From Acidobacteriota bacterium (GTDB taxonomy: Bacteria > Acidobacteriota > Terriglobia > Terriglobales > Acidobacteriaceae): DNA of 64,000 nucleotides. A program made the translations under genes and the position numbers. The notes under the pieces were generated by a model. The model made no database searches and was not told the DNA's origin. It saw only the letters and a list, made by a program, of their open reading frames with translations. Positions 1 to 64,000 of the stretch are shown piece by piece. Every line of letters starts with the position of its first letter. Position 1 is the first letter of the stretch. The stretch is taken from NCBI GenBank assembly GCA_013289795.1, contig JABCZH010000002.1, forward strand, positions 310,001 to 374,000, given 5' to 3'.

Positions 1-2
1 TG

Positions 3-716
3 ATCCGGGAATCTCTTGCGGCCATGCAGAAACAAGCGGCAGGAATGGAGAATCCGCTGCTTGAGGCAGGATCGTTCAACGCCGGACGCCGGGTTGCGTT
101 CCGCCATCAGGGCAAGGTCTTCGAACCGATCGCCGGCCAGTTCATGCTTGATTTTGCTCCCCGTGACAATGTGGTCACTCGGAACTCGATTGCGATGGTC
201 AAGCCGGCCGCTGAGCCCAAAGATGTGACCGAGCTCTTCGCCCGCGGAATCGCCCTGGAAGAAGACCCCACCACGCAGACGCAGGCGATTGCGGTTTATC
301 AGGCGGTGCTGGATCAGGACCCTGAGCACGCCGCCGCCAATATTAATCTAGGAACGCTCTACTACAACCGCCAGGATTACGCTCTGGCCGAAAAGCACTA
401 CCGCTTGGCGATTGGGATTGATCCGCGTTATGCCCTGGCCTACTTCGACTTGGGCAATGTGCTGGACGAGACCGGGCGGGTGATGAAGGCAATCCAAGCC
501 TATAGTACTGCCCTACAACTCGCTCCCACCTACGGTGATGCCCATTACAACGTCGCCTTGGCTTACGAGAAAATCAAACAACCTCGCAAAGCGTTGCAAC
601 ACTGGCGCGCCTATTTGAAGCTCGATACGGTTGGCCCCTGGGCGGTCCATGCCCGCAACCAGATCAAGCGCATTCTGCAGACGGACGGACTGAAACTGGT
701 GCGTGCTTCTGACTGA
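3..716 (+). CDS. TPR-repeat protein, 5' end cut by window edge
   Basis: The reading frame is open to the window edge: codons before the first ATG (base 24) are in frame with no stop, so the true start probably lies outside. The visible part has a short basic segment (GRRVAFRHQGKVFEP) followed by at least three tetratricopeptide repeats with typical signatures (INLGTLYYNRQDYALAEKHY, AYFDLGNVLDETGR, AHYNVALAYEKIKQPRKAL). TPRs mediate protein-protein contacts; no enzymatic motif is visible. From memory of acidobacterial genomes, similar C-terminal regions occur behind a MerR-type DNA-binding domain, which would lie upstream of the window; this is an inference. The C-terminus (KRILQTDGLKLV) is complete. 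Confidence 0.75.
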   Translation: MRESLAAMQKQAAGMENPLLEAGSFNAGRRVAFRHQGKVFEPIAGQFMLDFAPRDNVVTRNSIAMVKPAAEPKDVTELFARGIALEEDPTTQTQAIAVYQAVLDQDPEHAAANINLGTLYYNRQDYALAEKHYRLAIGIDPRYALAYFDLGNVLDETGRVMKAIQAYSTALQLAPTYGDAHYNVALAYEKIKQPRKALQHWRAYLKLDTVGPWAVHARNQIKRILQTDGLKLVRASD

Positions 717-791
717 ATTCTCAGCTGACTTTCCTGCTTTCCCGGCATTTTTTGACGGAACCTCATAAGTGTCCTTTGCGTAGCCTTAGTC

Positions 792-1514
792 ATGATGATC
801 TTGCTGCGTCAAAAATCGATGGTTCTGCTGTACTGCGTCCTGTTCGCGGGCGTCTTGCATACGCTTAACGCGTCTGCCGAAGACCACGATTCCATGAGCT
901 GTCCGGGGACGCTGCCGGCCACTCATGCGACCCTGGCCGATGGCGACCAAAACAGAGCCAGCCATCTGCAAGTGAGCCGCAAGATTGACGCCGGGGCAGA
1001 ATTCGATCTCGACATCTGCGCTGCCGATGTCACCCTCACCGCAACCACGGACAACACGCTTCGAGTCACGGTGGATATCGAGAACCCGTCACAACAGCAC
1101 ACGGCTGCCGATTACCTGCAGAAACTCGACATCACAACCTCTCACGTGAAGCTGCAGTTGCATCTGTTCCGGCCACTCCACGCCAAGGTTACGATAGAGC
1201 TTCCCGCGGCGACGCCGGAGTTTACCGCCAACCTGGGTCGTGGTGATCTCACTCTGACGGCGGACCGGATTGGCGGCAAGCGCGAGACCATCAACGTCGG
1301 TTACGGTCACGTGGATTTCCAGGGCAACGCCGATGCCTACGAAGACCTGCAAGTGAACGTTGGACTGGGCAGCCTGCACGACCATCGCAAAGACGGTCGA
1401 AGCCACCGCTTCATCGTTGCTCGCTCATTCGAAGGTACGGGCCGGGGATCGATCACGGTGAATGTGGGCATGGGCAGCGTGGACCTGAATCCCGGACAAA
1501 GCAAGCCCATCTAG
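792..1514 (+). CDS. Secreted DUF4097-like (adhesin-type beta-sheet) protein
   Basis: 240 residues. An N-terminal hydrophobic signal-like segment (residues 8-28, LLYCVLFAGVLHTL) is followed by a predicted mostly-beta region with alternating Asp/Gly/Thr strands (residues 60-235). The pattern of short repeated beta turns (NLGRGDLTLTADRIGG, NVGYGHVDFQGNADAYED, NVGLGSLHDH, NVGMGSVDL) resembles the DUF4097 putative adhesin fold, in which auto-transporter-like beta coils are built from degenerate repeats. No catalytic residues are evident. Two consecutive ATG codons (792 and 795) could start translation, and no clear Shine-Dalgarno sequence separates them. It converges with the glycosidase-like gene, whose stop lies only 7 bases away. 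Function unknown. Confidence 0.7.
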   Translation: MMILLRQKSMVLLYCVLFAGVLHTLNASAEDHDSMSCPGTLPATHATLADGDQNRASHLQVSRKIDAGAEFDLDICAADVTLTATTDNTLRVTVDIENPSQQHTAADYLQKLDITTSHVKLQLHLFRPLHAKVTIELPAATPEFTANLGRGDLTLTADRIGGKRETINVGYGHVDFQGNADAYEDLQVNVGLGSLHDHRKDGRSHRFIVARSFEGTGRGSITVNVGMGSVDLNPGQSKPI

Positions 1515-1520
1515 CGGCTA

Positions 1521-3695
1521 CTACTTCCCAATCTTCCCCCGGATAACCACGATCGAGGCCGGCGGCAAGTCGTATGACGTGTCTCTTCCGGCGTTTTGTT
1601 TAATGTGCCGCACCGGGCCGTCGGGGTCCGCCCGGCCGGGCAGATACGCCACTATCGGCCAGGCGCTGGGTTCCTCGGCGTGCGCGGAAAAGCGTGTGCT
1701 GGCAGCATGCCACTGATATTGATTCCTGCCGAATTCCGCAATTTCCACCGGACCTGCGAACCCGCTCGTGCCGCTTCCCAACTGGTCTTCGAAAGCAATT
1801 TTCACGCTGTGGCCATTGTGTTGATCGCGATTCACAATCATGAGCGACCATTGGCCGTCGGGACGCTTCAATGCGTAGGTGGTGACCAGCGCATGGCCGG
1901 CGCCGTCGTCCACATCGCTCTTTGCGGGAAACAGGTCGTGCGCACCCCAGCCTGGCTGTACCCACTCCAGGTTGATCATCTGCGACGCAAAGAACTGCGA
2001 TAGCGGCTGCTCAATCTGATATCCGGGCCCGACCGTAAACATCCCGAAGGTTCCTGGAGAGTCGTTGCAACCGTGCTCCATGAACAGGTGCAGGTAGTGA
2101 AAATGATAGACTGCGGCTCCTCCTGCGTTGAGGAACGAACCAATGTAGTCGGCAAGCCACAGCCCGGCAAACAGGTCCATCGAAGTTTCGCTCGCGGCCG
2201 AGGAGAAATTCGACTCGGTGATGAATATGGGAACGCTCGCCGGCAAGCCGTCCCCGCGCCAGACTTGCATGATGTGGGTAACAAGGTCAGGTTCATCGTA
2301 CAGACTGCCCCATGGGATGCGGCAAGGATCGTAGGGGTAGTGTTCGAACGAGAAAAATGCGAGGTCGTTCATGCGGTCGTGTGCTTTCAAGTAGTCGAGA
2401 AACCGGCCTAGCCATGAGACTTTACCGCTTGCATCGGGCCAGACTTCGATGTCTTTGTTTTCTCCTGTGAACGACGGGCCGCCCAGCTTCAGCGTCGGAT
2501 CGACGCGATGCAACGCAGTTGCGAACTGGAGATACAGTGCCGCGTAGTCTTCTGGCAGATCGAATTGGCCATCAGGCTCTTCGCCCATCTCCACGTAGGA
2601 AATCGGATAGTTGCGGGCCTTCAAATAGGCAATTTCGGCGGCCGCGTTTTCCGGCGTGTCATAGAGCATCGCGATTGGCACCATGGCCGGCAGGCCGCGA
2701 GTAACGCCACTGGTGAAGAAAAGATCAAAGCCCACTTGCGCCTGGGTGGTTGAGCCCTCGTCGCCAGGCGCGTGCCAGGGATCGACCGAGGAGCAGTAGG
2801 TAGTGGTCTGTTCCTGGTCAGCAGTGTGCCGGACGATGTCATGGAACGCGCCATCCGCGGTTGTGGTTCCGACGTAGAGTTCGCTGATCGCGTAGCCAAC
2901 ACAGTTTCTAGGATCGGAAGACCCATGAGAATCACATGTATTCGATGACTCCGTCATCCAAATGCGCAGGTAGCGCAGCGGCAGAGGCGTAGGACTCAGG
3001 CGAATGGTCTCCGATCCGCCTTTGCCGAGGCTAACTTCGCCTCGAGCGAAGGTCTGCCACACTCCACGGGTTGGAGCTTTGATGGGATCTTCTCCAGTCC
3101 AATACTGGACGATGTAGTGGGTAGCGTAGGGCGCACCCCAATCGACGCGGATGCTGTCCACGGACTGAATCTGTGTCAGGTCGACCACGACCCACTGCGG
3201 ATGCAAAGCGTCGCTTTCACCGGTGAAGCGCTGGGTCAGATAAGGGTTGCTCTTCCAGTAGGAGTGCTCATCGCCGTCGGTCATGCGCGAAAAGCCGGTG
3301 TTATCCGTGCCGTCATTGCGGGTAAAACCGCGGTGCGGCAGCGCGTATCCGAAGGAATAACGAATCGGCTCGCCGGGAATAGCCGAGCCGGTAAAGTAGC
3401 CTTTGCCGGTGGGATCACTCCAGGTACCGCTTGGATTCCAGTGCCAGGCCTCGACTGCGAGCTCCGTGTTCTGCCGATAGCTTACGGGTTGCCAGCCAGC
3501 AGCGAATACCTTTTCGAGGGAAGCCGGCTCCAGGTCCTTATCAATTGCCGCCACGGGAATACGATCGATGCCCGCGCCCAAAGTTTGGTTAGGTACGAAG
3601 TGATTGGTGGCGTGGCCGGGAGTGATATCGACCTGAATGGTTTGGGCTGCGGCAATACTGGATGTGAGGAAAAAAGCAGTGATCAGTTTCTTCAA
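1521..3695 (-). CDS. Secreted discoidin-domain glycoside hydrolase-like protein
   Basis: About 724 residues from the preferred TTG start at 3695, which is preceded by GGAG at a good distance and immediately opens a signal peptide (LKKLITAFFLTSSIAAAQ); the longer frame to 3755 adds a non-signal leader. The middle carries an F5/8 type C (discoidin) carbohydrate-binding module (WVVVDLTQIQSVDSIRVDWG ... LRYLRIWMTESS). The C-terminal half looks like a clan GH-A TIM barrel: YVEMGEEPDG offers the acid/base Glu and IFITESNFSS the nucleophile Glu near the ends of strands 4 and 7. Likely an exported polysaccharide-active enzyme; substrate and exact family (GH39, GH79 and GH30 are candidates) cannot be fixed by eye. 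No polysaccharide-utilisation transporter lies next to it. Confidence 0.7.
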   Translation of the reverse strand: MKKLITAFFLTSSIAAAQTIQVDITPGHATNHFVPNQTLGAGIDRIPVAAIDKDLEPASLEKVFAAGWQPVSYRQNTELAVEAWHWNPSGTWSDPTGKGYFTGSAIPGEPIRYSFGYALPHRGFTRNDGTDNTGFSRMTDGDEHSYWKSNPYLTQRFTGESDALHPQWVVVDLTQIQSVDSIRVDWGAPYATHYIVQYWTGEDPIKAPTRGVWQTFARGEVSLGKGGSETIRLSPTPLPLRYLRIWMTESSNTCDSHGSSDPRNCVGYAISELYVGTTTADGAFHDIVRHTADQEQTTTYCSSVDPWHAPGDEGSTTQAQVGFDLFFTSGVTRGLPAMVPIAMLYDTPENAAAEIAYLKARNYPISYVEMGEEPDGQFDLPEDYAALYLQFATALHRVDPTLKLGGPSFTGENKDIEVWPDASGKVSWLGRFLDYLKAHDRMNDLAFFSFEHYPYDPCRIPWGSLYDEPDLVTHIMQVWRGDGLPASVPIFITESNFSSAASETSMDLFAGLWLADYIGSFLNAGGAAVYHFHYLHLFMEHGCNDSPGTFGMFTVGPGYQIEQPLSQFFASQMINLEWVQPGWGAHDLFPAKSDVDDGAGHALVTTYALKRPDGQWSLMIVNRDQHNGHSVKIAFEDQLGSGTSGFAGPVEIAEFGRNQYQWHAASTRFSAHAEEPSAWPIVAYLPGRADPDGPVRHIKQNAGRDTSYDLPPASIVVIRGKIGK

Positions 3696-3810
3696 GACAG
3701 TATTCTCCGGGATCTTGGAGTTTTGAGCCCTCAGTGTAATTCCAATTGAAAGCATTTAATAGGGCATATTTCGAGGTTCTGAGCGCGACCGCTGAGCATC
3801 TGTCCGAAAA

Positions 3811-3819
3811 TGCTAGAAT
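3811..3819 (+). promoter_or_regulatory. Extended -10 promoter element upstream of acyl-CoA dehydrogenase
   Basis: TGCTAGAAT matches the extended -10 form (TGn followed by TAGAAT, five of six bases of TATAAT). The hexamer about 16 bases further upstream is only a weak -35 match, as is usual for extended -10 promoters. It lies about 35 bases before the acyl-CoA dehydrogenase start in the gap shared with the divergent glycosidase-like gene. Confidence 0.4.
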
Positions 3820-3854
3820 TCTTGGGTCGCTAGTCTGCTTCCAAAGGTGCTCTC

Positions 3855-5030
<1,176 letters not shown>

Positions 5031-5049
5031 CAACGTAGCAGGCCGAGTC

Positions 5050-5844
5050 TCAGTTCCGGCGCGCGGGCTTTGCCCGCGACAAGTCTCGGATCAAGTGCTT
5101 GAAGTCAGCAGGGGTTTCGCATTCAATCGCAATCGCCTCTCCCGACCGGGGATGGACAAATTGAAGAGACGCGGCATGGAGAGCCACGCGATCAATCAAC
5201 TCCTCGGTCGCTTCCGCAGGGTGGTATTTCCTGTCGCCGATCACCGGATGGCCAATCGCCGAAAACTGTACCCGGATCTGATTCTGTAATCCCGTCACCA
5301 GCTCAACCTGCACGAGCGTGGCATCCGCAAAAAGGCGTTCCACGGAATACCGCAACTCGGCGCGAGCCCCGCGCGGGTCTTTCGCTGTGCTCAACTGTTG
5401 ATGCATTCCTTCCCGACGAAAATAGTGCACCAGCGTTCCTGACTGAGCCTCGAGACGTCCACGTACTACGGCCAGGTACTTCCTCACCGGAGTATGCGCA
5501 AGAAATTGTTGTATGAGCACATCACGATCGGGCCTGGCCTTCGCAAACAATAGCGCTCCCGAGGCAAAACGATCAATGCGATGAACGATCCAGGCGCGCC
5601 CTTTGTTCGCTTGAAGGCTCGCCGCCAGCACCGACAAAGCCGACGGAGTCTCGGAACCCTGAATCGGCACCGCAAGAAGGCCAGGCGGTTTGTTGAGGAC
5701 AACTACGGCGTCGTCTTCGTAAAGCACCGAAACTTCCCGCGAGAAACGCGGCCGACGCCGGTCCTGCTGTGTCGAGCCCCGGCGATCCGAAGCCCTACCC
5801 GGCTTTCCGGGACGACTACCAGCATTTCGGCGGAGTTTCTTCAT
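5050..5844 (-). CDS. RluA-family RNA pseudouridine synthase
   Basis: 264 residues. Converts specific uridines of rRNA or tRNA to pseudouridine. The catalytic motif is IVHRIDRFASGALLFAK, equivalent to HRLDxxTSG with the catalytic Asp in HRID. The N-terminal VLYEDDAVVVLNKPPGLLAVP segment and the later LVTGLQNQIRVQFSAIGHPVIGDRKY segment are typical of the family. The first 40 residues are rich in Arg, Lys and Gly (SRPGKPGRASDRRGSTQQ), probably a disordered RNA-binding tail rather than an S4 domain. The ATG start has AGGGAA close upstream. It is convergent with the acyl-CoA dehydrogenase. Which RNA site is modified cannot be told. Confidence 0.9.
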   Translation of the reverse strand: MKKLRRNAGSRPGKPGRASDRRGSTQQDRRRPRFSREVSVLYEDDAVVVLNKPPGLLAVPIQGSETPSALSVLAASLQANKGRAWIVHRIDRFASGALLFAKARPDRDVLIQQFLAHTPVRKYLAVVRGRLEAQSGTLVHYFRREGMHQQLSTAKDPRGARAELRYSVERLFADATLVQVELVTGLQNQIRVQFSAIGHPVIGDRKYHPAEATEELIDRVALHAASLQFVHPRSGEAIAIECETPADFKHLIRDLSRAKPARRN

Positions 5845-6114
5845 TTCCCTATACGCATCACGATCGGGCCATTATCAGGCTATTCGGCTGACCATCGCAC
5901 ATTTTAAGGCCCACGGCCCGCAAGTCACCTTCGTAATACAGACTGGTTACCTTTATTGTGCACCCGCTTGCATCCTAGCGCTTCACCAACGACCCTACAA
6001 TCCCACCTAAGTTATCTTCCAGCAACATGTTACAGAAACCCCGTCTGATGGCGTTCTAGCTGCACTTGCCCATGCGCCTGCTTACTTGTCGAGGGGCGCA
6101 GATCGGGGTGGCCA

Positions 6115-6525
6115 TTGTTGAGTTGGACGTCGGATAACGCGCTTCTGGTTCCTACCCAAAAGCCCAAAGCCAAGCATTCCATGCTTCCGGTGTTCGTCGT
6201 GCTGTTCCTCGTTTCCTATGGCCTCATGACCCTGCTGGTCGTGGAGCAGGGACGCACGATTGACAATCAACGTTCCCTGATCCAATCGCTCTTCGATGAC
6301 AGCGCGAAACTGACCCAGTTACGAATCAAGAACCAGCAAGCCCAAGCCCAGGCCCAGGCTGCGGCTAAAGCCCACTCCAAGGCGCAGTCTCCGTCGACCC
6401 AGGACAAACCGCAAGCTCGTGCCAAGAACGACCCTAACGCCGGCAAGCTTCGGAAACCTCCGCAAAAACCGCCCACGGACACCGCCACCATGGAAGATGA
6501 GCGCAGAAGCGTGAGTCGCATCTGA
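6115..6525 (+). CDS. Small single-pass membrane protein with Ala/Gln-rich coil
   Basis: Up to 136 residues from a TTG; the ATG at 6181 is an alternative start that leads straight into the membrane segment. One transmembrane helix (MLPVFVVLFLVSYGLMTLLV) is followed by a short coiled-coil-like stretch, an Ala/Gln run (QQAQAQAQAAAKAHSKAQ) and a basic, Pro-rich tail. This arrangement resembles small division- or envelope-associated proteins, but no family is recognised. The next small gene begins 20 bases downstream, so the two may be co-transcribed. Coding status rests on open frame and clear TM segment only. Confidence 0.5.
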   Translation: MLSWTSDNALLVPTQKPKAKHSMLPVFVVLFLVSYGLMTLLVVEQGRTIDNQRSLIQSLFDDSAKLTQLRIKNQQAQAQAQAAAKAHSKAQSPSTQDKPQARAKNDPNAGKLRKPPQKPPTDTATMEDERRSVSRI

Positions 6526-6545
6526 ATTTCGGGCCAGGAAATTCC

Positions 6546-6797
6546 ATGAAAGTCCTGGCGATGCTGTTATTCACGTTGTCTCTCCCCGGTACCCGCCTGG
6601 CGCCGCCGTTGCGCCCTTCCGTCGATCCTCAAGCTTCCCGCCAGTCCGCCAACCACGGCCAATGGTACCTTGCCGACACCGGTCACGCCGTCTTCTGCTA
6701 CGGCCCAGTTAAGCTGGTGAAGGACTCCACGGGCGGCCTGCAACGCGTGGCCACCTTCTGCCGGGGTAACAAGGCCATGGTGCCGCTTAAGGACTAG
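6546..6797 (+). CDS. Small secreted hypothetical protein
   Basis: 83 residues with AGGAAA before the ATG. The N-terminus (MKVLAMLLFTLSLPG) is a plausible signal peptide. The mature part contains two Cys (HAVFCYGP and VATFCRGNKAMVPLKD) about 20 residues apart, which could form a disulfide after export. No family is recognised. It sits between the small membrane protein and the ferredoxin-like gene, on the same strand with short gaps, so a three-gene transcript is possible. Confidence 0.5.
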   Translation: MKVLAMLLFTLSLPGTRLAPPLRPSVDPQASRQSANHGQWYLADTGHAVFCYGPVKLVKDSTGGLQRVATFCRGNKAMVPLKD

Positions 6798-6846
6798 CCA
6801 GCCGCTCCCCCGCTCGTCAGAACACCAAATCCTGTACATTCTCTTA

Positions 6847-7206
6847 ATGCCCAAGTTTGAGAAGCATATCTTCATCTGCGGGAACCAGCGGCCGGAGGGG
6901 CATCCCCGCGGCTGTTGCGATCCTGTCGGCCAAGCCGAGTTACAGAAACTATTCAAGCAGAAGCTGGCGGAGCGCGGACTGAAAGGCAGGGTCAGGGCCA
7001 ACCAGTCGGGCTGCCTCGACCAATGCGAGCACGGTCCGAATCTAGTGGTTTATCCCGAGGCGGTGTGGTACGGCGGCGTGAAGCCCGCAGACGTCGACGA
7101 GATCATCGACGCCCATATCGTCGGCGGCAAACCCGTCGAGCGACTGATGATGAAAGACTCCTGCATCAACGCCCAGAGTTGCGAACACAAGCCGAGAAAA
7201 CTCTAA
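6847..7206 (+). CDS. Thioredoxin-like [2Fe-2S] ferredoxin
   Basis: 119 residues. Matches the thioredoxin-fold [2Fe-2S] ferredoxin family, related to the NuoE/HoxE cluster domain, which carries one 2Fe-2S cluster for electron transfer. Likely cluster ligands are Cys11 (HIFICGNQRPEG), Cys23 or Cys24 (PRGCCDPVG), and the pair in SGCLDQCEHGPNLVVYP, giving the C-x(11-12)-C then C-x3-C layout of the family. VWYGGVKPADVDEIIDAHI is the typical C-terminal strand and helix. The redox partner is unknown. The start lies just after a TACATT-containing AT-rich stretch without a strong Shine-Dalgarno sequence. Confidence 0.85.
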   Translation: MPKFEKHIFICGNQRPEGHPRGCCDPVGQAELQKLFKQKLAERGLKGRVRANQSGCLDQCEHGPNLVVYPEAVWYGGVKPADVDEIIDAHIVGGKPVERLMMKDSCINAQSCEHKPRKL

Positions 7207-7226
7207 AGCTGAGTGGGAGGCAGTTT

Positions 7227-7255
7227 GGAGCCGCCGCCGGTGCAGCGGCGGCTCC
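7227..7255. other. GC-rich perfect hairpin between convergent genes
   Basis: An 11-bp perfect stem (GGAGCCGCCGC / GCGGCGGCTCC) with a 7-base loop lies between the stops of the ferredoxin gene and the convergent arylsulfotransferase-like gene. No T-run follows on either strand, so it is not a classic intrinsic terminator, but its position fits a role in transcript-end formation or mRNA 3'-end protection. Confidence 0.5.
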
Positions 7256-7263
7256 ACTACCGA

Positions 7264-9095
7264 TTACGGTTGCACATCCGGTGTGTACAAATCGTGCATT
7301 TGGAATGCACGGTAGACCGGGGATGCGGTGGTGAGGCTGAAGGTTCCCGTCTTGTAGTACGACAACGTCGTCCCGCTCGGACCAACAAACCCGGCGTTGT
7401 AGTGCAGACCGTTAGGTTGTCCGTTCTTGTTGATCAGCATCTGCGCCGTGCCCAAGGCAAGTGACTGAACACCCAAGTCAAAGTTGTACTCTAGCGTTGC
7501 CGTCTTGGTGTTCTGATTGATCTTCAACAACTGGCCGCGACTGTCTCCGACCCCGCCGTTCTGCTGTATGCGGGTGTTCCCGTTATCAAACAGCGCAATG
7601 TAGGGATAGGTAAACTGCCATTCCGCATCGTGCTGGTGGGAAAACCACGGATACGGATCATTGGGATCGCCGATGATGGTAAAGTCACCGTCAAGTCCTA
7701 GTCGCCACAGGATGTTCCCCGTGCCCTTACCGTTGCCGTAATCGATCTTGAGCACCCAGTCCTGGTGGCGTAGCGACATCAGAATGCTGCCATCGATCGC
7801 CAGCTGTGCAGAGTTGGCGTGCAGCCAGTCATTCGCAATGGTGTTGGGAGGAGTCAGGGGCGGGCACCCGCCTTGGCCAATCGTGCAAGTCTCACCCAGG
7901 ATCGCCGCACGGGTCGTGGGCAGCATGGTGGAACAATTCCCGCAAGTAGTCGCGTCCCACGACCACACCACCTGAAGTCCTGGGTTCAAAACCACCAGAT
8001 CGTCGATGAAAATATCGGCGCCGTTCTGAATGTTTGGCCCCAGGATATTGTCGTACGAACCGATCATCAGTATGTTTCCGTCAGCCGTGGTCCGGAGCTC
8101 GTGGTCCACATCGGTTAGAAAATGGTGGCCCGCAGCAGTCAACTGCTCATTAACACGGCCAACATTGGTTTCAACGACGGTGTTGCCTGCCACATCGATT
8201 TCACGAAGTGGCTGGGTGTACGGGTCCGACTGCCCATTGCCATAAATCCAGAAGTATCCGCCCGCGACCGGCCGGGTCATGAGTCCGGCCAGACCATCGT
8301 ACGCTGCGTAGTACCATACGACGTTGCCGTTCAGATCGACCCCGGTCGGAACGTGCGGGGCACCGAAGGTATAGACCAGAAAAGGTTCGTTTGCCGCCGC
8401 CGGTGGGGCGGGGCTGGTTACCGTGATCGTCGGCACGCTCACTCCGACGGCGCCAGTGGTCACACTCTTGGTTTGAGTGTGTCCTACTTCAACGCCCCAG
8501 CCACTAACACGCCCGTCATTGAGTACTTGGTGTTGGCCAGCATGCCGGCAACGTAGAAATTCATGCTCAGACCATTGCAGGTCTTCATGGGAGTCAATTG
8601 CTTGACACCCGTGGGACTGATGAACGCCACCAACATGCTGTCTGCCGTCGAGCAGGGTGCGGCGCTGAACAGAGCCACCAGCGGATTGGCCGTGGTAGAA
8701 ATTACTACCGGGTTGGTGCTGCTGGCGATGGCGGTTACGACCATCGGCTGCGTCGCCGTTCCCGTCTTTCCCGTTGTGTTGTTTCTGACGATCACCTGGA
8801 CCTGATAATTTCCTTCCTGTAGCGGCGGATTCCAGGGAAAAGTGTTGAGATAGCCGTAATCGCGGACCAGGGCTAACGTTTGCCCCCCCACATAGAACGA
8901 ATACATCAGCGTTCCTTGATCGGTGTCGCTCGCGGTTGCTGTCCATGTGATCACCGTGCCCACGGGCTGCGGCGAAGCTAGCGAGGGAGCGAGCGAGACC
9001 ACGGGAGTGGCGAAACTCGTCCCCGTCAAAGCCAGTGTGATGGCCACTCCGAGAAAGAGCAGCACATAATTTCGGTGCGTGATTGTGTAGTTCAA
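7264..9095 (-). pseudogene. Arylsulfotransferase-like secreted protein, interrupted by a frameshift
   Basis: Two frames together give one protein. Translation starts at a TTG (9095) five bases after a perfect AGGAGG and runs through a signal peptide (YVLLFLGVAITLALTG) and an Ig-like N-terminal region to a stop at 8484-8486 (VLVAGALK then TAG). The rest continues in another frame from about 8500 (VGHTQTKSVTTG) to 7264 and carries the arylsulfotransferase/ASST propeller features: VYTFGAPHVPTGVDLNGN, DWLHANSAQLAIDGSIL, SLRHQDWVLKIDYG and WFSHQHDAEW, the His/Arg positions expected of sulfuryl-transfer enzymes. The frame upstream of the junction in the second phase is His/Arg/Gly-rich nonsense. 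Genuine decay, sequencing error or programmed shift are all possible; enzyme activity is inferred from family only. Confidence 0.75.
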
Positions 9096-9439
9096 AGTAG
9101 CCTCCTGGGATTGGCTGCCGGGCAAGAATACAAACCAATGAAGGTCGTTAATCCGACTACGCCAGCCTGGCCTTGGGACGCAATGCGAAACGCGCGAGGG
9201 TACACGGACGCACTATTTCCGCTCGTTCCCAGACGGGGGGATTCTAGCGGGTAAGGAACACTCGCGCAAGGAACTCTTTGTAGATTCCAATGAATTACAC
9301 TCGCTATGCGCAACAATCGTGATTAAATGCGCAAGTCTTTGCAGCTTTGGAGTGGGAGCCCTGTCCCGCGAGGTCTTCCAGCGGCGGAAACAACAACGCA
9401 TTGAGATTACAAGACAGCGAATTCTGAACCTCGGCCGGC
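9096..9439. other. Intergenic stretch without recognised gene
   Basis: About 340 bases between the 5' end of the arylsulfotransferase-like gene and the stop of the duplicated-repeat gene, both on the minus strand. Only short overlapping ORFs of biased composition are present. AGGAGG at the left edge is the ribosome-binding site of the TTG-started gene; the promoter should lie here, but no convincing -35/-10 pair was found. No RNA gene was recognised. Confidence 0.5.
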
Positions 9440-9853
9440 CTAGTTGCGAGTCAGCTCACTCTCCTTCACTCCGGTCAGGGTGACGAAGCGAATGGTGCCG
9501 GCGCCATCTTCGAACACCAGCGCCGTGCCCTCAGGGTTGACGACGGCAGTGACCAGATGACCGTATGACTTCGGGATGCCTCCGTGCGTAGGAGTCTTGT
9601 CGTAGCGGGCGAGTTCGCCCTCTTTCATGCCGTTCACGCTAACGAAGCGGATCACACCTTCGGCATCCTCGAAAACCAGTCCGGTGCCGATTTGGTCGGC
9701 AATTCCGGCGACCAGACGGCCATACGATCGCGGAACCACTCCTTGCGTCGGCGCCGCGTTGGCGTGTACGACGGTAGGCTTTCGATTTCCGATTGCGTAC
9801 CCAGCTATCAGCAAGACAAGGCTTGCCAAACCGAGCGAAACTCGTTTGCGCAT
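9440..9853 (-). CDS. Small exported protein with two tandem 50-residue repeats
   Basis: 137 residues; a GAAAGGGG ribosome-binding site precedes the ATG. The N-terminus is one hydrophobic helix after a basic tip (MRKRVSLGLASLVLLIAGYA), a signal peptide or anchor. The rest is an internal duplication: GVVPRSYGRLVAGIADQ...GLVFEDAEGVIRFVSVNG matches GGIPKSYGHLVTAVVNP...ALVFEDGAGTIRFVTLTG, each unit about 50 residues with the core VFEDxxGxIRFV. Predicted all-beta. No family is recognised. It is 40 bases downstream of the multicopper oxidase gene on the same strand, so co-transcription is likely. Confidence 0.65.
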   Translation of the reverse strand: MRKRVSLGLASLVLLIAGYAIGNRKPTVVHANAAPTQGVVPRSYGRLVAGIADQIGTGLVFEDAEGVIRFVSVNGMKEGELARYDKTPTHGGIPKSYGHLVTAVVNPEGTALVFEDGAGTIRFVTLTGVKESELTRN

Positions 9854-9894
9854 TTCTCACACCCCTTTCTTGGTGGCTGGCGCCAGCGCCGATG

Positions 9895-11457
9895 CTATGG
9901 CTCGACCAGAATCTTGTGCATCATGCCGAGATCCTCGTGCAGCAGGATGTGACAGTGAAACACGAATGTGCCGGCGATGGTCGGGTCACGGAAATCCATG
10001 CGTACCTTCACGCTGTGATAAGGATGTCCCGGCCCCTCCCAAAAAGGAATCTCGATGGTGTCGCGGTAATCATTCGTGACCGGCTTCCCATCCACCTCCA
10101 TCATCAGGAAATGAATCTGGTGCATGTGGAAGGCGTGAGTTTCAAGCGCGCGGTTTTCTATGGTCCAATCTTCGACTGCACCGACTTTGGTGGTGATTGC
10201 GGGCTTCTCGTTCGCTTCGAAGACTCTCTGCGGTTGTCCATCCACCGTGATGTAGAACTGGATGGGCCCGTTGGTTCCGCCAAATTCCTCTGAGAAGAAG
10301 AGTTTGCGCTGCGCGGTCGGGATCTGCTTGGCCACATCTGCAAACTTGAGGTTCTCTAAGTGAAGCGGAGGGCCGGTGGACTTCACCGCGGGCGATTGAT
10401 CCGCCCCGCTGGTGACTTCGACCGCCGCGATGGTCTGCGGGAGATCAGCATTGCCGGTGGGGCCGGTGGAGTAATTCAGGGTCGCGAAACTTGCCGTTGC
10501 TCCCGCCGCCGGGGCCTGCACAATGAACTCCGCGCGTCCCGCCGGAGGCACCAAAATGGTAGTTTCCATTCTGGTCTGGGCCAGAGGATAGCCATCAAGA
10601 GCGATCAACTCCATGGGTTGAGGTGTGCCGTTGACCTGAAATTGCAGCGGCATGAAATCCTGAACAGTGGCATTGGCCACCCGCCAGAACTGCTTTTCTC
10701 CAGGCTTCATTAGGATCTTGGGTTGGGGGTGTGGGAAAGCGGAGACTATGAAGTTAATCGACAACTCATACGGTCCTGGGATCCAGGGAACCAGGTACTG
10801 CTGCCGAATCGTGAAGACGCGTTCGGTAAGTCCCGCGACTTGAGGATGGATCTTTTCCATCCCCTCCACCACCAGCGCACCGGCTGCGCCGCCGTTCACC
10901 TGAAACTCGGTGAACCCGTGGACGTGTGGGTGATACCAATACAGGCCCGGAGGTTCGTCCGCTGGAATCGGAATCTTGAATTCAAAACCCGGAGTGCCAG
11001 GCTGAATCAAGGTGGTGAGCACATTGTCCTCATGACAATAAGGCGAAACATTCAAGCCATGAAAATGAACGTTGGTGGATTGCAAAGTCATTGGGCCGCC
11101 GTCGCCGCAGGTCTGGCCCGGGGGGAGGGACATTTTCATTCCCGCATCGTCTTGCTGAATGCGGTCTTTGACGCGCAAGATCAGCGTGTCGCCCTGATGG
11201 ACGCGCAGCGTCGGAGATTCCAGACTGGTCGAGGTAGCATTGTAGTTGTAACAATAGTGGGTGTATCCGAACTGATCGACCGAGTGTCCCATGGTAAATT
11301 CGGCCGCCAGAACGCCCTTCTGTGAGGTAAGACTTACAGTATCCTGCACCACCGAACCAAACGCGGGGCGGGGGGGACACGAGGCCTGAGCCACGACCTG
11401 AAGAAAGGAAAATCCGCAAACCACCATCGCCAGCAGGCACCTGAACACAGAACGCAT
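9895..11457 (-). CDS. Secreted multicopper oxidase (laccase-like)
   Basis: About 520 residues from the ATG at 11457, seven bases after AAGGAGAG. A signal peptide (FRCLLAMVVCGFSFLQVVAQ) sends it to the periplasm or outside. All four copper motifs are present: NVHFHGLNV and LYWYHPHVHGF in the N-terminal cupredoxin domain, HAFHMHQIHFLM (HxxHxH) and FVFHCHILLHEDLGMM (HCHxxxHxxxxM) at the C-terminus; the last holds the Cys and His of the type 1 site. These enzymes oxidise phenols, Cu(I) or Mn(II) and reduce O2 to water. The Met after the last His suggests a lower-potential type 1 copper, as in bacterial CotA/CueO types. A small repeat protein follows in the same direction. Substrate unknown. Confidence 0.92.
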   Translation of the reverse strand: MRSVFRCLLAMVVCGFSFLQVVAQASCPPRPAFGSVVQDTVSLTSQKGVLAAEFTMGHSVDQFGYTHYCYNYNATSTSLESPTLRVHQGDTLILRVKDRIQQDDAGMKMSLPPGQTCGDGGPMTLQSTNVHFHGLNVSPYCHEDNVLTTLIQPGTPGFEFKIPIPADEPPGLYWYHPHVHGFTEFQVNGGAAGALVVEGMEKIHPQVAGLTERVFTIRQQYLVPWIPGPYELSINFIVSAFPHPQPKILMKPGEKQFWRVANATVQDFMPLQFQVNGTPQPMELIALDGYPLAQTRMETTILVPPAGRAEFIVQAPAAGATASFATLNYSTGPTGNADLPQTIAAVEVTSGADQSPAVKSTGPPLHLENLKFADVAKQIPTAQRKLFFSEEFGGTNGPIQFYITVDGQPQRVFEANEKPAITTKVGAVEDWTIENRALETHAFHMHQIHFLMMEVDGKPVTNDYRDTIEIPFWEGPGHPYHSVKVRMDFRDPTIAGTFVFHCHILLHEDLGMMHKILVEP

Positions 11458-11506
11458 ACCCAACTCTCCTTAAATCTCCCGGGAATGACTCAATCTCACG
11501 GACTTG

Positions 11507-12697
11507 CTAAGGCAGCGGCGGAAAATTTCCTATCGACAACAGCCCCGAACCATTGGGATCCGCAATCGGAGAACCGGGCCCTTCCTTCATCGAACACTTT
11601 CCACTCGTTACACTGACTTGGACCATCGCAATCGAGGCGGGCAACCCGTACTCGCCGACGTACAGGCCTCCGCCCGTACCCGTTTGGCTCGCCAGCGCCA
11701 GACCCCCTAAATAAGACCAAGCCGATGACTCGCCCTTCAAGGGGTTCGAGGTGCATCCCGGCGTAAGCTTGCCTGTGTTCTTGTCGAAAAAAGCGGCGCT
11801 GACCCGGTCGCCTTGGGTGTCGCTGATGTAAAGCATGGTCTCATCGGGGCTCAGCACAATATTGCTGGAGCTTATGCTCGCCCCGGAATGATACGCAACC
11901 GTCGTCGTCAACTTTCCCGAGGAAATATCGGACACTTCCACATCCGCCGTCGTCGAAGTGTCCCCGAAGATCGCGTAGTGGCCATCCTGCGTGATCACGA
12001 TCGCGCTGGGGTAGGTGGCGCCGTTCGTACGCAGAGCGCGGGTAGAGTTTTGTTTGTCGCCATTCGATACCGGCGTGACTCCGGAGATATTGAAAGACTC
12101 AATGGAGCCGTCACCGTAGGTCACAACCAGCAGGTTACCCTGCGCCGCCATCGCGTCGATGAAACCGCCCTGCATCCCCACCGTTGTCACGTCACCAATA
12201 AAAGTGAGATTGCAATTCGGCTGGATCTGGAACGTTCCAATGTTGCTTGAGTCGCTGAAGCTCGCATAAAGATATTGGCCATTCGACGCCAGACCAATTC
12301 CGTTTGAGGCTCCGGTGTCGTTCGCGGAACCGGCGGCGGTGCCGCCCAACGTGAAGCTGCTGACGATCACTCCTGCGATGTCCGCGGTCGCGGCGTCAGA
12401 AGCAAAGACACACCCCTGGCCTCCGCTATTGAAGACGCTAAGCCGGTTGGCTCCAAAGTATCCTCCACCAATGCCATAGCCGCTGGTGAATACCGTTTGT
12501 TGCAAACTGAGCAGGCCATTTGCTCCGATCGCATAAAAAGAGACGCTATTGGTATTGAATTGCAGGTTTCCCATTGGCGAGTCATCGTTGGTGACAACGA
12601 AACCGCCATTTCCTGCGGCGGCCATGACACTGAAGACACAAACTCCAACCAGCACAGCTGCCATTCGCGATAACCAGAATTTGCCCAGAGCACTCAT
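11507..12697 (-). CDS. Secreted lactonase-type beta-propeller protein
   Basis: 396 residues from the ATG at 12697, which has GGAAG eight bases upstream; a GTG 18 bases earlier is less likely. The signal peptide is MAAVLVGVCVFSVMAAAG. The remainder is built from repeated blades of the YncE/6-phosphogluconolactonase-like type (SFTLGGTAAGSANDTGASNG, NGQYLYASFSDSSNIGTFQI, IVLSPDETMLYISDTQGDRV, GKLTPGCTSNPL). It lacks signatures that would prove lactonase activity, and many such acidobacterial proteins are simply annotated lactonase-family. Short gap (about 50 bases) to the multicopper oxidase in the same direction, so the two may be co-expressed. Confidence 0.75.
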   Translation of the reverse strand: MSALGKFWLSRMAAVLVGVCVFSVMAAAGNGGFVVTNDDSPMGNLQFNTNSVSFYAIGANGLLSLQQTVFTSGYGIGGGYFGANRLSVFNSGGQGCVFASDAATADIAGVIVSSFTLGGTAAGSANDTGASNGIGLASNGQYLYASFSDSSNIGTFQIQPNCNLTFIGDVTTVGMQGGFIDAMAAQGNLLVVTYGDGSIESFNISGVTPVSNGDKQNSTRALRTNGATYPSAIVITQDGHYAIFGDTSTTADVEVSDISSGKLTTTVAYHSGASISSSNIVLSPDETMLYISDTQGDRVSAAFFDKNTGKLTPGCTSNPLKGESSAWSYLGGLALASQTGTGGGLYVGEYGLPASIAMVQVSVTSGKCSMKEGPGSPIADPNGSGLLSIGNFPPLP

Positions 12698-13013
12698 AAG
12701 TAATTCTTCCTTCACCCTTGAAAGAGTGACTTACCTACTGTCACCACTGATGATGCGGAAGCACATCGGCTGTCGCACTTAGAATGCTGGGAGCAAGCGC
12801 CTGACGGAAATGGCGCCAATGGTGGAGCCGCTTCCACCGCTGGCTCGGACAGCAGATGCTTCGACCGCACAACCGCGATCAATATACATCAAGACCCAGA
12901 CTACTACCTGTGTCGTTTTTGCCCGGCAGAGCACATCCCTTTTTCTCCGGTAAAAGACTCCAGCCCCTGACCCTTCCTGATATCCTAGAACCCTTCAATC
13001 ACTGGGAGACTTC
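12698..13013. other. Divergent intergenic region
   Basis: About 316 bases between the propeller gene (minus) and the M28 peptidase (plus). The GAAGGAAG motif at the left edge and GGGAG at the right edge are ribosome-binding sites. Promoters for both genes should lie here. TATCCT near 12980 is a weak -10 candidate for the peptidase. No ORF or RNA gene is supported. Confidence 0.4.
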
Positions 13014-14606
13014 ATGAAAGAGATATTGACTCTGCTGCTCGCCTTACTGTTCGCGATTTCGACCGCAGGCCAGACCACTTCTCATTTCGATGGTCAGACC
13101 TGGTGGGATCACATCAAAGTTCTTGCCGATGACAAACTCGAAGGCCGCGATACTGGCAGCCGGGGCGAGCGCGCAGCGCAAGCGTACGCCGTCGAGCAAC
13201 TCAAGGGCGCGGGCGCGGAGCCCGCCGGCACTGACGGCTTCTACCAGCCCGTCAACTTCGTTTCCCGCCAAATCGTCGAAAAGGATTGCAGCCTTGCCCT
13301 CATCCGCGATGGCAAACGCGAAACGCTCACGCTCGGTGAAGATGCGATCATTGGCACCCGCGTCATGCCCGCGCGCAAGGTCGCGGCACAGTTGGTGTTC
13401 GTCGGCTATGGTCTCAAAGTTCCCGAGAAGAATTACGACGACTTCGCAGGCCTCGACCTCGGCGGCAAAATCGTCGTGATTTTCTCCGGATCGCCCTCGG
13501 AAATTCCCGGTTCACTGGCGGCACATTACCAGACTGCAGCCGAGCGCTGGAAGGTGTTGCGCGCTGCGGGCGCGATCGGAATCGTTTCGCTGATGAACCC
13601 CGCCTCCATGGACGTTCCCTGGTCCCGCATCGCGCTCAACCGCGCACATCCCACCATGGACCTCGACTATCCCGAATTCCACGAAACCGAAGGAGCCAGG
13701 CTCACCGTTACAATCAATCCCGCCAGTGCCGAGAAACTATTTGCCGGATCCGGTCACACCTTCGCAGAAATCGCTGCGCTGGGTAAAGATCGCAAGCCGC
13801 TATCACACTTCCCGCTCGCGGTTTCTCTCGAAGCGAAAACCAAAGTGCAGGTCACCAAAGCTAGATCGGCCAACCTGGTTGCCAAAATCCCCGGTAGCGA
13901 TCCAGCCCTGAAAGATGAGTATGTCGTACTTTCCGCCCACCTCGATCACGTGGGAATCGGTGAACCCGTCAACGGCGACCGCATTTACAACGGCGCGATG
14001 GACAACGGTTCCGGCAGCGCGCTGCTCCTCGATATGGCAGCCAGCTTCAAGAAGAATCCCGAAACATTGCGCCGCTCCATCCTGCTGGTCCTGGTTACTG
14101 GCGAAGAAAAAGGTTTGCTCGGCTCCAAGTATTTCGCCGCCCACCCCACGGTTACGCCGAAATCCATCGTTGCCGACGTCAACGTCGACATGTTTCTGCC
14201 CATCATCCCGCTGAAGTTGCTGACCGTGCAAGGTATCAACGAATCCGACCTGGGTGATCACGCACGCGAGGTCGCAGAATCGCTTGGCGTAAGGGTTCAG
14301 CCCGACCCTGAGCCGCTGCGCAATCTTTTCGTCCGCAGCGATCAGTACAATTTCATCCGTCATGGTGTACCCTCGGTGGCCATGAGCCTTGCCCCCGATC
14401 CCGATTCGCCCGAGCAGAAGAAAGTGTTCAAAGACTGGCTGACCTATCGTTATCACGCGCCTTCTGACGATGTGAACCAGCCGATTCATCTCGCCGCCGC
14501 GGCTAAATATGAAGAGATCGTGAGGGCGTTGCTCATCAGCATCGCCAATGACGACCATCGCCCGCAATGGAAGGAAGACAGTTTCTTCCGGCGTTACGCG
14601 ATGTGA
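13014..14606 (+). CDS. Secreted M28-family zinc aminopeptidase with PA domain
   Basis: 530 residues; GGGAG precedes the ATG and the signal peptide is LTLLLALLFAISTAGQ. A PA-type insert (VFVGYGLKVPEKNYDDFAG, GKIVVIFSGSP) precedes the peptidase domain. The two-zinc site of family M28 is intact: HLDHVG (His309, Asp311), DNGSGSALLLDMA with the bridging Asp, TGEEKGLLGSKYFA with the catalytic Glu and Glu ligand, DVNVDMF with an Asp ligand, and the final His in RHGVPSVAM. The enzyme removes N-terminal residues from extracellular or periplasmic peptides. It stands alone, divergent from the propeller gene and convergent with the giant kinase. Confidence 0.92.
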   Translation: MKEILTLLLALLFAISTAGQTTSHFDGQTWWDHIKVLADDKLEGRDTGSRGERAAQAYAVEQLKGAGAEPAGTDGFYQPVNFVSRQIVEKDCSLALIRDGKRETLTLGEDAIIGTRVMPARKVAAQLVFVGYGLKVPEKNYDDFAGLDLGGKIVVIFSGSPSEIPGSLAAHYQTAAERWKVLRAAGAIGIVSLMNPASMDVPWSRIALNRAHPTMDLDYPEFHETEGARLTVTINPASAEKLFAGSGHTFAEIAALGKDRKPLSHFPLAVSLEAKTKVQVTKARSANLVAKIPGSDPALKDEYVVLSAHLDHVGIGEPVNGDRIYNGAMDNGSGSALLLDMAASFKKNPETLRRSILLVLVTGEEKGLLGSKYFAAHPTVTPKSIVADVNVDMFLPIIPLKLLTVQGINESDLGDHAREVAESLGVRVQPDPEPLRNLFVRSDQYNFIRHGVPSVAMSLAPDPDSPEQKKVFKDWLTYRYHAPSDDVNQPIHLAAAAKYEEIVRALLISIANDDHRPQWKEDSFFRRYAM

Positions 14607-14652
14607 TTTTGCGGGTAGTTCTGTGGGTGCCTGCGATCCCGTGGCAGACCAG

Positions 14653-17600
14653 TTAGTGCGCGCCCAGGTCTGCGTAGCGATTGAAACTGGAGAGCGCCAC
14701 CTGGTCGCCGCCGGGAATGTAGAAACCAAATTTCCCGCCGGAGAGGTTCGTGCCACTCCACTTGTCGAGCGCCACCCAGCTGTCGCCAGCCTTTATCTGA
14801 TGATCGATTTCCGTGGGTGAAATGTGAATCTGAATGCTGTGGAAACTCTTTTTCTCGTTCTTGAACGGGAACTTGGCTTCGTCCGTCTTCTGACCATTTC
14901 GCAGCACGCTGCGGTAGAAATTGTTTTCGTCCATCTGAAACAAGATGTAATTCTGGGCGTCGACGTAGTTCACCACCCATTGCAGGCGGTGGCCTTTTTG
15001 CAGCATGGCAGAAAAAACAAATGTCCCCGACGTGGGAGACGCACTGTACAGCACGAAATCTCCCCCCTTGCGGACGTAGGTTCCCTTGTCCTGCTTCCAT
15101 CCCGAAGGGTCGTCCCACAGCGCCATTCCGCTGGGTCCCAGGGGCAAGTCAAGAACCTTGGATTGACCCGCCACGATCTCAACCGTTGAGGTGCGGGTCA
15201 TATTGTCCGCCGTGCGCGCGCTCAGCGTGTACGTTCCCGGAGGCAGATTGAGTGCGTTCCCGGAGGTCACTTTGATTGGAGCCTCCCCAGCCTTGGTCAG
15301 AATTACGGCGGCGTCCGCAGGCGTGAACGTAATCTTTACCGCACCGGTGACGGCTTCCAGCGCCGCCTCCGCCGGTGTAATCGCCACATTGGTTCCCGCT
15401 ACGACTCGCTTCTGGATCCGCTTGGGATTGAAACGGTCCTTTCGCACTTCCACCACGTGGTCCCCGGGAGCGATGTTGCCAGCAGTGAAACTTCCATCCG
15501 CTTGGACGGTTCCCGCCGCCACCTGATCGATCACGACCTGCGCTCCGGGCGGCCCTCCCTGGATCGACAACGTCCCAAAATGCGGAAGTGGCTGCAGATT
15601 GAAAGCCAGCCTGCGCTCCTCACCTATACGAATTCGAACCTTCTGCTCGGGAAGGTCCTGGAAACCGCTCTTGCTCACTTTGATTGTGTAGTCCTTTGGC
15701 TCCAGGTCGGAAATTCGCAGCTCGCCTCCGTGGGTGGTGTCTTTCTGCGGCTGGCCATTGAGGAAAACGCGGGCCTTGTCTTCATTGGTCACAATCACCA
15801 GTGTGCCAACGTTACGGCCCGACTCCAGAAAAGTTGTGAGAGACGGCATCGGACCTGTGTCGACATCGAGCTTGTACTGGCTGGTTCCTTGAGTCAGGGT
15901 CAGTGCATGAGTGCCGGGCATGACCTGTGTAAATTGCCAGCCATCCTGACCCATCTCGGCCGGACTTTGACCATCCAGGCTGAGTTTGGCCGCTGGATCA
16001 CTGGCAAATACTTGCAGGCGGCCCCCGAGGTTACTGACAACAACAGCCAACACGCCCTTCGCGGTGATCGGTCCCTTCACCATCGGCACCGCCCCGGAAT
16101 CAGTCGCAAAGTTGAACGACGCACTGCCTTGTGGCCCATCAAACTTAAGCTTGTGGTCGCCGGGTGCGATTTTATCGAGTGTCCACTGCGCGCCTTGAAG
16201 ATCACCCGGCGGCTGGTCGTCAAACGAGACTTTCCCGGTGCCAGTGTCGGACGACAGCTTCACCCCCGGCAGCGCCGGGTCCAAAGTTATCTCGACCGAG
16301 TTTGCCGCCCCAGCTTTCGCCTCGAATGTCGTTGCCTTGGGTTGGTAACCGTCGAGTTGTGCCTCAATCTCATAAGTTCCCGCCGATAAATCGAGTTGCA
16401 GATCCGATACGCCACGGGCTTCCTTATTGACGCGTATCGCGGCACCCGTCGGTGTGGTGTGAACCTGCAGGCTAAACGCCGCGACGGGTTGGGTCGCACT
16501 CATATGTTTACGATTTCCAGAAAGCAGTGCGAACATCAGCACCAGGGCCACCGCCGCAACCCCGGCTGCAATCGTTTGGCCGCGTGAAAGTCTCACCGGA
16601 AGCTTCAGCCGCGTTGCACCCGCAGTTGCAGCCTGGGGGTTGACAGGCGCCGACTTAACTTGAGATTTTGGCGGAACTGCTGGTACAACTGATTTACCCG
16701 CCTTGGCCGACGCCGGTGCGCTCTGCTTCGCGGCCGCAGGTTGCACATCCATAGTCGCCGGTGAGTAAACCGACATGGTGTTTTGGCCAGCATCCACCGG
16801 TGCTGAGCTGGCAATCTTCTTCGGCGGGTCTGACTTAGGTTTCTCCTTGCCTTGGCTCGGTTTCTTTCCCGCCACCGTGGCGACGTTCAAACGTTTCAAG
16901 AGACCATTCGCCGAGGATAAGACTTCCTCGTCTTCCAGATGACGGCCGGCCAGCGTCTGCACGCGTTCGGCGAGAGCCTGCTTGCTCTTGGCGTCGGGGA
17001 GCGCTTCGGCTTCCTGCTCCATGCGCCGCAGTTCTTCGAGATCCCGCCGTTTGGTTTGACGGAGTTGCGTTTGGAGTTCCCTGTGGAGCGTGTCTTGGAT
17101 CTGAATCAACCGCGGCTCACGAGGATAAGTCGCCAGCACCTCTTCGATCCCCGCGAGCGCCCCCGCCAATTCCCCCGCCGCTTGCAGCTTGCGGGCCTGG
17201 GAAACGCATTCACTCACCAATTGCTCCCGCTTCTGGTCGGAAATCAGCGTGCGCACTGTCTTGGCCAGAGGATGGCCGGGATTCAAATCATCCGCTTGCT
17301 GCGCCAGGCGATCGGCCTCCTGCCAATTGCTCTGCGCGATCAGCCGAGCCTGTTCGACCAGCGCATTCGAAAGCACGGCGCGGGTCAGCGCGTTATGCTC
17401 GTCCAGTTCATAGGCGTCACGCAGAAGCTTGATTCCTTCCGCGGCTTTGTTCTGCCCGCACAACTCCTGGCCCTCGGCCATCAGGCGATGCGCCTCCGCA
17501 GAACGCTGGATTCCGTCGTTGGCCAGTTTCTCCAACTCCGCCAGTTCGGCCTCGTTGGGGAATTCCGCCTTCGCCTGCTGCAACAAGTCCAGAGCACGTC

Positions 17601-19680
17601 CGTAGTCAGTGGAATGCAAGCAGGCATCGATCTGCTCCACCAACCGCGTTTTGGACTCGGTCCGGCTCTGCTGCTCGCGGCGCTTCTGCAACCGCTCCAC
17701 CTCAAACTTCAGGCCTGGATACTGACTGTAGATGGTTCGCAGGATCTCCCAGTCGTTAATGGCATCTACGAACGCACCTTCCTCTTCATGATGATGGGCG
17801 CGGGCGACAATCGAGTTCACCAGGTCGCGCTTGTCTTTCACCAGCCGCAGTGCGCGTTCGAAGTGCGTCTCCCCGGGGTTCTGCTCCAGGGCTTCTTTCA
17901 GAATGTTCACTTTCTTGTCGAGGTCAGCCTCGGCTTCGACTTGCCGGTCGATGGCGGCAATGAACGCCGAGAGTTGCTGCCGCTGCTGTTCTTCGATGTC
18001 GTATTTCAGAGCTTGAAAAAGCGCGTGGTTGGGATACTTGGCGAGGTAACCTTCGCAGGTGGCGAGCGCCTTGCTGAAGTTGCGCTCCCCGAGATGCTTT
18101 TTGGCCTCGACATACGCGGTGTTCATCGCGTCATGCTCGGAACGCACTTCGTTGTAAAAACTCTGGTAGGTGGCGCCACGCTCTGGAGCTGAAGCATCGG
18201 GCGCGCGCCGGTCCAGTTCCAGGACCACCGCCAGCTTACTGAGCGCGCTGCTGACGTCTCCCTTCTGCCAGGCATCCATGGCCGCGCGATGAATTTGTAC
18301 TTTTTCCTGACGCAGCTTGTTGTATTCGTGCTCCTCGCGATCCACCTCAGCGATAAGCTGCAAGACCCGGCCCTCCTTGGGCCGCAGCTGTAACACGTTT
18401 TGCAGGGCTTCCCGGGCGTGCGGGTAGGCGTGATTGTCCATGTGCTGGCGCGCCAGCCGGTACCAGTTCTCAATCTGCTTTTCGCTTCGCCGGTTTTCGA
18501 TCTGGCTCTTCAGCGACAACGCCGGCGCGTTGTCGGGTTCCATCTCCAGTATGTCCTGGAGCTTTTGCAACGCCAGCGGATCCTCTTCCTCTTCGAAACG
18601 GGCCTTGGCTGCTTCCATGAGCTGCGCAATCGTCTTGCGCCTTACCGTGGTGTCGAGCTGATGACGCAAAGCGCTGATCGAAGTGTCGATGTGGCCTTCC
18701 GCTTCCAGTTCGCCCAGAATTTCTCCGGCAAACTGGTAGTCGCCGGTTTCCAGCGCCTTGGTGGCGCGTTCCATCCGCGGCCGGGTGCGGGCGGGATCGA
18801 AGAATTCGATCGGCTCGTTGCGCAACGCTTTGTTGAGGATCTCACCGAACTCGCGCGCACTCGAGAAACGGTGCCACGGCTGCTTAGCCATGCCCTTGTG
18901 CACCACGCGGCCAACCGATTGGCTTACCGCCGAGTTGATCTCCGAAGCCGGCGGTGGAATCTGTTTGCGGATGGCTTCGACAATCTCATCTGCCCGGGCG
19001 CGCTGGAAGGGTTGCCTGCCGGTAAGCGCCTCGTAGCACACCACGCTCAGCGAAAAAATGTCGGACGCCGCCGACAACGGCTTCATCTCGATCTGCTCCG
19101 GGGACATGTAGACCAGCGTGCCTTTCTGTCCGCGGGTGTGGGTGTCGGTCATATGCGCCACACCGAAGTCGATGATCTTCACCGAGTCGTCTTCCATGAC
19201 AAAGATGTTGCTCGGCTTCAAGTCGCGATGCACCAGTCCACGCTCGTGCGCCGCCTGCAAGCCTCGGCAGGTCTGAGAAATGATTTCAACCGTACGTTCC
19301 ACCGTCAGCCGGTGGCTCGACTTGCGGATAAACGTGTCGAGAGTCGTGCCCGGCAGCAGAGGCATCACGAAGTAAGGTTTGTTCTTGCCTTCTTCTTCGA
19401 ACTCGCCAATGTCGAAGATCTCGACGATATTGGGATGGCTCATGGAGGCGAGCACATCACATTCTTTGTAGAAGAGTTGCAGCGAGGCAGGATCGGGGAT
19501 GTCGAGGATGGTCTTGACCGCCACTTCGCGGCGAACCACAGTATCGTACGCGCGATACACCAGTCCCATGCCGCCTTGGCCCAATACCTGTCTTACTTCG
19601 TAGCGGCCGGCCAGTTTTCGTGGGACTCCGGAATCCTCCATGACCCTCCCCCCGGAGAGGTCAATGATCTTAGCAGGCAT
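14653..19680 (-). CDS. Giant Ser/Thr protein kinase with helical repeats, PEGA-like and lectin-like outer domains
   Basis: 1675 residues. Residues 27-287 are a Hanks-type kinase: glycine loop LGQGGMGLVY (34-42), ATP Lys57, HRDLKPSN (151 onward) and DFG (171-173), all intact, so it should be active. Residues about 300-980 are long TPR/coiled-coil repeats. A Pro/Ala linker leads to a transmembrane helix around 1031-1053 (GVAAVALVLMFALLSG). The outer part holds several PEGA-like beta domains (for example GAAIRVNKEARGVSD, DKARVFLNGQPQKD, GAQVVIDQVAAGTV) and ends, from about 1518, in a LamG/DUF1080-like concanavalin sandwich (VNYVDAQNYILFQMDENNFY, GGKFGFYIPGGDQVALSSF). The topology suggests sensing of an envelope or extracellular ligand. 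GGAG lies upstream of the ATG. No partner phosphatase or FHA gene is adjacent. Confidence 0.9.
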   Translation of the reverse strand: MPAKIIDLSGGRVMEDSGVPRKLAGRYEVRQVLGQGGMGLVYRAYDTVVRREVAVKTILDIPDPASLQLFYKECDVLASMSHPNIVEIFDIGEFEEEGKNKPYFVMPLLPGTTLDTFIRKSSHRLTVERTVEIISQTCRGLQAAHERGLVHRDLKPSNIFVMEDDSVKIIDFGVAHMTDTHTRGQKGTLVYMSPEQIEMKPLSAASDIFSLSVVCYEALTGRQPFQRARADEIVEAIRKQIPPPASEINSAVSQSVGRVVHKGMAKQPWHRFSSAREFGEILNKALRNEPIEFFDPARTRPRMERATKALETGDYQFAGEILGELEAEGHIDTSISALRHQLDTTVRRKTIAQLMEAAKARFEEEEDPLALQKLQDILEMEPDNAPALSLKSQIENRRSEKQIENWYRLARQHMDNHAYPHAREALQNVLQLRPKEGRVLQLIAEVDREEHEYNKLRQEKVQIHRAAMDAWQKGDVSSALSKLAVVLELDRRAPDASAPERGATYQSFYNEVRSEHDAMNTAYVEAKKHLGERNFSKALATCEGYLAKYPNHALFQALKYDIEEQQRQQLSAFIAAIDRQVEAEADLDKKVNILKEALEQNPGETHFERALRLVKDKRDLVNSIVARAHHHEEEGAFVDAINDWEILRTIYSQYPGLKFEVERLQKRREQQSRTESKTRLVEQIDACLHSTDYGRALDLLQQAKAEFPNEAELAELEKLANDGIQRSAEAHRLMAEGQELCGQNKAAEGIKLLRDAYELDEHNALTRAVLSNALVEQARLIAQSNWQEADRLAQQADDLNPGHPLAKTVRTLISDQKREQLVSECVSQARKLQAAGELAGALAGIEEVLATYPREPRLIQIQDTLHRELQTQLRQTKRRDLEELRRMEQEAEALPDAKSKQALAERVQTLAGRHLEDEEVLSSANGLLKRLNVATVAGKKPSQGKEKPKSDPPKKIASSAPVDAGQNTMSVYSPATMDVQPAAAKQSAPASAKAGKSVVPAVPPKSQVKSAPVNPQAATAGATRLKLPVRLSRGQTIAAGVAAVALVLMFALLSGNRKHMSATQPVAAFSLQVHTTPTGAAIRVNKEARGVSDLQLDLSAGTYEIEAQLDGYQPKATTFEAKAGAANSVEITLDPALPGVKLSSDTGTGKVSFDDQPPGDLQGAQWTLDKIAPGDHKLKFDGPQGSASFNFATDSGAVPMVKGPITAKGVLAVVVSNLGGRLQVFASDPAAKLSLDGQSPAEMGQDGWQFTQVMPGTHALTLTQGTSQYKLDVDTGPMPSLTTFLESGRNVGTLVIVTNEDKARVFLNGQPQKDTTHGGELRISDLEPKDYTIKVSKSGFQDLPEQKVRIRIGEERRLAFNLQPLPHFGTLSIQGGPPGAQVVIDQVAAGTVQADGSFTAGNIAPGDHVVEVRKDRFNPKRIQKRVVAGTNVAITPAEAALEAVTGAVKITFTPADAAVILTKAGEAPIKVTSGNALNLPPGTYTLSARTADNMTRTSTVEIVAGQSKVLDLPLGPSGMALWDDPSGWKQDKGTYVRKGGDFVLYSASPTSGTFVFSAMLQKGHRLQWVVNYVDAQNYILFQMDENNFYRSVLRNGQKTDEAKFPFKNEKKSFHSIQIHISPTEIDHQIKAGDSWVALDKWSGTNLSGGKFGFYIPGGDQVALSSFNRYADLGAH

Positions 19681-20118
19681 TGCCGGTAGGCTCCAAGAGC
19701 AGTAAGTTTAGGAGTAGCAGGTAACCGGCAAACTCTTGTTATACAAATCTTTACCATTGCAGTGTGGGCAAACTGGCATCTTTCCAGCTGCACTCGGTCA
19801 TCGAAACATAACAACGGATTTGGGCTGGGTTTTGCGATTTCTTTTGCAGCCCATCCCGGGCTACTGTCACTCCCGGGTAGAAGCCCAATCCGTGCACAAA
19901 ATAATCGACTTACAGGAAACCGAACGGGCAAAGCTGCCGGGAGGACGTGGACCCGTCCTCATGTCGAAACGGGACTTGTTTGTGCCTATTTCGATGGCTA
20001 GGGCCAAAGAGCGAGAACTTCTCAGCGCATCTGGTGTTTCACTAGAGGAAGCTGGGACCGTCGAGGTTGAGGCTGTCGAATCGAGCACTTCTACTTTTGT
20101 CACTTCGAGGAGGATTCG
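19681..20118. other. Divergent intergenic region without supported gene
   Basis: About 440 bases between the giant kinase (minus) and the lipoprotein gene (plus). An open frame at 19736-20122 lacks a ribosome-binding site and homology-like features and runs into the lipoprotein start, so it is not called. GAGGAGG at the right edge is the lipoprotein ribosome-binding site. Promoters of both flanking genes are expected here but none could be assigned with confidence. Confidence 0.45.
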
Positions 20119-20553
20119 ATGAAGCATTTCGGCGTTGCAATCATATTTCTTATGGCGCTGGCGCTATCCGCCTGCGGGGGCAGCTCCAGCAACAACACCA
20201 TCAACGGAAACTGGACCGCGACCCTGACCGGAACGCAGGATCTCAGCTTCACGGTATCGCTGACCCAGAGTGGCAGCATAGTAAGTGTCACCAACCTGAG
20301 TTTCACAACTTCGCAATCGTGCTTCGATACGGGATCGACTGCCACGGGCACTTTCACCCTGGCGGGCAACACTGGCGGAGTCACCACCGGCACTTTCGGA
20401 ATGACGATCCAGTCACCAGCGTCGAACTCCAACGGGTCGAACACGCTCGTGTTGGCGGGAACGCTCACCAACAACTCGATCTCGGGGAACTGGACGTTGA
20501 ATGGAAACGGACTGGGCTGCACCGGGTCGGGAACCTTCACCATGGCAGGCTGA
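20119..20553 (+). CDS. Small beta-rich lipoprotein
   Basis: 144 residues; strong GAGGAGG seven bases before the ATG. The signal peptide ends in a lipobox (LALSAC, Cys19), so the mature protein begins CGGSSSNN and is lipid-anchored. The rest is rich in Thr, Ser, Asn and Gly with regular beta-strand patterns (INGNWTATLTGTQDLSFTVS, TGTFTLAGNTGG, SISGNWTLNGNGLGCTGSG), and the two GNWT segments may mark a degenerate duplication. Two Cys (QSCFDT and GLGCTGS) could pair. No family is recognised with certainty; similar acidobacterial lipoproteins are common. Function unknown. Confidence 0.75.
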   Translation: MKHFGVAIIFLMALALSACGGSSSNNTINGNWTATLTGTQDLSFTVSLTQSGSIVSVTNLSFTTSQSCFDTGSTATGTFTLAGNTGGVTTGTFGMTIQSPASNSNGSNTLVLAGTLTNNSISGNWTLNGNGLGCTGSGTFTMAG

Positions 20554-20723
20554 GGAGCGGGGCTTGAACCAATCTAACTTGGAGACTTTCGCACTAGAGA
20601 AAGATGGCTCTCTAGAAACTATCGTCTTTCACCCGCATGTAGGCTGACTGCATCGACGCACATAGTACAAAAGTTTTTTGTCAATTCTTCCTAGATTTCT
20701 CGATTCCCGCGATCAAACCGAAG

Positions 20724-20729
20724 TATAAT
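20724..20729 (+). promoter_or_regulatory. Consensus -10 box upstream of kelch-like gene
   Basis: A perfect TATAAT lies about 110 bases before the kelch-like start in an otherwise AT-enriched gap (20554-20838). The hexamer 17 bases upstream (CGATTC) is a poor -35, so the promoter may need an activator. No gene or RNA was recognised in the rest of this gap. Confidence 0.35.
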
Positions 20730-20838
20730 GCGACCCCGACGGAGCTTGGGGCTTGCCACAGCTTTTCCCTCCCAATTCTGTGGTCGATGAATCAACGACT
20801 CCGCGTGCAGAACAGATCCTCCAAAGGAGACCGCAGAA

Positions 20839-22314
20839 ATGCAGAATCAAGGCGCGAAAATGTTGCGATTCCTTGCAATCGCATTGATGGTAACGATTGC
20901 CTCAGGTATTGCCAGTTCCCAGGAACCGGCAGCCGGTACCTGGCAGAAGCTCACGCATCAGCCAACCTTTCAAACTGACACCGCTCTCATGCTCACCGAT
21001 GGCACCGTCATGATGCACCAGTACAACAGCGGAACCTGGTGGCGTCTCACGCCCACTCTATCCGGCAGCTACTTGAACGGCACCTGGACGCAGACGGCCT
21101 CGATGCAGCCGAACTACGCGCCTCTTTACTTTGCCTCTGAAGTGCTGCCCGATGGCCGCGTGCTCGTCGAAGGCGGAGAATACAACAATCTCCAGGGAGT
21201 CGAAACCAATCTGGGTGACATTTACGATCCGGTTGCCAATGCCTGGACTGCCGTGCAACCGCCCAGCGGATGGAACACGATTGGCGACTCACCCGCCGTC
21301 GTCCTGCCCAACGGAACACTCACCATGGGACAGGGCGGACAACCTTCCACGCGCCAGGTGCTGTTCAACGCGACCAATTTAACTTGGTCATCCACGGGCA
21401 CTGGCAAACGCGATGGATTCTCCGAAGAGGGTTTGGCCCTTACACCCCAAGGCTTGGTGCTAACTGTCGATTGTGAAGACGGAACCAACTCTGAGCTCTA
21501 CACTCCTTCCTCGAGCACATGGGCCAGCGCCGGCAGCACGATTGTTGTTCTGCCTAACAGCGGCGGACTGGGAATCGTCCCGGAGATGGGACCACTCATG
21601 CAGCGCCCCGACGGCACCATTGTCGCCTTTGGTGCAACCACTCACACCTCCATCTTCAACACTACGGGTGGTACATGGACCCAAGGTCCGGACTACCCCA
21701 ATGGGGATGACATGGCGGATGGCCCCGCGTCTTTGCTGCCCGACGGCAATGTGCTGGTTTACACCAGCCCGGGCGTCTTCAACGGAACCGGATCGTTCTA
21801 TGAGTTCACCACTTCCAACACTTTCATCTCGGCTCCAAACACGGCGAGTGGCAGCCGGCTCCAATCCTGGGAAGGCCGGTTGCTGACCATACCGACCGGA
21901 CAGGTACTTTATGCGGCGGCCGATGGCAACAGCATCGACGTCGAGCTTTACACCCCCACCGGTTCACCGAAAAATGCCTGGAGGCCGACTATCACTTCGG
22001 TTCCGAGCACCGTGACCCATGGCAACTCGTACACTCTCTCGGGTACGCAACTCAACGGGCTCTCTGCCGCTAACGCCTATGGCGACGACGCGCAGATGGC
22101 CACGAATTTCCCACTCGTGGTGATTCGCAACAAAGCGACGAAGCACTTCTTCTTCGCCCGCACCCACAACTTCAGCACCATGGGAATTGCCACCGGTAGC
22201 GCTACCGTTTCCACCACGTTCGATGTTCCCACGGGCATCGAAACCGGTGCGAGTACCGTCTATGTCGTCACCAACGGTATTCCGTCAGCTGGAAAACCGA
22301 TCACCGTAAATTAG
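20839..22314 (+). CDS. Secreted kelch / galactose-oxidase-like beta-propeller protein
   Basis: 491 residues, AAAGGAG upstream of the ATG; a signal peptide follows (MLRFLAIALMVTIASGIASS), so the ATG at 20860 is an alternative start. Repeated blades carry the kelch-like pattern (ALMLTDGTVMMHQYNSGTWW, EVLPDGRVLVEGGEYNN, AVVLPNGTLTMGQGGQP, SLLPDGNVLVYTSPGVFNG). The C-terminal segment from about residue 375 (RPTITSVPSTVTHGNSYTLS, HNFSTMGIATGS) resembles the Ig-like C-terminal domain found behind the propeller in galactose-oxidase-like proteins. The Tyr-Cys copper site of true galactose oxidase cannot be demonstrated, so enzyme activity is uncertain. An intrinsic terminator follows. Confidence 0.82.
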   Translation: MQNQGAKMLRFLAIALMVTIASGIASSQEPAAGTWQKLTHQPTFQTDTALMLTDGTVMMHQYNSGTWWRLTPTLSGSYLNGTWTQTASMQPNYAPLYFASEVLPDGRVLVEGGEYNNLQGVETNLGDIYDPVANAWTAVQPPSGWNTIGDSPAVVLPNGTLTMGQGGQPSTRQVLFNATNLTWSSTGTGKRDGFSEEGLALTPQGLVLTVDCEDGTNSELYTPSSSTWASAGSTIVVLPNSGGLGIVPEMGPLMQRPDGTIVAFGATTHTSIFNTTGGTWTQGPDYPNGDDMADGPASLLPDGNVLVYTSPGVFNGTGSFYEFTTSNTFISAPNTASGSRLQSWEGRLLTIPTGQVLYAAADGNSIDVELYTPTGSPKNAWRPTITSVPSTVTHGNSYTLSGTQLNGLSAANAYGDDAQMATNFPLVVIRNKATKHFFFARTHNFSTMGIATGSATVSTTFDVPTGIETGASTVYVVTNGIPSAGKPITVN

Positions 22315-22325
22315 TAATTTGTGAT

Positions 22326-22373
22326 CGCCCCGTCCTTCCTGGAAAATCTGGAAGGACGGGGCGTTGTATTTTA
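22326..22373 (+). terminator. Strong intrinsic terminator after kelch-like gene
   Basis: A perfect 14-bp stem (CGCCCCGTCCTTCC / GGAAGGACGGGGCG) with a 10-base loop is followed by TTGTATTTTA. It starts 12 bases after the kelch-like stop and ends before the sialidase-like start, so the two genes are probably separate transcripts. Confidence 0.88.
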
Positions 22374-22389
22374 GGCCCGCTTTACGGAC

Positions 22390-23817
22390 GTGAAGATGAA
22401 GGCTCTAAGTCCCCCTCTGTTTGCGATTGTCCTTTTGACCTCCGCGGCCTATTTCATTACCGGGATGGCACATGCCCAGTCTGTGCCCTACATCCACAAC
22501 GGGACAGACTTGATTTCGTGTGAACCCGCGCCGTGCGTGCTGCCGCCAACGCAGGCTTCGGAGGGCGGCTCCGAGGTTGCTGATGCTCCTATCGCGGCCG
22601 ATCCCTTAAATCCGCTGCACCTGCTGCTTGGCAGCGTCGACGACAATTGCCCACAACCGAGCGCCTCTGGTTTTCACATTTCCAGTGACGGCGGGTCGAC
22701 GTGGTCTCGCACCTGCATGCCCACGATCAACGCTTCAGGACGAGTGTACTGGCCTGGGGGCGAGCCGATGGTCGACTACGACCTCAATGGGGCTGGATAT
22801 ATCGCAGACGGGTATGGCGACAGCGAGGGCTTGGGCTATGGTTTGATCGGGCTTCAAAAATCAACGGATGGAGTCAACTGGAGTACCCCGGTGATCGCCT
22901 TAGGCAGCCCCAACATCTTTAAACAGCCCGATTGGGCCTCGTTTGCAATTGATCGAAGCCCACAGAGCCCATTTGCTAATAACTTGTATATTTCTGCCGT
23001 GGTGCTCAACGAACCACTTCAGAATGAAAACCAGTTAGTTGTTTCACACTCCAGAGATGGTGGAACTAACTGGAAATCTGTGGCAGTAGCGCCGGTGCAG
23101 GTGTCGCCGGCCGAGGACAACTTCACCGTCATTGCTATTGGTGAGGATGGAACTGCGTACCTCACTTGGCTGTATTGCCCAGGCAGCGGGTTGGACGCGC
23201 ATTGCAACAACAGCAAGGCCTACATGGTGTTCTCGAAATCAGTCGATGGAGGCGACACGTGGTCGACACCGAGTTTGATGACGATAGTGATGATGCCCCC
23301 CGATTGGACCTTACCGAACAGCAGCGTCAGTGTCTACAACTACCCCGCGATCGGGGTGGACAATGGCAACGGGCCACACGCTGGAAATCTCTACGCGGTG
23401 ATGTACAACTGGACGGGCACATACCTGCGAGTAGAAGTCATCCATTCCACCGATGGGGGCAGCACTTGGTCTAAGCCCGTTCCCGTAGCTCCAGCCAGTG
23501 CCAACCACGACCAGTTCTTCCCGTGGCTGTCTGTTAGTCCGACGGGGCTGGTCGGAGTAAGCTGGCTCGACCGCCGTAACGATCCGGCCAACGTCGACTA
23601 TCAGGCCTTCGCTGCCATCTCCCGGGATGGCGGCCAGACCTTCCAACCGAACGTGCAACTGACGACGGCATTCTCGAACCCGAACATAAACAACGAAACG
23701 AGCATGGGCGACTACACCGGCAACACCTGGAACGGCCCCAACTTCGTCGCCGCCTGGATGGACAGCAGCAACGGCGTCGATATGCAAGACGTAGTCGGCG
23801 GCATCCGCCTGCACTGA
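22390..23817 (+). CDS. Secreted sialidase-like BNR-repeat protein
   Basis: 475 residues from a GTG (ATG two codons later at 22396 is equally possible). Signal peptide: LSPPLFAIVLLTSAAYFITG. The body is a six-bladed sialidase-type propeller with several Asp-box repeats (SSDGGSTWSRTC, SRDGGTNWKSV, SVDGGDTWSTPS, STDGGSTWSKPV, SRDGGQTFQPN). The Arg triad and Tyr/Glu catalytic residues of true sialidases could not be traced, so it may be a binding or structural propeller. It follows the kelch-like gene after a terminator and converges with the CAP-domain gene. Confidence 0.83.
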   Translation: MKMKALSPPLFAIVLLTSAAYFITGMAHAQSVPYIHNGTDLISCEPAPCVLPPTQASEGGSEVADAPIAADPLNPLHLLLGSVDDNCPQPSASGFHISSDGGSTWSRTCMPTINASGRVYWPGGEPMVDYDLNGAGYIADGYGDSEGLGYGLIGLQKSTDGVNWSTPVIALGSPNIFKQPDWASFAIDRSPQSPFANNLYISAVVLNEPLQNENQLVVSHSRDGGTNWKSVAVAPVQVSPAEDNFTVIAIGEDGTAYLTWLYCPGSGLDAHCNNSKAYMVFSKSVDGGDTWSTPSLMTIVMMPPDWTLPNSSVSVYNYPAIGVDNGNGPHAGNLYAVMYNWTGTYLRVEVIHSTDGGSTWSKPVPVAPASANHDQFFPWLSVSPTGLVGVSWLDRRNDPANVDYQAFAAISRDGGQTFQPNVQLTTAFSNPNINNETSMGDYTGNTWNGPNFVAAWMDSSNGVDMQDVVGGIRLH

Positions 23818-23881
23818 GCCAGGCGGAGAAGAATCGGATAGCGATGTTTCGGTACGCCGGCGACGACCGGATGCGGGACCA

Positions 23882-24727
23882 TCAGTAAAACAACACAATC
23901 ACCCAATACGCGCCACCGGGGTAGGTCGTAGTCCGTGCAAAACAGACCGCCACCGAGAAATTCTTTATATCCGAACGCTCTGCCAATTTGGACACCGGGA
24001 AAACCGCCGGGTCGGTCTGGGTGTAGGTAACGGTGTTGTATTTGTGGCTCAGATTGCTGGTTGCGCTGGTTTGCAGGTTGTCTGCCTGGGCCATGCCACA
24101 TGCCACGTCGGGCAGCCAGTCCAGTTGGACGCGCCGTAATGCCGGAACTCTGGCTTTCTCGCGGTTACTGTCGATCGCTCGAGCGACCCTGTCCTCCGCA
24201 TCTTCCGCTGAATAGTTGCGCATGGCATGGGCAAAGTCCTCCACGACCCACAGTTGCCGTTTGTCCCATACCACGGCGAACCCGGCGTAGTTGAAATGCC
24301 CGTCCAGAATATTTGCGCGATGCGGCGGCGAGTGCATCAAGCTATCGTGGGCGCCCTCCAACGTCACATCCAGCGCCACGTTCTCGCCTTCGGCGTCCAT
24401 GCGCAATGCGGTGGCGGCGGTAAGGCGCGCAGGGATCGACGATTCGTGTCTCAGTTGGTGCGATAGTTCGTGGGCCGCAGCCATGGCCAGCGCGTGCGTG
24501 CGCGCCGCACGGGCAAGCCCGCCATCCCATGCGAGAAGCGGCAACCGTGCTCCGGCGCGTTCCCGGTTCACGAGGTCCAGCAGCTCTCGTCCCTCTCTGT
24601 CTTCGCTGGCAGCTTGAGTATCAGCGCTGGTGATCGGTCTGCCAGGCAATACGCCCACGGCCGCCTGTGAGAATAGTGAAGCCAGCACCAGCACCACGCC
24701 TGCGATCGTAGGATTTCCCGGCAGCAT
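23882..24727 (-). CDS. Secreted CAP-domain (SCP/PR-1-like) protein
   Basis: About 281 residues from the ATG at 24727; a GTG two codons earlier is an alternative. Signal peptide: GVVLVLASLFSQAAVG. The first CAP domain is clear: LLDLVNRERAGARLPLLAWD, ARAARTHALAMAAAHELSHQ (His), GENVALDV and MHSPPHRANILDGHFNYAGFAV (HSPPHRxNIL), including the His and Glu of the CAP cavity. The C-terminal about 110 residues form an additional domain (RVARAIDSNREKARVPALRR, CGMAQADNL, DPAVFPVSKLAERSDIKNFS). Bacterial CAP proteins are exported and mostly of unknown function. Stand-alone gene, divergent from the GH15-like gene. Confidence 0.88.
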   Translation of the reverse strand: MLPGNPTIAGVVLVLASLFSQAAVGVLPGRPITSADTQAASEDREGRELLDLVNRERAGARLPLLAWDGGLARAARTHALAMAAAHELSHQLRHESSIPARLTAATALRMDAEGENVALDVTLEGAHDSLMHSPPHRANILDGHFNYAGFAVVWDKRQLWVVEDFAHAMRNYSAEDAEDRVARAIDSNREKARVPALRRVQLDWLPDVACGMAQADNLQTSATSNLSHKYNTVTYTQTDPAVFPVSKLAERSDIKNFSVAVCFARTTTYPGGAYWVIVLFY

Positions 24728-24852
24728 ATTCACACTCTACCCGTTTGGGCTCGCAGTCTTGCTCGAAATTTTGCAGACGCGGGGAAAATCGTTTGGCCGC
24801 ATGATTTAGAATCTCGCTTCGGGCCCGACGCACATCTTGCCAGGAGGCCACT

Positions 24853-26160
24853 TTGCCTTTCAGCACCAATCGGCAACTCGACGCCTTGATCAGGCCTCGC
24901 TATTCCCTGGGGGAAATCCGCGCGCTTTCGGCGTTCCTCGAACGCACGGGAACTCTGACTTTTACTTCCTTGCCTAACGGACTGTTTCCGGCGGCCGCGC
25001 TAGGCAGCGAGAACAGCTATACCGGGTACTCCTATGTTTGGGTCCGCGACAACATTCATATCACGCACGCTCACTTCAAGATTGGCCGCACCGATGTAGC
25101 CGTCCGAACGCTCCGCGCCTTGATGACATACTTCATCAAGTACAGAAACCGGTTCCTCAACATTATCGAGGGGACCGCTGACCCCAATATCCCAATGAAC
25201 CGGCCGCAGATAAGGTTCGATGGCAATAGCCTCGAAGAACTGAGCGAGAAGTGGGCGCATGCGCAAAACGACGCTCTGGGATACTTCCTGTGGCTCTTCT
25301 GCAAACTGATGAACGAAGAAGTGCTGACGCCGGGCGCGGATGAACTGAACATGCTGGCCATCTTTCCCCGCTACTTTGAGGCCATCCGTTACTGGCAGGA
25401 TGAAGATAGCGGACATTGGGAGGAAGTGCGCAAGATATCGGCTTCCAGCATTGGCGTTGTGGTGACCGGCCTCACTGAGTTCAGGAAGGCCCTCGTGGCC
25501 GCAGGTCCCCTTCGCAACCTGTGCGGGAGTCTCACGACCGTCGACACCGTCGAACAGCTCATCGAAAGTGGTCAGGCCGCTCTGGCCAATATCCTGCCCT
25601 CAGAATGCATTCAGCCGGACCCTTCAAAGCAGCGCCGCTATGATGCGGCATTGCTGTTTCTCCTTTACCCGTTGCAGATTATCGAAGGCCAGATCGCCGA
25701 CCAGATCCTCGCCGACGTCACCACTCATCTGCAAGGCGAAGTCGGCGTCCGTCGCTACTTGGGCGATTCCTATTGGGCGCCTGATTACAAGAAAAAGCTC
25801 AGACCAGCGGAGCGCACCGCCGACGTAAGTGATGATTTATCCAGCCGCAACCGGCTTCTGTCGGTCGCGGGGCAGGAGGCCCAGTGGTGCATCTTCGACT
25901 CCGACATCTCCTGCATCTTCGGCTTGAAGTTCAAATCGACCCGGCTGCCGGACTACCTGGCAAAACAGACAGATTATCTGAACCGATCCTTACGACAGAT
26001 TACTGCCCCTGATCAGCCAGGCTTACCCGCCTTCCGTTGCCCGGAACTTTATTACCTTGAGGCCGGTCGTTACGTCTCCAACGATCATGTTCCCCTGCTG
26101 TGGACGCAGGCCAACCTCATGCTGGCCCTGAAGCTCATGGAAGACAACTGCCGCTTGTGA
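24853..26160 (+). CDS. GH15 / phosphorylase-kinase-alpha-like protein
   Basis: 435 residues. A perfect AGGAGG four bases before the TTG fixes the start. The (alpha/alpha)6 toroid signature of the GH15 glucoamylase / phosphorylase kinase alpha-beta group is visible: NSYTGYSYVWVRDNIHITHA, AHAQNDALGYFLWLFCKL, SYWAPDYKKKL, SVAGQEAQWCIFDSDISCIFG and CPELYYLEAGRYVSNDHVPLLWTQANLMLAL. WVRDN and WAHAQNDALG correspond to substrate-binding motifs of GH15. No signal peptide, so cytoplasmic; a role in glycogen or oligosaccharide metabolism is a family-level inference. It is followed after 27 bases by a tRNA gene on the opposite strand. Confidence 0.85.
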   Translation: MPFSTNRQLDALIRPRYSLGEIRALSAFLERTGTLTFTSLPNGLFPAAALGSENSYTGYSYVWVRDNIHITHAHFKIGRTDVAVRTLRALMTYFIKYRNRFLNIIEGTADPNIPMNRPQIRFDGNSLEELSEKWAHAQNDALGYFLWLFCKLMNEEVLTPGADELNMLAIFPRYFEAIRYWQDEDSGHWEEVRKISASSIGVVVTGLTEFRKALVAAGPLRNLCGSLTTVDTVEQLIESGQAALANILPSECIQPDPSKQRRYDAALLFLLYPLQIIEGQIADQILADVTTHLQGEVGVRRYLGDSYWAPDYKKKLRPAERTADVSDDLSSRNRLLSVAGQEAQWCIFDSDISCIFGLKFKSTRLPDYLAKQTDYLNRSLRQITAPDQPGLPAFRCPELYYLEAGRYVSNDHVPLLWTQANLMLALKLMEDNCRL

Positions 26161-26187
26161 CAGCGGCCCGCAAGCTGCGGAAAAGAA

Positions 26188-26264
26188 TGGTAGGCGCGGC
26201 AGGAATTGAACCTGCAACCCTCGGATTAGAAATCCGATGCTCTATCCGTTTGAGCTACGCGCCC
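26188..26264 (-). tRNA. tRNA-Arg (anticodon TCT)
   Basis: On the minus strand a 77-nt cloverleaf folds fully: acceptor GGGCGCG/CGCGCCT (one G-U pair), D-stem GCTC/GAGC, anticodon stem TCGGA/TCCGA with loop TTTCTAA (anticodon TCT, reading AGA), 5-nt variable loop, T-stem GCAGG/CCTGC with TTCAATT loop, discriminator A and an encoded CCA. TAAAAT just upstream (26283-26288 on the complement) is a plausible -10 box. Confidence 0.97.
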
Positions 26265-26542
26265 TCAGCCGTTATTCCCCTGATTTTACATGGCGGCGGC
26301 ATCCCGATGTTTACCTGGCAGCGTCGCCAGCCGTAACAATCCGGGCCTGAAACGGTCCCGGTTCCCATGGTCACATATTGGCCATTTTTCGTCGTAGGCA
26401 AGAGCCTGGTCGCGCGAGTACAATCAGGATTCCCCCTCTGCCTCAGCCAGCCCACAGGTATATACTTTCAACTTTAGAAGCTTGGGTTTGCCGAGTGAAG
26501 TAATGTGATTTTCGCAGTCTGCACGCCTGTTGGGGCAACCAC
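26265..26542. other. Divergent promoter region of tRNA-Arg and kinase
   Basis: 278 bases between the tRNA 5' end and the second kinase. ATTTTA at 26283-26288 is the complement of a tRNA -10 box. TATACT at 26461-26466 is a candidate -10 for the kinase gene, without a good -35. No ORF is supported. Confidence 0.35.
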
Positions 26543-29500
26543 ATGGAAGGACCGAAAACGCCGCGCGACGCCGCTGCTGACGCCAGCTCGCGGGGATTGC
26601 GCGCGCCGGTCAAGGGCGAGAGTTCTTCCAGCGACGTCCGAAACCCCGATCCGGCGGCGAGCCCCACACCTCACGATCCCTACGCCACTCTTGTCGACCT
26701 CGACGCCACTTTGATCGACGTGGTCCGCACACCGGCTCCGGCCACCCGGACTCCACCCGGCCTTTTTGTCAGCGCGGCAATTCTCCAATTGGGCGACGTA
26801 CTTGGTGGACGCTATGAAATCCTGCAGCTTCTGGGCGAAGGCGGCATGGGCGCAGTGTACAAAGCCAAGGATCGCGAACTGGACCGCTTTGTTGCCCTGA
26901 AAGTAATTCGCCGGGACCTGGCGTCGAACGCCGCGATTGTGGCCCGCTTCAAGCAGGAGCTCCTGCTGTCCCACCAGGTGACCCATAAGAACGTGATCCG
27001 CATCTACGATCTGGCGGACGCCGATGGGGTCAAGTTCATCACCATGGAGTTCATCGAGGGAGCGGACCTGCGACGTCTGCTCATGGAGCACGGCAAATTT
27101 GCTCCGGAAGAAGCGGTAGAGACAATTCGCCAGACCTGTTTTGCGCTCTATGCGGCACACGCCGTCAATGTGATCCATCGCGACCTGAAGCCGCAGAACA
27201 TCATGCGCGATCTGCAAGGCCGCACCCTGGTGATGGACTTCGGTCTTGCGCGTTCCGTCGAGTCGGACGGCATGACCAACACCGGCGCCCTGGTCGGAAC
27301 CATGGAGTACATGTCGCCGGAGCAGGCCGTCGGCAAGGAACTGGATCAGCGTTCTGACATTTTCGCGCTGGGCTTGGTCTTCTTCGAGTTGCTCACCGGC
27401 AATACTCCCTACAAGGCGGATACTGCGATCGCCAGCCTGCTGAAGCGCAACCAGGAGCGGGCAATCCCCGCGGTGGACATGGATCCCTCCATTCCCAAGG
27501 GATTGAGCGACATCGTCGGCAAATGTCTGGAGCGCGACTTAAGTCTGCGCTACCAGAGTGTGCAGGAGATCCTCAACGACCTTGATGCGTGGCAGGGGAA
27601 GCGCCCGATTTCGGCGTCGTTGATCTCCGCCCAGTTCCCAGCTTCGACAAAGTCTCTCGCGGTCTGGAAGTGGGCAACAGCCGTGCTGGTAATCGTGGTC
27701 GCGGGATGGATGCTGCGCGGCCGGATCTTGCCCAACGCCGGCAAAAAGGCGCATGGGCCGGTGGCGTCGCTCGCCATCCTGCCGTTCCGCAATGCCTCGG
27801 GAGATGCCAGCCTCGACTGGCTCGGCTCCAGCCTCGCCGAAATGTTGAGCACTGACGTGGGACAGTCAGCCAGCCTGCGGACGGTGTCGTCTGACCGTTT
27901 GCACCAGGTCATTAAAGACCTGCACCTCAACCCGAATTCGCAGCTTGACCCGCAGATGCTGCGGCAGTTGGGGGAATTCAGCAACGCGCAAACCTTGGTA
28001 TGGGGACAGTACGTCAAGATTGGCGATCAGATTCGAATCGATGCTACGTTGCAGGACCTGAAGCGCCAACGCACCTCCAGTCTGAAGGCGGAGGCACAGT
28101 CTGAAAAAGATTTGCTGGCCGCAGTCGACCGTTTGGCCCAGTCTATCCGCGAGAATCTCGCGCTCTCCCCAGAAATCGTGAAAGAATTGCAGGCCCAGGC
28201 TTTCCGGCCGTCCTCGAAGTCCACCGAAGCGCTTCGGGATTACAACCAGGGAATTGAACTGGTACGCCAGGGAAATAATCTTGAGGCACAAAAGAAGTTT
28301 GACTCCGCCACTCAGGAAGATTCGGAGTTTGCCCTGGCGTTTTCGCGGCTGGCGCAAACCTACTCGAACCTCGGATATGACAATGAGGCCGAGCGCTATT
28401 CTCGCCGCGCCGTGGAACTCAGCGGTCCCTTGCCGACGTCGGAAAAGTATCTGATCGAAGCCAGCAACGCCCGCATTCAGAACGACACCCAGAAAGCCAT
28501 CGCCGCATATCAGAATATTGTGAAGGTTGCCCCCGAAGACCCGGACATTCAATTTACCCTGGCTTCGCTCTACGAGGATGCCAACGACTTCGATAATGCC
28601 CGGTCGCATTTGGCAACCGTGTTGGAGCAGGACCCGAAGTATGTCGATGCCCTTTTGGCCAGCGGCCGGGTGGAGATCAAGAGCGGCAATCCGCAAAACG
28701 GCCTGGACTTTCTGAATCGCGCCCTGACTCTCGCCATCCAGCTCGACAACCAGGAAGAAAAGGCCGCCATTCTGCAGGCTATTGGCGTCGCCTACCGGCT
28801 CACCGACAAGCCCCAAGAAGCGTTGCGTAATTATCAGGAGTCGATGGCGATCAAGAAACAGATTGGCGACAAGCGCGGCATCGCCGTCAGTCTGAATGAG
28901 AGTGCGCAGGCGCAGGTGATGCTGGGCCAGCGCGAGGCTGCCCTCGCCAGCTACAAAGAGGCCTTACAGATCCGCCGCGAGATTGGCGACAAGCGCGGTG
29001 TGGCGGACACGCTGAACGATCTCGCAAACTTCTACCAGGATGCGGCCCAGCCCGATGAAGCGCTCAAGTTATACAAGGAAGCGCTGCAGAGCAATCGTGA
29101 TCTCGCCGACGAGTCAGGTCAGGCCATGATCTTGAACAATATCGGAACCTCGTACCTGTCGAAAGGACAATATCAGGATGCACTGACTTACTATCAGCAG
29201 GCGCTTCAACTTAGAGACAAACTGAAAGTGCCGGATGACATCGCCGAGACCATCCGCAACCTGGCCGTAACCGACACTAAGCTGGGTCAATACGACGAGG
29301 CTCTGTCACAATATTTGAAGGCGCTGGACTTGCGCCGCAGCACCGGCGACAAGCGTGGAGCGGCACTCGCCTCCTACGACATGGGAAGTGTATTCGCCTA
29401 TCAGGGCCGTTACGGCGCCGCTTTGAACGCGCGTCAGGAAGCGCTGAAGACCTTTCGTGAACTTCAGGATCGCACTTACTGGATGGGTGAAATCCTGAGT

Positions 29501-30163
29501 GGCTACGGCGAGTCGTTGGTGCAGGCGGGTCGGGGAGATGAAGCCAAAGCCAGTCTGGATGAAGGCCTGGCGCTCGCCCGCGAGCTCAAGAATGACAGTC
29601 TGGTGGCTCAACTCCTGCGCTACCAGGGAGACAGCGTTTCTTACAGCGGTGACTACAAGGCAGCGCGTGAACTGTACGATCAGTCGCTGCAATCGGCGGC
29701 TCGCGCCAAGGACGCCGAGAATATTCTGCTCGCCAAGTTAGCCCTGGCGCGCAACGATCTGCAACAGGGCCGGTCAGCAGCCGCCATTTCCGCGTTGAAG
29801 AACCTGGCGCAGCAGGCCGAGAGTCAAGGGCTCAAGTACGAGGCGGTCGAGTGTTCGCTGGATTTGGGTGAAGCCCTCCTGAACACCAAAGCCTTGCCGC
29901 AGGCGCGCCTGGAGCTGGAGCGGGCGCTGACCAGGAGCGAAAAGTTGGGGTTGCGATCGCTGCAGGCGAGGGCGGAATATTTGCTGGCAACAGTTTCACG
30001 TCTCAGCGGAAGCAATTCGCTGGCTTTGGACCACTATCACGAATCACTGCGTCTGCTGGACGAGATTCGCAAGGAAGCCGGTAACGACAAGATCATGGCA
30101 CGGGCCGACTTCGCCGCCATCTCAAACGATACCAAGCGCTGGGCCGCATCCTCGAAGCCATGA
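26543..30163 (+). CDS. Membrane Ser/Thr kinase with TolB-like domain and long TPR tail
   Basis: 1206 residues. After a disordered Asp/Thr-rich N-terminus (DATLID) comes an intact Hanks-type kinase at 91-350: LGEGGMGAVYKAK (98-110), Lys120, HRDLKPQN (212 onward), DFGLA (232 onward) and GTMEYMSPEQ. A transmembrane helix at about 374-392 (AVWKWATAVLVIVVAGWML) is followed by a TolB-N/FlgO-like domain at about 407-545 (ASLAILPFRNASGDASLDWL) and then about 15 TPR units to residue 1190, several nearly identical (IKKQIGDKRGIA, IRREIGDKRGVA, LRRSTGDKRGAA). The repeats suggest recent tandem duplication and a protein-docking surface outside the membrane. Its stop overlaps the panE start. Confidence 0.9.
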   Translation: MEGPKTPRDAAADASSRGLRAPVKGESSSSDVRNPDPAASPTPHDPYATLVDLDATLIDVVRTPAPATRTPPGLFVSAAILQLGDVLGGRYEILQLLGEGGMGAVYKAKDRELDRFVALKVIRRDLASNAAIVARFKQELLLSHQVTHKNVIRIYDLADADGVKFITMEFIEGADLRRLLMEHGKFAPEEAVETIRQTCFALYAAHAVNVIHRDLKPQNIMRDLQGRTLVMDFGLARSVESDGMTNTGALVGTMEYMSPEQAVGKELDQRSDIFALGLVFFELLTGNTPYKADTAIASLLKRNQERAIPAVDMDPSIPKGLSDIVGKCLERDLSLRYQSVQEILNDLDAWQGKRPISASLISAQFPASTKSLAVWKWATAVLVIVVAGWMLRGRILPNAGKKAHGPVASLAILPFRNASGDASLDWLGSSLAEMLSTDVGQSASLRTVSSDRLHQVIKDLHLNPNSQLDPQMLRQLGEFSNAQTLVWGQYVKIGDQIRIDATLQDLKRQRTSSLKAEAQSEKDLLAAVDRLAQSIRENLALSPEIVKELQAQAFRPSSKSTEALRDYNQGIELVRQGNNLEAQKKFDSATQEDSEFALAFSRLAQTYSNLGYDNEAERYSRRAVELSGPLPTSEKYLIEASNARIQNDTQKAIAAYQNIVKVAPEDPDIQFTLASLYEDANDFDNARSHLATVLEQDPKYVDALLASGRVEIKSGNPQNGLDFLNRALTLAIQLDNQEEKAAILQAIGVAYRLTDKPQEALRNYQESMAIKKQIGDKRGIAVSLNESAQAQVMLGQREAALASYKEALQIRREIGDKRGVADTLNDLANFYQDAAQPDEALKLYKEALQSNRDLADESGQAMILNNIGTSYLSKGQYQDALTYYQQALQLRDKLKVPDDIAETIRNLAVTDTKLGQYDEALSQYLKALDLRRSTGDKRGAALASYDMGSVFAYQGRYGAALNARQEALKTFRELQDRTYWMGEILSGYGESLVQAGRGDEAKASLDEGLALARELKNDSLVAQLLRYQGDSVSYSGDYKAARELYDQSLQSAARAKDAENILLAKLALARNDLQQGRSAAAISALKNLAQQAESQGLKYEAVECSLDLGEALLNTKALPQARLELERALTRSEKLGLRSLQARAEYLLATVSRLSGSNSLALDHYHESLRLLDEIRKEAGNDKIMARADFAAISNDTKRWAASSKP

Positions 30164-31116
30164 GCAAGAGAGGATTCGCGGTTGTCGGCGTTGGCGGGGT
30201 TGGCGGGTACTTCGCGGCCGTCCTGGCACGGGCCGGATACCCGGTTTCTGTGGTGGCTCGCGGGCCAAGTCTTGAGGCTATCCGCAGGGACGGCCTGCGG
30301 ATCCTAAGCCCCAAGGGCGATTTCACCGTTGCGGTCGAGAAAGCCACTGATAAAGCTGAAGACATAGGCCCGGTGGACGCCGTCATTCTAGCGGTCAAGG
30401 CCTGGCAGGTCACCGAGGCAGCGACTGCCATGCGGCCCCTTCTGGCATCAACGACCAGGGTGCTGCCGCTTGAAAACGGAGTGGAGGCGAGTGCGCAGGT
30501 GCAGCAGGTTCTTGGCCCTAAGCATTCGCTGATGGGCCTTTGCCGGATCATCGCTTCGGTCGAGTCGCCGGGCTGCATCCGCCACGGCGGACTCGATCCC
30601 ACGGTTGCGCTCGGGGAGCCGGACGGCTCGGCTTTGTCCGAGAATGCGCTTGCGTTGACCGAAGCGCTCAAGACCGCGGGTGTCACGGTTCAGACGCCTC
30701 CAGACATTCACGCCGCTCTGTGGGAAAAGCTGCTCTTCATCGCCGCCCTAAGCGGCACCGGCGCTGTGGCACGTTCCACCATCGGAGAGATGCGCAGTTG
30801 CCCGCCGACTCGTGAACTTCTGCAACAGTTGATGGAGGAGGTCGCTGCCGTCGCCCGCAGCCGCGGCATTCGAATCTCAGAAGACGTCGTCAAGCGCACG
30901 TTAGCCTTTGTGGACGCCAGCCCCGCCGACGGCACATCATCGATGCAGCGAGACATGGCAGCGGGACGACCGTCTGAGTTGGAAGCCATCATCGGCGCCG
31001 TAGTTCGCTTCGGCGACCACGCAGGAGTGCCTACGCCCGCCATGGATTACGTATATGCCAGTTTGTTGCCACAGGAGAATCGGGTGCGTGGGCGTGGACA
31101 GGCTCCAGTCAGGTAA
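30160..31116 (+). CDS. panE: 2-dehydropantoate 2-reductase
   Basis: 318 residues. Reduces ketopantoate to pantoate with NADPH in coenzyme A synthesis. The N-terminal Rossmann motif GVGGVGGYFAAVLARAGY (GxGxxG with the family spacing), the conserved KAWQVTEAA region (VKAWQ; Lys typical of KPR) and LENGVEASAQVQQ are present, and the C-terminal helical domain contains the catalytic Lys region (ALWEKLLFIAALSGTGAV) and GRPSELEAIIGAVV. The ATG overlaps the kinase stop (ATGA), implying translational coupling to a signalling gene, which is unusual for panE. Family members also reduce other 2-ketoacids, so panE is the best but not the only assignment. Confidence 0.88.
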   Translation: MSKRGFAVVGVGGVGGYFAAVLARAGYPVSVVARGPSLEAIRRDGLRILSPKGDFTVAVEKATDKAEDIGPVDAVILAVKAWQVTEAATAMRPLLASTTRVLPLENGVEASAQVQQVLGPKHSLMGLCRIIASVESPGCIRHGGLDPTVALGEPDGSALSENALALTEALKTAGVTVQTPPDIHAALWEKLLFIAALSGTGAVARSTIGEMRSCPPTRELLQQLMEEVAAVARSRGIRISEDVVKRTLAFVDASPADGTSSMQRDMAAGRPSELEAIIGAVVRFGDHAGVPTPAMDYVYASLLPQENRVRGRGQAPVR

Positions 31117-31213
31117 TCGTCAAAGCATGGCTGGTTGACTTGTGTCTCAACCAACCTACGACATAGACTTCCTCGGGGCACGGACAGCGGGTTACCAGAA
31201 TGGAGGCACAACA

Positions 31214-31855
31214 ATGGGGCTGAAAGATTGGTTAGTGAAGAATACGCTTGGGGTCACAGGCTATGGCGACGCGCTGGGGCGCGAAGTTGTGACGAATGGC
31301 ATCGCGTTGGGGCGAACTCTTTACTTGGGCCACGGAACACGTCCAATGGCTTGCGATGCCTTTGTCTTTGAGGACAGTAATCACTTAGTTGCGGAAGGTT
31401 TCACGCTGTATTGCCCGGACCCTCTTCACAGTCCCCCTAACGAGGATACCTCTCCATTATCTCTCCACACGCGCTGCGCGGGGCTTGCCTTTGCTGCATT
31501 CTGTACATTCACTGCGGCTAGCAATTTTATGAAAACGGACAATTCAAGTGCGTTTGCCCGGTCACTGGGCAGTAGCACATATGCGGCGCTACGCAATCTC
31601 GGAATGAGCACCGCTCTTCTTGACCACTACAACGATCTCGTGAAGGCTTCCGGGGCCCTCAAGACATTGAATATCGAGAAGCCGGGAACCGGCGATCTGC
31701 TATCTATGTTCCTTCGAGAGGCCAGTACACAGAATGGAGGCGGAGCAGTTGGTTTCCAGCGATCAGGAATCTTGGGGTTTGATTTGATTGCCGTCCCGTT
31801 AGCGCGGGAAACCGTGAAACTGGTAGCAGCGGCTACAAAGAAATTTGGTTGGTAA
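31214..31855 (+). CDS. Unrecognised protein in low-GC block
   Basis: 213 residues from the ATG at 31214, which has TGGAGG eight bases upstream; a GTG at 31142 would add 24 unlikely residues. No family is recognised. The sequence starts MGLKDWLVKNTLGVTGYGDA, has a short Cys-containing hydrophobic stretch (CAGLAFAAFCTFTAASNF) that could insert in or bind a membrane, and ends in a helix (VPLARETVKLVAAATKKFGW). By eye the DNA here is clearly less GC-rich than its neighbours, hinting at horizontal origin. Two unrecognised genes follow on the opposite strand. Confidence 0.6.
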   Translation: MGLKDWLVKNTLGVTGYGDALGREVVTNGIALGRTLYLGHGTRPMACDAFVFEDSNHLVAEGFTLYCPDPLHSPPNEDTSPLSLHTRCAGLAFAAFCTFTAASNFMKTDNSSAFARSLGSSTYAALRNLGMSTALLDHYNDLVKASGALKTLNIEKPGTGDLLSMFLREASTQNGGGAVGFQRSGILGFDLIAVPLARETVKLVAAATKKFGW

Positions 31856-31875
31856 GCAATACTCTGTATTAGTGG

Positions 31876-32295
31876 CTAGGCCCAACGATTCAAGAGACGA
31901 TTGATTTGCGCTGTACTGAGACCTGTCTCAGCATTAAGCTCGTCGGCCTTCTTCGTTGCCATATCGTAATCAGTGAATGTTCCGAACTGTGGCTGAACCG
32001 TGTATCCTTTGACGCCTTCCCGAAGGAGTCCAATCACATAGGTTCCCCCAATCATTTCCCCTCGTCCATCTCTTGCGATGATGGGGTGGTACGCATACTT
32101 CGGTTCATTCGGAGGCCGTGCTGTACGAAAGGCAATGATAGCTTTATTGGCCAGCACCGTCGCTACGCCAAGAACCAGTATCAAAAGCACAAAAAGCCGC
32201 AGGCCACTTCGAACGTCGCTAGGGCCAAATAGCACTGCGAGAAGTAGGAAACCGGCTACCACAATTATGGGAATGAGCCACTTGTTGTTGCCCAT
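31876..32295 (-). CDS. Small two-TM membrane protein with cytoplasmic tail
   Basis: 139 residues, GGGAG nine bases before the ATG. Two transmembrane helices (WLIPIIVVAGFLLLAVLFG and LFVLLILVLGVATVLANKAI) form a hairpin; the soluble C-terminal half (KYAYHPIIARDGRGEMIGGT, YTVQPQFGTFTDYDMATKKA, ETGLSTAQINRLLNRW) contains a small predicted alpha/beta domain. No family is recognised. The start lies 12 bases after the stop of the next upstream gene, so the two minus-strand genes form an operon. Low GC like the rest of this block. Confidence 0.65.
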   Translation of the reverse strand: MGNNKWLIPIIVVAGFLLLAVLFGPSDVRSGLRLFVLLILVLGVATVLANKAIIAFRTARPPNEPKYAYHPIIARDGRGEMIGGTYVIGLLREGVKGYTVQPQFGTFTDYDMATKKADELNAETGLSTAQINRLLNRWA

Positions 32296-32307
32296 CTCAA
32301 AGTCTCC

Positions 32308-32658
32308 CTATTCTTGGGAACTGAAAGCGCGCGCATTGTATGCCGCGAGAACAACATCCTTGAGTGGCGTGCCCGAATATTCCTGAAAAGCTCCCTTCGT
32401 GGTGCGCACAATCATTTTCTTCTCGGAGGGAATATCAAAAAGCCACGCTTGGCACATCGGGTCATTTGTAGCCACCCTATATAGAGTGTCGGTTGTCAGC
32501 AAAGCACGCGGGAACAATGACGGATCAGAAACTTCGCGACTGACCTTTTCCAAGCACACATCGACGCCCTCGCCGGGCTCGGATTCGATCTCAAACAAAA
32601 TGCTCGTATCGTCGTTGCTTTTTGTTCTGATTTGGTTGGTCATAAGAGATACCAGCAC
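32308..32658 (-). CDS. Unrecognised soluble protein, operon partner of the two-TM protein
   Basis: 116 residues from GTG 32658 (AGG six bases upstream) or 110 from ATG 32640. No signal peptide or TM segment. It starts acidic (NDDTSILFEIESEPGEGVDV) and has a C-terminal basic beta-rich part (EKKMIVRTTKGAFQEYSGT). No family is recognised. It precedes the two-TM protein gene by 12 bases. It could be a small adaptor or an immunity-like protein, but nothing in the sequence proves this. Confidence 0.6.
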   Translation of the reverse strand: MLVSLMTNQIRTKSNDDTSILFEIESEPGEGVDVCLEKVSREVSDPSLFPRALLTTDTLYRVATNDPMCQAWLFDIPSEKKMIVRTTKGAFQEYSGTPLKDVVLAAYNARAFSSQE

Positions 32659-32852
32659 GCAAGCCTAGCGCCCACGGAAGTCTCTGTCAATAAGAGCCAT
32701 ACAGGGTAACTCGCGGAGGGCACGTTAGTGGACTCGCAGTTTCCGTCCTCTCGCGGGGGCTGGAAAACTCAAACGCAGAAATCTCCCCGCTTTTCCCCCT
32801 TGCTCCACAGCCCCACCCTCAGCGAAGATGCTTTCATCTCCCTAACACTGCT

Positions 32853-33620
32853 GTGGCCAGCAAACTCAAACTCGCTCGCGAAAAGAATCTTTCGCCCGCT
32901 GCTGCCAAGCTGCGTTTGCTAAAGCGCCTGCACTGTACATTGAAGTTCGAAAAGCGCGCGTGGGACAGCGGCGCGGAGCTGGTAGCCGGCGTGGACGAAG
33001 TCGGCCGCGGCTCGCTGTTCGGGCCCGTAGTGGCCGCCGCCGTCATTCTTGACCCGGCCTATCGCATTCGCGGTCTGCGGGATTCAAAACTGCTCCCGGC
33101 CGAACGCCGCGAAGTGCTGGCGGAACGCATTCGCGAACATGCCATCGCCTGGGCAATCGCCGCCGTGGACGCTGCCCGCATCGATCAAATCAATATCTAC
33201 CAGGCCTCACGCGTCGCCATGCGCGAAGCCGTCGTGAATCTGCGGCCTGGCCCGAATCATTTGCTGATCGACGCCATGCGTTTGGATTGTGATTTGGCGC
33301 AGCAGGCGATCATCCACGGCGACGCGCTGTCCGCCTCCATCGCCGCCGCTTCCATACTCGCCAAGGTAGAACGCGACCGCATGATCTGCGAGTGGGACCC
33401 GGTCTTTCCCGCCTATCGCTTGGCGTCCAACAAAGGCTATAGCACCCCGCATCATCTAGCGGCGCTGCGCCAGCACGGGCCGTCTCCGTTGCACCGCCAA
33501 TCGTTTGCTCCGGTGTGGAGCAACCCCGTGCCGCAAGAGGTCCTAGCCTTCATGCTGGACGAAGAGCCGGCGGAGGTAACGCGCGAGATGCTGGAAGAAG
33601 TCAGCGAAGCCGTGGTCTAG
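32853..33620 (+). CDS. rnhB: Ribonuclease HII
   Basis: 255 residues from a GTG; no in-frame ATG lies upstream. RNase HII removes ribonucleotides misincorporated in DNA and RNA primers. The type 2 RNase H active site is present: GVDEVGRGSLFGPVVAAAVI (Asp and Glu), LLIDAMRLD (Asp), and AASILAKVERDRMICEWD (Asp). The N-terminal extension of about 45 basic residues (KLKLAREKNLSPAAAKLRLL) is longer than in E. coli and is common in Acidobacteria by recollection; it may bind nucleic acid. Convergent with the receiver-like gene, ten bases apart. Confidence 0.93.
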   Translation: MASKLKLAREKNLSPAAAKLRLLKRLHCTLKFEKRAWDSGAELVAGVDEVGRGSLFGPVVAAAVILDPAYRIRGLRDSKLLPAERREVLAERIREHAIAWAIAAVDAARIDQINIYQASRVAMREAVVNLRPGPNHLLIDAMRLDCDLAQQAIIHGDALSASIAAASILAKVERDRMICEWDPVFPAYRLASNKGYSTPHHLAALRQHGPSPLHRQSFAPVWSNPVPQEVLAFMLDEEPAEVTREMLEEVSEAVV

Positions 33621-33629
33621 CCGAAAAGC

Positions 33630-34145
33630 CTAGATCGCGCCCAGCTTGGCGCTCACCTCCATGGCCAAGGCCTCGACCGCCTGCATCTTGGTTTCCGCCT
33701 GGGCCGGAAGCTCCGGGACTTGCAGCGCCATTTGGCAGGAAAGCAGCAGGGCGGTAAGGGTATCGTTCAATTCGTGGTGCAGCGTCTGCTGGGCTTCGTT
33801 CTTCGCCGCGAGCACTTCCCGCTTGCGCCGTTGCAGGGCCCAGCGCACTTCCCGGGCCGCACGGGCGGTTCCTGTGATGGCAAAGTTTAGATACACCGGA
33901 ACCGCAGATCCCAGGTGCTTCAGCACGGTTTCGCTTTCGTCAGGCTGTGCATCCAGCAGCAGCAGGTCGAAGACTACCGCCGAAAATTCCTTTTCCTTCA
34001 ATTGCCAGACCGCCTCGTGCAGAGTGGTGCACACAATCACCGGCTCGTTGGTGGCTTCCTTCAGCCGCTCGGCGCAGTCTTGAGCTTTCGCTACACAGGT
34101 AATCAGCAAGATCATGTCAACAACAGATTGCAGGTCGCTTGCCAC
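33630..34145 (-). CDS. Degenerate receiver plus H-box protein
   Basis: 171 residues from GTG 34145; the ATG at 34115 is the alternative. Residues 11-105 look like a response-regulator receiver: a hydrophobic strand (MILLITCV), then FSAVVFDLLLLD with Asp60 at the phospho-acceptor position, but the N-terminal acidic pair is missing (ITCVAKAQ) and the conserved Lys is not seen. Residues about 108-165 form a helix with TLHHELNDTLTALLLSCQMA, which closely resembles the H-box of histidine kinases (H124-E-L-N), yet no ATP-binding domain follows. So it may be a phosphotransfer or dimerisation partner. It lies directly downstream of the NtrC-type regulator and histidine kinase genes on the same strand. 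Confidence 0.7.
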   Translation of the reverse strand: MASDLQSVVDMILLITCVAKAQDCAERLKEATNEPVIVCTTLHEAVWQLKEKEFSAVVFDLLLLDAQPDESETVLKHLGSAVPVYLNFAITGTARAAREVRWALQRRKREVLAAKNEAQQTLHHELNDTLTALLLSCQMALQVPELPAQAETKMQAVEALAMEVSAKLGAI

Positions 34146-34223
34146 AGAGATGCCATTGAAAATGCAAGGGTTGGTGCGCAGACCCGGCTTCGCTTGTCCC
34201 TTAGCGGGAACCCAATTCCCGAG

Positions 34224-35633
34224 TCAGCACTCCGGAGAACCATATTCCTTCAGCTTGCGATAGAGCGTGGTCTTGCCGATCCCCAGCAGGCGCGCCGCCA
34301 GCAGCTTGTCCCCATTGAGCTGCAGGATGGTGCCCAGGATGGTCTGCTTTTCCAGTTCCGACATCGGAAGGATCTTGGCGGAACCGTTCTTGTCGATGGT
34401 GATATGACCATTGCCTCCATTCATTCCACTAGGCAAATCGGTCAACTGGATTTCCGGTCCACTATTCAAGGCGCAGGCCCGTTCCAGGCAATTCTCCAGC
34501 TCCCGCACATTTCCCGGCCAGTCGTGGGCCAACAAGGCTTTCATGGCACCGTCGCTCAGGGTACATTCCCGTCCGGCATCGCGGGAAACCCGGTCGAGGA
34601 AGCGTCCCGCCAGCAACGGAATGTCCTGCCGGCGTTCCCGCAAAGCGGGAATCTTCAGGCTGAGAACATTCAACCGGAAGTACAAATCACGGCGGAAGTT
34701 CCCCTGGGCGACAGCTTGCTCCAGATCGCGGTTGGTGGCGGCCAGAATTCGCACGTTGATGGGGATGCGCCGAGTGCTGCCCACCGGCCGGATTTCCTTT
34801 TCCTGTATCGCGCGCAGCAGCTTGGCCTGGAGGTCCACCGGCATCTCGCCGATTTCATCGAAGAACACCGTGCCCCCTTCGGCCATGCTCAACAGTCCGT
34901 CCTTGGCTTGCACCGCTCCGGTAAATGCCCCTTTCACGTAGCCGAACAATTCGCTTTCGATCAGGGTTGGCACCAGCGAACCGCAATCCACTGGAAGGAA
35001 AGGCTTGTCGCGAAAAGGGCCGGAGAAATGAATGGACCGTGCCACCAGTTCCTTGCCGGTGCCGCTCTCTCCGAGTATCAGCACTGGGTGATGGCTCTGC
35101 GCCGCTTTGGCGATCATGCGATACAGCCGTTCCATGTCCGGCGAAGTGCCCACGATGCCGCAAAAACCCTGCTTCGACTTGATTCTCTCGCGCAGAATCC
35201 GGTTTTCGCTCTTGAGCTTCAGGTGGGTCGAAACCCGCTCCAGCAGGATGCGCAGTTCGTCAATGCTGAACGGTTTGGTGACGTAGTCATAGGCGCCGTT
35301 CTTCATCGCCTGCACCGCCGACTGCACGGTGCCGCAGCCGGTCACCACAATGACTTCGGTGTCCGGCCGCTCCTGCTTGATTCTATGCAGCGCTTCCATC
35401 CCTCCGGCCCCTGGCAGTTTCAGGTCGAGCAATATCACGTCGATGACTTGCGACTCCAGCAGGCGATAGACATGCTCAGCCGAATCGGCTGCCAGCGCGT
35501 TGTAGCCCAGAGTGCGAGCCACTTCCCGGCAAGCCTCGCGAACCGTACGTTCATCATCAACGATCACCAGGTTCAGAAAGTTTGCGGTTTCGGAGTTGTG
35601 CGAATGGACAGCGGGTGCAGTAGCAGTGCTCAT
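34224..35633 (-). CDS. NtrC-family sigma-54 response regulator (first system)
   Basis: 469 residues. Receiver domain 20-135 with VIVDDERTVR and Asp70 (ILLDLKLPGAGG). AAA+ domain: Walker A GESGTGKE, GAFTGA in ESELFGYVKGAFTGAVQAKD, Walker B GTVFFDEIGEMP, and NWP-like DWPGNVRELENCLE. C-terminal Fis-type HTH (KLLAARLLGIGKTTLYRKLK). All residues needed for sigma-54 activation are present. Its start overlaps the stop of the upstream histidine kinase by four bases (ATGA), so the pair is translationally coupled. The targets are unknown. The receiver-like gene follows in the same direction after 78 bases. Confidence 0.95.
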   Translation of the reverse strand: MSTATAPAVHSHNSETANFLNLVIVDDERTVREACREVARTLGYNALAADSAEHVYRLLESQVIDVILLDLKLPGAGGMEALHRIKQERPDTEVIVVTGCGTVQSAVQAMKNGAYDYVTKPFSIDELRILLERVSTHLKLKSENRILRERIKSKQGFCGIVGTSPDMERLYRMIAKAAQSHHPVLILGESGTGKELVARSIHFSGPFRDKPFLPVDCGSLVPTLIESELFGYVKGAFTGAVQAKDGLLSMAEGGTVFFDEIGEMPVDLQAKLLRAIQEKEIRPVGSTRRIPINVRILAATNRDLEQAVAQGNFRRDLYFRLNVLSLKIPALRERRQDIPLLAGRFLDRVSRDAGRECTLSDGAMKALLAHDWPGNVRELENCLERACALNSGPEIQLTDLPSGMNGGNGHITIDKNGSAKILPMSELEKQTILGTILQLNGDKLLAARLLGIGKTTLYRKLKEYGSPEC

Positions 35634-36493
35634 ATTTGTTTTCCTTGTCTTGGCGTCTGAGGGCCCGGGGCTGCAGCTGGGTCGAAGTTGCCGCCCACTT
35701 CTTTGAGGGTTGGTGGTACGAATTGCGCCGGCAAATGGACAACCACCCGCGTCCCTTTCCCCGGTTCACTCCGCACCACGACGGTTCCCCCGCACTGCTG
35801 GACGATGCTGGAAACCGTGGCCAGACCCAGCCCGCTGCCAGCGCCGGGCTTCTTGGTAGTGAAGAAAGGCTGGAAGACGCGCGCACGGGTTTCAGCATCC
35901 ATACCGTACCCGCTATCGCTAACTTCGAGCTCGACGTGAGTAAGTGAGGCCGACTCGTCAGCCCCTGGGCCGGTGACCGCCGCGCAACAGTTGCGCGTGG
36001 TAAGCGTTATGCAACCGCCGTCGGGCATGGCATCGCGCGCATTCAGCAGCAGGTTAAGAATGATCTGCTGAGAGTGCGCCGGATCCATTTTCACCATTCC
36101 CAGGCCGTCGGCCAGATGCGTGATCAACTCGATGTCCTCTCCGATCAGACGCACCAACAAAATGCGGAGACCGGCAATGGCTTCATTGAATGAAAGTAAA
36201 CTCGCCGTAACCGCACCTTGCCGGGCCACGGCGAGCAGTTGCTGGATCAACTCCGTGCCATGCGACGCCGCCAAGCGTATTTCCTGCGCGTAACGCCGCA
36301 TTGGACTCTGTTTCTCCAGCCCTGCCAGCAGCAAATCGGAGCACAACACCACGCCCGTGAGCAGGTTGTTGAAATCATGCGCCACCCCGCTCACCAGGCG
36401 GCCGATGGCCTCCATCTTTTGCGCATTCCCTAACTGCTCAGTGCTTGCCTCCACTGATTCCAGTTTGGGCTGAATTTGCGCGAGTGCGTTCAT
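35630..36493 (-). CDS. Soluble sensor histidine kinase (first system)
   Basis: 287 residues from the ATG at 36493 (MNALAQIQPKL); the longer frame to 36571 has no support. No transmembrane segment or PAS domain: a short coiled coil (LESVEASTEQLGNAQKMEAI) leads to the H-box SGVAHDFNNLLTGVV with His39. N-box LNLLLNARDAM, G1 DSGYGMDAET, F-box FFTTKKPGAGSGLGLATVSS and G3 GTRVVVHLP are complete. Histidine kinases of this HDFNN type feed NtrC-type regulators; here it overlaps the sigma-54 regulator. With no sensor domain, the signal may come through the coiled coil or a partner protein. Confidence 0.92.
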   Translation of the reverse strand: MNALAQIQPKLESVEASTEQLGNAQKMEAIGRLVSGVAHDFNNLLTGVVLCSDLLLAGLEKQSPMRRYAQEIRLAASHGTELIQQLLAVARQGAVTASLLSFNEAIAGLRILLVRLIGEDIELITHLADGLGMVKMDPAHSQQIILNLLLNARDAMPDGGCITLTTRNCCAAVTGPGADESASLTHVELEVSDSGYGMDAETRARVFQPFFTTKKPGAGSGLGLATVSSIVQQCGGTVVVRSEPGKGTRVVVHLPAQFVPPTLKEVGGNFDPAAAPGPQTPRQGKQI

Positions 36494-36729
36494 GGGGCGC
36501 TCAAGACTTAAGTGGAGCGTGCAAGAACACAACGGTTCCCGAACCGGTCGAACCGAGGCTGCTGTTTTCAAGCTCCCTATTCGGGAAGTCTAGGCCGCGT
36601 CACCCTTGCCTGATTAGGACTGCCGTCACATTGCAGAAGTGATGACCAAACCGGAACTTCGAGCGGTAGTGGATATCGCTGATTAGGGCTATCCCCCGCT
36701 TTTTCAATGCCGAGCAAGAACCGCAAAAC

Positions 36730-37287
36730 CTATTCTTGGACTGGCAGGGGCTGGATCAAGCGGAAGGTGAGTCGCCGCCCAGTGGAAAACTGGACATCGT
36801 TCGCGGCCGACCCTGACCCGGCACGGTCCCGGGAACCGCCTTTGGCGAAAACGCTGGAGGTATGCATCTCCACCGCTTTGCCATTCAAGACCATCGAGGA
36901 AACTGTCAATCGCAGATAACCCGGCTCCCGCGGCGCGGAGAACTTAGCTGCCAGCACCCTGCCCGTGATCGCGGTTCCACCAGGGACCAGGGCCTGCCCC
37001 TGAACTACGACCGGTTCATCCAATACCGCCTGAAACTGGTCTCCCAAGCGGGCTTCAGCACTCGACAAGGGAGACTGAAGCCGAACCACAATGGCCGTCC
37101 CGGCGGGAATGGAACTGGAAGCAAAGGCCTGCGTGGGGGAGATTCCGTCGCTGTGGGCGGAGTCGTTAAACGGGAGGTTCTTGGCGTCTTCTTTCGGTGA
37201 GAGAAGCCCCGGTTGACCTGAGCAGGCCGAAAGCGGCAGCAGTGCGAGTCCGAGAAGGATCCACGATAATCGCCCCACCCGCTGCAT
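36730..37287 (-). CDS. Lipoprotein, beta-rich, unknown function
   Basis: 185 residues from the ATG at 37287, with AGGAT upstream. The signal peptide ends in a lipobox (LLPLSAC, Cys22). The mature domain (GTAIVVRLQSPLSSAEARLG, FQAVLDEPVVVQGQALVPGG, ITGRVLAAKFSAPREPGYL, RLTVSSMVLNGKAVEMHTS) resembles beta-sandwich domains of TrbI/VirB10-like or TraF-type proteins: short barrel strands and a conserved VPGGTAITGRV turn. A standard acidobacterial family, by recollection, but unnamed. It lies between the sensor kinase and the toxin-antitoxin pair; no operon relation. Confidence 0.75.
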   Translation of the reverse strand: MQRVGRLSWILLGLALLPLSACSGQPGLLSPKEDAKNLPFNDSAHSDGISPTQAFASSSIPAGTAIVVRLQSPLSSAEARLGDQFQAVLDEPVVVQGQALVPGGTAITGRVLAAKFSAPREPGYLRLTVSSMVLNGKAVEMHTSSVFAKGGSRDRAGSGSAANDVQFSTGRRLTFRLIQPLPVQE

Positions 37288-37446
37288 GACTAGATCCTGC
37301 CTGCCAATCGGCCCCACCGCAAGTCGCACGGCAGATGCCATCGGGTAGTCCCAATGGCTCAATCAGATGCGAGGGTCGGAACGTAAGAGGCCGAGAACTT
37401 TCTTCTCCGCGATGCTTACCGCAACAGCGAAATTGTGCAGTCATTG

Positions 37447-37483
37447 TTGACCACGATTGTTGACCATGATCTTTGACCATGGT
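37447..37483 (+). promoter_or_regulatory. Three phased 11-bp direct repeats, putative antitoxin operator
   Basis: TTGACCACGAT (37447), TTGACCATGAT (37460) and TTGACCATGGT (37473) are spaced exactly 13 bases apart, directly upstream of the antitoxin start. Phd/YefM and VapB antitoxins usually repress their own promoter by binding such repeats, alone or with the toxin. The arrangement is visible; its function is inferred. Confidence 0.65.
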
Positions 37484-37488
37484 ACATT
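37460..37488 (+). promoter_or_regulatory. Sigma-70 type promoter inside the operator
   Basis: TTGACC (37460-37465, five of six of the -35 consensus), a 17-base spacer and TACATT (37483-37488, four of six of the -10). Transcription would start about 7 bases downstream, at or next to the antitoxin ATG (37496), so the mRNA may be leaderless; no Shine-Dalgarno sequence is visible. The -35 sits in the middle operator repeat. Confidence 0.5.
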
Positions 37489-37495
37489 ACGAGTG

Positions 37496-37738
37496 ATGGA
37501 ACAAATCGCGATTTCGAAGTTCAAGGCTACTTGCTTGGCGGTGTTGGAGCGGGTGCGAAAGACGGGCAAACCGGTGTTGGTCACAAGGTTCGGCGAGCCC
37601 ATTGCCGAAGTCGGGCCGCCATCCGTTGCCAATAAGTTTTATCGCGAGCTTGGCTCGATGCGAGGTACGGCCCGCATCGTGGGAGACATCGTTTCTCCGG
37701 CGACCGATGAAGATGACTGGGAAGTGCTGGGCTCATGA
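37496..37738 (+). CDS. Phd/YefM-type antitoxin
   Basis: 80 residues from the ATG at 37496 (a GTG at 37493 is possible; upstream frame residues are unlikely). The N-terminal Phd/YefM fold is clear: ISKFKATCLAVLERVRKTGK followed by PVLVTRFGEPIAEVGPP. The acidic C-terminal tail (SPATDEDDWEVLGS) is the part that usually wraps and neutralises the toxin. Its stop overlaps the toxin ATG (ATGA), the classic TA operon organisation. Antitoxin binding to the three upstream repeats would autoregulate both genes. The pair lies between unrelated chromosomal genes, so it may be a mobile or accessory insert. Confidence 0.88.
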   Translation: MEQIAISKFKATCLAVLERVRKTGKPVLVTRFGEPIAEVGPPSVANKFYRELGSMRGTARIVGDIVSPATDEDDWEVLGS

Positions 37739-38139
37739 GGCTGTTGCTCGACACCCACATCTGGCTGTGGAGCGAGCTGGAGCCTGAGCGCCTTTCGCAG
37801 CGAGTCTCCACCGCAATCCAAGATCCGGACAACGAACTGTGGCTGTCCCCGATCAGCGTCTGGGAACTGATCGTGTTGTGGCGGAAGAAGCGGGTTCTCC
37901 CCGGCGAAGATATCGAAACCTGGATCCCCCAGGCGTTGAGAGCCTTACCTCTACAAGAAGCCACCATCACTTACGAGGTGGCCCGTGAAGTGGCGCGCCT
38001 CCGGCTTACGCATCGTGACCCTGCGGACCGCTTCTTAGTGGCCACGGCCAGAGTTTTTGAGTTGACCCTGGTAACCGCAGACGAACGGCTCATGAAACTT
38101 CGCGAGACTTCGGTGTTGGCTAATCGTGAGAGCATCTAA
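37735..38139 (+). CDS. PIN-domain VapC-type toxin
   Basis: 134 residues, the usual VapC length. The PIN nuclease acidic quartet is present: Asp6 (LLLDTHIWLW), Glu44 (SVWELIVLW), Asp95 or Asp98 (HRDPADRFLVATA) and Asp116 (VTADERLM), which bind Mg2+ for RNA cleavage; VapC toxins typically cut tRNA or rRNA. The start overlaps the antitoxin stop by four bases, giving coupled translation. It is followed by a bidirectional terminator. The target RNA is not predictable. All catalytic residues are intact, so the toxin is likely functional. Confidence 0.9.
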   Translation: MRLLLDTHIWLWSELEPERLSQRVSTAIQDPDNELWLSPISVWELIVLWRKKRVLPGEDIETWIPQALRALPLQEATITYEVAREVARLRLTHRDPADRFLVATARVFELTLVTADERLMKLRETSVLANRESI

Positions 38140-38178
38140 GAAGTGTTCGCGCTAACTACGGACCGGCGCATCCCGCTC

Positions 38179-38211
38179 AAAAAAAAGGAGCGGCTTTCGC
38201 CGCTCCTTTTT
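38179..38211. terminator. Bidirectional intrinsic terminator
   Basis: An 8-bp perfect stem (GGAGCGGC / GCCGCTCC) with a TTTC loop, flanked by eight A on the left and five T on the right, so it should stop transcripts from both sides: the toxin gene (plus strand) and the convergent BNR-repeat gene (minus strand). Confidence 0.92.
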
Positions 38212-38232
38212 CGTCTTGAAGAACCGCTAAGG

Positions 38233-40209
38233 CTAATTCGTCGAGCTACCCACCCCCGCTGACGCGCTGCGGTCGCCATCCGGCTGAACCACGACGCCAT
38301 CGAACGGGGTAGCGGCTACGAAATGCCCGTGCACCACGCTGACGCGGCGCAGCGGATATCCCGTGTCCGGCCCACGCTGCCAGCTTTGGCCGCTGTCCCG
38401 GCTTTCGAAGACAACGCCGGTCTCAGTGCTGGTAGCGAGTAAGCGATGGCTGCTCTGGTCATAGGTGATGGAGCTGATGTTCTTGTCCGGCAGACCATTC
38501 TGCATATGCTCCCAGCCGCCGCCCGCATTCGGGCTGCGGAAAGCGCCTTCGCGGGAAGCAATCATGATCTGCTTGTCGGGAGTGATGGTCAGGCTGCGAA
38601 TGCTGCTGACGAAAGGCGCCAGAGTGTTCGACTCCTGCCAGCTCGCACCGCCGTTGGTGGAAGTCAGCACGCTGCTGCGCGTAGCCACGGCAATCAACTC
38701 GCCGTCAGCTTGCACCGAGACGAAATCCTTTTGCCCCTTGAGCGGTCCGCCATTCCAACTCAGGCCATCATTCGAGCTGGTGTAGAGCCCGGTGGCGGTC
38801 GCCGCCAGCCAGTGTTTGGAGGTGATCTCGATGTCGCTGACCTTGGCAGTCAGCACCGAGCGCACCGCCGTCTTGGTCTTTCTGGATCCCTTTTCTTCAA
38901 CAATGTTGTTGATAGGGCTCCAGGTGGAAGCATTGCGGCGCAGTTCGAACATGCCGCGATTGGTGCCGGCGATAATGTCTCCATCAGCCGCTTGCTTCAG
39001 CACAAATACGTCTCTGCCATCCAGTCCTGCGCTCTTCTGCGTCCAGTGCTGGCCGCCATCGTGCGAAGCAAAGACACCGCCGAGTTCGCGGTCATTGACC
39101 ACGCCCACATAGATAGTGTCGGGATTCTTCGCATCCGCGAGGATGGTGGTGACGTAACGATGGGTGTAACCGTGGTTGGAAGCGGTGAAGCTCGCGGCTC
39201 CATTGTCGCTGGCCAACACGCCGGCGCGATCGGTCGCCAACAGTACGCGCTGCGAGTTGCGAGGATCAACCATGATGTCGTTGATGACGACTTCAGGATT
39301 GGTCACTTGCTTCCAGGTCTTGCCCGAATCAGCCGTCTTCCACAGACCCTCAGTCGTTCCTGCATAAACCACCGCCGGATTGCTCGGATCCTGTTTCAGC
39401 ACGCGGGTGCGGCGCGCCGAAAACGGGATGCCCTGAATCTTCTGGAACTGATCGCCGGCAGTCTGGCTCTTGTAGATGCCCGAGCAGGCGCTGGCAAATA
39501 CCACTGATGAATTCGACGAATCCACAATAATCGAAAACACATCGGAGTCGTCGATCATGCCCTTGTTGATGTGCTGCCAGGTCGCTCCGCCATCAGCGGT
39601 CTTCCACGCCAGATGCCAGGTGCCCGCGTACACGACGCTCAGGTCCTTGGGATCGACAGCGATGGATTCAATGTTCTTGATTTCGGAATTGGAGGAAGAA
39701 ATCTTTTCCCAGTTCTTGCCTGCGTCCTTGCTGCGGAACACGCCTTCCAGCGTCCCCACGGTCAGAACTTTCGAATCAGAAGCAGCGATGGACATGGCGC
39801 GGATCGATTTGCCGTGCATGGCCGGAACGGTTTCCCAGGTCTTGCCGCCATTGTGCGAGTGAAACAGATCGCCGGCTTGCTGGTTTTCCACGCTCCAGAC
39901 GGCCGCGTACATCTTTTCAGAGTTCTGCGGGTCGAGCGCGATGTGGTCGATTACGTAGTCATCGCCGCTGCCCAGATGGGCAACGCGAGACCAGTCCTGC
40001 CCTCCGTTGGTGGAGATGAAAATCGTGCCGGTACTGGTTCCCAGGAAAATGTGATCTGGGTTGTGAGGGTCATAAGTCAGGCTGCGGACATCGCCGCCGT
40101 CCGGTCCCAAAGCCGTCCACTGGCCTGCCCAAGCGCTGGCGCATAGCAGGATAAGTGACATAGCAATCAACAACTTACGATTGACGAAGCTGCTTGTTCC
40201 CAAAGTCAT
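38233..40209 (-). CDS. Secreted BNR-repeat / sortilin-like propeller protein
   Basis: 658 residues from the ATG at 40209 (AGGGG upstream); the frame extends to 40305, but the signal peptide (LLIAMSLILLCASAWAG) starts after the preferred ATG. The protein consists of repeated blades with Asp-box motifs (STNGGQDWSRV, SHNGGKTWETV, SKDAGKNWEKI, TADGGATWQHI, TADSGKTWKQV, SHDGGQHWTQK, SRDSGQSWQRG). The architecture resembles Vps10/sortilin and photosystem-stability-factor-like double propellers. No catalytic triad is recognised. It ends at the bidirectional terminator. Likely a large extracytoplasmic binding protein. Confidence 0.85.
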   Translation of the reverse strand: MTLGTSSFVNRKLLIAMSLILLCASAWAGQWTALGPDGGDVRSLTYDPHNPDHIFLGTSTGTIFISTNGGQDWSRVAHLGSGDDYVIDHIALDPQNSEKMYAAVWSVENQQAGDLFHSHNGGKTWETVPAMHGKSIRAMSIAASDSKVLTVGTLEGVFRSKDAGKNWEKISSSNSEIKNIESIAVDPKDLSVVYAGTWHLAWKTADGGATWQHINKGMIDDSDVFSIIVDSSNSSVVFASACSGIYKSQTAGDQFQKIQGIPFSARRTRVLKQDPSNPAVVYAGTTEGLWKTADSGKTWKQVTNPEVVINDIMVDPRNSQRVLLATDRAGVLASDNGAASFTASNHGYTHRYVTTILADAKNPDTIYVGVVNDRELGGVFASHDGGQHWTQKSAGLDGRDVFVLKQAADGDIIAGTNRGMFELRRNASTWSPINNIVEEKGSRKTKTAVRSVLTAKVSDIEITSKHWLAATATGLYTSSNDGLSWNGGPLKGQKDFVSVQADGELIAVATRSSVLTSTNGGASWQESNTLAPFVSSIRSLTITPDKQIMIASREGAFRSPNAGGGWEHMQNGLPDKNISSITYDQSSHRLLATSTETGVVFESRDSGQSWQRGPDTGYPLRRVSVVHGHFVAATPFDGVVVQPDGDRSASAGVGSSTN

Positions 40210-40345
40210 AGACGAGTCGCCCCTAATGATGAATTCCCACCGAGGCACCAGCGTGACAGGGTAACACGTGACGGGCAAGTTACCGAAGGGAAAGGACAGT
40301 AGCACGCGCTCAATTGGCCTACTAGCAGCCTCAAAGCGCTGTCAG

Positions 40346-40383
40346 GAAACAAGAAACCGGTCGAGCCGCTAAGGCTCAACCGG
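40346..40383 (-). terminator. Intrinsic terminator after OmpA-like gene
   Basis: On the minus strand CCGGTTGAGCC / GGCTCGACCGG (one internal mismatch) with a 5-base loop is followed by TTTCTTGTTT. It lies 28 bases after the OmpA-like stop, so it ends that transcript before the BNR-repeat gene. Confidence 0.75.
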
Positions 40384-40410
40384 CTGGAGTTCTTCATCTG
40401 GGCGAAAGTT

Positions 40411-42030
40411 CTATTGCTTCGCCTTCGCTTTTTTCTTTGCCGCCGCCGGATGATCCGGTACCGCCTTCACTTTGGATTCATCCACAGCCTGCGTGCCTTC
40501 GCCCGAGTAAGTCCCGCCCGCCGGGACCACCCAGTATTCGGCCGTCGTAGAGCCGGCGTTGCCAGTACGCGTCTCAATGCGGCTGGGATCAATTCCCAAC
40601 TGCGCTTCGCCGCCGGTGAGATAGGCCTTCGAATTGACGGCACGTTCCCCCGCCAGATTCGGACGCTTCTCTCCTGCTTCGGCATTGCCGACAACCACCA
40701 GCCGGGCCTCTGCATTCTGTTGCAGGTTCTTGGCAACATCGTCCAGGATGGCCTTGCAAGTGTTGTCCACCCGCCACGGCTTCACCTTGTTGGGGAAGTC
40801 GCACTGGCTCAGCTTCTGAGCCTGCGGCGGAGCTGACGGCGGTGGGTTCTCCACATTTACCTGGGTGGAGGCTTGTGCATTGAGCCCACGCGAATCCGTG
40901 CAAGTCGCAGACACGGAAATCGGTCCAGCGGAAGCGCCGGTGGTGTTCAGCGATGCCGTCGATCCGCTGCCCGAAACACTGCCACCGGTCGAGGTCCAGT
41001 TGCTGACCGTGACCGGAACATTGTCCGGACTGGTGCAAGTGCAGGTAATCGTCGAACTGCCGCCCGCCTGCAAGCTTGACGGACTTGCCGAGCACGACAT
41101 TGTGGGCGGGTTCTTCGGAGGTACTTTCACCGTAAAGTTCGCCGAGCAACTGGCGGTCCCGCCGTTCTTCATCTTGGGATCGGAAATGTGTGCGGTAACG
41201 GCGTAACTGCCGCCGGCAACGCCATTGGTGTCAATGCTGGCGGTGCTGTCCTTACCCGTGACTTTCCCGCCATTGGTCTCCCAGGTGTAGGTCAGGGTGT
41301 GCTTGGGATTGAAATGGCTGCCGCTGGCAGTGGCCGTAATCGGCTCTCCCACCATCACTTCACTGGGCTGGACGGAGCAATTGGCCGCCGGCGTTTCCGC
41401 CTGCGGATATCCGAGGTTCCACACAATACCAGTGCGGACCCGGGCGCCTTCGAGGTCGATGCGCCGCAAATCGGGGAATTGAGGGGCCACGACATCAGAG
41501 AAATTCTGGTGCGCCCAAACCCAATCCGCCTCGACCACGCGGATGCCGATCAAGCGGGTGATTTGAACATCCAATCCGCCGCCGACAATGGTGCCGATGC
41601 CGCTCCGGCCAGACAAGCCCGGAGTCGTCAGATAATTCCAGCCCACCATCGCGTGTCCAAATAGGTTGAGCCGGTTGTGTCGGTACTCGAGGTGGGGACC
41701 AATCGAGAGCGTGGTTTCGTCGGAATTGCCGTTCTGGTTCCGCCCGAAGTCGCCTTCCAGCCCCAGGTGATTCGTAAAGAAATAAGTGAAGCTGGCGCCG
41801 CCGCCGGCCGGCAAGTTCTGCAACTCGAACCCAATGGGGGCGTTAGCGCTCTGGCCTGGCGCGGGGACAGTCCCGCCGGGATGCAACCATTGATAACCGG
41901 TAAAGATCTCGTATTTCGGGGTTTCCCCCTGCTGCGCCACGGTAATCGTCGAAAGCAGCAGCACTGCCAGAATCAACAACAACCCGCCAGCGATTACACG
42001 CCCGCTGTATCCACCACCCAAAACCGACAT
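40411..42030 (-). CDS. OmpA-like envelope protein with beta barrel and Ig-like repeats
   Basis: About 539 residues from the ATG at 42030, six bases after GGAGG; an ATG two codons earlier is possible. Signal peptide: GLLLILAVLLLSTITVAQ. Residues about 30-210 show outer-membrane-barrel features (YEIFTGYQWLHPG, ASFTYFFTNHLGLEGDFG, DVQITRLIGIRVVEADWVWA, ending LRTGIVWNLG-like). Two or three Ig/PKD-like repeats follow (SCSASPSSLQAGGSSTITCT, VTVSNWTSTGGSVSGSGS). The C-terminal 150 residues resemble an OmpA peptidoglycan-binding domain (AILDDVAKNLQQNAEARLVV, NLAGERAVNSKAYLTGGE), ending in a Lys/Ala-rich tail. Plausibly a structural link between outer membrane and wall. Divergent from the second sigma-54 regulator. 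Confidence 0.82.
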   Translation of the reverse strand: MSVLGGGYSGRVIAGGLLLILAVLLLSTITVAQQGETPKYEIFTGYQWLHPGGTVPAPGQSANAPIGFELQNLPAGGGASFTYFFTNHLGLEGDFGRNQNGNSDETTLSIGPHLEYRHNRLNLFGHAMVGWNYLTTPGLSGRSGIGTIVGGGLDVQITRLIGIRVVEADWVWAHQNFSDVVAPQFPDLRRIDLEGARVRTGIVWNLGYPQAETPAANCSVQPSEVMVGEPITATASGSHFNPKHTLTYTWETNGGKVTGKDSTASIDTNGVAGGSYAVTAHISDPKMKNGGTASCSANFTVKVPPKNPPTMSCSASPSSLQAGGSSTITCTCTSPDNVPVTVSNWTSTGGSVSGSGSTASLNTTGASAGPISVSATCTDSRGLNAQASTQVNVENPPPSAPPQAQKLSQCDFPNKVKPWRVDNTCKAILDDVAKNLQQNAEARLVVVGNAEAGEKRPNLAGERAVNSKAYLTGGEAQLGIDPSRIETRTGNAGSTTAEYWVVPAGGTYSGEGTQAVDESKVKAVPDHPAAAKKKAKAKQ

Positions 42031-42130
42031 GTTCATCCTCCGACCTTTCGCGATTAGTGAAAATCTTCCGTCGCGCTTCATAACTCAAGAATTGGGGGCT
42101 CCGCGCGCGGAACTGTTAAGATGCCAGTTC

Positions 42131-42149
42131 GTTGGGAATCAGTCCCAAC
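42131..42149. repeat. Perfect 7-bp inverted repeat in divergent promoter region
   Basis: GTTGGGA-atcag-TCCCAAC, a perfect palindrome with a 5-base spacer, in the gap between the OmpA-like gene and the divergent sigma-54 regulator. Typical size for a dimeric repressor or activator site. Confidence 0.55.
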
Positions 42150-42216
42150 ACCTACACAGTTTGTGCAGACAAAATGGAGAAAACATCATACCCGGCAACT
42201 GCGAATTTCGTCTACT

Positions 42217-42252
42217 CTGGTATCCCGTTTCTTGTTCTCAAGTTGATACCAG
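42217..42252. repeat. Second inverted repeat in the divergent promoter region
   Basis: CTGGTATC (42217-42224) and GATACCAG (42245-42252) are perfect complements separated by 20 bases, about 60 bases before the sigma-54 regulator start. Possible regulator binding site or stem in the mRNA leader; no -24/-12 sigma-54 promoter was found beside it. Confidence 0.45.
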
Positions 42253-42313
42253 CTGGGATCTTCGGCTCGCCCGAGTGTAGGCGGCTTGCAGGAGTGGACA
42301 CCCAGCACCAATA

Positions 42314-43720
42314 ATGAGTGAAGACATGAGCGCGGAAAAAGTACTAATCGTCGAAGACGAGGAAAACGAGCGTACTGGCCTCGCCGAGGTGGTCTCGGAC
42401 TGGGGATACAGTGCCGAAACCGCCCGCGATGGCGTGGAGGGTCTGGAGAAAGTCACCCGCTGGTCGCCAGCCATCGTGGTAACCGACCTCAAGATGCCGC
42501 GCATGGGCGGCTTGGAACTAGTGGAGCGCATCGCGGAACTCTCCCAGAACATCGCGGTGGTGGTTGTCACTGCGCAAAAGACGATCGATAGCGCCTTTCA
42601 CGCCGGACGCCTGGGAGTTTACGACTACATCGAGAAACCTATTGATACTTCTCGCCTGCGCTCCATCCTGGAAAACGCCGGCAAGTTGCTCGGCACTCGC
42701 ACCGAACTGGAGATAACCCGGCGGGCGCTACGTGATAAAGGGGCTCTCGGTCAACTGGTCGGCTCGTCCAAGAAAATGCAGGAAATCTTCCGCTTGACGG
42801 AGTTGGTCGCTCCCAGCACAGCCTCGGTGCTGATCACCGGAGCCAGCGGCACCGGCAAGGAACTGGTGGCGCGCACCATCCATGACCTGAGCCCCCGGCG
42901 CAACAAGGCATTCGTACCCATCAATTGCGCGGCCATTCCTGAGACCCTGATCGAGAGCGAAATCTTCGGCCACGAAAAGGGCGCATTCACCGGTGCGCTG
43001 GAACGCCGGACGGGCTGCTTTGAACTGGCGGAAGGCGGAACCTTGTTGCTCGACGAAATCGGTGAAATGCCGGTCGCGACTCAGGCCAAACTGCTGCGCG
43101 TGCTGGAGGACCACAAGCTGCGACGCCTAGGCAGCAAAGTGGAGACCACGGTCGATGTCCGCGTTCTGGCCGCCACTAACAAAGTACCGGAAGAAGCGGT
43201 CGCTCGCGGCGAGCTGCGCAACGATCTCTACTATCGCCTGAATGTGTTCAACATCCACATGCCCCCGCTGCGGGACCACAAGGACGACCTTCCCGCGCTG
43301 GTGGAGAGTCTGCTGAAAGACATGAATGCCAAGCACGGACGGACAGTGAAAACTGTCAGTGATGCGGTTTTGAACTCGTTCCAGAATTACTCCTGGCCGG
43401 GCAACGTGCGCGAGTTGCGGAACGCTCTGGAACGCGCGGTGATCGTTTGCGATGGCGCGGTGATTGAGACCAAACATCTGCCTCCCGGCTTCGGTCAGAG
43501 CACGCTTCGGACTTCGTCGGACGATTCCGACGCTGTGCATTTGAACGTGGGTACGACCGTCGAAGAGGCCGAGAAACTGCTGATCCTGAAGACCCTCGAG
43601 TCCACCAGCAACAATAAGACCCGCGCTGCGGAGATTCTCGGCATAAGCTTGAAAACCCTGCATAATAAGCTGAAGGAGTATGGCAGCGCGGCTGCCGACA
43701 AGGACGACCTGCCGGCCTAG
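42314..43720 (+). CDS. NtrC-family sigma-54 response regulator (second system)
   Basis: 468 residues. Receiver domain with LIVEDEENER and Asp58 (VVTDLKMPRMGG), AAA+ core with Walker A GASGTGKE, GAFTGA in ESEIFGHEKGAFTGALERRT, Walker B GTLLLDEIGEMP, arginine-finger region and SWPGNVRELRNALE, and a Fis-type HTH (NKTRAAEILGISLKTLHNKLKE). It has every residue needed to activate sigma-54 RNA polymerase. The cognate sensor gene starts 33 bases downstream on the same strand. The two inverted repeats upstream could control this operon or the divergent OmpA-like gene. Confidence 0.95.
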   Translation: MSEDMSAEKVLIVEDEENERTGLAEVVSDWGYSAETARDGVEGLEKVTRWSPAIVVTDLKMPRMGGLELVERIAELSQNIAVVVVTAQKTIDSAFHAGRLGVYDYIEKPIDTSRLRSILENAGKLLGTRTELEITRRALRDKGALGQLVGSSKKMQEIFRLTELVAPSTASVLITGASGTGKELVARTIHDLSPRRNKAFVPINCAAIPETLIESEIFGHEKGAFTGALERRTGCFELAEGGTLLLDEIGEMPVATQAKLLRVLEDHKLRRLGSKVETTVDVRVLAATNKVPEEAVARGELRNDLYYRLNVFNIHMPPLRDHKDDLPALVESLLKDMNAKHGRTVKTVSDAVLNSFQNYSWPGNVRELRNALERAVIVCDGAVIETKHLPPGFGQSTLRTSSDDSDAVHLNVGTTVEEAEKLLILKTLESTSNNKTRAAEILGISLKTLHNKLKEYGSAAADKDDLPA

Positions 43721-43753
43721 AGTGCCGGAACGCCACCCCGTCAAAAATGAAGT

Positions 43754-45649
43754 ATGCGTCGAAAAACCCAGCTCGTAGTGGCCGTCACCTTTATGGTCAC
43801 TGTGGTGGTGTCATTTTCCTCCTACATCTACGTCTCCCAGATCCTTCATCAGCAGATTCGCAACACCCGGGACACCGCCGACAACCTGGCTCTGCAAATA
43901 GCCTACTTGGCGAACGGCGCTATTCCGGACCTGACCAGCACTAAAGTGGATACCAACGATCCGAAAGCAGTGCGCCGTGCGGTCGCCGATTATCTGTCCG
44001 AGGACCGCGATCTGAACGCGTTGGTGGAATCTGTTGTAGGGAACTGGCTCAACATTTACGACGTAGCCGTGGTCGATGCCAGCGGTAATGCCATCTTGCA
44101 CTCCGATCCCAAGTTGATCGGTAAGCCGGTGAACGATCGCCCTGAATTTCAACACTTGCAGGATGCCCGCTTTCAGGATCAACTTCGCATGCTGTATCGG
44201 CCTCCACCGGTTTACGAGGTACGCCTGCCTTTGCAGCTGAATGGCGTCTCATTCGGCAGCGTGCGCGTGGGTGTATCCACAGTGATCTTGATGAAAGAGA
44301 CCACACCCAGATTACGTCACGCACTCATTCTCTCTGGGATCACCATCCTGCTTTCGCTGGTGTTCGCAGCCGGGCTTTCTAACTTGGCATTCGGTCCGTT
44401 GAAGCGCATCAGCCGCAGCCTGGACAGCGTTACCGAAGGCAATTCCGAACCCATCCCGGACGAAGAACCAGGCCGTGACGAGTACGGTCTGGTCACCCTC
44501 AAGATCGCTCACCTCGGACAGCAGATGCGCGATGCCAAGGAGATCTTCTCCGCCTTGAAAGACAACGTTGACCAGATTATGGCTAATCTGCAGGACGGCC
44601 TCATGCTGTTCACCCGGGATTCGCGGGTGGTGCTGGTCAGCGCATCGGTGGAGCACTTTCTGGGAAGGCCGCGGCGAGAACTGCTGGGCCGCACCGCCCA
44701 GGAGATCTTTACTCCCGGCTCTGAGCTGGGCGGGTTGATCCTGGATGGGTTTCATCTGCAGCGCCCAATCGCGCAGGCGGAAGTGGAATCGTCAAACGGC
44801 AAGCGGGTACAGATCTCGCTCGATTTCATCAATGAACACGGCACGCCCATCGGCGCGTTACTGACCCTCCGCGACGCTGAGTCAGTGCGCCAAATCGGAG
44901 ATGAAATCGAAATGTCACGCCGCATGTCAGCCAGCGGCCGCCTTACGCGCGGTGTGGCCCACGAAGTAAAGAATCCCATCAACGCCATCGTGCTGCACCT
45001 GCAATTGCTGCAGAACAAGCTTCAGCAAGTTGACCCCGACACCCGCCGCCACATGGACGTCATCGGAAACGAAATCCACCGCCTTGACCGGGTGGTGCAG
45101 ATTCTGGTGGACTTCACCCGTCCGCGGGATTTGCACATCGAAGAGATTGACCTGAAGCGCCTGCTGGATGACGTGCTGGCGCTGGCTACTCCTGACGCCG
45201 AACAACATAGCGTCGCCATCATCCGCGATCTAGCGCCGGGTCCGTTGACAGTGAAGGTGGACCTGGATTTCATGAAGCAGGCGATTCTCAACGTCGTGCT
45301 CAATGGAGTGCAGGCCATGCCGCAGGGAGGGACTCTTACCATATCCGCACGCGGCGAGGAGGGTCAGGTCGTCACCGAGATTCGAGATGAGGGCGGCGGA
45401 ATTCCTCCCGAAATTCAGGAGAAGATTTTTGAACTGTATTTCACTACCAAGCAAGGCGGTAGCGGGATCGGCCTGGCGCAGACCTACCAGGTCATGCAAT
45501 GGCACTACGGCTCGGTGGACTTCGTATCGGTCGACGGGCACGGCACCACTTTCCGCCTGATTCTGCCGTTAAGTGAACCGCGCACTGAGGCTAACGGTGC
45601 AGGGCGAGAGGTAGCCGGAGGTAAACTTCGTTCACGGGTCGTTTCATGA
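43754..45649 (+). CDS. Membrane sensor histidine kinase (second system)
   Basis: 631 residues. Two transmembrane helices (VVAVTFMVTVVVSFSSYIY near residues 8-26 and LILSGITILLSLVFAAGL near 190-208) flank a periplasmic sensor of about 160 residues. HAMP linker at 208-260 (FGPLKRISRSLDSVTEGN), PAS domain at about 275-380 (NLQDGLMLFTRDSRVVLVSA), H-box TRGVAHEVKNPINAIVLH with His403, N-box VVLNGVQAM, G1 RDEGGGIPPE and FTTKQGGSGIGLAQTYQVM. It follows the sigma-54 regulator by 33 bases, so they form one two-component operon. The ligand sensed outside the membrane is unknown. Confidence 0.94.
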   Translation: MRRKTQLVVAVTFMVTVVVSFSSYIYVSQILHQQIRNTRDTADNLALQIAYLANGAIPDLTSTKVDTNDPKAVRRAVADYLSEDRDLNALVESVVGNWLNIYDVAVVDASGNAILHSDPKLIGKPVNDRPEFQHLQDARFQDQLRMLYRPPPVYEVRLPLQLNGVSFGSVRVGVSTVILMKETTPRLRHALILSGITILLSLVFAAGLSNLAFGPLKRISRSLDSVTEGNSEPIPDEEPGRDEYGLVTLKIAHLGQQMRDAKEIFSALKDNVDQIMANLQDGLMLFTRDSRVVLVSASVEHFLGRPRRELLGRTAQEIFTPGSELGGLILDGFHLQRPIAQAEVESSNGKRVQISLDFINEHGTPIGALLTLRDAESVRQIGDEIEMSRRMSASGRLTRGVAHEVKNPINAIVLHLQLLQNKLQQVDPDTRRHMDVIGNEIHRLDRVVQILVDFTRPRDLHIEEIDLKRLLDDVLALATPDAEQHSVAIIRDLAPGPLTVKVDLDFMKQAILNVVLNGVQAMPQGGTLTISARGEEGQVVTEIRDEGGGIPPEIQEKIFELYFTTKQGGSGIGLAQTYQVMQWHYGSVDFVSVDGHGTTFRLILPLSEPRTEANGAGREVAGGKLRSRVVS

Positions 45650-45666
45650 CCACATCGGATAACTAA

Positions 45667-46230
45667 ATGCGCTCAGCCACAATTGTCTTAGCCGTCGGGT
45701 ACTTGCTTACCTCTGGAGCGCCGAGTGCGTCCAGTGTAGCGTTCGCGCAAGATGCTCCGGCTCAGCAGACTTCGCAACCGGATGTGACACCCGCGTCTGT
45801 CGCACCTTCGAAGCCTTGTCCCGCGGTGTCACCCTCTCAGTCGGCTCCTCAACCAGGTTGTAAGCCGGCCCGCAACCGCAGGAAGCGTAAAGGCACCCAA
45901 CCCGCAGCTGCAGCTTCTACCTCCAGACCAACTCCAAAGGTTGTATACAATGGCGACACCACCGACCCGCGGATAGACATTTCCCCCGGTTTGAGTCCGC
46001 AGCAAGCCTCGCAGCAACGCGGCAGAACAACCTGGCTGCTGGGAAAGACCGACGAAAATCTGAAGACCCTTGCAAGCCGCCAGCTCAATCCCGCTCAACA
46101 AGACACGGTGAATCAGATCAAGAGGTATGTGGAGGAATCCGAGGCAGCAACCAACGCCGGCGACGTACAGCGCGCCTACACCCTGGCCAACAAAGCCAGA
46201 ATGCTCTCGGGAGACCTGGTGAAACACTGA
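45667..46230 (+). CDS. Exported protein with Pro/Gln-rich linker and C-terminal helical domain
   Basis: 187 residues, 17 bases after the sensor kinase stop, so probably co-transcribed. Signal peptide region: VLAVGYLLTSGAPSASSVAF. The first 100 mature residues are Pro/Ser/Gln-rich and basic (RNRRKRKGTQPAAAASTS), hence disordered and perhaps wall-associated. The C-terminal 65 residues form a helical domain (NLKTLASRQLNPAQQDTVNQ, VQRAYTLANKARMLSGDLVK) of a type I recall as common but unnamed in Acidobacteria. As third gene of a two-component operon it may be a periplasmic accessory or output protein. Confidence 0.72.
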   Translation: MRSATIVLAVGYLLTSGAPSASSVAFAQDAPAQQTSQPDVTPASVAPSKPCPAVSPSQSAPQPGCKPARNRRKRKGTQPAAAASTSRPTPKVVYNGDTTDPRIDISPGLSPQQASQQRGRTTWLLGKTDENLKTLASRQLNPAQQDTVNQIKRYVEESEAATNAGDVQRAYTLANKARMLSGDLVKH

Positions 46231-46245
46231 GAGGTTATTCTCTCG

Positions 46246-47385
46246 CTATTTTCCCTTGGCCCGCGCCGCATTTACCTTCAGCAAAAGATCTTTCGCCAAC
46301 TGCTGGACCGGCCCCGCGATCTTGACGACCTCCGTCAACACGTCTCGCGCTTCGCTGACTTTGCTCAGTTTGGCATATGCGTAACCCAGCCGGTAGCCGG
46401 CCACCGCATACGACTGATCGTCCTGGCCCTTAAGCAGAGAAACCGCAGACTTCAGAGCCGGAATCGCCGCTGCCGTCTTGTCCTGCTTCATAAGCGCGTA
46501 ACCCAGCGTGGAATACGCCACTCCAGCTGACACCTTGCGCGGGCGATCGGCGTCCGGAGCATCGGCTTTGGCCACGTCGATCGCTTTCTGAGCATAGGCC
46601 GCTGCCTTGACCGCGCTGCCCGGCTTGGGATCGTCGGAATACGTGTTGGCCATAAGCAGTAGAGTGGGCAAACTGTTCGGATTGCTCGCCAGGACTTTCT
46701 CTCCGTAAGCAATCATCCGCGCCGTGTCCTTCAATTCCGACAACGACATCATCGCGTACGTCGTAACCGATTCTTCAAAGCGGGAATTCGGAAACGCCGG
46801 CGTAAAGCGTTCGATATAAGACATCCGCGTCTTGGCGTTGCTTTCCCCGGCAATCGTGTTGTAGGCGGCGGCCTCCAGGAACTCGTAGGAGCTTTGCGAC
46901 GCTTTTTTTTCCTCGTCGATGCGGGCAGCGAACTCCGCGTCGCTCGCGCCCTCGGGCTTGGGTTGCTTGGCAATCGAGTTGAAAACCTCGCCCCCTTGTG
47001 CTGCATACTGCATCACCTTGGCGCTATCCTTCATCTGTTGCGCGATGTTGGCCTGCGAGACGATGATGTCCAGATTGCGCGGCGATCCCGCCAGCGCCTT
47101 TTCTCCGAACTCCATCGCCTTCGCCAGGTCCCCCGTGCCCTGATACGCCTGTGAAATCTGCCAGTCCCCGTAGGCCACGGCCGCCGGATTCGTCGAGAAC
47201 TTCTGCACGAAGTCCTGGTACATGGCCAGCCGCTTCTGAGCATCCGGCTCATTTGTGATCGCCGTCAACGCCTGATCTTCGGGCGTCCCCGCCGGAATCT
47301 CGATCTTGTCAACCTGCGCGTGTCCGTAAAGACAGAATGCCTGCAAGACCGCCACTGCGAGGGCACAGTTTTGATGGTGCTTCAT
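46246..47385 (-). CDS. Secreted TPR protein
   Basis: 379 residues from the ATG at 47385, which has a perfect GGAGG six bases upstream; the frame extends 54 bases further without such support. Signal peptide: LAVAVLQAFCLYGHAQ. Helical repeats of TPR type follow (AYGDWQISQAYQGTGDLAKA, MQYAAQGGEVFNSIAKQPK, TLLLMANTYSDDPKPGSAVK, AGVAYSTLGYALMKQDKTAA, VAGYRLGYAYAKLSKVSEAR). No catalytic motif. It converges with the exported helical protein, so both genes share a 15-base gap. Probably a periplasmic scaffold. Confidence 0.78.
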   Translation of the reverse strand: MKHHQNCALAVAVLQAFCLYGHAQVDKIEIPAGTPEDQALTAITNEPDAQKRLAMYQDFVQKFSTNPAAVAYGDWQISQAYQGTGDLAKAMEFGEKALAGSPRNLDIIVSQANIAQQMKDSAKVMQYAAQGGEVFNSIAKQPKPEGASDAEFAARIDEEKKASQSSYEFLEAAAYNTIAGESNAKTRMSYIERFTPAFPNSRFEESVTTYAMMSLSELKDTARMIAYGEKVLASNPNSLPTLLLMANTYSDDPKPGSAVKAAAYAQKAIDVAKADAPDADRPRKVSAGVAYSTLGYALMKQDKTAAAIPALKSAVSLLKGQDDQSYAVAGYRLGYAYAKLSKVSEARDVLTEVVKIAGPVQQLAKDLLLKVNAARAKGK

Positions 47386-47493
47386 AGCCACCTCCAAGCT
47401 TCGCGCCGGAATCGTAGCTCCGTTTGCCAACCCTTGCAAGCATCGATTTGCGGCTGCCGGAACGGCACAAGCTCCGTGCTATAGTCTGGGGCG

Positions 47494-48798
47494 ATGAACG
47501 GTGGCGACGAGAAGCAACCAGCACCTGTCGCGCGGCCTCCGCTTCGGCACTCCATTCTCTTCATTGTCCTGATCGCACTGCTGTTGCGGCTGGCCGTCAT
47601 CGGCATCGGGCACACTTACCGCATCACTCCCCGGCGCGATCATTTTCAATTCGGCTGGGAAATGGGCCGCCTCGCCCGCTCCATTGCCAGCGGACAGGGT
47701 TTCAGTTCCCCTACCGACCTCCCCACCGGACCAAGCGCCTGGGCCCCGCCGGTTTATCCCTACATTCTGGCCGGAGTATTCAAACTGTTTGGCATCTATA
47801 CTGCCGCCTCGGCCTGGGTGATTCTGACTTTCAATAGCATCTTCGCTTCGCTGACTTGCTTGACCCTCTACCGCATCGCGGAGAAGATTTACGGCATCGG
47901 CGTGGCCCGTGCCACAGCCTGGGCCTGGGCCGTCTTTCCTTACTTTCTGTACTGGCCGACCCGCGTGGTTTGGGAGACCAGTTTCACCACGTTTCTTCTG
48001 AGTCTGGCCCTGCTGCTGACTCTACGTCTGGCCGACCAGCCGCCGCCGCTCCTCAACTGGGCTGCCTTCGGGGCACTGTGGGGCTTCATCATTCTTACCA
48101 ACACCGCCATGCTCAGCCTGATGCTTTGCTGCCTGGTCTGGTTGTGGTTCCGCATGCCGCGAAGTCCGCGACGAGTTTCGGGACTTTTCTTATGTGTGTT
48201 GACTTCCGTTCTTCTGGTCACTCCATGGCTGCTGCGGAACTACCATGAGCTCGGCAGGTTCTTGTTCGTGCGCGACAATCTTCCGCTGGAAATGTACGAA
48301 GCCAACAACGCCGAATCCGAAGGACTTTGGACCCGTGGCGAGCATCCCGGCAATGATCCTGACGCCATGCGGAAGTTTCAGGAGTTGGGCGAAGTCAGAT
48401 TCATGGATGCCAAGAAAGCCAAAGTGCAACAGTTCATCCGCGAACATCCAGGCAAGTTTCTGTGGTTCACGGCAAAGCGTGCTGTGTATTTCTGGATCGC
48501 GCCTCCGCAAGCGGCTATCGTTGCCGGTTACGACCTCATGATTTCCCGCCATGTCAATTTTCTGCTGGCAGCCTTGTTTGCCTGTGCCGGCTTGTGGCTC
48601 ACGATTCGTAACCGTGTACCTGGAGGGCCTCTGCTGGCCTGCTTTCTGTTGATTTATCCGCTTCCTTACTACCTGGTGAATCCCTTCCCCCGATACAAAC
48701 ACCCCATCGAACCAGTAATGCTGATGTTCGCCGTGTACGTGTTCTCGGAGTCGCGCCAAATCGAGGTCCACTCGCCATTTCAGGCAGGCCGCTCCTGA
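47494..48798 (+). CDS. GT39/ArnT-like membrane glycosyltransferase
   Basis: 434 residues. Polytopic protein with about ten predicted transmembrane segments. The first luminal/periplasmic loop carries the motif of the family (RDHFQFGWEMGRLARSIASG), where acidic or basic residues substitute the Asp-Glu pair typical of GT39 proteins, then GPSAWAPPVYPYILAGVFKLFG. Members transfer sugars from polyprenyl phosphate donors to lipids or proteins on the outer side of the inner membrane. Similar acidobacterial proteins are annotated as glycosyltransferase family 39. The promoter lies in the gap with the divergent TPR gene. Acceptor unknown. Confidence 0.82.
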   Translation: MNGGDEKQPAPVARPPLRHSILFIVLIALLLRLAVIGIGHTYRITPRRDHFQFGWEMGRLARSIASGQGFSSPTDLPTGPSAWAPPVYPYILAGVFKLFGIYTAASAWVILTFNSIFASLTCLTLYRIAEKIYGIGVARATAWAWAVFPYFLYWPTRVVWETSFTTFLLSLALLLTLRLADQPPPLLNWAAFGALWGFIILTNTAMLSLMLCCLVWLWFRMPRSPRRVSGLFLCVLTSVLLVTPWLLRNYHELGRFLFVRDNLPLEMYEANNAESEGLWTRGEHPGNDPDAMRKFQELGEVRFMDAKKAKVQQFIREHPGKFLWFTAKRAVYFWIAPPQAAIVAGYDLMISRHVNFLLAALFACAGLWLTIRNRVPGGPLLACFLLIYPLPYYLVNPFPRYKHPIEPVMLMFAVYVFSESRQIEVHSPFQAGRS

Positions 48799-48885
48799 GA
48801 ATTTCTCCCTGCACTCTAGTGCCGCCCTCTGCGACCTCTGCGTTTTCTCAGTTGGCGGCTCTTCCGCAATCATTTAAATTAGACT

Positions 48886-50193
48886 ATGCGGTCTATTCTT
48901 CACAAGAAGGCGCTACGCTTCGTCTTCGGCGCCAACGTGATTTCCATGCTGGGCAGCGGCATGAACGCCGCCGCCGTGGCCTGGTACATTCTGCAAGCCA
49001 CCCATTCTGAAATCGCGCTGGGAACCTTCGCCGTGCTCCAGACCATTCCCGCCATGCTGATGCTGCCTTTCACTGGCGTACTCATAGACCGGGAAGACCG
49101 GCGGCGGCTGGTGATGTGGCTCGACGCCCTGCGTGGGCTGATCATTCTCACGGTTGCGATTCTGGCGTTCCAGCACCGCGTGCATTTATGGCAGCTCTAT
49201 CTGATGAACACTCTGGTAGCTGCGGGCTTCTGGATGTTCTGGCCGACCATCACCGCGCTGATTCAGGAGCTGACACCCGGCGAAGAGTTTGTCCACGCCA
49301 ATACTTTTCTGCTGGCAGGAATCCAGGGCGGCTGGCTGATCGCGGGCGCCATCGTCGGATTCGTCTACAACCACATCGGGCTGGGCGGAGTCTTGCTGAT
49401 CGATGCCTCGACCTACGTCGTCTCCTTCCTCTGCTACTTCGGCGTGCGCAAGGGACGCCACGTAGTCCCGCGCCCCGCGGAGTTGCACGCCGATTTCATG
49501 GCGGCAGAGTCCGCTCTCGACCGCTTTGTGCGCGAGCTTCGCGAAGGCTTGCAGTTTCTTCGCGTCCGACCCAATCTGATGTTGCTGGGCACCACCTGGG
49601 CGCTCTTCCTGGGCGCGATGATGACCGCCGTGGTGGTTACCGCGCCGCTCAGCGACCAGGTCTTTCACGCCGGTGCGGTGGGCTACGGTTGGTTTAACGG
49701 GGGCTGGGGCACAGGGGCGTTCCTGAGCGCGTTGTTTGCCCCCCAGATCATCGCTGCGATCGGAGCACGGCGGTCAATCGCGGTTTCGATGGGACTGTTG
49801 GCGATCTGCATGACCTGCGCTCCACTCGCGCCCGTGCTGGCCCTGGCAGTCCTGGTCTACGGAATCATGGGATGGGCCCGCGGCATCAACAGTGTCGCCA
49901 TGAACACCAGCATTATGGAGCAAGTGCCGCCGCACTTCATGGGACGAGTGCAGAACACTTTTTACTTCGTCGGCACGTCGCTGCAAATCGTGCTGGCCCT
50001 GCTGGTTGGCGCTGTGGCGCAGGCAAACCTGGTTGCAGGGTTTTCCATCATTGGAATGGTCTATGCGATAGGGATGGTCAGTGCCATCTGGCCGGTGAAA
50101 GCAGCAGTGCCGGCTGGTGATGTCAGAGTGGTGGAAGGCAAGAACCCATCACAGAGCCACCGAGACACAGAGAGCATCGATGCCTTGAAGTAA
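48886..50193 (+). CDS. MFS transporter
   Basis: 435 residues with about 12 predicted transmembrane helices in two halves; family loop motif LPFTGVLIDREDRRRLVMWLD (the G-x-x-x-D-R-x-x-R/K pattern between helices 2 and 3) is intact. Substrate is not predictable; the closest group by pattern is the enterobactin-exporter-like / DHA branch. The start lacks a Shine-Dalgarno sequence; TTAAAT eight bases before the ATG could be a -10 box, making a leaderless transcript possible. The C-terminal tail (NPSQSHRDTESIDALK) is encoded by the left arm of an inverted repeat, so its length is probably not conserved. Confidence 0.88.
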   Translation: MRSILHKKALRFVFGANVISMLGSGMNAAAVAWYILQATHSEIALGTFAVLQTIPAMLMLPFTGVLIDREDRRRLVMWLDALRGLIILTVAILAFQHRVHLWQLYLMNTLVAAGFWMFWPTITALIQELTPGEEFVHANTFLLAGIQGGWLIAGAIVGFVYNHIGLGGVLLIDASTYVVSFLCYFGVRKGRHVVPRPAELHADFMAAESALDRFVRELREGLQFLRVRPNLMLLGTTWALFLGAMMTAVVVTAPLSDQVFHAGAVGYGWFNGGWGTGAFLSALFAPQIIAAIGARRSIAVSMGLLAICMTCAPLAPVLALAVLVYGIMGWARGINSVAMNTSIMEQVPPHFMGRVQNTFYFVGTSLQIVLALLVGAVAQANLVAGFSIIGMVYAIGMVSAIWPVKAAVPAGDVRVVEGKNPSQSHRDTESIDALK

Positions 50194-50224
50194 GAACCTA
50201 AGACCTTCCTCTGTGTCTCTGTGG
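50157..50224. repeat. Long-armed inverted repeat overlapping the MFS gene 3' end
   Basis: The arms CCACCGAGACACAGAG (50157-50172) and CTCTGTGTCTCTGTGG (50209-50224) are complementary in 15 of 16 positions and separated by 36 bases. The left arm lies inside the MFS coding sequence and the right arm in the gap before fabI. Similar CTCTGTGTCTCTGTGG sequences are, by recollection, scattered in environmental Acidobacteria-like genomes. A related but degenerate CTCTGCGACCTCTGCG lies near 48826. Confidence 0.65.
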
Positions 50225-50281
50225 TAAAGCCTTACTGCGGACTGCTATCCTTACAGTTTCCATTTTCATCGGGAGATCCCA

Positions 50282-51052
50282 ATGTCATTCGATCTTGCAG
50301 GCCGCAACGCCGTCGTCTTTGGAGTCGCCAACAAGCGCAGTATCGCCTGGTCAATCGCTCAGGGACTCCACGCCGCTGGGGCCAAGCTGGCTATCACTTA
50401 CCAGAACGAGCGGCTGGAGCTCGAAGCGAAAGACCTGATTCTGTCCCTCCCCGGCGCCGAGGCTTTCATGTGCGATGTCTCGAACGACGCCGAGATCGAG
50501 CGCGTGTTCGCGAAACTCAAGGACCGCTACGGCAAACTGCACACGCTGGTCCACAGTGTCGCATTCGCTCCCGCAGACGAACTGAAGAACGACTTCGTCA
50601 ACACCACCCGCGAAGGTTTCCGCGTAGCGCTTGATGTCAGCGTTTACTCGCTCATCGCAGTCTCCCGGGCCGCTGCGCCGCTCATGGATGACGGCGGATC
50701 GATCATGACCATGACCTATTACGCCTCAGAGAAAGTCGTCCCCCGTTACAACGTGATGGCCGTGGCCAAAGCTGGCCTGGAATGCACAGTGCGCTATTTG
50801 GCCTTTGAACTGGGCAAGAAAAACATTCGCGTGAATGCCATTTCCGCCGGCCCCATTAAGACTTTGGCCGCGCGCGGTATCGCCGGCTTCGGCGACATGC
50901 ATAAGACTCACGCTGAACGGGCGCCCCTGGGGCGCAACGTTGACGTGAATGAAGTCGGCGCTACGGGAGTATTCCTAGCTTCCGACGCCAGTTCCGGAAT
51001 CACCGGCGAGGTGATTTACGTGGACTGCGGGTATAACATCATGGGGTTTTAG
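50282..51052 (+). CDS. fabI: Enoyl-[acyl-carrier-protein] reductase FabI
   Basis: 256 residues, a typical length; GGGAG precedes the ATG. Catalyses the last reduction of each fatty-acid elongation cycle using NADH. FabI markers: GVANKRSIAWSIAQGLHAAG (nucleotide loop with the atypical SDR spacing), LHTLVHSVAFAP, and the catalytic pair in YNVMAVAKAGLE (Tyr-x6-Lys) preceded by MTYYASEKVVPR. IRVNAISAGPIKTLAARGI is the substrate-loop region. Other fatty-acid genes (accB, accC) lie 8 kb away on the opposite strand. The signal-peptidase-like gene follows after 24 bases, so co-transcription is possible. Confidence 0.95.
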   Translation: MSFDLAGRNAVVFGVANKRSIAWSIAQGLHAAGAKLAITYQNERLELEAKDLILSLPGAEAFMCDVSNDAEIERVFAKLKDRYGKLHTLVHSVAFAPADELKNDFVNTTREGFRVALDVSVYSLIAVSRAAAPLMDDGGSIMTMTYYASEKVVPRYNVMAVAKAGLECTVRYLAFELGKKNIRVNAISAGPIKTLAARGIAGFGDMHKTHAERAPLGRNVDVNEVGATGVFLASDASSGITGEVIYVDCGYNIMGF

Positions 51053-51076
51053 GATTCACCATTGAGGACCCGGTTT

Positions 51077-51622
51077 ATGAAGTGGAAAGCCTCGTGGTCC
51101 ATCTGGCTTGTAGGTTCGATTGCGTTGTGGTTATTGTCTGCGTGTGCACAAGAAAAGGTATTCACTCAACCGAACAGCGCAATGGAGCCGACCGTCTTCG
51201 CCGGGGAGAAGTTTGCCGTGGATATGAACACGTACCGGAACGCCACCCCCGGACGCGGCGACGTAGTTGTAGTTCGACACGATGATGCTTTGCTGTTGAA
51301 GCGGGTGATCGCGGTCGCTGGCGATACCGTCGAGGGAGCGGATTTCCAAGTCTTCCTCAACGGCGTAGCGCTTCACGAGGAATTTATTCAACACACCGGT
51401 AAGGATTCGGTCTTGAGGTCACCGTCTTCTTCGTTTCTCAAGACCTTCAAGCCGGCTAAGGTTTCAGCGAATCAACTTTTCGTGATGGGTGACAACCGTG
51501 ATTTCAGCGACGACAGCCGCGACTCAAGGTTCGGCACGGTCCCGGTCACCGATGTGATGGGGAAGGCCGTGCGAATCGTTAAGTCGAGCGATCCACGCCG
51601 CGCGGGACTCACTATTCACTAA
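51077..51622 (+). CDS. Signal peptidase I-like lipoprotein with Ser-to-Ala change
   Basis: 181 residues from ATG 51077 (GAGG upstream); a TTG at 51062 is an alternative. Instead of the usual membrane anchor, the N-terminus is a lipoprotein signal peptide with lipobox LLSAC (Cys23). The peptidase S26 boxes follow: PNSAMEPTV where family members have PSxSMEPT, so Ala35 sits in the nucleophile position; LLLKRVIAVAGD with general-base Lys75; and GDNRDFSDDSRDSRFGTVP. The Ala35-Lys75 distance (40) equals Ser43-Lys83 of B. subtilis SipS, supporting the alignment. It may be an inactive or non-canonical member, perhaps a substrate-binding lipoprotein; Ser34 could in principle act instead. Directly follows fabI. 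Confidence 0.8.
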   Translation: MKWKASWSIWLVGSIALWLLSACAQEKVFTQPNSAMEPTVFAGEKFAVDMNTYRNATPGRGDVVVVRHDDALLLKRVIAVAGDTVEGADFQVFLNGVALHEEFIQHTGKDSVLRSPSSSFLKTFKPAKVSANQLFVMGDNRDFSDDSRDSRFGTVPVTDVMGKAVRIVKSSDPRRAGLTIH

Positions 51623-51654
51623 TCGCCCGGCCCAGTCAAGCGTCTTTCACCAAA

Positions 51655-51684
51655 GCAAAAGGCCCCGCTGCGCGGAGCCTTTGC
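51655..51684. terminator. Hairpin between convergent genes
   Basis: AAAGGC-C-CCGC / GCGG-A-GCCTTT with a TGC loop, flanked by A-rich and T-rich ends, in the gap between the signal-peptidase-like gene and tsaE, which converge. Short stem with one mismatch; likely a shared terminator. Confidence 0.6.
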
Positions 51685-51764
51685 AAGAATCGAACACGCT
51701 TGAGACGCACATTTAGCCTACTGAGGTTTCCTCCCTGCGTCAAAGTCTCTTCGGTAACCGCGTT

Positions 51765-52202
51765 CTATCCCCGATCTGAAATCAGTCTAATTCTCCGCTC
51801 GTTCTCACTGACCCGCTCCAGCACAATCTCCAAATCCCGCTCGCGAACAAACCGCGGAAACTTCTCCCCCCACTCGATCAGCAGAACGCTGTTCTCCGAG
51901 ATCAAGTCGTCCAACCCTAGCGTCTCGAGCTGCCGCGGCGTATCCACCCGATACAGATCAATGTGATAAAGATTCGCCGCCGGCCCGCGGTATTCATGCA
52001 CCAGGGTAAACGTCGGACTGGTCACGTCGTCTTCCGCCGCCGCCCGGAAACCAGCGGCAATTCCCTTCACCAGTGTGGTCTTGCCGGCACCCAAGTCACC
52101 GCGCAATAGCACTATTTTCGGAGGCGTCAGCAGCTCAACCAACGTCCACCCCAGGGCGATCGTTTCCTCCGGTGAATGCGTGATGAACTCCCGCGTATCC
52201 AT
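51765..52202 (-). CDS. tsaE: TsaE, tRNA threonylcarbamoyladenosine biosynthesis ATPase
   Basis: 145 residues from ATG 52202 (a longer frame begins at 52232). P-loop protein that drives turnover of the TsaB-TsaD complex in t6A37 tRNA modification. Walker A LRGDLGAGKTTLVKGIA, SPTFTLVHEYRG, and LYHIDLYRVDTPRQLETLGL are all characteristic, as is LLIEWGEKFP near the end. It ends the minus-strand run that starts at accB and lies next to nnr and a PilZ-like gene, a neighbourhood seen for tsaE in many bacteria (nnr-tsaE adjacency is known). TsaB and TsaD are not in this window. Confidence 0.93.
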   Translation of the reverse strand: MDTREFITHSPEETIALGWTLVELLTPPKIVLLRGDLGAGKTTLVKGIAAGFRAAAEDDVTSPTFTLVHEYRGPAANLYHIDLYRVDTPRQLETLGLDDLISENSVLLIEWGEKFPRFVRERDLEIVLERVSENERRIRLISDRG

Positions 52203-52248
52203 CGCGAGATCAGTATAGCGAGAGTTCATCAAGACTCAGGGAGGAGGG

Positions 52249-52635
52249 CTACACTTTTCGAGAAGACTGTCGGGAGCCCAGCAGGAAGTTCCGTTCCGTC
52301 GTCGAGTTCACGGCGAAACTCAGGGTATTGTGATCAGTGTCGTCCAGCGCGATAAAACGGAATGGCTGCAGGATGCCCTCGGGGGAAATCCGCCTGGGAT
52401 GCAGCATTTCCGCCATTCCATGCACCGGGCCCGATTGCGTCTGGAAAGCGACTTCGACAAAGCCGCCCTCCTCCAAGGCCCGCGCCAGGCGAAGCAGCCC
52501 CCCGGTCACCGAAACGGTCTGAATTCTGGCCTTGGCGCGTTGTCCGTCTTCCAGCTTCACCAGGGCGGAGGCGGTGGCCTCCATTTTGACTCGGGTTGCG
52601 CGCTGCTGCGGATGCGGTTGGGGAAAATGGGTCAT
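52249..52635 (-). CDS. PilZ-like protein
   Basis: 128 residues from ATG 52635; longer frames to 52713 and 52743 are possible, so the start is uncertain. Residues form a beta-barrel-like domain: RATRVKMEATASALVKLEDG, RIQTVSVTGGLLRLARALEE, GFVEVAFQTQSGPVHGMAEM, and ILQPFRFIALDDTDHNTL. This matches the layout of PilZ or PilZ-like domains, though the RxxxR plus D/NxSxxG c-di-GMP motif is only partly visible (R-x3-R absent, SVTGG present), so c-di-GMP binding is doubtful. It lies between tsaE and nnr on the same strand. Confidence 0.6.
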   Translation of the reverse strand: MTHFPQPHPQQRATRVKMEATASALVKLEDGQRAKARIQTVSVTGGLLRLARALEEGGFVEVAFQTQSGPVHGMAEMLHPRRISPEGILQPFRFIALDDTDHNTLSFAVNSTTERNFLLGSRQSSRKV

Positions 52636-52764
52636 GGCGATTCCCAATATGGCATGCAGACGTAACCACAGGGAGATTACAAAGGGTCTGTCGAACGAAA
52701 CGCCTAAGCACATGGACAATGCACCATTCGCCGCGCGGCCCATGTCCGAACGGACAATGGGTAA

Positions 52765-54333
52765 CTAACCGGTAAACTCAACGGAAGCGTTCTGCGCAGC
52801 CTGCCGCACGCGCCGGAAGGCCTCCGGCAGCGCCCGCAACAGGTCGGTTGCAACCAGCGAATGCTCGCCCATCTGCTCCCGGGCTACGTCGCCCGCCAGC
52901 CCGTGGAGATAGACCGCAGCGACAACGGCCTCGAGTATCCGCTTGGGATTTTGTGCCACCAGACCGGCTACCATGCCAGTCAGAATGTCACCCGTTCCCC
53001 CAGTTGCCATGCCCGGGTTTCCGGTGGTATTGACCCAGATTTCTCCGCTGGGATCGGCGATCAGCGTCCGATGACCTTTCAACACCACGATGACGCGATG
53101 CTTGCGCGCGAATGCTCGAGCAATGCCGACGCGATCGCCCTGAACCGTCGCGACAGTCGAACCCAATAGCCGTGCCATCTCGCCGGGGTGGGGTGTGATC
53201 ACCAGCGATCTGTCCTTTCCATTTAACTCGGCTGCGTGATCTGCGAAGGCGTTTAGACCATCGGCGTCGAGAACGGTCGGAAGCTCTTGCTTTCTGACCA
53301 GGGTACGCACCAGTTTTGAGGTCTCCGGAATGCGTGAGATTCCCGGCCCGATGGCCAACACGGTTTTGCCTTCAGCCAGCTTGTCCAAGCTACGAAGAGC
53401 GCGCAGAGAAATGCTGCCCGCCTTGGTCTGGGCCACCGGCTCGGTCATAAGCTCCGGATGAAACCCAGCCACCGTTTGCAGAATCGACTTCGGCACAGCC
53501 ACAGTCGACAGTCCCGCGCCACTCCGCAATACCGCCATGCCCGCCATGGCCGCTGCTCCTGCTTTTCCGAGCGACCCGCCAATCACCAGCACATGTCCGA
53601 AATTCCCTTTATTCGAACCCGCATGCCGCGGGCCGATCAAGGGTGCGATCCCGCGAGGAGTAATCAGATTCAATCCCAAAGAAGAAACGATAGCCTCATC
53701 GGGCGAACCGATCGGGAAAATCGAGGTCGTTCCCGGCGTCAGGCTTCCGAAAACGTGTGCCGGACGCGGCGCGGTGAAAGTCACAATAGCGTCGGCTCGC
53801 GCCAAGCTGCCAACCTGCTCACCCATTACGTCGGCATCTGCACCCGAAGGAATATCGACCGCGACCACCGTGGCATGGCTGGCATTCACCTGGGCAATCG
53901 CTTCTGCGTAAAGCCCATTCACCGGGGGACGAAACCCCGTTCCCAGGATGGCGTCAATCAATACGTCGGAATCGAAGACGGTGCGAGCTGCTTCCTGCTT
54001 CAACTCAGCCGACGACCGTGCCAGCACCGCCGCGACCGGAAGCTTGGCGAACATCTGAGCAGCATCGCCGCGCAACTCTTTCGGCTCCGCCAGTAAAATC
54101 AGTCGCACTGCCCGGCCAGCCTCGTGTAGTTTGCGCGCGACGACGAATCCGTCGCCGCCATTGTTGCCTTTGCCGCAAATCACCCCGATGCGATTGGCCG
54201 AGGAATATCGCGACAGCACAAAGTCGGCGACCGCTCTTCCGGCATTCTCCATCAAGTCGTGAGAGGGCAGGCCGAAACTCTCACTGCTCATGCGGTCGGT
54301 CTCTCGCATCTCGGCAGCAGTGAGGATTTTCAT
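52765..54333 (-). CDS. nnr: Bifunctional NAD(P)H-hydrate epimerase/dehydratase
   Basis: 522 residues from ATG 54333 (MKILTAAEMRETDR); the frame runs on to 54429 without a signal. Repairs damaged NAD(P)H hydrates. The N-terminal YjeF_N epimerase domain shows VICGKGNNGGDGFVVARKLH; the C-terminal ribokinase-like dehydratase shows VIGGSLGKAGAAAMAG, VLDADGLNAF, SLVITPHPGEMARLL, VVLKGHRTLIADP and GNPGMATGGTGDILTGMVAG with the catalytic Asp. Both domains are fused as in most bacteria. It is downstream of two permease genes and a terminator, and upstream of the PilZ-like and tsaE genes. Confidence 0.95.
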   Translation of the reverse strand: MKILTAAEMRETDRMSSESFGLPSHDLMENAGRAVADFVLSRYSSANRIGVICGKGNNGGDGFVVARKLHEAGRAVRLILLAEPKELRGDAAQMFAKLPVAAVLARSSAELKQEAARTVFDSDVLIDAILGTGFRPPVNGLYAEAIAQVNASHATVVAVDIPSGADADVMGEQVGSLARADAIVTFTAPRPAHVFGSLTPGTTSIFPIGSPDEAIVSSLGLNLITPRGIAPLIGPRHAGSNKGNFGHVLVIGGSLGKAGAAAMAGMAVLRSGAGLSTVAVPKSILQTVAGFHPELMTEPVAQTKAGSISLRALRSLDKLAEGKTVLAIGPGISRIPETSKLVRTLVRKQELPTVLDADGLNAFADHAAELNGKDRSLVITPHPGEMARLLGSTVATVQGDRVGIARAFARKHRVIVVLKGHRTLIADPSGEIWVNTTGNPGMATGGTGDILTGMVAGLVAQNPKRILEAVVAAVYLHGLAGDVAREQMGEHSLVATDLLRALPEAFRRVRQAAQNASVEFTG

Positions 54334-54374
54334 GGCGATACGCTCTGATCTTATTCCCGATCCTGTACAAATCA

Positions 54375-54412
54375 TCAAAACAAAGGGTCTCCCACGCATG
54401 CGCGGAAGACCC
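54375..54412 (-). terminator. Intrinsic terminator after second APC permease
   Basis: On the minus strand GGGTCT-TCC / GG-GAGACCC around a GC-rich centre is followed by TTTGTTTTGA. It lies 30 bases after the permease stop and before nnr, so nnr likely has its own promoter in the remaining gap. Confidence 0.7.
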
Positions 54413-54442
54413 AAACCGGAAGCACCCATTACCCCTTGCTCT

Positions 54443-56047
54443 TCAATTCCGGCTGCTCTTGCCTGCCTGCAGAGCCTGCACCTTGCTGTGCTTCACGCTA
54501 TATGTGAAGTACACCACCAGGCCGATGGCCAACCAGGCAACCAAGCGAATCCAGTTCCACTTTCCCAACTTGATCATCATGTAGCCATTCGAGATCACTC
54601 CAAGAACAGGAACCAAGGGCACCCACGGGGTCCGAAAGGGCCGCGCCTGGGTGGGATTCGTGTAGCGCAATACCAGCACGGAGATCGACACAATCACAAA
54701 CGCCAGCAGCGTGCCTATGTTCACCATCCTGCCAATCTGATCGATGGGAGTGACACTGCCTACAATTGCCGCCAGCAAGCCCACCAGAATCGTGTTCTTC
54801 CAGGGAGTGCGAAACCTGGGGTGGATGTCGGCGAAGAATTTCTTCGGTAGCAGGCCGTCGTTGGCCATGGAATAAAGTACGCGCGTCTGGCCTAGAAGCA
54901 TGACCAGCATCACGCTTGTCAGTCCCGCCAAGGCGCCCAGCGTGATGATGTGCGATGCCGTGTTTAGACCACGGTCCAGGAATGCCCGTGCGACCGGCGC
55001 TTCGATGTTTATTTGTTGCCAATGCACCATCCCGGTCAGCACGCCGGCTACGGAGATGTAGAGCACTGTACAGATCGCCAGCGATGCGATCATGCCGATG
55101 GGCAAATCCCGCTGTGGATTCTTGGCCTCTTGCGCCGTGGTCGAGACTGCATCGAACCCGATGTAGGCGAAGAATATGTACGCCGCCCCCGCCCCGATTC
55201 CCGCGAAACCATGGGGAGCAAACGAACTCCAGTCCATGCCCCAGTTGGCGCGATTGATGTACTGGGAGCCGAGGGCAATCACGAACAGCACGACTGATAC
55301 CTTGACCACAACGATTGCGGTGTTGAATTCCGCGCTCTCTTTGATTCCGACCACCAGCACCGCGGTGATCACCAGTGCGATGATAAAAGCAGGCAGGTTA
55401 AAACCTATTTCGCTGCCAAATAGATGCGGTGCACCCAGCAGATCATGGGCCCGCTGCACCAGTTCGGGAGACTGCGCGCTGATGATCGCCGAAATTTTAT
55501 CGAGGAACGACTGCGTGCCCGGCACCAGGTTGGGATCCGAGGCGTGCGCCATCTGCTTGGCGATAATGGTCTCCGCGGTCTTTAGAGCCGTCCAGTGATC
55601 GTAGGCCAGCCACAACGGCATCTTAATGTGGAAGATATTCAGCAGCTCAATGAAGTGGTTTGACCAGCCCGAAGACACCGTGCTGGCACCCATGGCGTAC
55701 TCGAGCGTCAGGTCCCATCCGATGATCCAGGCGAGTAACTCACCCAGTGTGGCGTAAGCATAGGTGTAGGCGCTGCCCGCCAGGGGAATCATCGCTGCAA
55801 ACTCGGCGTAGCAAAGGCCGGCAAAGGCGCATCCCAGACCGGACAAAACGAACGACAGCGTGAGCCCCGGACCTGCGTACTGCGCTCCCAGCCCAACCAT
55901 CACAAAGATTCCGGCGCCGATGATAGCGCCCACACCTAGAGCTGTCAGTTGAAAGACACCCAGCGTGCGCTTCAGGCTGTGCTCGCCCGTTTCCCGGGCC
56001 TCCTCCATCAGCAAGTGCAGCGGCTTCGTCGCCAGTAGATTTGCCAT
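54443..56047 (-). CDS. APC-family amino acid permease (cationic amino acid type)
   Basis: 534 residues, about 12-14 predicted TM helices, AGGAG before the ATG. Features of the CAT/YfnA-type branch: ALGVGAIIGAGIFVMVGLGA (GxGI-type substrate loop), GLCYAEFAAMIPLAGSAYTY, WIIGWDLTLEYAMGASTVSS and FAYIGFDAVSTTAQEAKNPQ. Imports amino acids, most likely cationic or branched, by proton symport. Downstream of the other permease by 20 bases, on the same strand. A terminator follows. Substrate is only a family guess. Confidence 0.9.
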   Translation of the reverse strand: MANLLATKPLHLLMEEARETGEHSLKRTLGVFQLTALGVGAIIGAGIFVMVGLGAQYAGPGLTLSFVLSGLGCAFAGLCYAEFAAMIPLAGSAYTYAYATLGELLAWIIGWDLTLEYAMGASTVSSGWSNHFIELLNIFHIKMPLWLAYDHWTALKTAETIIAKQMAHASDPNLVPGTQSFLDKISAIISAQSPELVQRAHDLLGAPHLFGSEIGFNLPAFIIALVITAVLVVGIKESAEFNTAIVVVKVSVVLFVIALGSQYINRANWGMDWSSFAPHGFAGIGAGAAYIFFAYIGFDAVSTTAQEAKNPQRDLPIGMIASLAICTVLYISVAGVLTGMVHWQQINIEAPVARAFLDRGLNTASHIITLGALAGLTSVMLVMLLGQTRVLYSMANDGLLPKKFFADIHPRFRTPWKNTILVGLLAAIVGSVTPIDQIGRMVNIGTLLAFVIVSISVLVLRYTNPTQARPFRTPWVPLVPVLGVISNGYMMIKLGKWNWIRLVAWLAIGLVVYFTYSVKHSKVQALQAGKSSRN

Positions 56048-56067
56048 CCGTTTGGTTTCTCCTCAGC

Positions 56068-57639
56068 TTAAGTTGACACGCTTGCATTTGCCCGACGCGA
56101 AGCCCTTGACCACAAGAGGTACACCGGGATTCCCAGCAGCACAATAATCAACCCCGGCCACGTGAATTGCGGCAGGTAGCGTAATAGTACGACATCAATG
56201 AACAATGCCATCACAATATAAATCGCAGGGAGCACAGGATACCCAATCGCGCGATACGGCCGTTCGGCATTGGGGTGTGTACGCCGCAATACGAACAATC
56301 CCACGATGGTCAGCACGTAGAACACCAGCACGGCGAAGATAACGTAATTGAGCAACTGGTTGTAGCTTCCAGAAATGCACAACACACAGGTCCAGACCAT
56401 CTGCGCCATCAGCGAAACCGCTGGTGTTTTGTAGGTCGGATTCAGCTTGGCCACACTGCGAAAGAAGAGTCCGTCTTTCGCCATGGCGTAGTAAACCCGC
56501 GCCCCTGCCAGAATCAAGCCGTTATTGCACCCGAAGCCCGACAGCATGATGGCGACGGCCATCAACAGACCGCCCAGGCTTCCGAACATCTGGGTCATGA
56601 CCGCCGTGGCGACGCGATCTTCGGTGGCGTACTTGATGCCGCGCGCCAGAATTGTCGCACCGTCGCGGATTCCGTCCATCGGCAGCACGTTGAGATAAAT
56701 GAAATTGCAGCCGATGTAGAGAGCGATCACCACGCCCGTGCCCAGAGCCAGTGAAAGCGGCAGATTGCGGCTGGGGTTCTTCACTTCCGCTGCAGTGAAA
56801 GTGACGTTATTCCAGGCATCCGCCGAAAATAAAGATCCCACCTGGGCGACGGCCAACACGGTCAAGGTGCTGACCAGCACTCCGCCGCCAATGTCGTGCA
56901 TCGCGCCCAGTCCGGCATTGTGCCAAAAATTACCGTGAAAATTCGCTGCCAGTGCCTGCGCATTCCGTCCCAGAAAAATCCCCAGCAGCACCAAACCAAA
57001 CAGCGCTGAAATCTTGGCAGCAGTGAAGATGTTCTGAATGATGGCGCCGGTCTTGATGCCGAAAATATTGATGACCGAGAGCGTCACAACCAGAAGAATA
57101 GCAGTCAGATTTTGTGTGCTCAGGCCGACGTCCATGTCGCCCAGGACCATTGGGCCGACGTGAACGGACGGAACCCTCCACAAGTGCATAATCCAGTTCG
57201 AGGAAGAAATCGAGGGAAAGAAGACTCCAAGAAACTTGCCAAAAGCCACACCCACGGCTGCGATCGTCCCGGTCTGAATCACCAGAAACAAGGTCCAGCC
57301 GTAGAGAAATCCCCACAACGGACCCAGCGCCTCGCGCAGGTAAACGTATTGGCCGCCCGCTCTCGGCATCATGGCAGCCAGTTCGCCATAGCTCAGAGCG
57401 CCCACGATGGTCATGAAGCCCGTGACCAGCCAGGCGCCGATCAGCAAGGCCGGGGAATTTACTTCACGCGCGATCTCGGCCGACACAATGAAGATGCCGG
57501 AACCGATCATCGACCCCATGACCAGCATGGTGGAGCTGGTCAGGCCGAGGCCCTTGACCAATTCTTTATCTTGACTAGCGTGGAGATCCCAGTCGCTGCT
57601 GACGCGGCTTGCCGGCGGAATTTTGGTTTCGGTGCCCAT
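56068..57639 (-). CDS. APC-family amino acid permease
   Basis: 523 residues, about 12 TM helices. Family marks: MLVMGSMIGSGIFIVSAEIA, GALSYGELAAMMPRAGGQYV, LREALGPLWGFLYGWTLFLV, and TFTAAEVKNPSRNLPLSLAL. This is the LAT/YhdG-like group of amino acid exchangers or importers, distinct from the following CAT-like permease, so the two transport genes are not a simple recent duplication. It follows thiE by 67 bases on the same strand. The N-terminal 30 residues are hydrophilic and may be cytoplasmic. Confidence 0.9.
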   Translation of the reverse strand: MGTETKIPPASRVSSDWDLHASQDKELVKGLGLTSSTMLVMGSMIGSGIFIVSAEIAREVNSPALLIGAWLVTGFMTIVGALSYGELAAMMPRAGGQYVYLREALGPLWGFLYGWTLFLVIQTGTIAAVGVAFGKFLGVFFPSISSSNWIMHLWRVPSVHVGPMVLGDMDVGLSTQNLTAILLVVTLSVINIFGIKTGAIIQNIFTAAKISALFGLVLLGIFLGRNAQALAANFHGNFWHNAGLGAMHDIGGGVLVSTLTVLAVAQVGSLFSADAWNNVTFTAAEVKNPSRNLPLSLALGTGVVIALYIGCNFIYLNVLPMDGIRDGATILARGIKYATEDRVATAVMTQMFGSLGGLLMAVAIMLSGFGCNNGLILAGARVYYAMAKDGLFFRSVAKLNPTYKTPAVSLMAQMVWTCVLCISGSYNQLLNYVIFAVLVFYVLTIVGLFVLRRTHPNAERPYRAIGYPVLPAIYIVMALFIDVVLLRYLPQFTWPGLIIVLLGIPVYLLWSRASRRANASVST

Positions 57640-57705
57640 CGTAGCTCGTGTAGCGGTACCCTCGCCCGCTTTCGTAGCCTGCCCTATCGCCTCCCGGCGG
57701 CTACT

Positions 57706-58320
57706 TTATCCTAAGATGCGCAAAAATGCCTCTGCTGATTTGCCCGGCTCCCGTAACAAGTCAGATATCACCGCCACCGAGTCGGCCCCCGCCTCGATGA
57801 CCGAACGGCAGTTAGCGCGAGTGATTCCCCCAATCGCCACCAGGGGTTTTCGGGTCAACTCGCGCGCCCGAAGTACCCCCTCCAGCCCAATGATTGGATC
57901 CGGATTCACTTTGCTGCCCGTGGCAAACACCGGCCCCACAGCGATGTAGTCAGCGGAAGTCTGGTCGGCCACTCTGACCTGTTCGGAATTGTGTGTCGAG
58001 ACCCCCAACCAGATCGTGTCGCCGATGATCTTGTGAGCGCCTTCGGGGGACAAATCATCCTGGCCCACATGCACTCCGTCAAAACCCGCTACCAGAGCCA
58101 GGTCCGCGCGGTCGTTCATGGTGAGTTTGACGGAGTTTCCCAGCAGAAGTTTCAGTTCCCGGGCGTTATCCAGCATCTGCCGCGCATTACCCGACTTATT
58201 GCGGTATTGGATCAGGGTCACGCCGGCCGCCCCAAGATCCGCAGCCGCCCGAAACATGGTTTGGTTTTCTCGAAAGGTTGCTGGATCAAGGATTGCGTAG
58301 AGCTTTGAAATATGAATCAT
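57706..58320 (-). CDS. thiE: Thiamine-phosphate synthase
   Basis: 204 residues from ATG 58320; a TTG at 58344 is a less likely alternative. Joins HMP-PP and thiazole-P to thiamine phosphate. TIM-barrel with family marks LIQYRNKSGNARQMLDNA (the Q-R-x-K loop), DRADLALVAGFDGVHVGQDD, GVSTHNSEQVRVAD, ADYIAVGPVFATGSK and LVAIGGITRANC. It begins 35 bases after the accC stop, so it is probably transcribed from the accB-accC promoter; no TPP riboswitch lies directly upstream. Other thi genes are not in the window. Confidence 0.94.
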   Translation of the reverse strand: MIHISKLYAILDPATFRENQTMFRAAADLGAAGVTLIQYRNKSGNARQMLDNARELKLLLGNSVKLTMNDRADLALVAGFDGVHVGQDDLSPEGAHKIIGDTIWLGVSTHNSEQVRVADQTSADYIAVGPVFATGSKVNPDPIIGLEGVLRARELTRKPLVAIGGITRANCRSVIEAGADSVAVISDLLREPGKSAEAFLRILG

Positions 58321-58355
58321 GGGCAAAATGAAGCTGGCCGCCAATCCTCAGGTAT

Positions 58356-59717
58356 TCAATGCTTTTCCTTCGCACCCTTCGCCAGGAACCGCTCAATGAA
58401 CGTGGTATCAATCCTTCCCGCTTTGAAATCCGGGTCTGCCAGAATCTTGCGGTGCAGCGGAATGGTGGTGAAGATTCCCTCTACGATGAACATTTCCAGC
58501 GCCCGCGCCATCCGCGAGCAGGCTTCGTCGCGGTCTTTTCCCCGCACCACCAGCTTGGCAATCAGCGAATCGTAATATGGCGGAATCACCCCTTCTGCAT
58601 ATGCTGCGGTGTCGATGCGCACACCCGTCCCACCCGGCGGATGAAACGCCGTAATCTTCCCCGCTGAAGGAGTGAACTTCTCCGGATGCTCGGCGTTAAT
58701 GCGGCACTCAATGGCGTGTCCGCGATGCACGAACGGCCCGTGCAACACATCTTCCAGGCGCTCACCCGCGGCCAACCGAATCTGGCTCTTTACCAAGTCC
58801 ACGTCGGTCACCATCTCCGTGACCGGATGTTCCACCTGGATGCGGGTATTCATTTCGATGAAGTGCAGCTTGTGGTCTTCATCCATTAGGAATTCAATCG
58901 TGCCGGCATTCACATAACCGATGGCAGAAAGCGTTTTCTCGAGGATGCCTCCAATGTGCTTCCGCAACTCCGGCGTCACCTGGGTCGAGGGCGACTCTTC
59001 CAGCAGCTTCTGATGGCGCCGCTGGATCGAACACTCCCGTTCGCCCAGGCTGACGACGTTGCGGTACTGGTCGGCAAGAATCTGGAACTCAATGTGCCGC
59101 GGCCGCTCGATAAACTTCTCCATGTAAAGGTCGCCATTGCCGAAGGCCGCCGCCGCCTCCGATTGCGCCGCCTTGAACAGCGCCGGCAATTCCGCCTCAC
59201 TGCGCACGATGCGCATGCCACGTCCGCCCCCGCCCGCAGAAGCCTTGATGATGACCGGAAACCCAACCTGCCGCGCCCACTCCAGAGCTTCCCCGTCGCT
59301 AGCCAGGATGCCTTCCGACCCCGGCAGAATGGGAACGCCGTGCCGCTTCATCTCAGCCCGGGCTTTTTCCTTCTCGCCCATCAGGCGCGTGATCTCCGGA
59401 GGCGGTCCGATGAACTTGATGTTGCTGGTCTCGGCGACCTCGGCGAAATTGGCGTTCTCCGCCAGCAGTCCATAGCCGGGATGGATGGCGTCCACGTTGC
59501 TGATTTCCGCCGCGCTGATCACCGAGGGAATATTCAAGTAACTCTGTGCGAGTTGCGGAGGACCGATGCAGATAGCTTCATCGGCAAAGCGCACGTGCAG
59601 GGAATGACGGTCGGCCTCGCTGTAGATGGCAACCGTGCGGATACCCAACTCCTTGCAGGCGCAGATCACCCGCAGGGCTATTTCTCCTCGGTTGGCAATC
59701 AGGATCTTATTGAACAT
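58356..59717 (-). CDS. accC: Biotin carboxylase subunit of acetyl-CoA carboxylase
   Basis: 453 residues, typical length. Carboxylates biotin on AccB with ATP and bicarbonate in the first step of fatty-acid synthesis. Motifs: [57 protein letters not shown] (glycine-rich ATP loop), [34 protein letters not shown] (Glu and Arg catalytic region) and [17 protein letters not shown]. It follows accB by about 38 bases and precedes thiE. Confidence 0.97.
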
Positions 59718-59755
59718 TCAGAAATCTGTGGAGGACCTCGAACCGGCTCTATCGT

Positions 59756-60238
59756 TCACTTGCGCCGTATCACAAACAGCTCCTGCCCATACTCGATGGG
59801 CTGACCATTGGCGACCAGTTTCTTCACGATCTCCCCGGCCATGTCCGATTCAATCTCGTTCATCAACTTCATCGCTTCCACGATGCACAGCACCTGGCCC
59901 GCCTCGACCAAATCTCCGGCCTTCACGAACGGCGGTGATCCGGGCGATGGCGACTCGTAGAAAGTCCCCACAATCGGTGACCGCACTGAATGCAAGCCTT
60001 CTTCGACGGGCGGCGCGGTTTCCTTGACAGCGGCCTGCGTGCCGGGGACCGGAGCCGCACCGGTGGAAGGCGTGGCAGGGGGCGCGGGATGCACCGCGAA
60101 ATGCGGCGCCGCGACCGCAACCATGTGCTCGCCCGCGCGCTTGATGCGCACTTTGACGTCGCCGCGTTCCAACTCGAATTCGGCAATGTCCTTTTCGATT
60201 AAGAACTCAATGAGTTCCTTCAGCTCTTTTTGATTCAT
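59756..60238 (-). CDS. accB: Biotin carboxyl carrier protein of acetyl-CoA carboxylase
   Basis: 160 residues. Carries the biotin swinging arm for AccC. C-terminal biotinyl domain with the canonical EAMKLMNE (biotinylated Lys in AMKLM), preceded by SPIVGTFYESPSPGSPPFVK and a Pro/Ala linker (HPAPPATPSTGAAPVPGT); N-terminal dimerisation helix MNQKELKELIEFLIEKDIAE. No clear Shine-Dalgarno sequence. Its gene precedes accC and follows the M24 peptidase by 65 bases, the pepP/efp-accB-accC order seen in many bacteria. Confidence 0.97.
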   Translation of the reverse strand: MNQKELKELIEFLIEKDIAEFELERGDVKVRIKRAGEHMVAVAAPHFAVHPAPPATPSTGAAPVPGTQAAVKETAPPVEEGLHSVRSPIVGTFYESPSPGSPPFVKAGDLVEAGQVLCIVEAMKLMNEIESDMAGEIVKKLVANGQPIEYGQELFVIRRK

Positions 60239-60302
60239 TGTTGACGGTAGGGCTGCGCCCGCATCCCCCGAGCAGCTTGAGGCTCAGGAGATTGTTGCAC
60301 CT

Positions 60303-61391
60303 TCAAATCGTTATTAGTTCCTTACCGGTGGGCGTCAGAATCTGGCACCCCTGTTCCGTAACCACCACCATGTCTTCGATGCGAACACCCCCAACGCCAG
60401 GAAGATACGCTCCGGGCTCAATAGTGATCACCATCCCCGGTTGCAACACATCCTTTTGCCCGGCCGCAAGCCGCGGCGCTTCGTGGATTTCCAAACCCAC
60501 TCCATGCCCCGTCGAGTGCGTGAAGCGCATGCCTAACCCTTTCCTTTGCAGCACTTTACGGGCCGACCGGTCGACATCGCCAGCGCTCACGCCTGCCCCG
60601 ACCGTCTCAAGCGCCGCCTGTTGCGCATCGCGTACAGCCGCGTAAACGCGCTGCGTCTCCTCGTCAGGCTGACCAACGTGAACCGTACGCGTCATGTCAG
60701 AACAGTAGCCCGCGAGTATAACACCAAAGTCGCAGACCACGAACCCATTGGCTGGAATCGCTGCCTCTGAGGCGCGGCCGTGCGGACGAGCCGAGCGGGC
60801 GCCGGACGCGATGATGGTGTCAAACGACATTCCGTCCGCGCCGGCACGACGCGCCGCGTATTCAAGTTCGGCGGCCACCTCAGTCTCCTTCACGCCCGGA
60901 CGAATTGCTGTTAGCGCCACCTCGAACAAACTTGCTCCCAGGAGAACCGCGGCGCGCAGCCGTTCGATCTCTTCCGCGTCCTTCCTCATGCGAGCCTGCT
61001 CGACGAGCGGCGGCGCTTCACGCAATCGCAGACCGGAAGGCAAGGCCTTTGCCAGCCGCGAACGCTCCGCCACACTCAGGTGCTCAGCCTCGATTCCCAG
61101 CGTCTTCGCGCCCAGCTTCTTCGCGTTCGCCACCAGCCATTCGGCAGCGGCCGACAACGGCGGCTTGCGGGCCACGACTATCCGCGACCCTTGAACCTCA
61201 ACCTGGGCCTGTTCCTTATAGCGGCCATCGGTGAAGAAGACGCTCTTGCTCTCGCTGATGAGAATCGCGCCCGCACTGCCGCTGAACCCGCACAGATACC
61301 TGATGTTGGGAAGATGAGTGATCAACAGTCCATCGAGACGGGATGGTTCCAGAGCCGTCTGCAACCTGGTCTGCCGGCCTTTGTAGTCCAT
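60303..61391 (-). CDS. M24-family Xaa-Pro peptidase
   Basis: 362 residues, creatinase/aminopeptidase-P type, likely cleaving dipeptides or N-termini with Pro in second position. Two-metal ligands are present: VVCDFGVILAGYCSDMTRTV (two Asp), STGHGVGLEIHE (His), IEPGAYLPG (Glu) and the last Glu in VRIEDMVVV. N-terminal creatinase domain: DGLLITHLPNIRYLCGFSGS. It directly precedes accB. No signal peptide, so cytoplasmic. pepP or pepQ naming would need comparison, hence no symbol. Confidence 0.92.
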   Translation of the reverse strand: MDYKGRQTRLQTALEPSRLDGLLITHLPNIRYLCGFSGSAGAILISESKSVFFTDGRYKEQAQVEVQGSRIVVARKPPLSAAAEWLVANAKKLGAKTLGIEAEHLSVAERSRLAKALPSGLRLREAPPLVEQARMRKDAEEIERLRAAVLLGASLFEVALTAIRPGVKETEVAAELEYAARRAGADGMSFDTIIASGARSARPHGRASEAAIPANGFVVCDFGVILAGYCSDMTRTVHVGQPDEETQRVYAAVRDAQQAALETVGAGVSAGDVDRSARKVLQRKGLGMRFTHSTGHGVGLEIHEAPRLAAGQKDVLQPGMVITIEPGAYLPGVGGVRIEDMVVVTEQGCQILTPTGKELITI

Positions 61392-61492
61392 CGAAGAAGT
61401 TTAGCAGGAGGTGAGGATTGGCTAACCCATCCGTCTTGCGGGCGTGGGGCCCAGTTCCGCGAATCTGGTTCCACCGAAAGCAAGCTGGATTT

Positions 61493-63946
61493 TCATTCGC
61501 TGCGGAGGCTATTCACCGGATCGACTCGGCTGGCGCGTCGAGCAGGAATGTAGATTGCCAGGCTCGAAGCCATCACCAGCAGCGCGGGCGCAAGTGCGAA
61601 GGTTGTGGGATCGGTAGCGCTGATGCCAAAAACAAAGCTGCTCAGCAATCGAGTCAAGCCCAACGCCACCGTCAGCCCGATCGCCAGACCCCAACCAACC
61701 AGCGGAGTGCCCTGCCCGAAGATCAATCTCAAGATGTCGGATCTTTGCGCTCCGAGCGCAAGCCGAATCCCTATTTCAGAGGTGCGCTCGTTCACCATGA
61801 AGGCAACCACCGCATATATCCCGATTACAGTCAGGATCAACGCTGCGGCGGAAAAAGCTCCCAGCACCGATGCCGAGAGCCTCTGCGCCGACATCGAAAG
61901 CGAGACCAGTTCCTCCATCGGCTGCAAATTGGCAATGGCCAGTTCCGGATCAACCGACTTCACAGCCTCTCTCAGTTCGTTTGCCAGACTGGAGGCAGTA
62001 AGAGTCGTCCGCAGGACAACCGACATGGTCAGCAGGGATGGATACGGCTTCTGCTTGTAGGGAACATACATTTCGGGTCCGGGAGCATCACTCAAGGCGA
62101 ATTTCTTCACATCGGCAGCGACTCCCACAATGGTCATCCCCGGGTACCAGGAAGCCGGAAGCTTGATGCGTTGGCCTACAGGGTCCTGCCCCGGCCAAAA
62201 CTGCCGGGCGAAACTCTCGCTGATGATCGTGACCCAGGGTGCCTGGGCATTGTCAGCTTCGGTGAAGGCGCGGCCACTCAGAATCGGGACGTTGGCCGCT
62301 TTAAAGTAGTCCGGACTCGCAATCGTGTAAGACGCCATCGGCAGATTCTCCTGCTTCACCGCCGCGCGATTCTCAATGGTGAAAACCGTCTCTTCCTGGC
62401 TTCCGCTCATGGGCAAAGGCTTGACCGTACCGGCGGACTGGATCCCCGGCACTGCGGCCAAACCATCCAGGATGCGCTGGTAGATACCAGTCACGGCGTC
62501 GGGAGACGAATACTTCAAAGCTGGGACGGTAACCTCCATCGTAATCAGATGACCCGCCTGAAAACCGGGATTGGCCTTCAGCAGATTGATGAAGCTCCGC
62601 GCGAAGACACCGGTCCCGATCACCAGGACCAACGATACCCCCACTTGTCCGGCCACCATGGCTCGGCGGAACGAATTCACTCCCCGGCTCGAATGCTTCT
62701 GCTCCCGGCTCTTCAAGTAATCCGCCAGTGGCAGTCCGCTCATATAGAGCGCTGGAAAGACTCCGAACAGGATGCCCACGCAAATGGTTAACCCGCCTGC
62801 GAACGCCATCACGGGAAGGTTCAGATGCGCCTGTTCCAGGCGGGGAACATAGAGCAAGAATGATTTCCTGACCACATGAACGATTACTAGAGAGAGCAGG
62901 GTCCCCAACACCGTTCCGCCAAAAGCCAGTAACAGGCTTTCGCTAAGCAGCTGCCGTACCAAGTCCACACGCCTGGCTCCCAGGGCTGCACGAACCGCGA
63001 AGTCCTTAAACCGTCCCAGTGACCGGGCAAGAAAAAGATTGGAGACATTCGCGCAGCTGATGAACAGGACCAGGACTACGGCGCCGGCCAGCATCCAAAG
63101 TCGGGATCGGGAGTCTCCCTCCACCTGAGCGCGCAGCGGCACCAGCTTGGAGTTGGCCCAACCCTTCCAGCCAGGTTCCTGTTCCACTAATTCGCGGTTC
63201 ATTTCGTGCAGATCCAACTGGGCCTGTTCCAGTGAAATGTTCGGCCGCGACCTCGCGATTAGAGCCAGGTCCGAAGGGCCGCGATAAGACGCGGGCAAGG
63301 CGAGCGGAACCCATAGTTCCGCCTGCTTGGGAAATTGCATGCTTTTCGGCATTTCGGCGCCCCGTGGAAAGGTGAATCCCTCGGGCATGACCCCAATCAC
63401 GGTATAGGTTTCGCTATTAAGGCGAATGGTTTTGCCTACCAACGCAGGATCCGATGCGAACCGGCGGCGCCACAGGCTGTGGCCAACCACAACCACGTGC
63501 TCCCTACCCGGCTGGTCCTCTTCTAACAAGAACGCCCTGCCGATCTGCGGTGGCACCCCGATGACTCGAAAGAAATCTCCGGAGGCCCGGATTCCGTCGA
63601 TCCGCTCAGTATCCGACTCGCCATTCAGGTTGAACTCATCGCTCTTGAAGGCGGCAACGCCCTCCAGGGACCGGCTGTGGGAGCTAATGAACAGGAACTC
63701 CTTGTTGTGTAGCGGTAGCTCGCCAAATCCGAGATGCATTTGCGGCGGCGGAACATCCCAGATGGCAAAGATTCTCTCCGCGTTCGGAAAAGGCAAAGGC
63801 CTCAACAAAACAGCATCTACAATCGAGAATATAGCGGTGCTGGCGCCCATCCCCAGTCCCAGCATCAGGATCGCCACACCAGTGAACCCCGGTGATTTCC
63901 GCAGCATGCGGAAGCTATGCCGCGCATCTCGAAAAGTAGACCCCAT
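61493..63946 (-). CDS. Acidobacterial-type orphan FtsX/MacB-like permease (ADOP family)
   Basis: 817 residues from ATG 63946, six bases after GAGGGG; a GTG two codons earlier is alternative. N-terminal MLRKSPGFTGVAILMLGLGM is the first of about eight TM helices, followed by a large MacB periplasmic domain (GIRASGDFFRVIGVPPQIGR, FAVRAALGARRVDLVRQLLS) and repeated FtsX cores (TSEIGIRLALGAQRSDILRL). ADOP proteins fuse two permease halves and are, by recollection, hugely expanded in Acidobacteria. No ATPase gene lies beside it, so the partner is unknown. It may export antimicrobial or lipidic molecules; substrate unknown. It is the first gene of the minus-strand run on the right. Confidence 0.92.
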   Translation of the reverse strand: MGSTFRDARHSFRMLRKSPGFTGVAILMLGLGMGASTAIFSIVDAVLLRPLPFPNAERIFAIWDVPPPQMHLGFGELPLHNKEFLFISSHSRSLEGVAAFKSDEFNLNGESDTERIDGIRASGDFFRVIGVPPQIGRAFLLEEDQPGREHVVVVGHSLWRRRFASDPALVGKTIRLNSETYTVIGVMPEGFTFPRGAEMPKSMQFPKQAELWVPLALPASYRGPSDLALIARSRPNISLEQAQLDLHEMNRELVEQEPGWKGWANSKLVPLRAQVEGDSRSRLWMLAGAVVLVLFISCANVSNLFLARSLGRFKDFAVRAALGARRVDLVRQLLSESLLLAFGGTVLGTLLSLVIVHVVRKSFLLYVPRLEQAHLNLPVMAFAGGLTICVGILFGVFPALYMSGLPLADYLKSREQKHSSRGVNSFRRAMVAGQVGVSLVLVIGTGVFARSFINLLKANPGFQAGHLITMEVTVPALKYSSPDAVTGIYQRILDGLAAVPGIQSAGTVKPLPMSGSQEETVFTIENRAAVKQENLPMASYTIASPDYFKAANVPILSGRAFTEADNAQAPWVTIISESFARQFWPGQDPVGQRIKLPASWYPGMTIVGVAADVKKFALSDAPGPEMYVPYKQKPYPSLLTMSVVLRTTLTASSLANELREAVKSVDPELAIANLQPMEELVSLSMSAQRLSASVLGAFSAAALILTVIGIYAVVAFMVNERTSEIGIRLALGAQRSDILRLIFGQGTPLVGWGLAIGLTVALGLTRLLSSFVFGISATDPTTFALAPALLVMASSLAIYIPARRASRVDPVNSLRSE

Positions 63947-64000
63947 CGCCACCCCCTCAGCGCTTTAGACGTGACTCCAGCCAGGTTGGTCACCGCTCTT

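What the first reader, a model, noticed from the sequence alone, without database searches (positions are those of the whole stretch)
51077..51622. Signal peptidase I-like lipoprotein with Ala in place of the catalytic Ser
Box B reads PNSAMEPT, where active signal peptidases have a Ser directly before Met. The Ala35-Lys75 spacing (40) equals Ser43-Lys83 of SipS, so the alignment is not shifted, and the Lys and GDNRxxSxDSR boxes are kept. The N-terminus is a lipoprotein signal with lipobox (Cys23), not a TM anchor. A conserved fold with a lost nucleophile and a lipid anchor suggests a pseudoenzyme, perhaps a binding or regulatory factor, or use of the neighbouring Ser34.
Basis: partly seen in the sequence, partly recalled or inferred. 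Interest (0 to 1): 0.6.

Follow-up and report, generated by a model that had tools for sequence, protein, structure and literature searches.

The report
Signal peptidase lookalike without catalytic serine
This acidobacterial gene encodes a signal-peptidase-shaped protein that has lost the serine which cuts proteins but kept the rest of the active site, and the same serine has been lost repeatedly in its small family, which suggests a protein that holds rather than cuts its targets.

Summary
The gene at 51077-51622 (+) encodes a 181-aa S26 signal peptidase homologue (Pfam 109 bits) whose box B reads PNSAMEPT, with Ala35 (GCA) in the nucleophile position. Lys75 and GDNRxxSxDSR are kept, at the same 40-residue spacing as Ser-bearing relatives. 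It is not a sequencing error: the nearest relative, from another genus, also reads PNSAM. Both belong to a rare, well-supported clade of S26 proteins (16 members in 398 genomes of the family). Eight of the 16 lack the Ser (five Ala, three Gly), in five lineages, while Lys and box E are invariant in all 16. All 78 ordinary S26 proteins compared keep Ser, including paralogues in the same genome. Selection is still purifying in the Gly lineage (dN/dS 0.14). Ser34 is not a general replacement, because other Ser-less members have Ala, Lys or Thr there. The lipobox fits PS00013, but only in this protein; the nearest relative has none. Best reading: a membrane-tethered pseudo-signal-peptidase that binds but does not cleave, comparable in kind to SipA and SpsA but losing only the Ser and keeping the Lys pocket. 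Binding is inferred, not shown. A decaying accessory gene is the main rival.

The parts
51064..51068 (+). Shine-Dalgarno-like GAGGA, 8 nt before the ATG at 51077
   Evidence: sequence
51077..51622 (+). pseudo-signal-peptidase gene, 181 aa (P0001)
   Evidence: Pfam Peptidase_S26 109 bits, TIGR02227 101 bits
51077..51142 (+). N-terminal signal/hydrophobic segment, residues 1-22
   Evidence: AF2 helix 2-23
51134..51145 (+). lipobox L20-S21-A22-C23 (PS00013 match); predicted lipidated Cys23
   Evidence: not conserved in the nearest relative L100
51170..51193 (+). box B, PNSAMEPT; Ala35 codon GCA at 51179-51181 where SPases have the nucleophilic Ser
51299..51301 (+). Lys75, the general-base Lys of SPases, retained (invariant in the clade)
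51488..51520 (+). box E GDNRDFSDDSR (residues 138-148), retained
50282..51052 (+). upstream fabI-like enoyl-ACP reductase gene, 24 nt before the ATG, same strand; neighbour, not shared by related loci
   Evidence: identification by sequence inspection only

Best explanation
The gene encodes a pseudoprotease with the type I signal peptidase fold, held at the outer face of the cytoplasmic (or outer) membrane by its N-terminus, probably by a lipidated Cys23. Without the Ser35 nucleophile it cannot form the acyl-enzyme. Its retained peptide cleft and Lys/box E pocket would instead bind signal-peptide-like or other extended segments of exported proteins, so that it holds, presents or competes for substrates of the ordinary signal peptidases in the same cell. 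Shown here: the loss of Ser, retention of all other boxes, the S26 fold, recurrence in the clade, purifying selection in one Ser-less lineage, and ordinary Ser-bearing paralogues in the same genome. Inferred: loss of cleavage, lipidation, peptide binding and the biological role.
For: Ala35 with spacing of 40 to Lys75. The nearest relative, L100 (genome G530, another genus), also reads PNSAM; the pair is supported 100/96. In the 16-member clade Ser is lost in five lineages (at least four changes forced by well-supported branches), while Met36, Lys75-Arg76, GDNR, Ser144, DSR and others are invariant. dN/dS between Gly-type members L097/L101 is 0.144 and L101/L105 0.143, like Ser-bearing pairs (0.12-0.18). 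The AF2 model has pLDDT 84, and its best PDB matches are E. coli SPase I and the inactive homologue SipA. Three other S26 proteins with Ser exist in the same genome, so secretion does not need this one to cleave.
Against: No binding partner, no conserved gene neighbourhood and no activity data. The gene is patchy (1 of 6 genomes in L100's genus, 3 of 12 in G033's), so its function is dispensable. Two Ser-less loci have lesions in the N-terminal region (L097, L105). Selection on P0001 itself could not be measured: synonymous sites are saturated against L100.
Confidence: 0.55

Rival explanations
1. An accessory signal peptidase paralogue that is decaying: the nucleophile has gone first and nothing now depends on the protein.
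For: Patchy presence even within genera. L097 has a deletion of about 140 bp with frameshift just before box B, and L105 has an N-terminal frameshift. Three normal paralogues remain in the cell.
Against: P0001 is a full-length intact ORF with a good ribosome-binding site. Lys, box E and the core are invariant, and P0001 and L100 still share 51% of aligned residues although both lack the Ser. dN/dS is about 0.14 in the Gly lineage.
Confidence: 0.27
2. Still a peptidase: the neighbouring Ser34 (or a substrate-assisted route with Lys75) replaces the missing nucleophile.
For: Ser34 is adjacent to Ala35 and present in P0001, L100 and L103; Lys75 and the Lys-stabilising Ser144 are kept.
Against: The aligned residue is Ala in L093, Lys in L099 and Thr in L101 and L105 (codons), so it is not conserved among Ser-less members. 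Ser-bearing members can have Thr, Pro or Val at that position.
Confidence: 0.13
3. Sequencing or assembly error turned a Ser codon into Ala.
For: Single draft genome of its genus.
Against: Independent genomes carry Ala or Gly with different codons: GCA here, GCG in L093, L099, L100 and L103, GGT in L101, GGA in L105.
Confidence: 0.02

Closest known systems
SipA of Streptococcus pyogenes (PDB 4n31; PMC4049620)
   Same: SPase I fold without a working Ser-Lys dyad, peptide cleft kept; a top structural match by target TM-score (0.77)
   Different: SipA replaces both Ser (Asp48) and Lys (Gly85) and serves pilus polymerisation with a sortase; P0001 loses only the Ser and is a distant relative by sequence (E 0.014)
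SpsA of Staphylococcus aureus (PMC12445088)
   Same: dispensable SPase I homologue beside an active enzyme
   Different: SpsA lacks two catalytic residues according to the review; P0001 keeps Lys75
Bacterial type I signal peptidases (LepB, SipS, SpsB; MEROPS S26A)
   Same: fold, boxes, Lys, box E, membrane tethering, outside location
   Different: no nucleophilic Ser; short N-terminus with a lipobox in place of a TM anchor
Ser-bearing members of the same acidobacterial clade (e.g. L094, L096, L102)
   Same: same clade, invariant Lys and box E; extra residues between DSR and FG
   Different: Ser in box B; multi-TM N-terminus

Membership tests
Bacterial type I signal peptidase (S26A) | profile match to the family | tested here: met
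   PF10502 109 bits (cutoff 22.9), TIGR02227 101 bits (cutoff 47)
Bacterial type I signal peptidase (S26A) | catalytic Ser in box B | tested here: not met
   Ala35, GCA codon
Bacterial type I signal peptidase (S26A) | general-base Lys at conserved spacing | tested here: met
   Lys75, spacing 40
Bacterial type I signal peptidase (S26A) | box E GDNRxxSxDSR | tested here: met
   residues 138-148
Bacterial type I signal peptidase (S26A) | SPase fold | tested here: met
   AF2 pLDDT 84, Foldseek E 5.8e-8 to 1t7d
Bacterial type I signal peptidase (S26A) | cleaves signal peptides | not testable with these tools
   needs biochemistry
SipA/SpsA-type inactive SPase homologues (a functional analogy, not one clade) | SPase fold with catalytic dyad lost | tested here: inconclusive
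   Ser lost, Lys kept; SipA loses both (PMC4049620)
SipA/SpsA-type inactive SPase homologues (a functional analogy, not one clade) | linked to pilin or sortase genes (SipA) | tested here: not met
   adjacent genes are fabI-like and tsaE-like, by inspection
Bacterial lipoprotein | PS00013 lipobox with n-region Lys and hydrophobic core | tested here: met
   LSAC at 20-23
Bacterial lipoprotein | lipobox conserved in orthologue | tested here: not met
   L100 has a Cys one residue off but Glu at -3; fails PS00013
Bacterial lipoprotein | lipid attached to Cys23 | not testable with these tools
   needs labelling or mass spectrometry

The most novel reading that the evidence does not exclude
In this acidobacterial S26 clade the Ser is not what is selected, even in the members that have it. 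The position drifts between Ser, Ala and Gly while the Lys pocket and box E are frozen, so the pocket would serve a non-proteolytic task (ligand or peptide binding, or Lys-based chemistry) in the whole clade.
Probability: 0.15. Interest if true: 0.72.

Novelty: new variant of a known kind. Interest (0 to 1): 0.5.

Why it matters
The inactive signal peptidase homologues found in the literature here (SipA, SpsA) come from Gram-positive bacteria and have lost two catalytic residues. A clade that repeatedly loses only the Ser while freezing the rest of the active site is a natural series for asking what a signal peptidase does without cutting. It also shows an annotation trap: the NCBI equivalog model would name this protein 'signal peptidase I' at twice its cutoff.

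Tried and rejected
Shifted alignment: rejected by identical Ser/Ala-Lys spacing in Ser-bearing clade members. Sequencing error: rejected by independent Ala and Gly codons. Conserved operon partner: not found; contexts differ (cupin-like gene at L100, trpE/trpG at G033, G606 and G617, ABC/DUF420-like genes at the g7 genomes, fabI here). Plasmid origin: only weak hits below 60% identity. The genome-contig scan returned only ordinary Ser-bearing S26 from other phyla. In one search five non-Ser readings were motif mis-picks, each checked; the sixth (L178) is the clade member L101 itself. No paper found describing Ser-less signal peptidases of Acidobacteria. An apparent early stop in L099 is at its extreme C-terminus and was not counted as a lesion.

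Full report
What is there. The window gene at 51077-51622 (+) encodes a 181-residue protein. It follows a fabI-like gene by 24 nt on the same strand and converges on a tsaE-like gene (named by inspection). It matches Peptidase_S26 over residues 7-166 (109 bits) and NCBIfam TIGR02227 'signal peptidase I' at 101 bits against a cutoff of 47. Box B is PNSAMEPT: Ala35 stands where the nucleophilic Ser should be. Lys75 and the box E motif GDNRDFSDDSR are present.

Is the Ala real and is it aligned? In the closest homologue outside this genome, L100 from genome G530 (same family, another genus), box B is also PNSAM (codon GCG there, GCA here). Ser-bearing members of the same clade have the same 40-residue spacing from box B to the Lys. 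Neither an alignment slip nor a base-call error explains it.

The clade. A profile search of 398 genomes of the family found 16 loci clearly separated from ordinary S26 proteins: 138 bits or more, against 111 or less. A search of 399 genomes of the class added L144 (Ser) and a partial match, L145 (L144 box B read). A tree of 94 domains puts the 16 in one well-supported branch (99/95), together with one long-branch protein of another family, L066, whose box B has Ser. Eight of the 16 lack the Ser: Ala in P0001, L100, L093, L099 and L103; Gly in L101, L105 and L097. These fall into five lineages; well-supported branches force at least four changes. Outside the clade 78 of 78 ordinary S26 domains have Ser, and so do all the ordinary paralogues examined in ten genomes carrying a clade member. 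In contrast, Met36, Lys75, Arg76, GDNR, Ser144, DSR and several glycines are invariant in all 16.

Selection. Within the Gly lineage, both members of each pair compared lack Ser, and dN/dS is 0.144 (L097/L101) and 0.143 (L101/L105, near saturation), like Ser-bearing pairs (0.117, 0.177). So the domain was still under purifying selection after the Ser was lost, at least in that lineage. For P0001 against L100 synonymous sites are saturated and no value can be given. Two Ser-less loci carry lesions: L097 a deletion of about 140 bp with a frameshift ending next to box B (so its Gly codon and the Ser before it lie at the junction), and L105 an N-terminal frameshift. These could be decay or draft-assembly faults. 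All eight Ser-bearing members look intact. This keeps the decay hypothesis alive, though P0001 itself is intact.

N-terminus. P0001 has two Lys, a hydrophobic stretch and LSAC at 20-23, matching PS00013; no ordinary S26 protein compared and no other clade member does. Most clade members have several TM segments before the domain (judged from the sequence; weak DUF6677 similarity in one); L107 and L100 have short N-termini. L100 has a Cys at nearly the same place but Glu at -3, so its lipidation is doubtful. The lipid anchor is therefore a prediction for this protein only and is not tied to the loss of the Ser.

Structure. AF2 with 24 sequences gave pLDDT 84, pTM 0.78. Foldseek best matches are E. 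coli SPase I 1t7d (E 5.8e-8) and SipA 4n31 (E 1.7e-7, target TM 0.77). Coordinates could not be read, so side-chain geometry was not measured.

Mechanism. The most likely reading is a membrane-tethered pseudoprotease: fold, cleft and Lys pocket kept, acyl-enzyme chemistry impossible. SipA is the precedent, as an SPase-fold protein without the dyad but with a conserved cleft, required for pilus assembly and proposed to act by binding a component at the cell surface (PMC4049620). SpsA is a dispensable homologue lacking two catalytic residues (PMC12445088). P0001 differs in keeping the Lys. What it binds is unknown; no partner gene is conserved nearby. Ser34 as a substitute nucleophile is possible for P0001 but cannot be general, since aligned residues in other Ser-less members are Ala, Lys or Thr.

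Verdict. Real, not an artefact; a new variant of a known kind (pseudo-signal-peptidase), with recurrent loss of the nucleophile alone as the interesting point. The function is inferred.

Noticed in passing
L097:853-1617 (L127): Gly-type member with a deletion of about 140 bp plus frameshift ending right beside box B, suggesting pseudogenisation or a draft-assembly fault.
   Followed up: partly
L125, L126, L129 (genomes G033, G606, G617): In one genus the clade member lies beside tryptophan genes: trpG-like gene downstream in G033, trpE-like gene upstream in G606 and G617; only 3 of 12 genomes of the genus carry it.
   Followed up: partly
L064/L093, L101, L102 and others, N-terminal ~130 aa: Multi-TM N-terminal domain (PGxGQ motif, weak DUF6677 similarity) fused to an S26 domain; role unknown.
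   Followed up: no
L128, L132, L134, L138: Four Ser-bearing members share one conserved neighbourhood with a HEAT-repeat-like gene downstream; three of them also share a DUF420-like gene upstream and three share ABC-transporter-like genes.
   Followed up: no
window:51655-51684: Inverted repeat GCAAAAGGC...GCCTTTGC between the convergent gene ends; not called a terminator by the scan.
   Followed up: no
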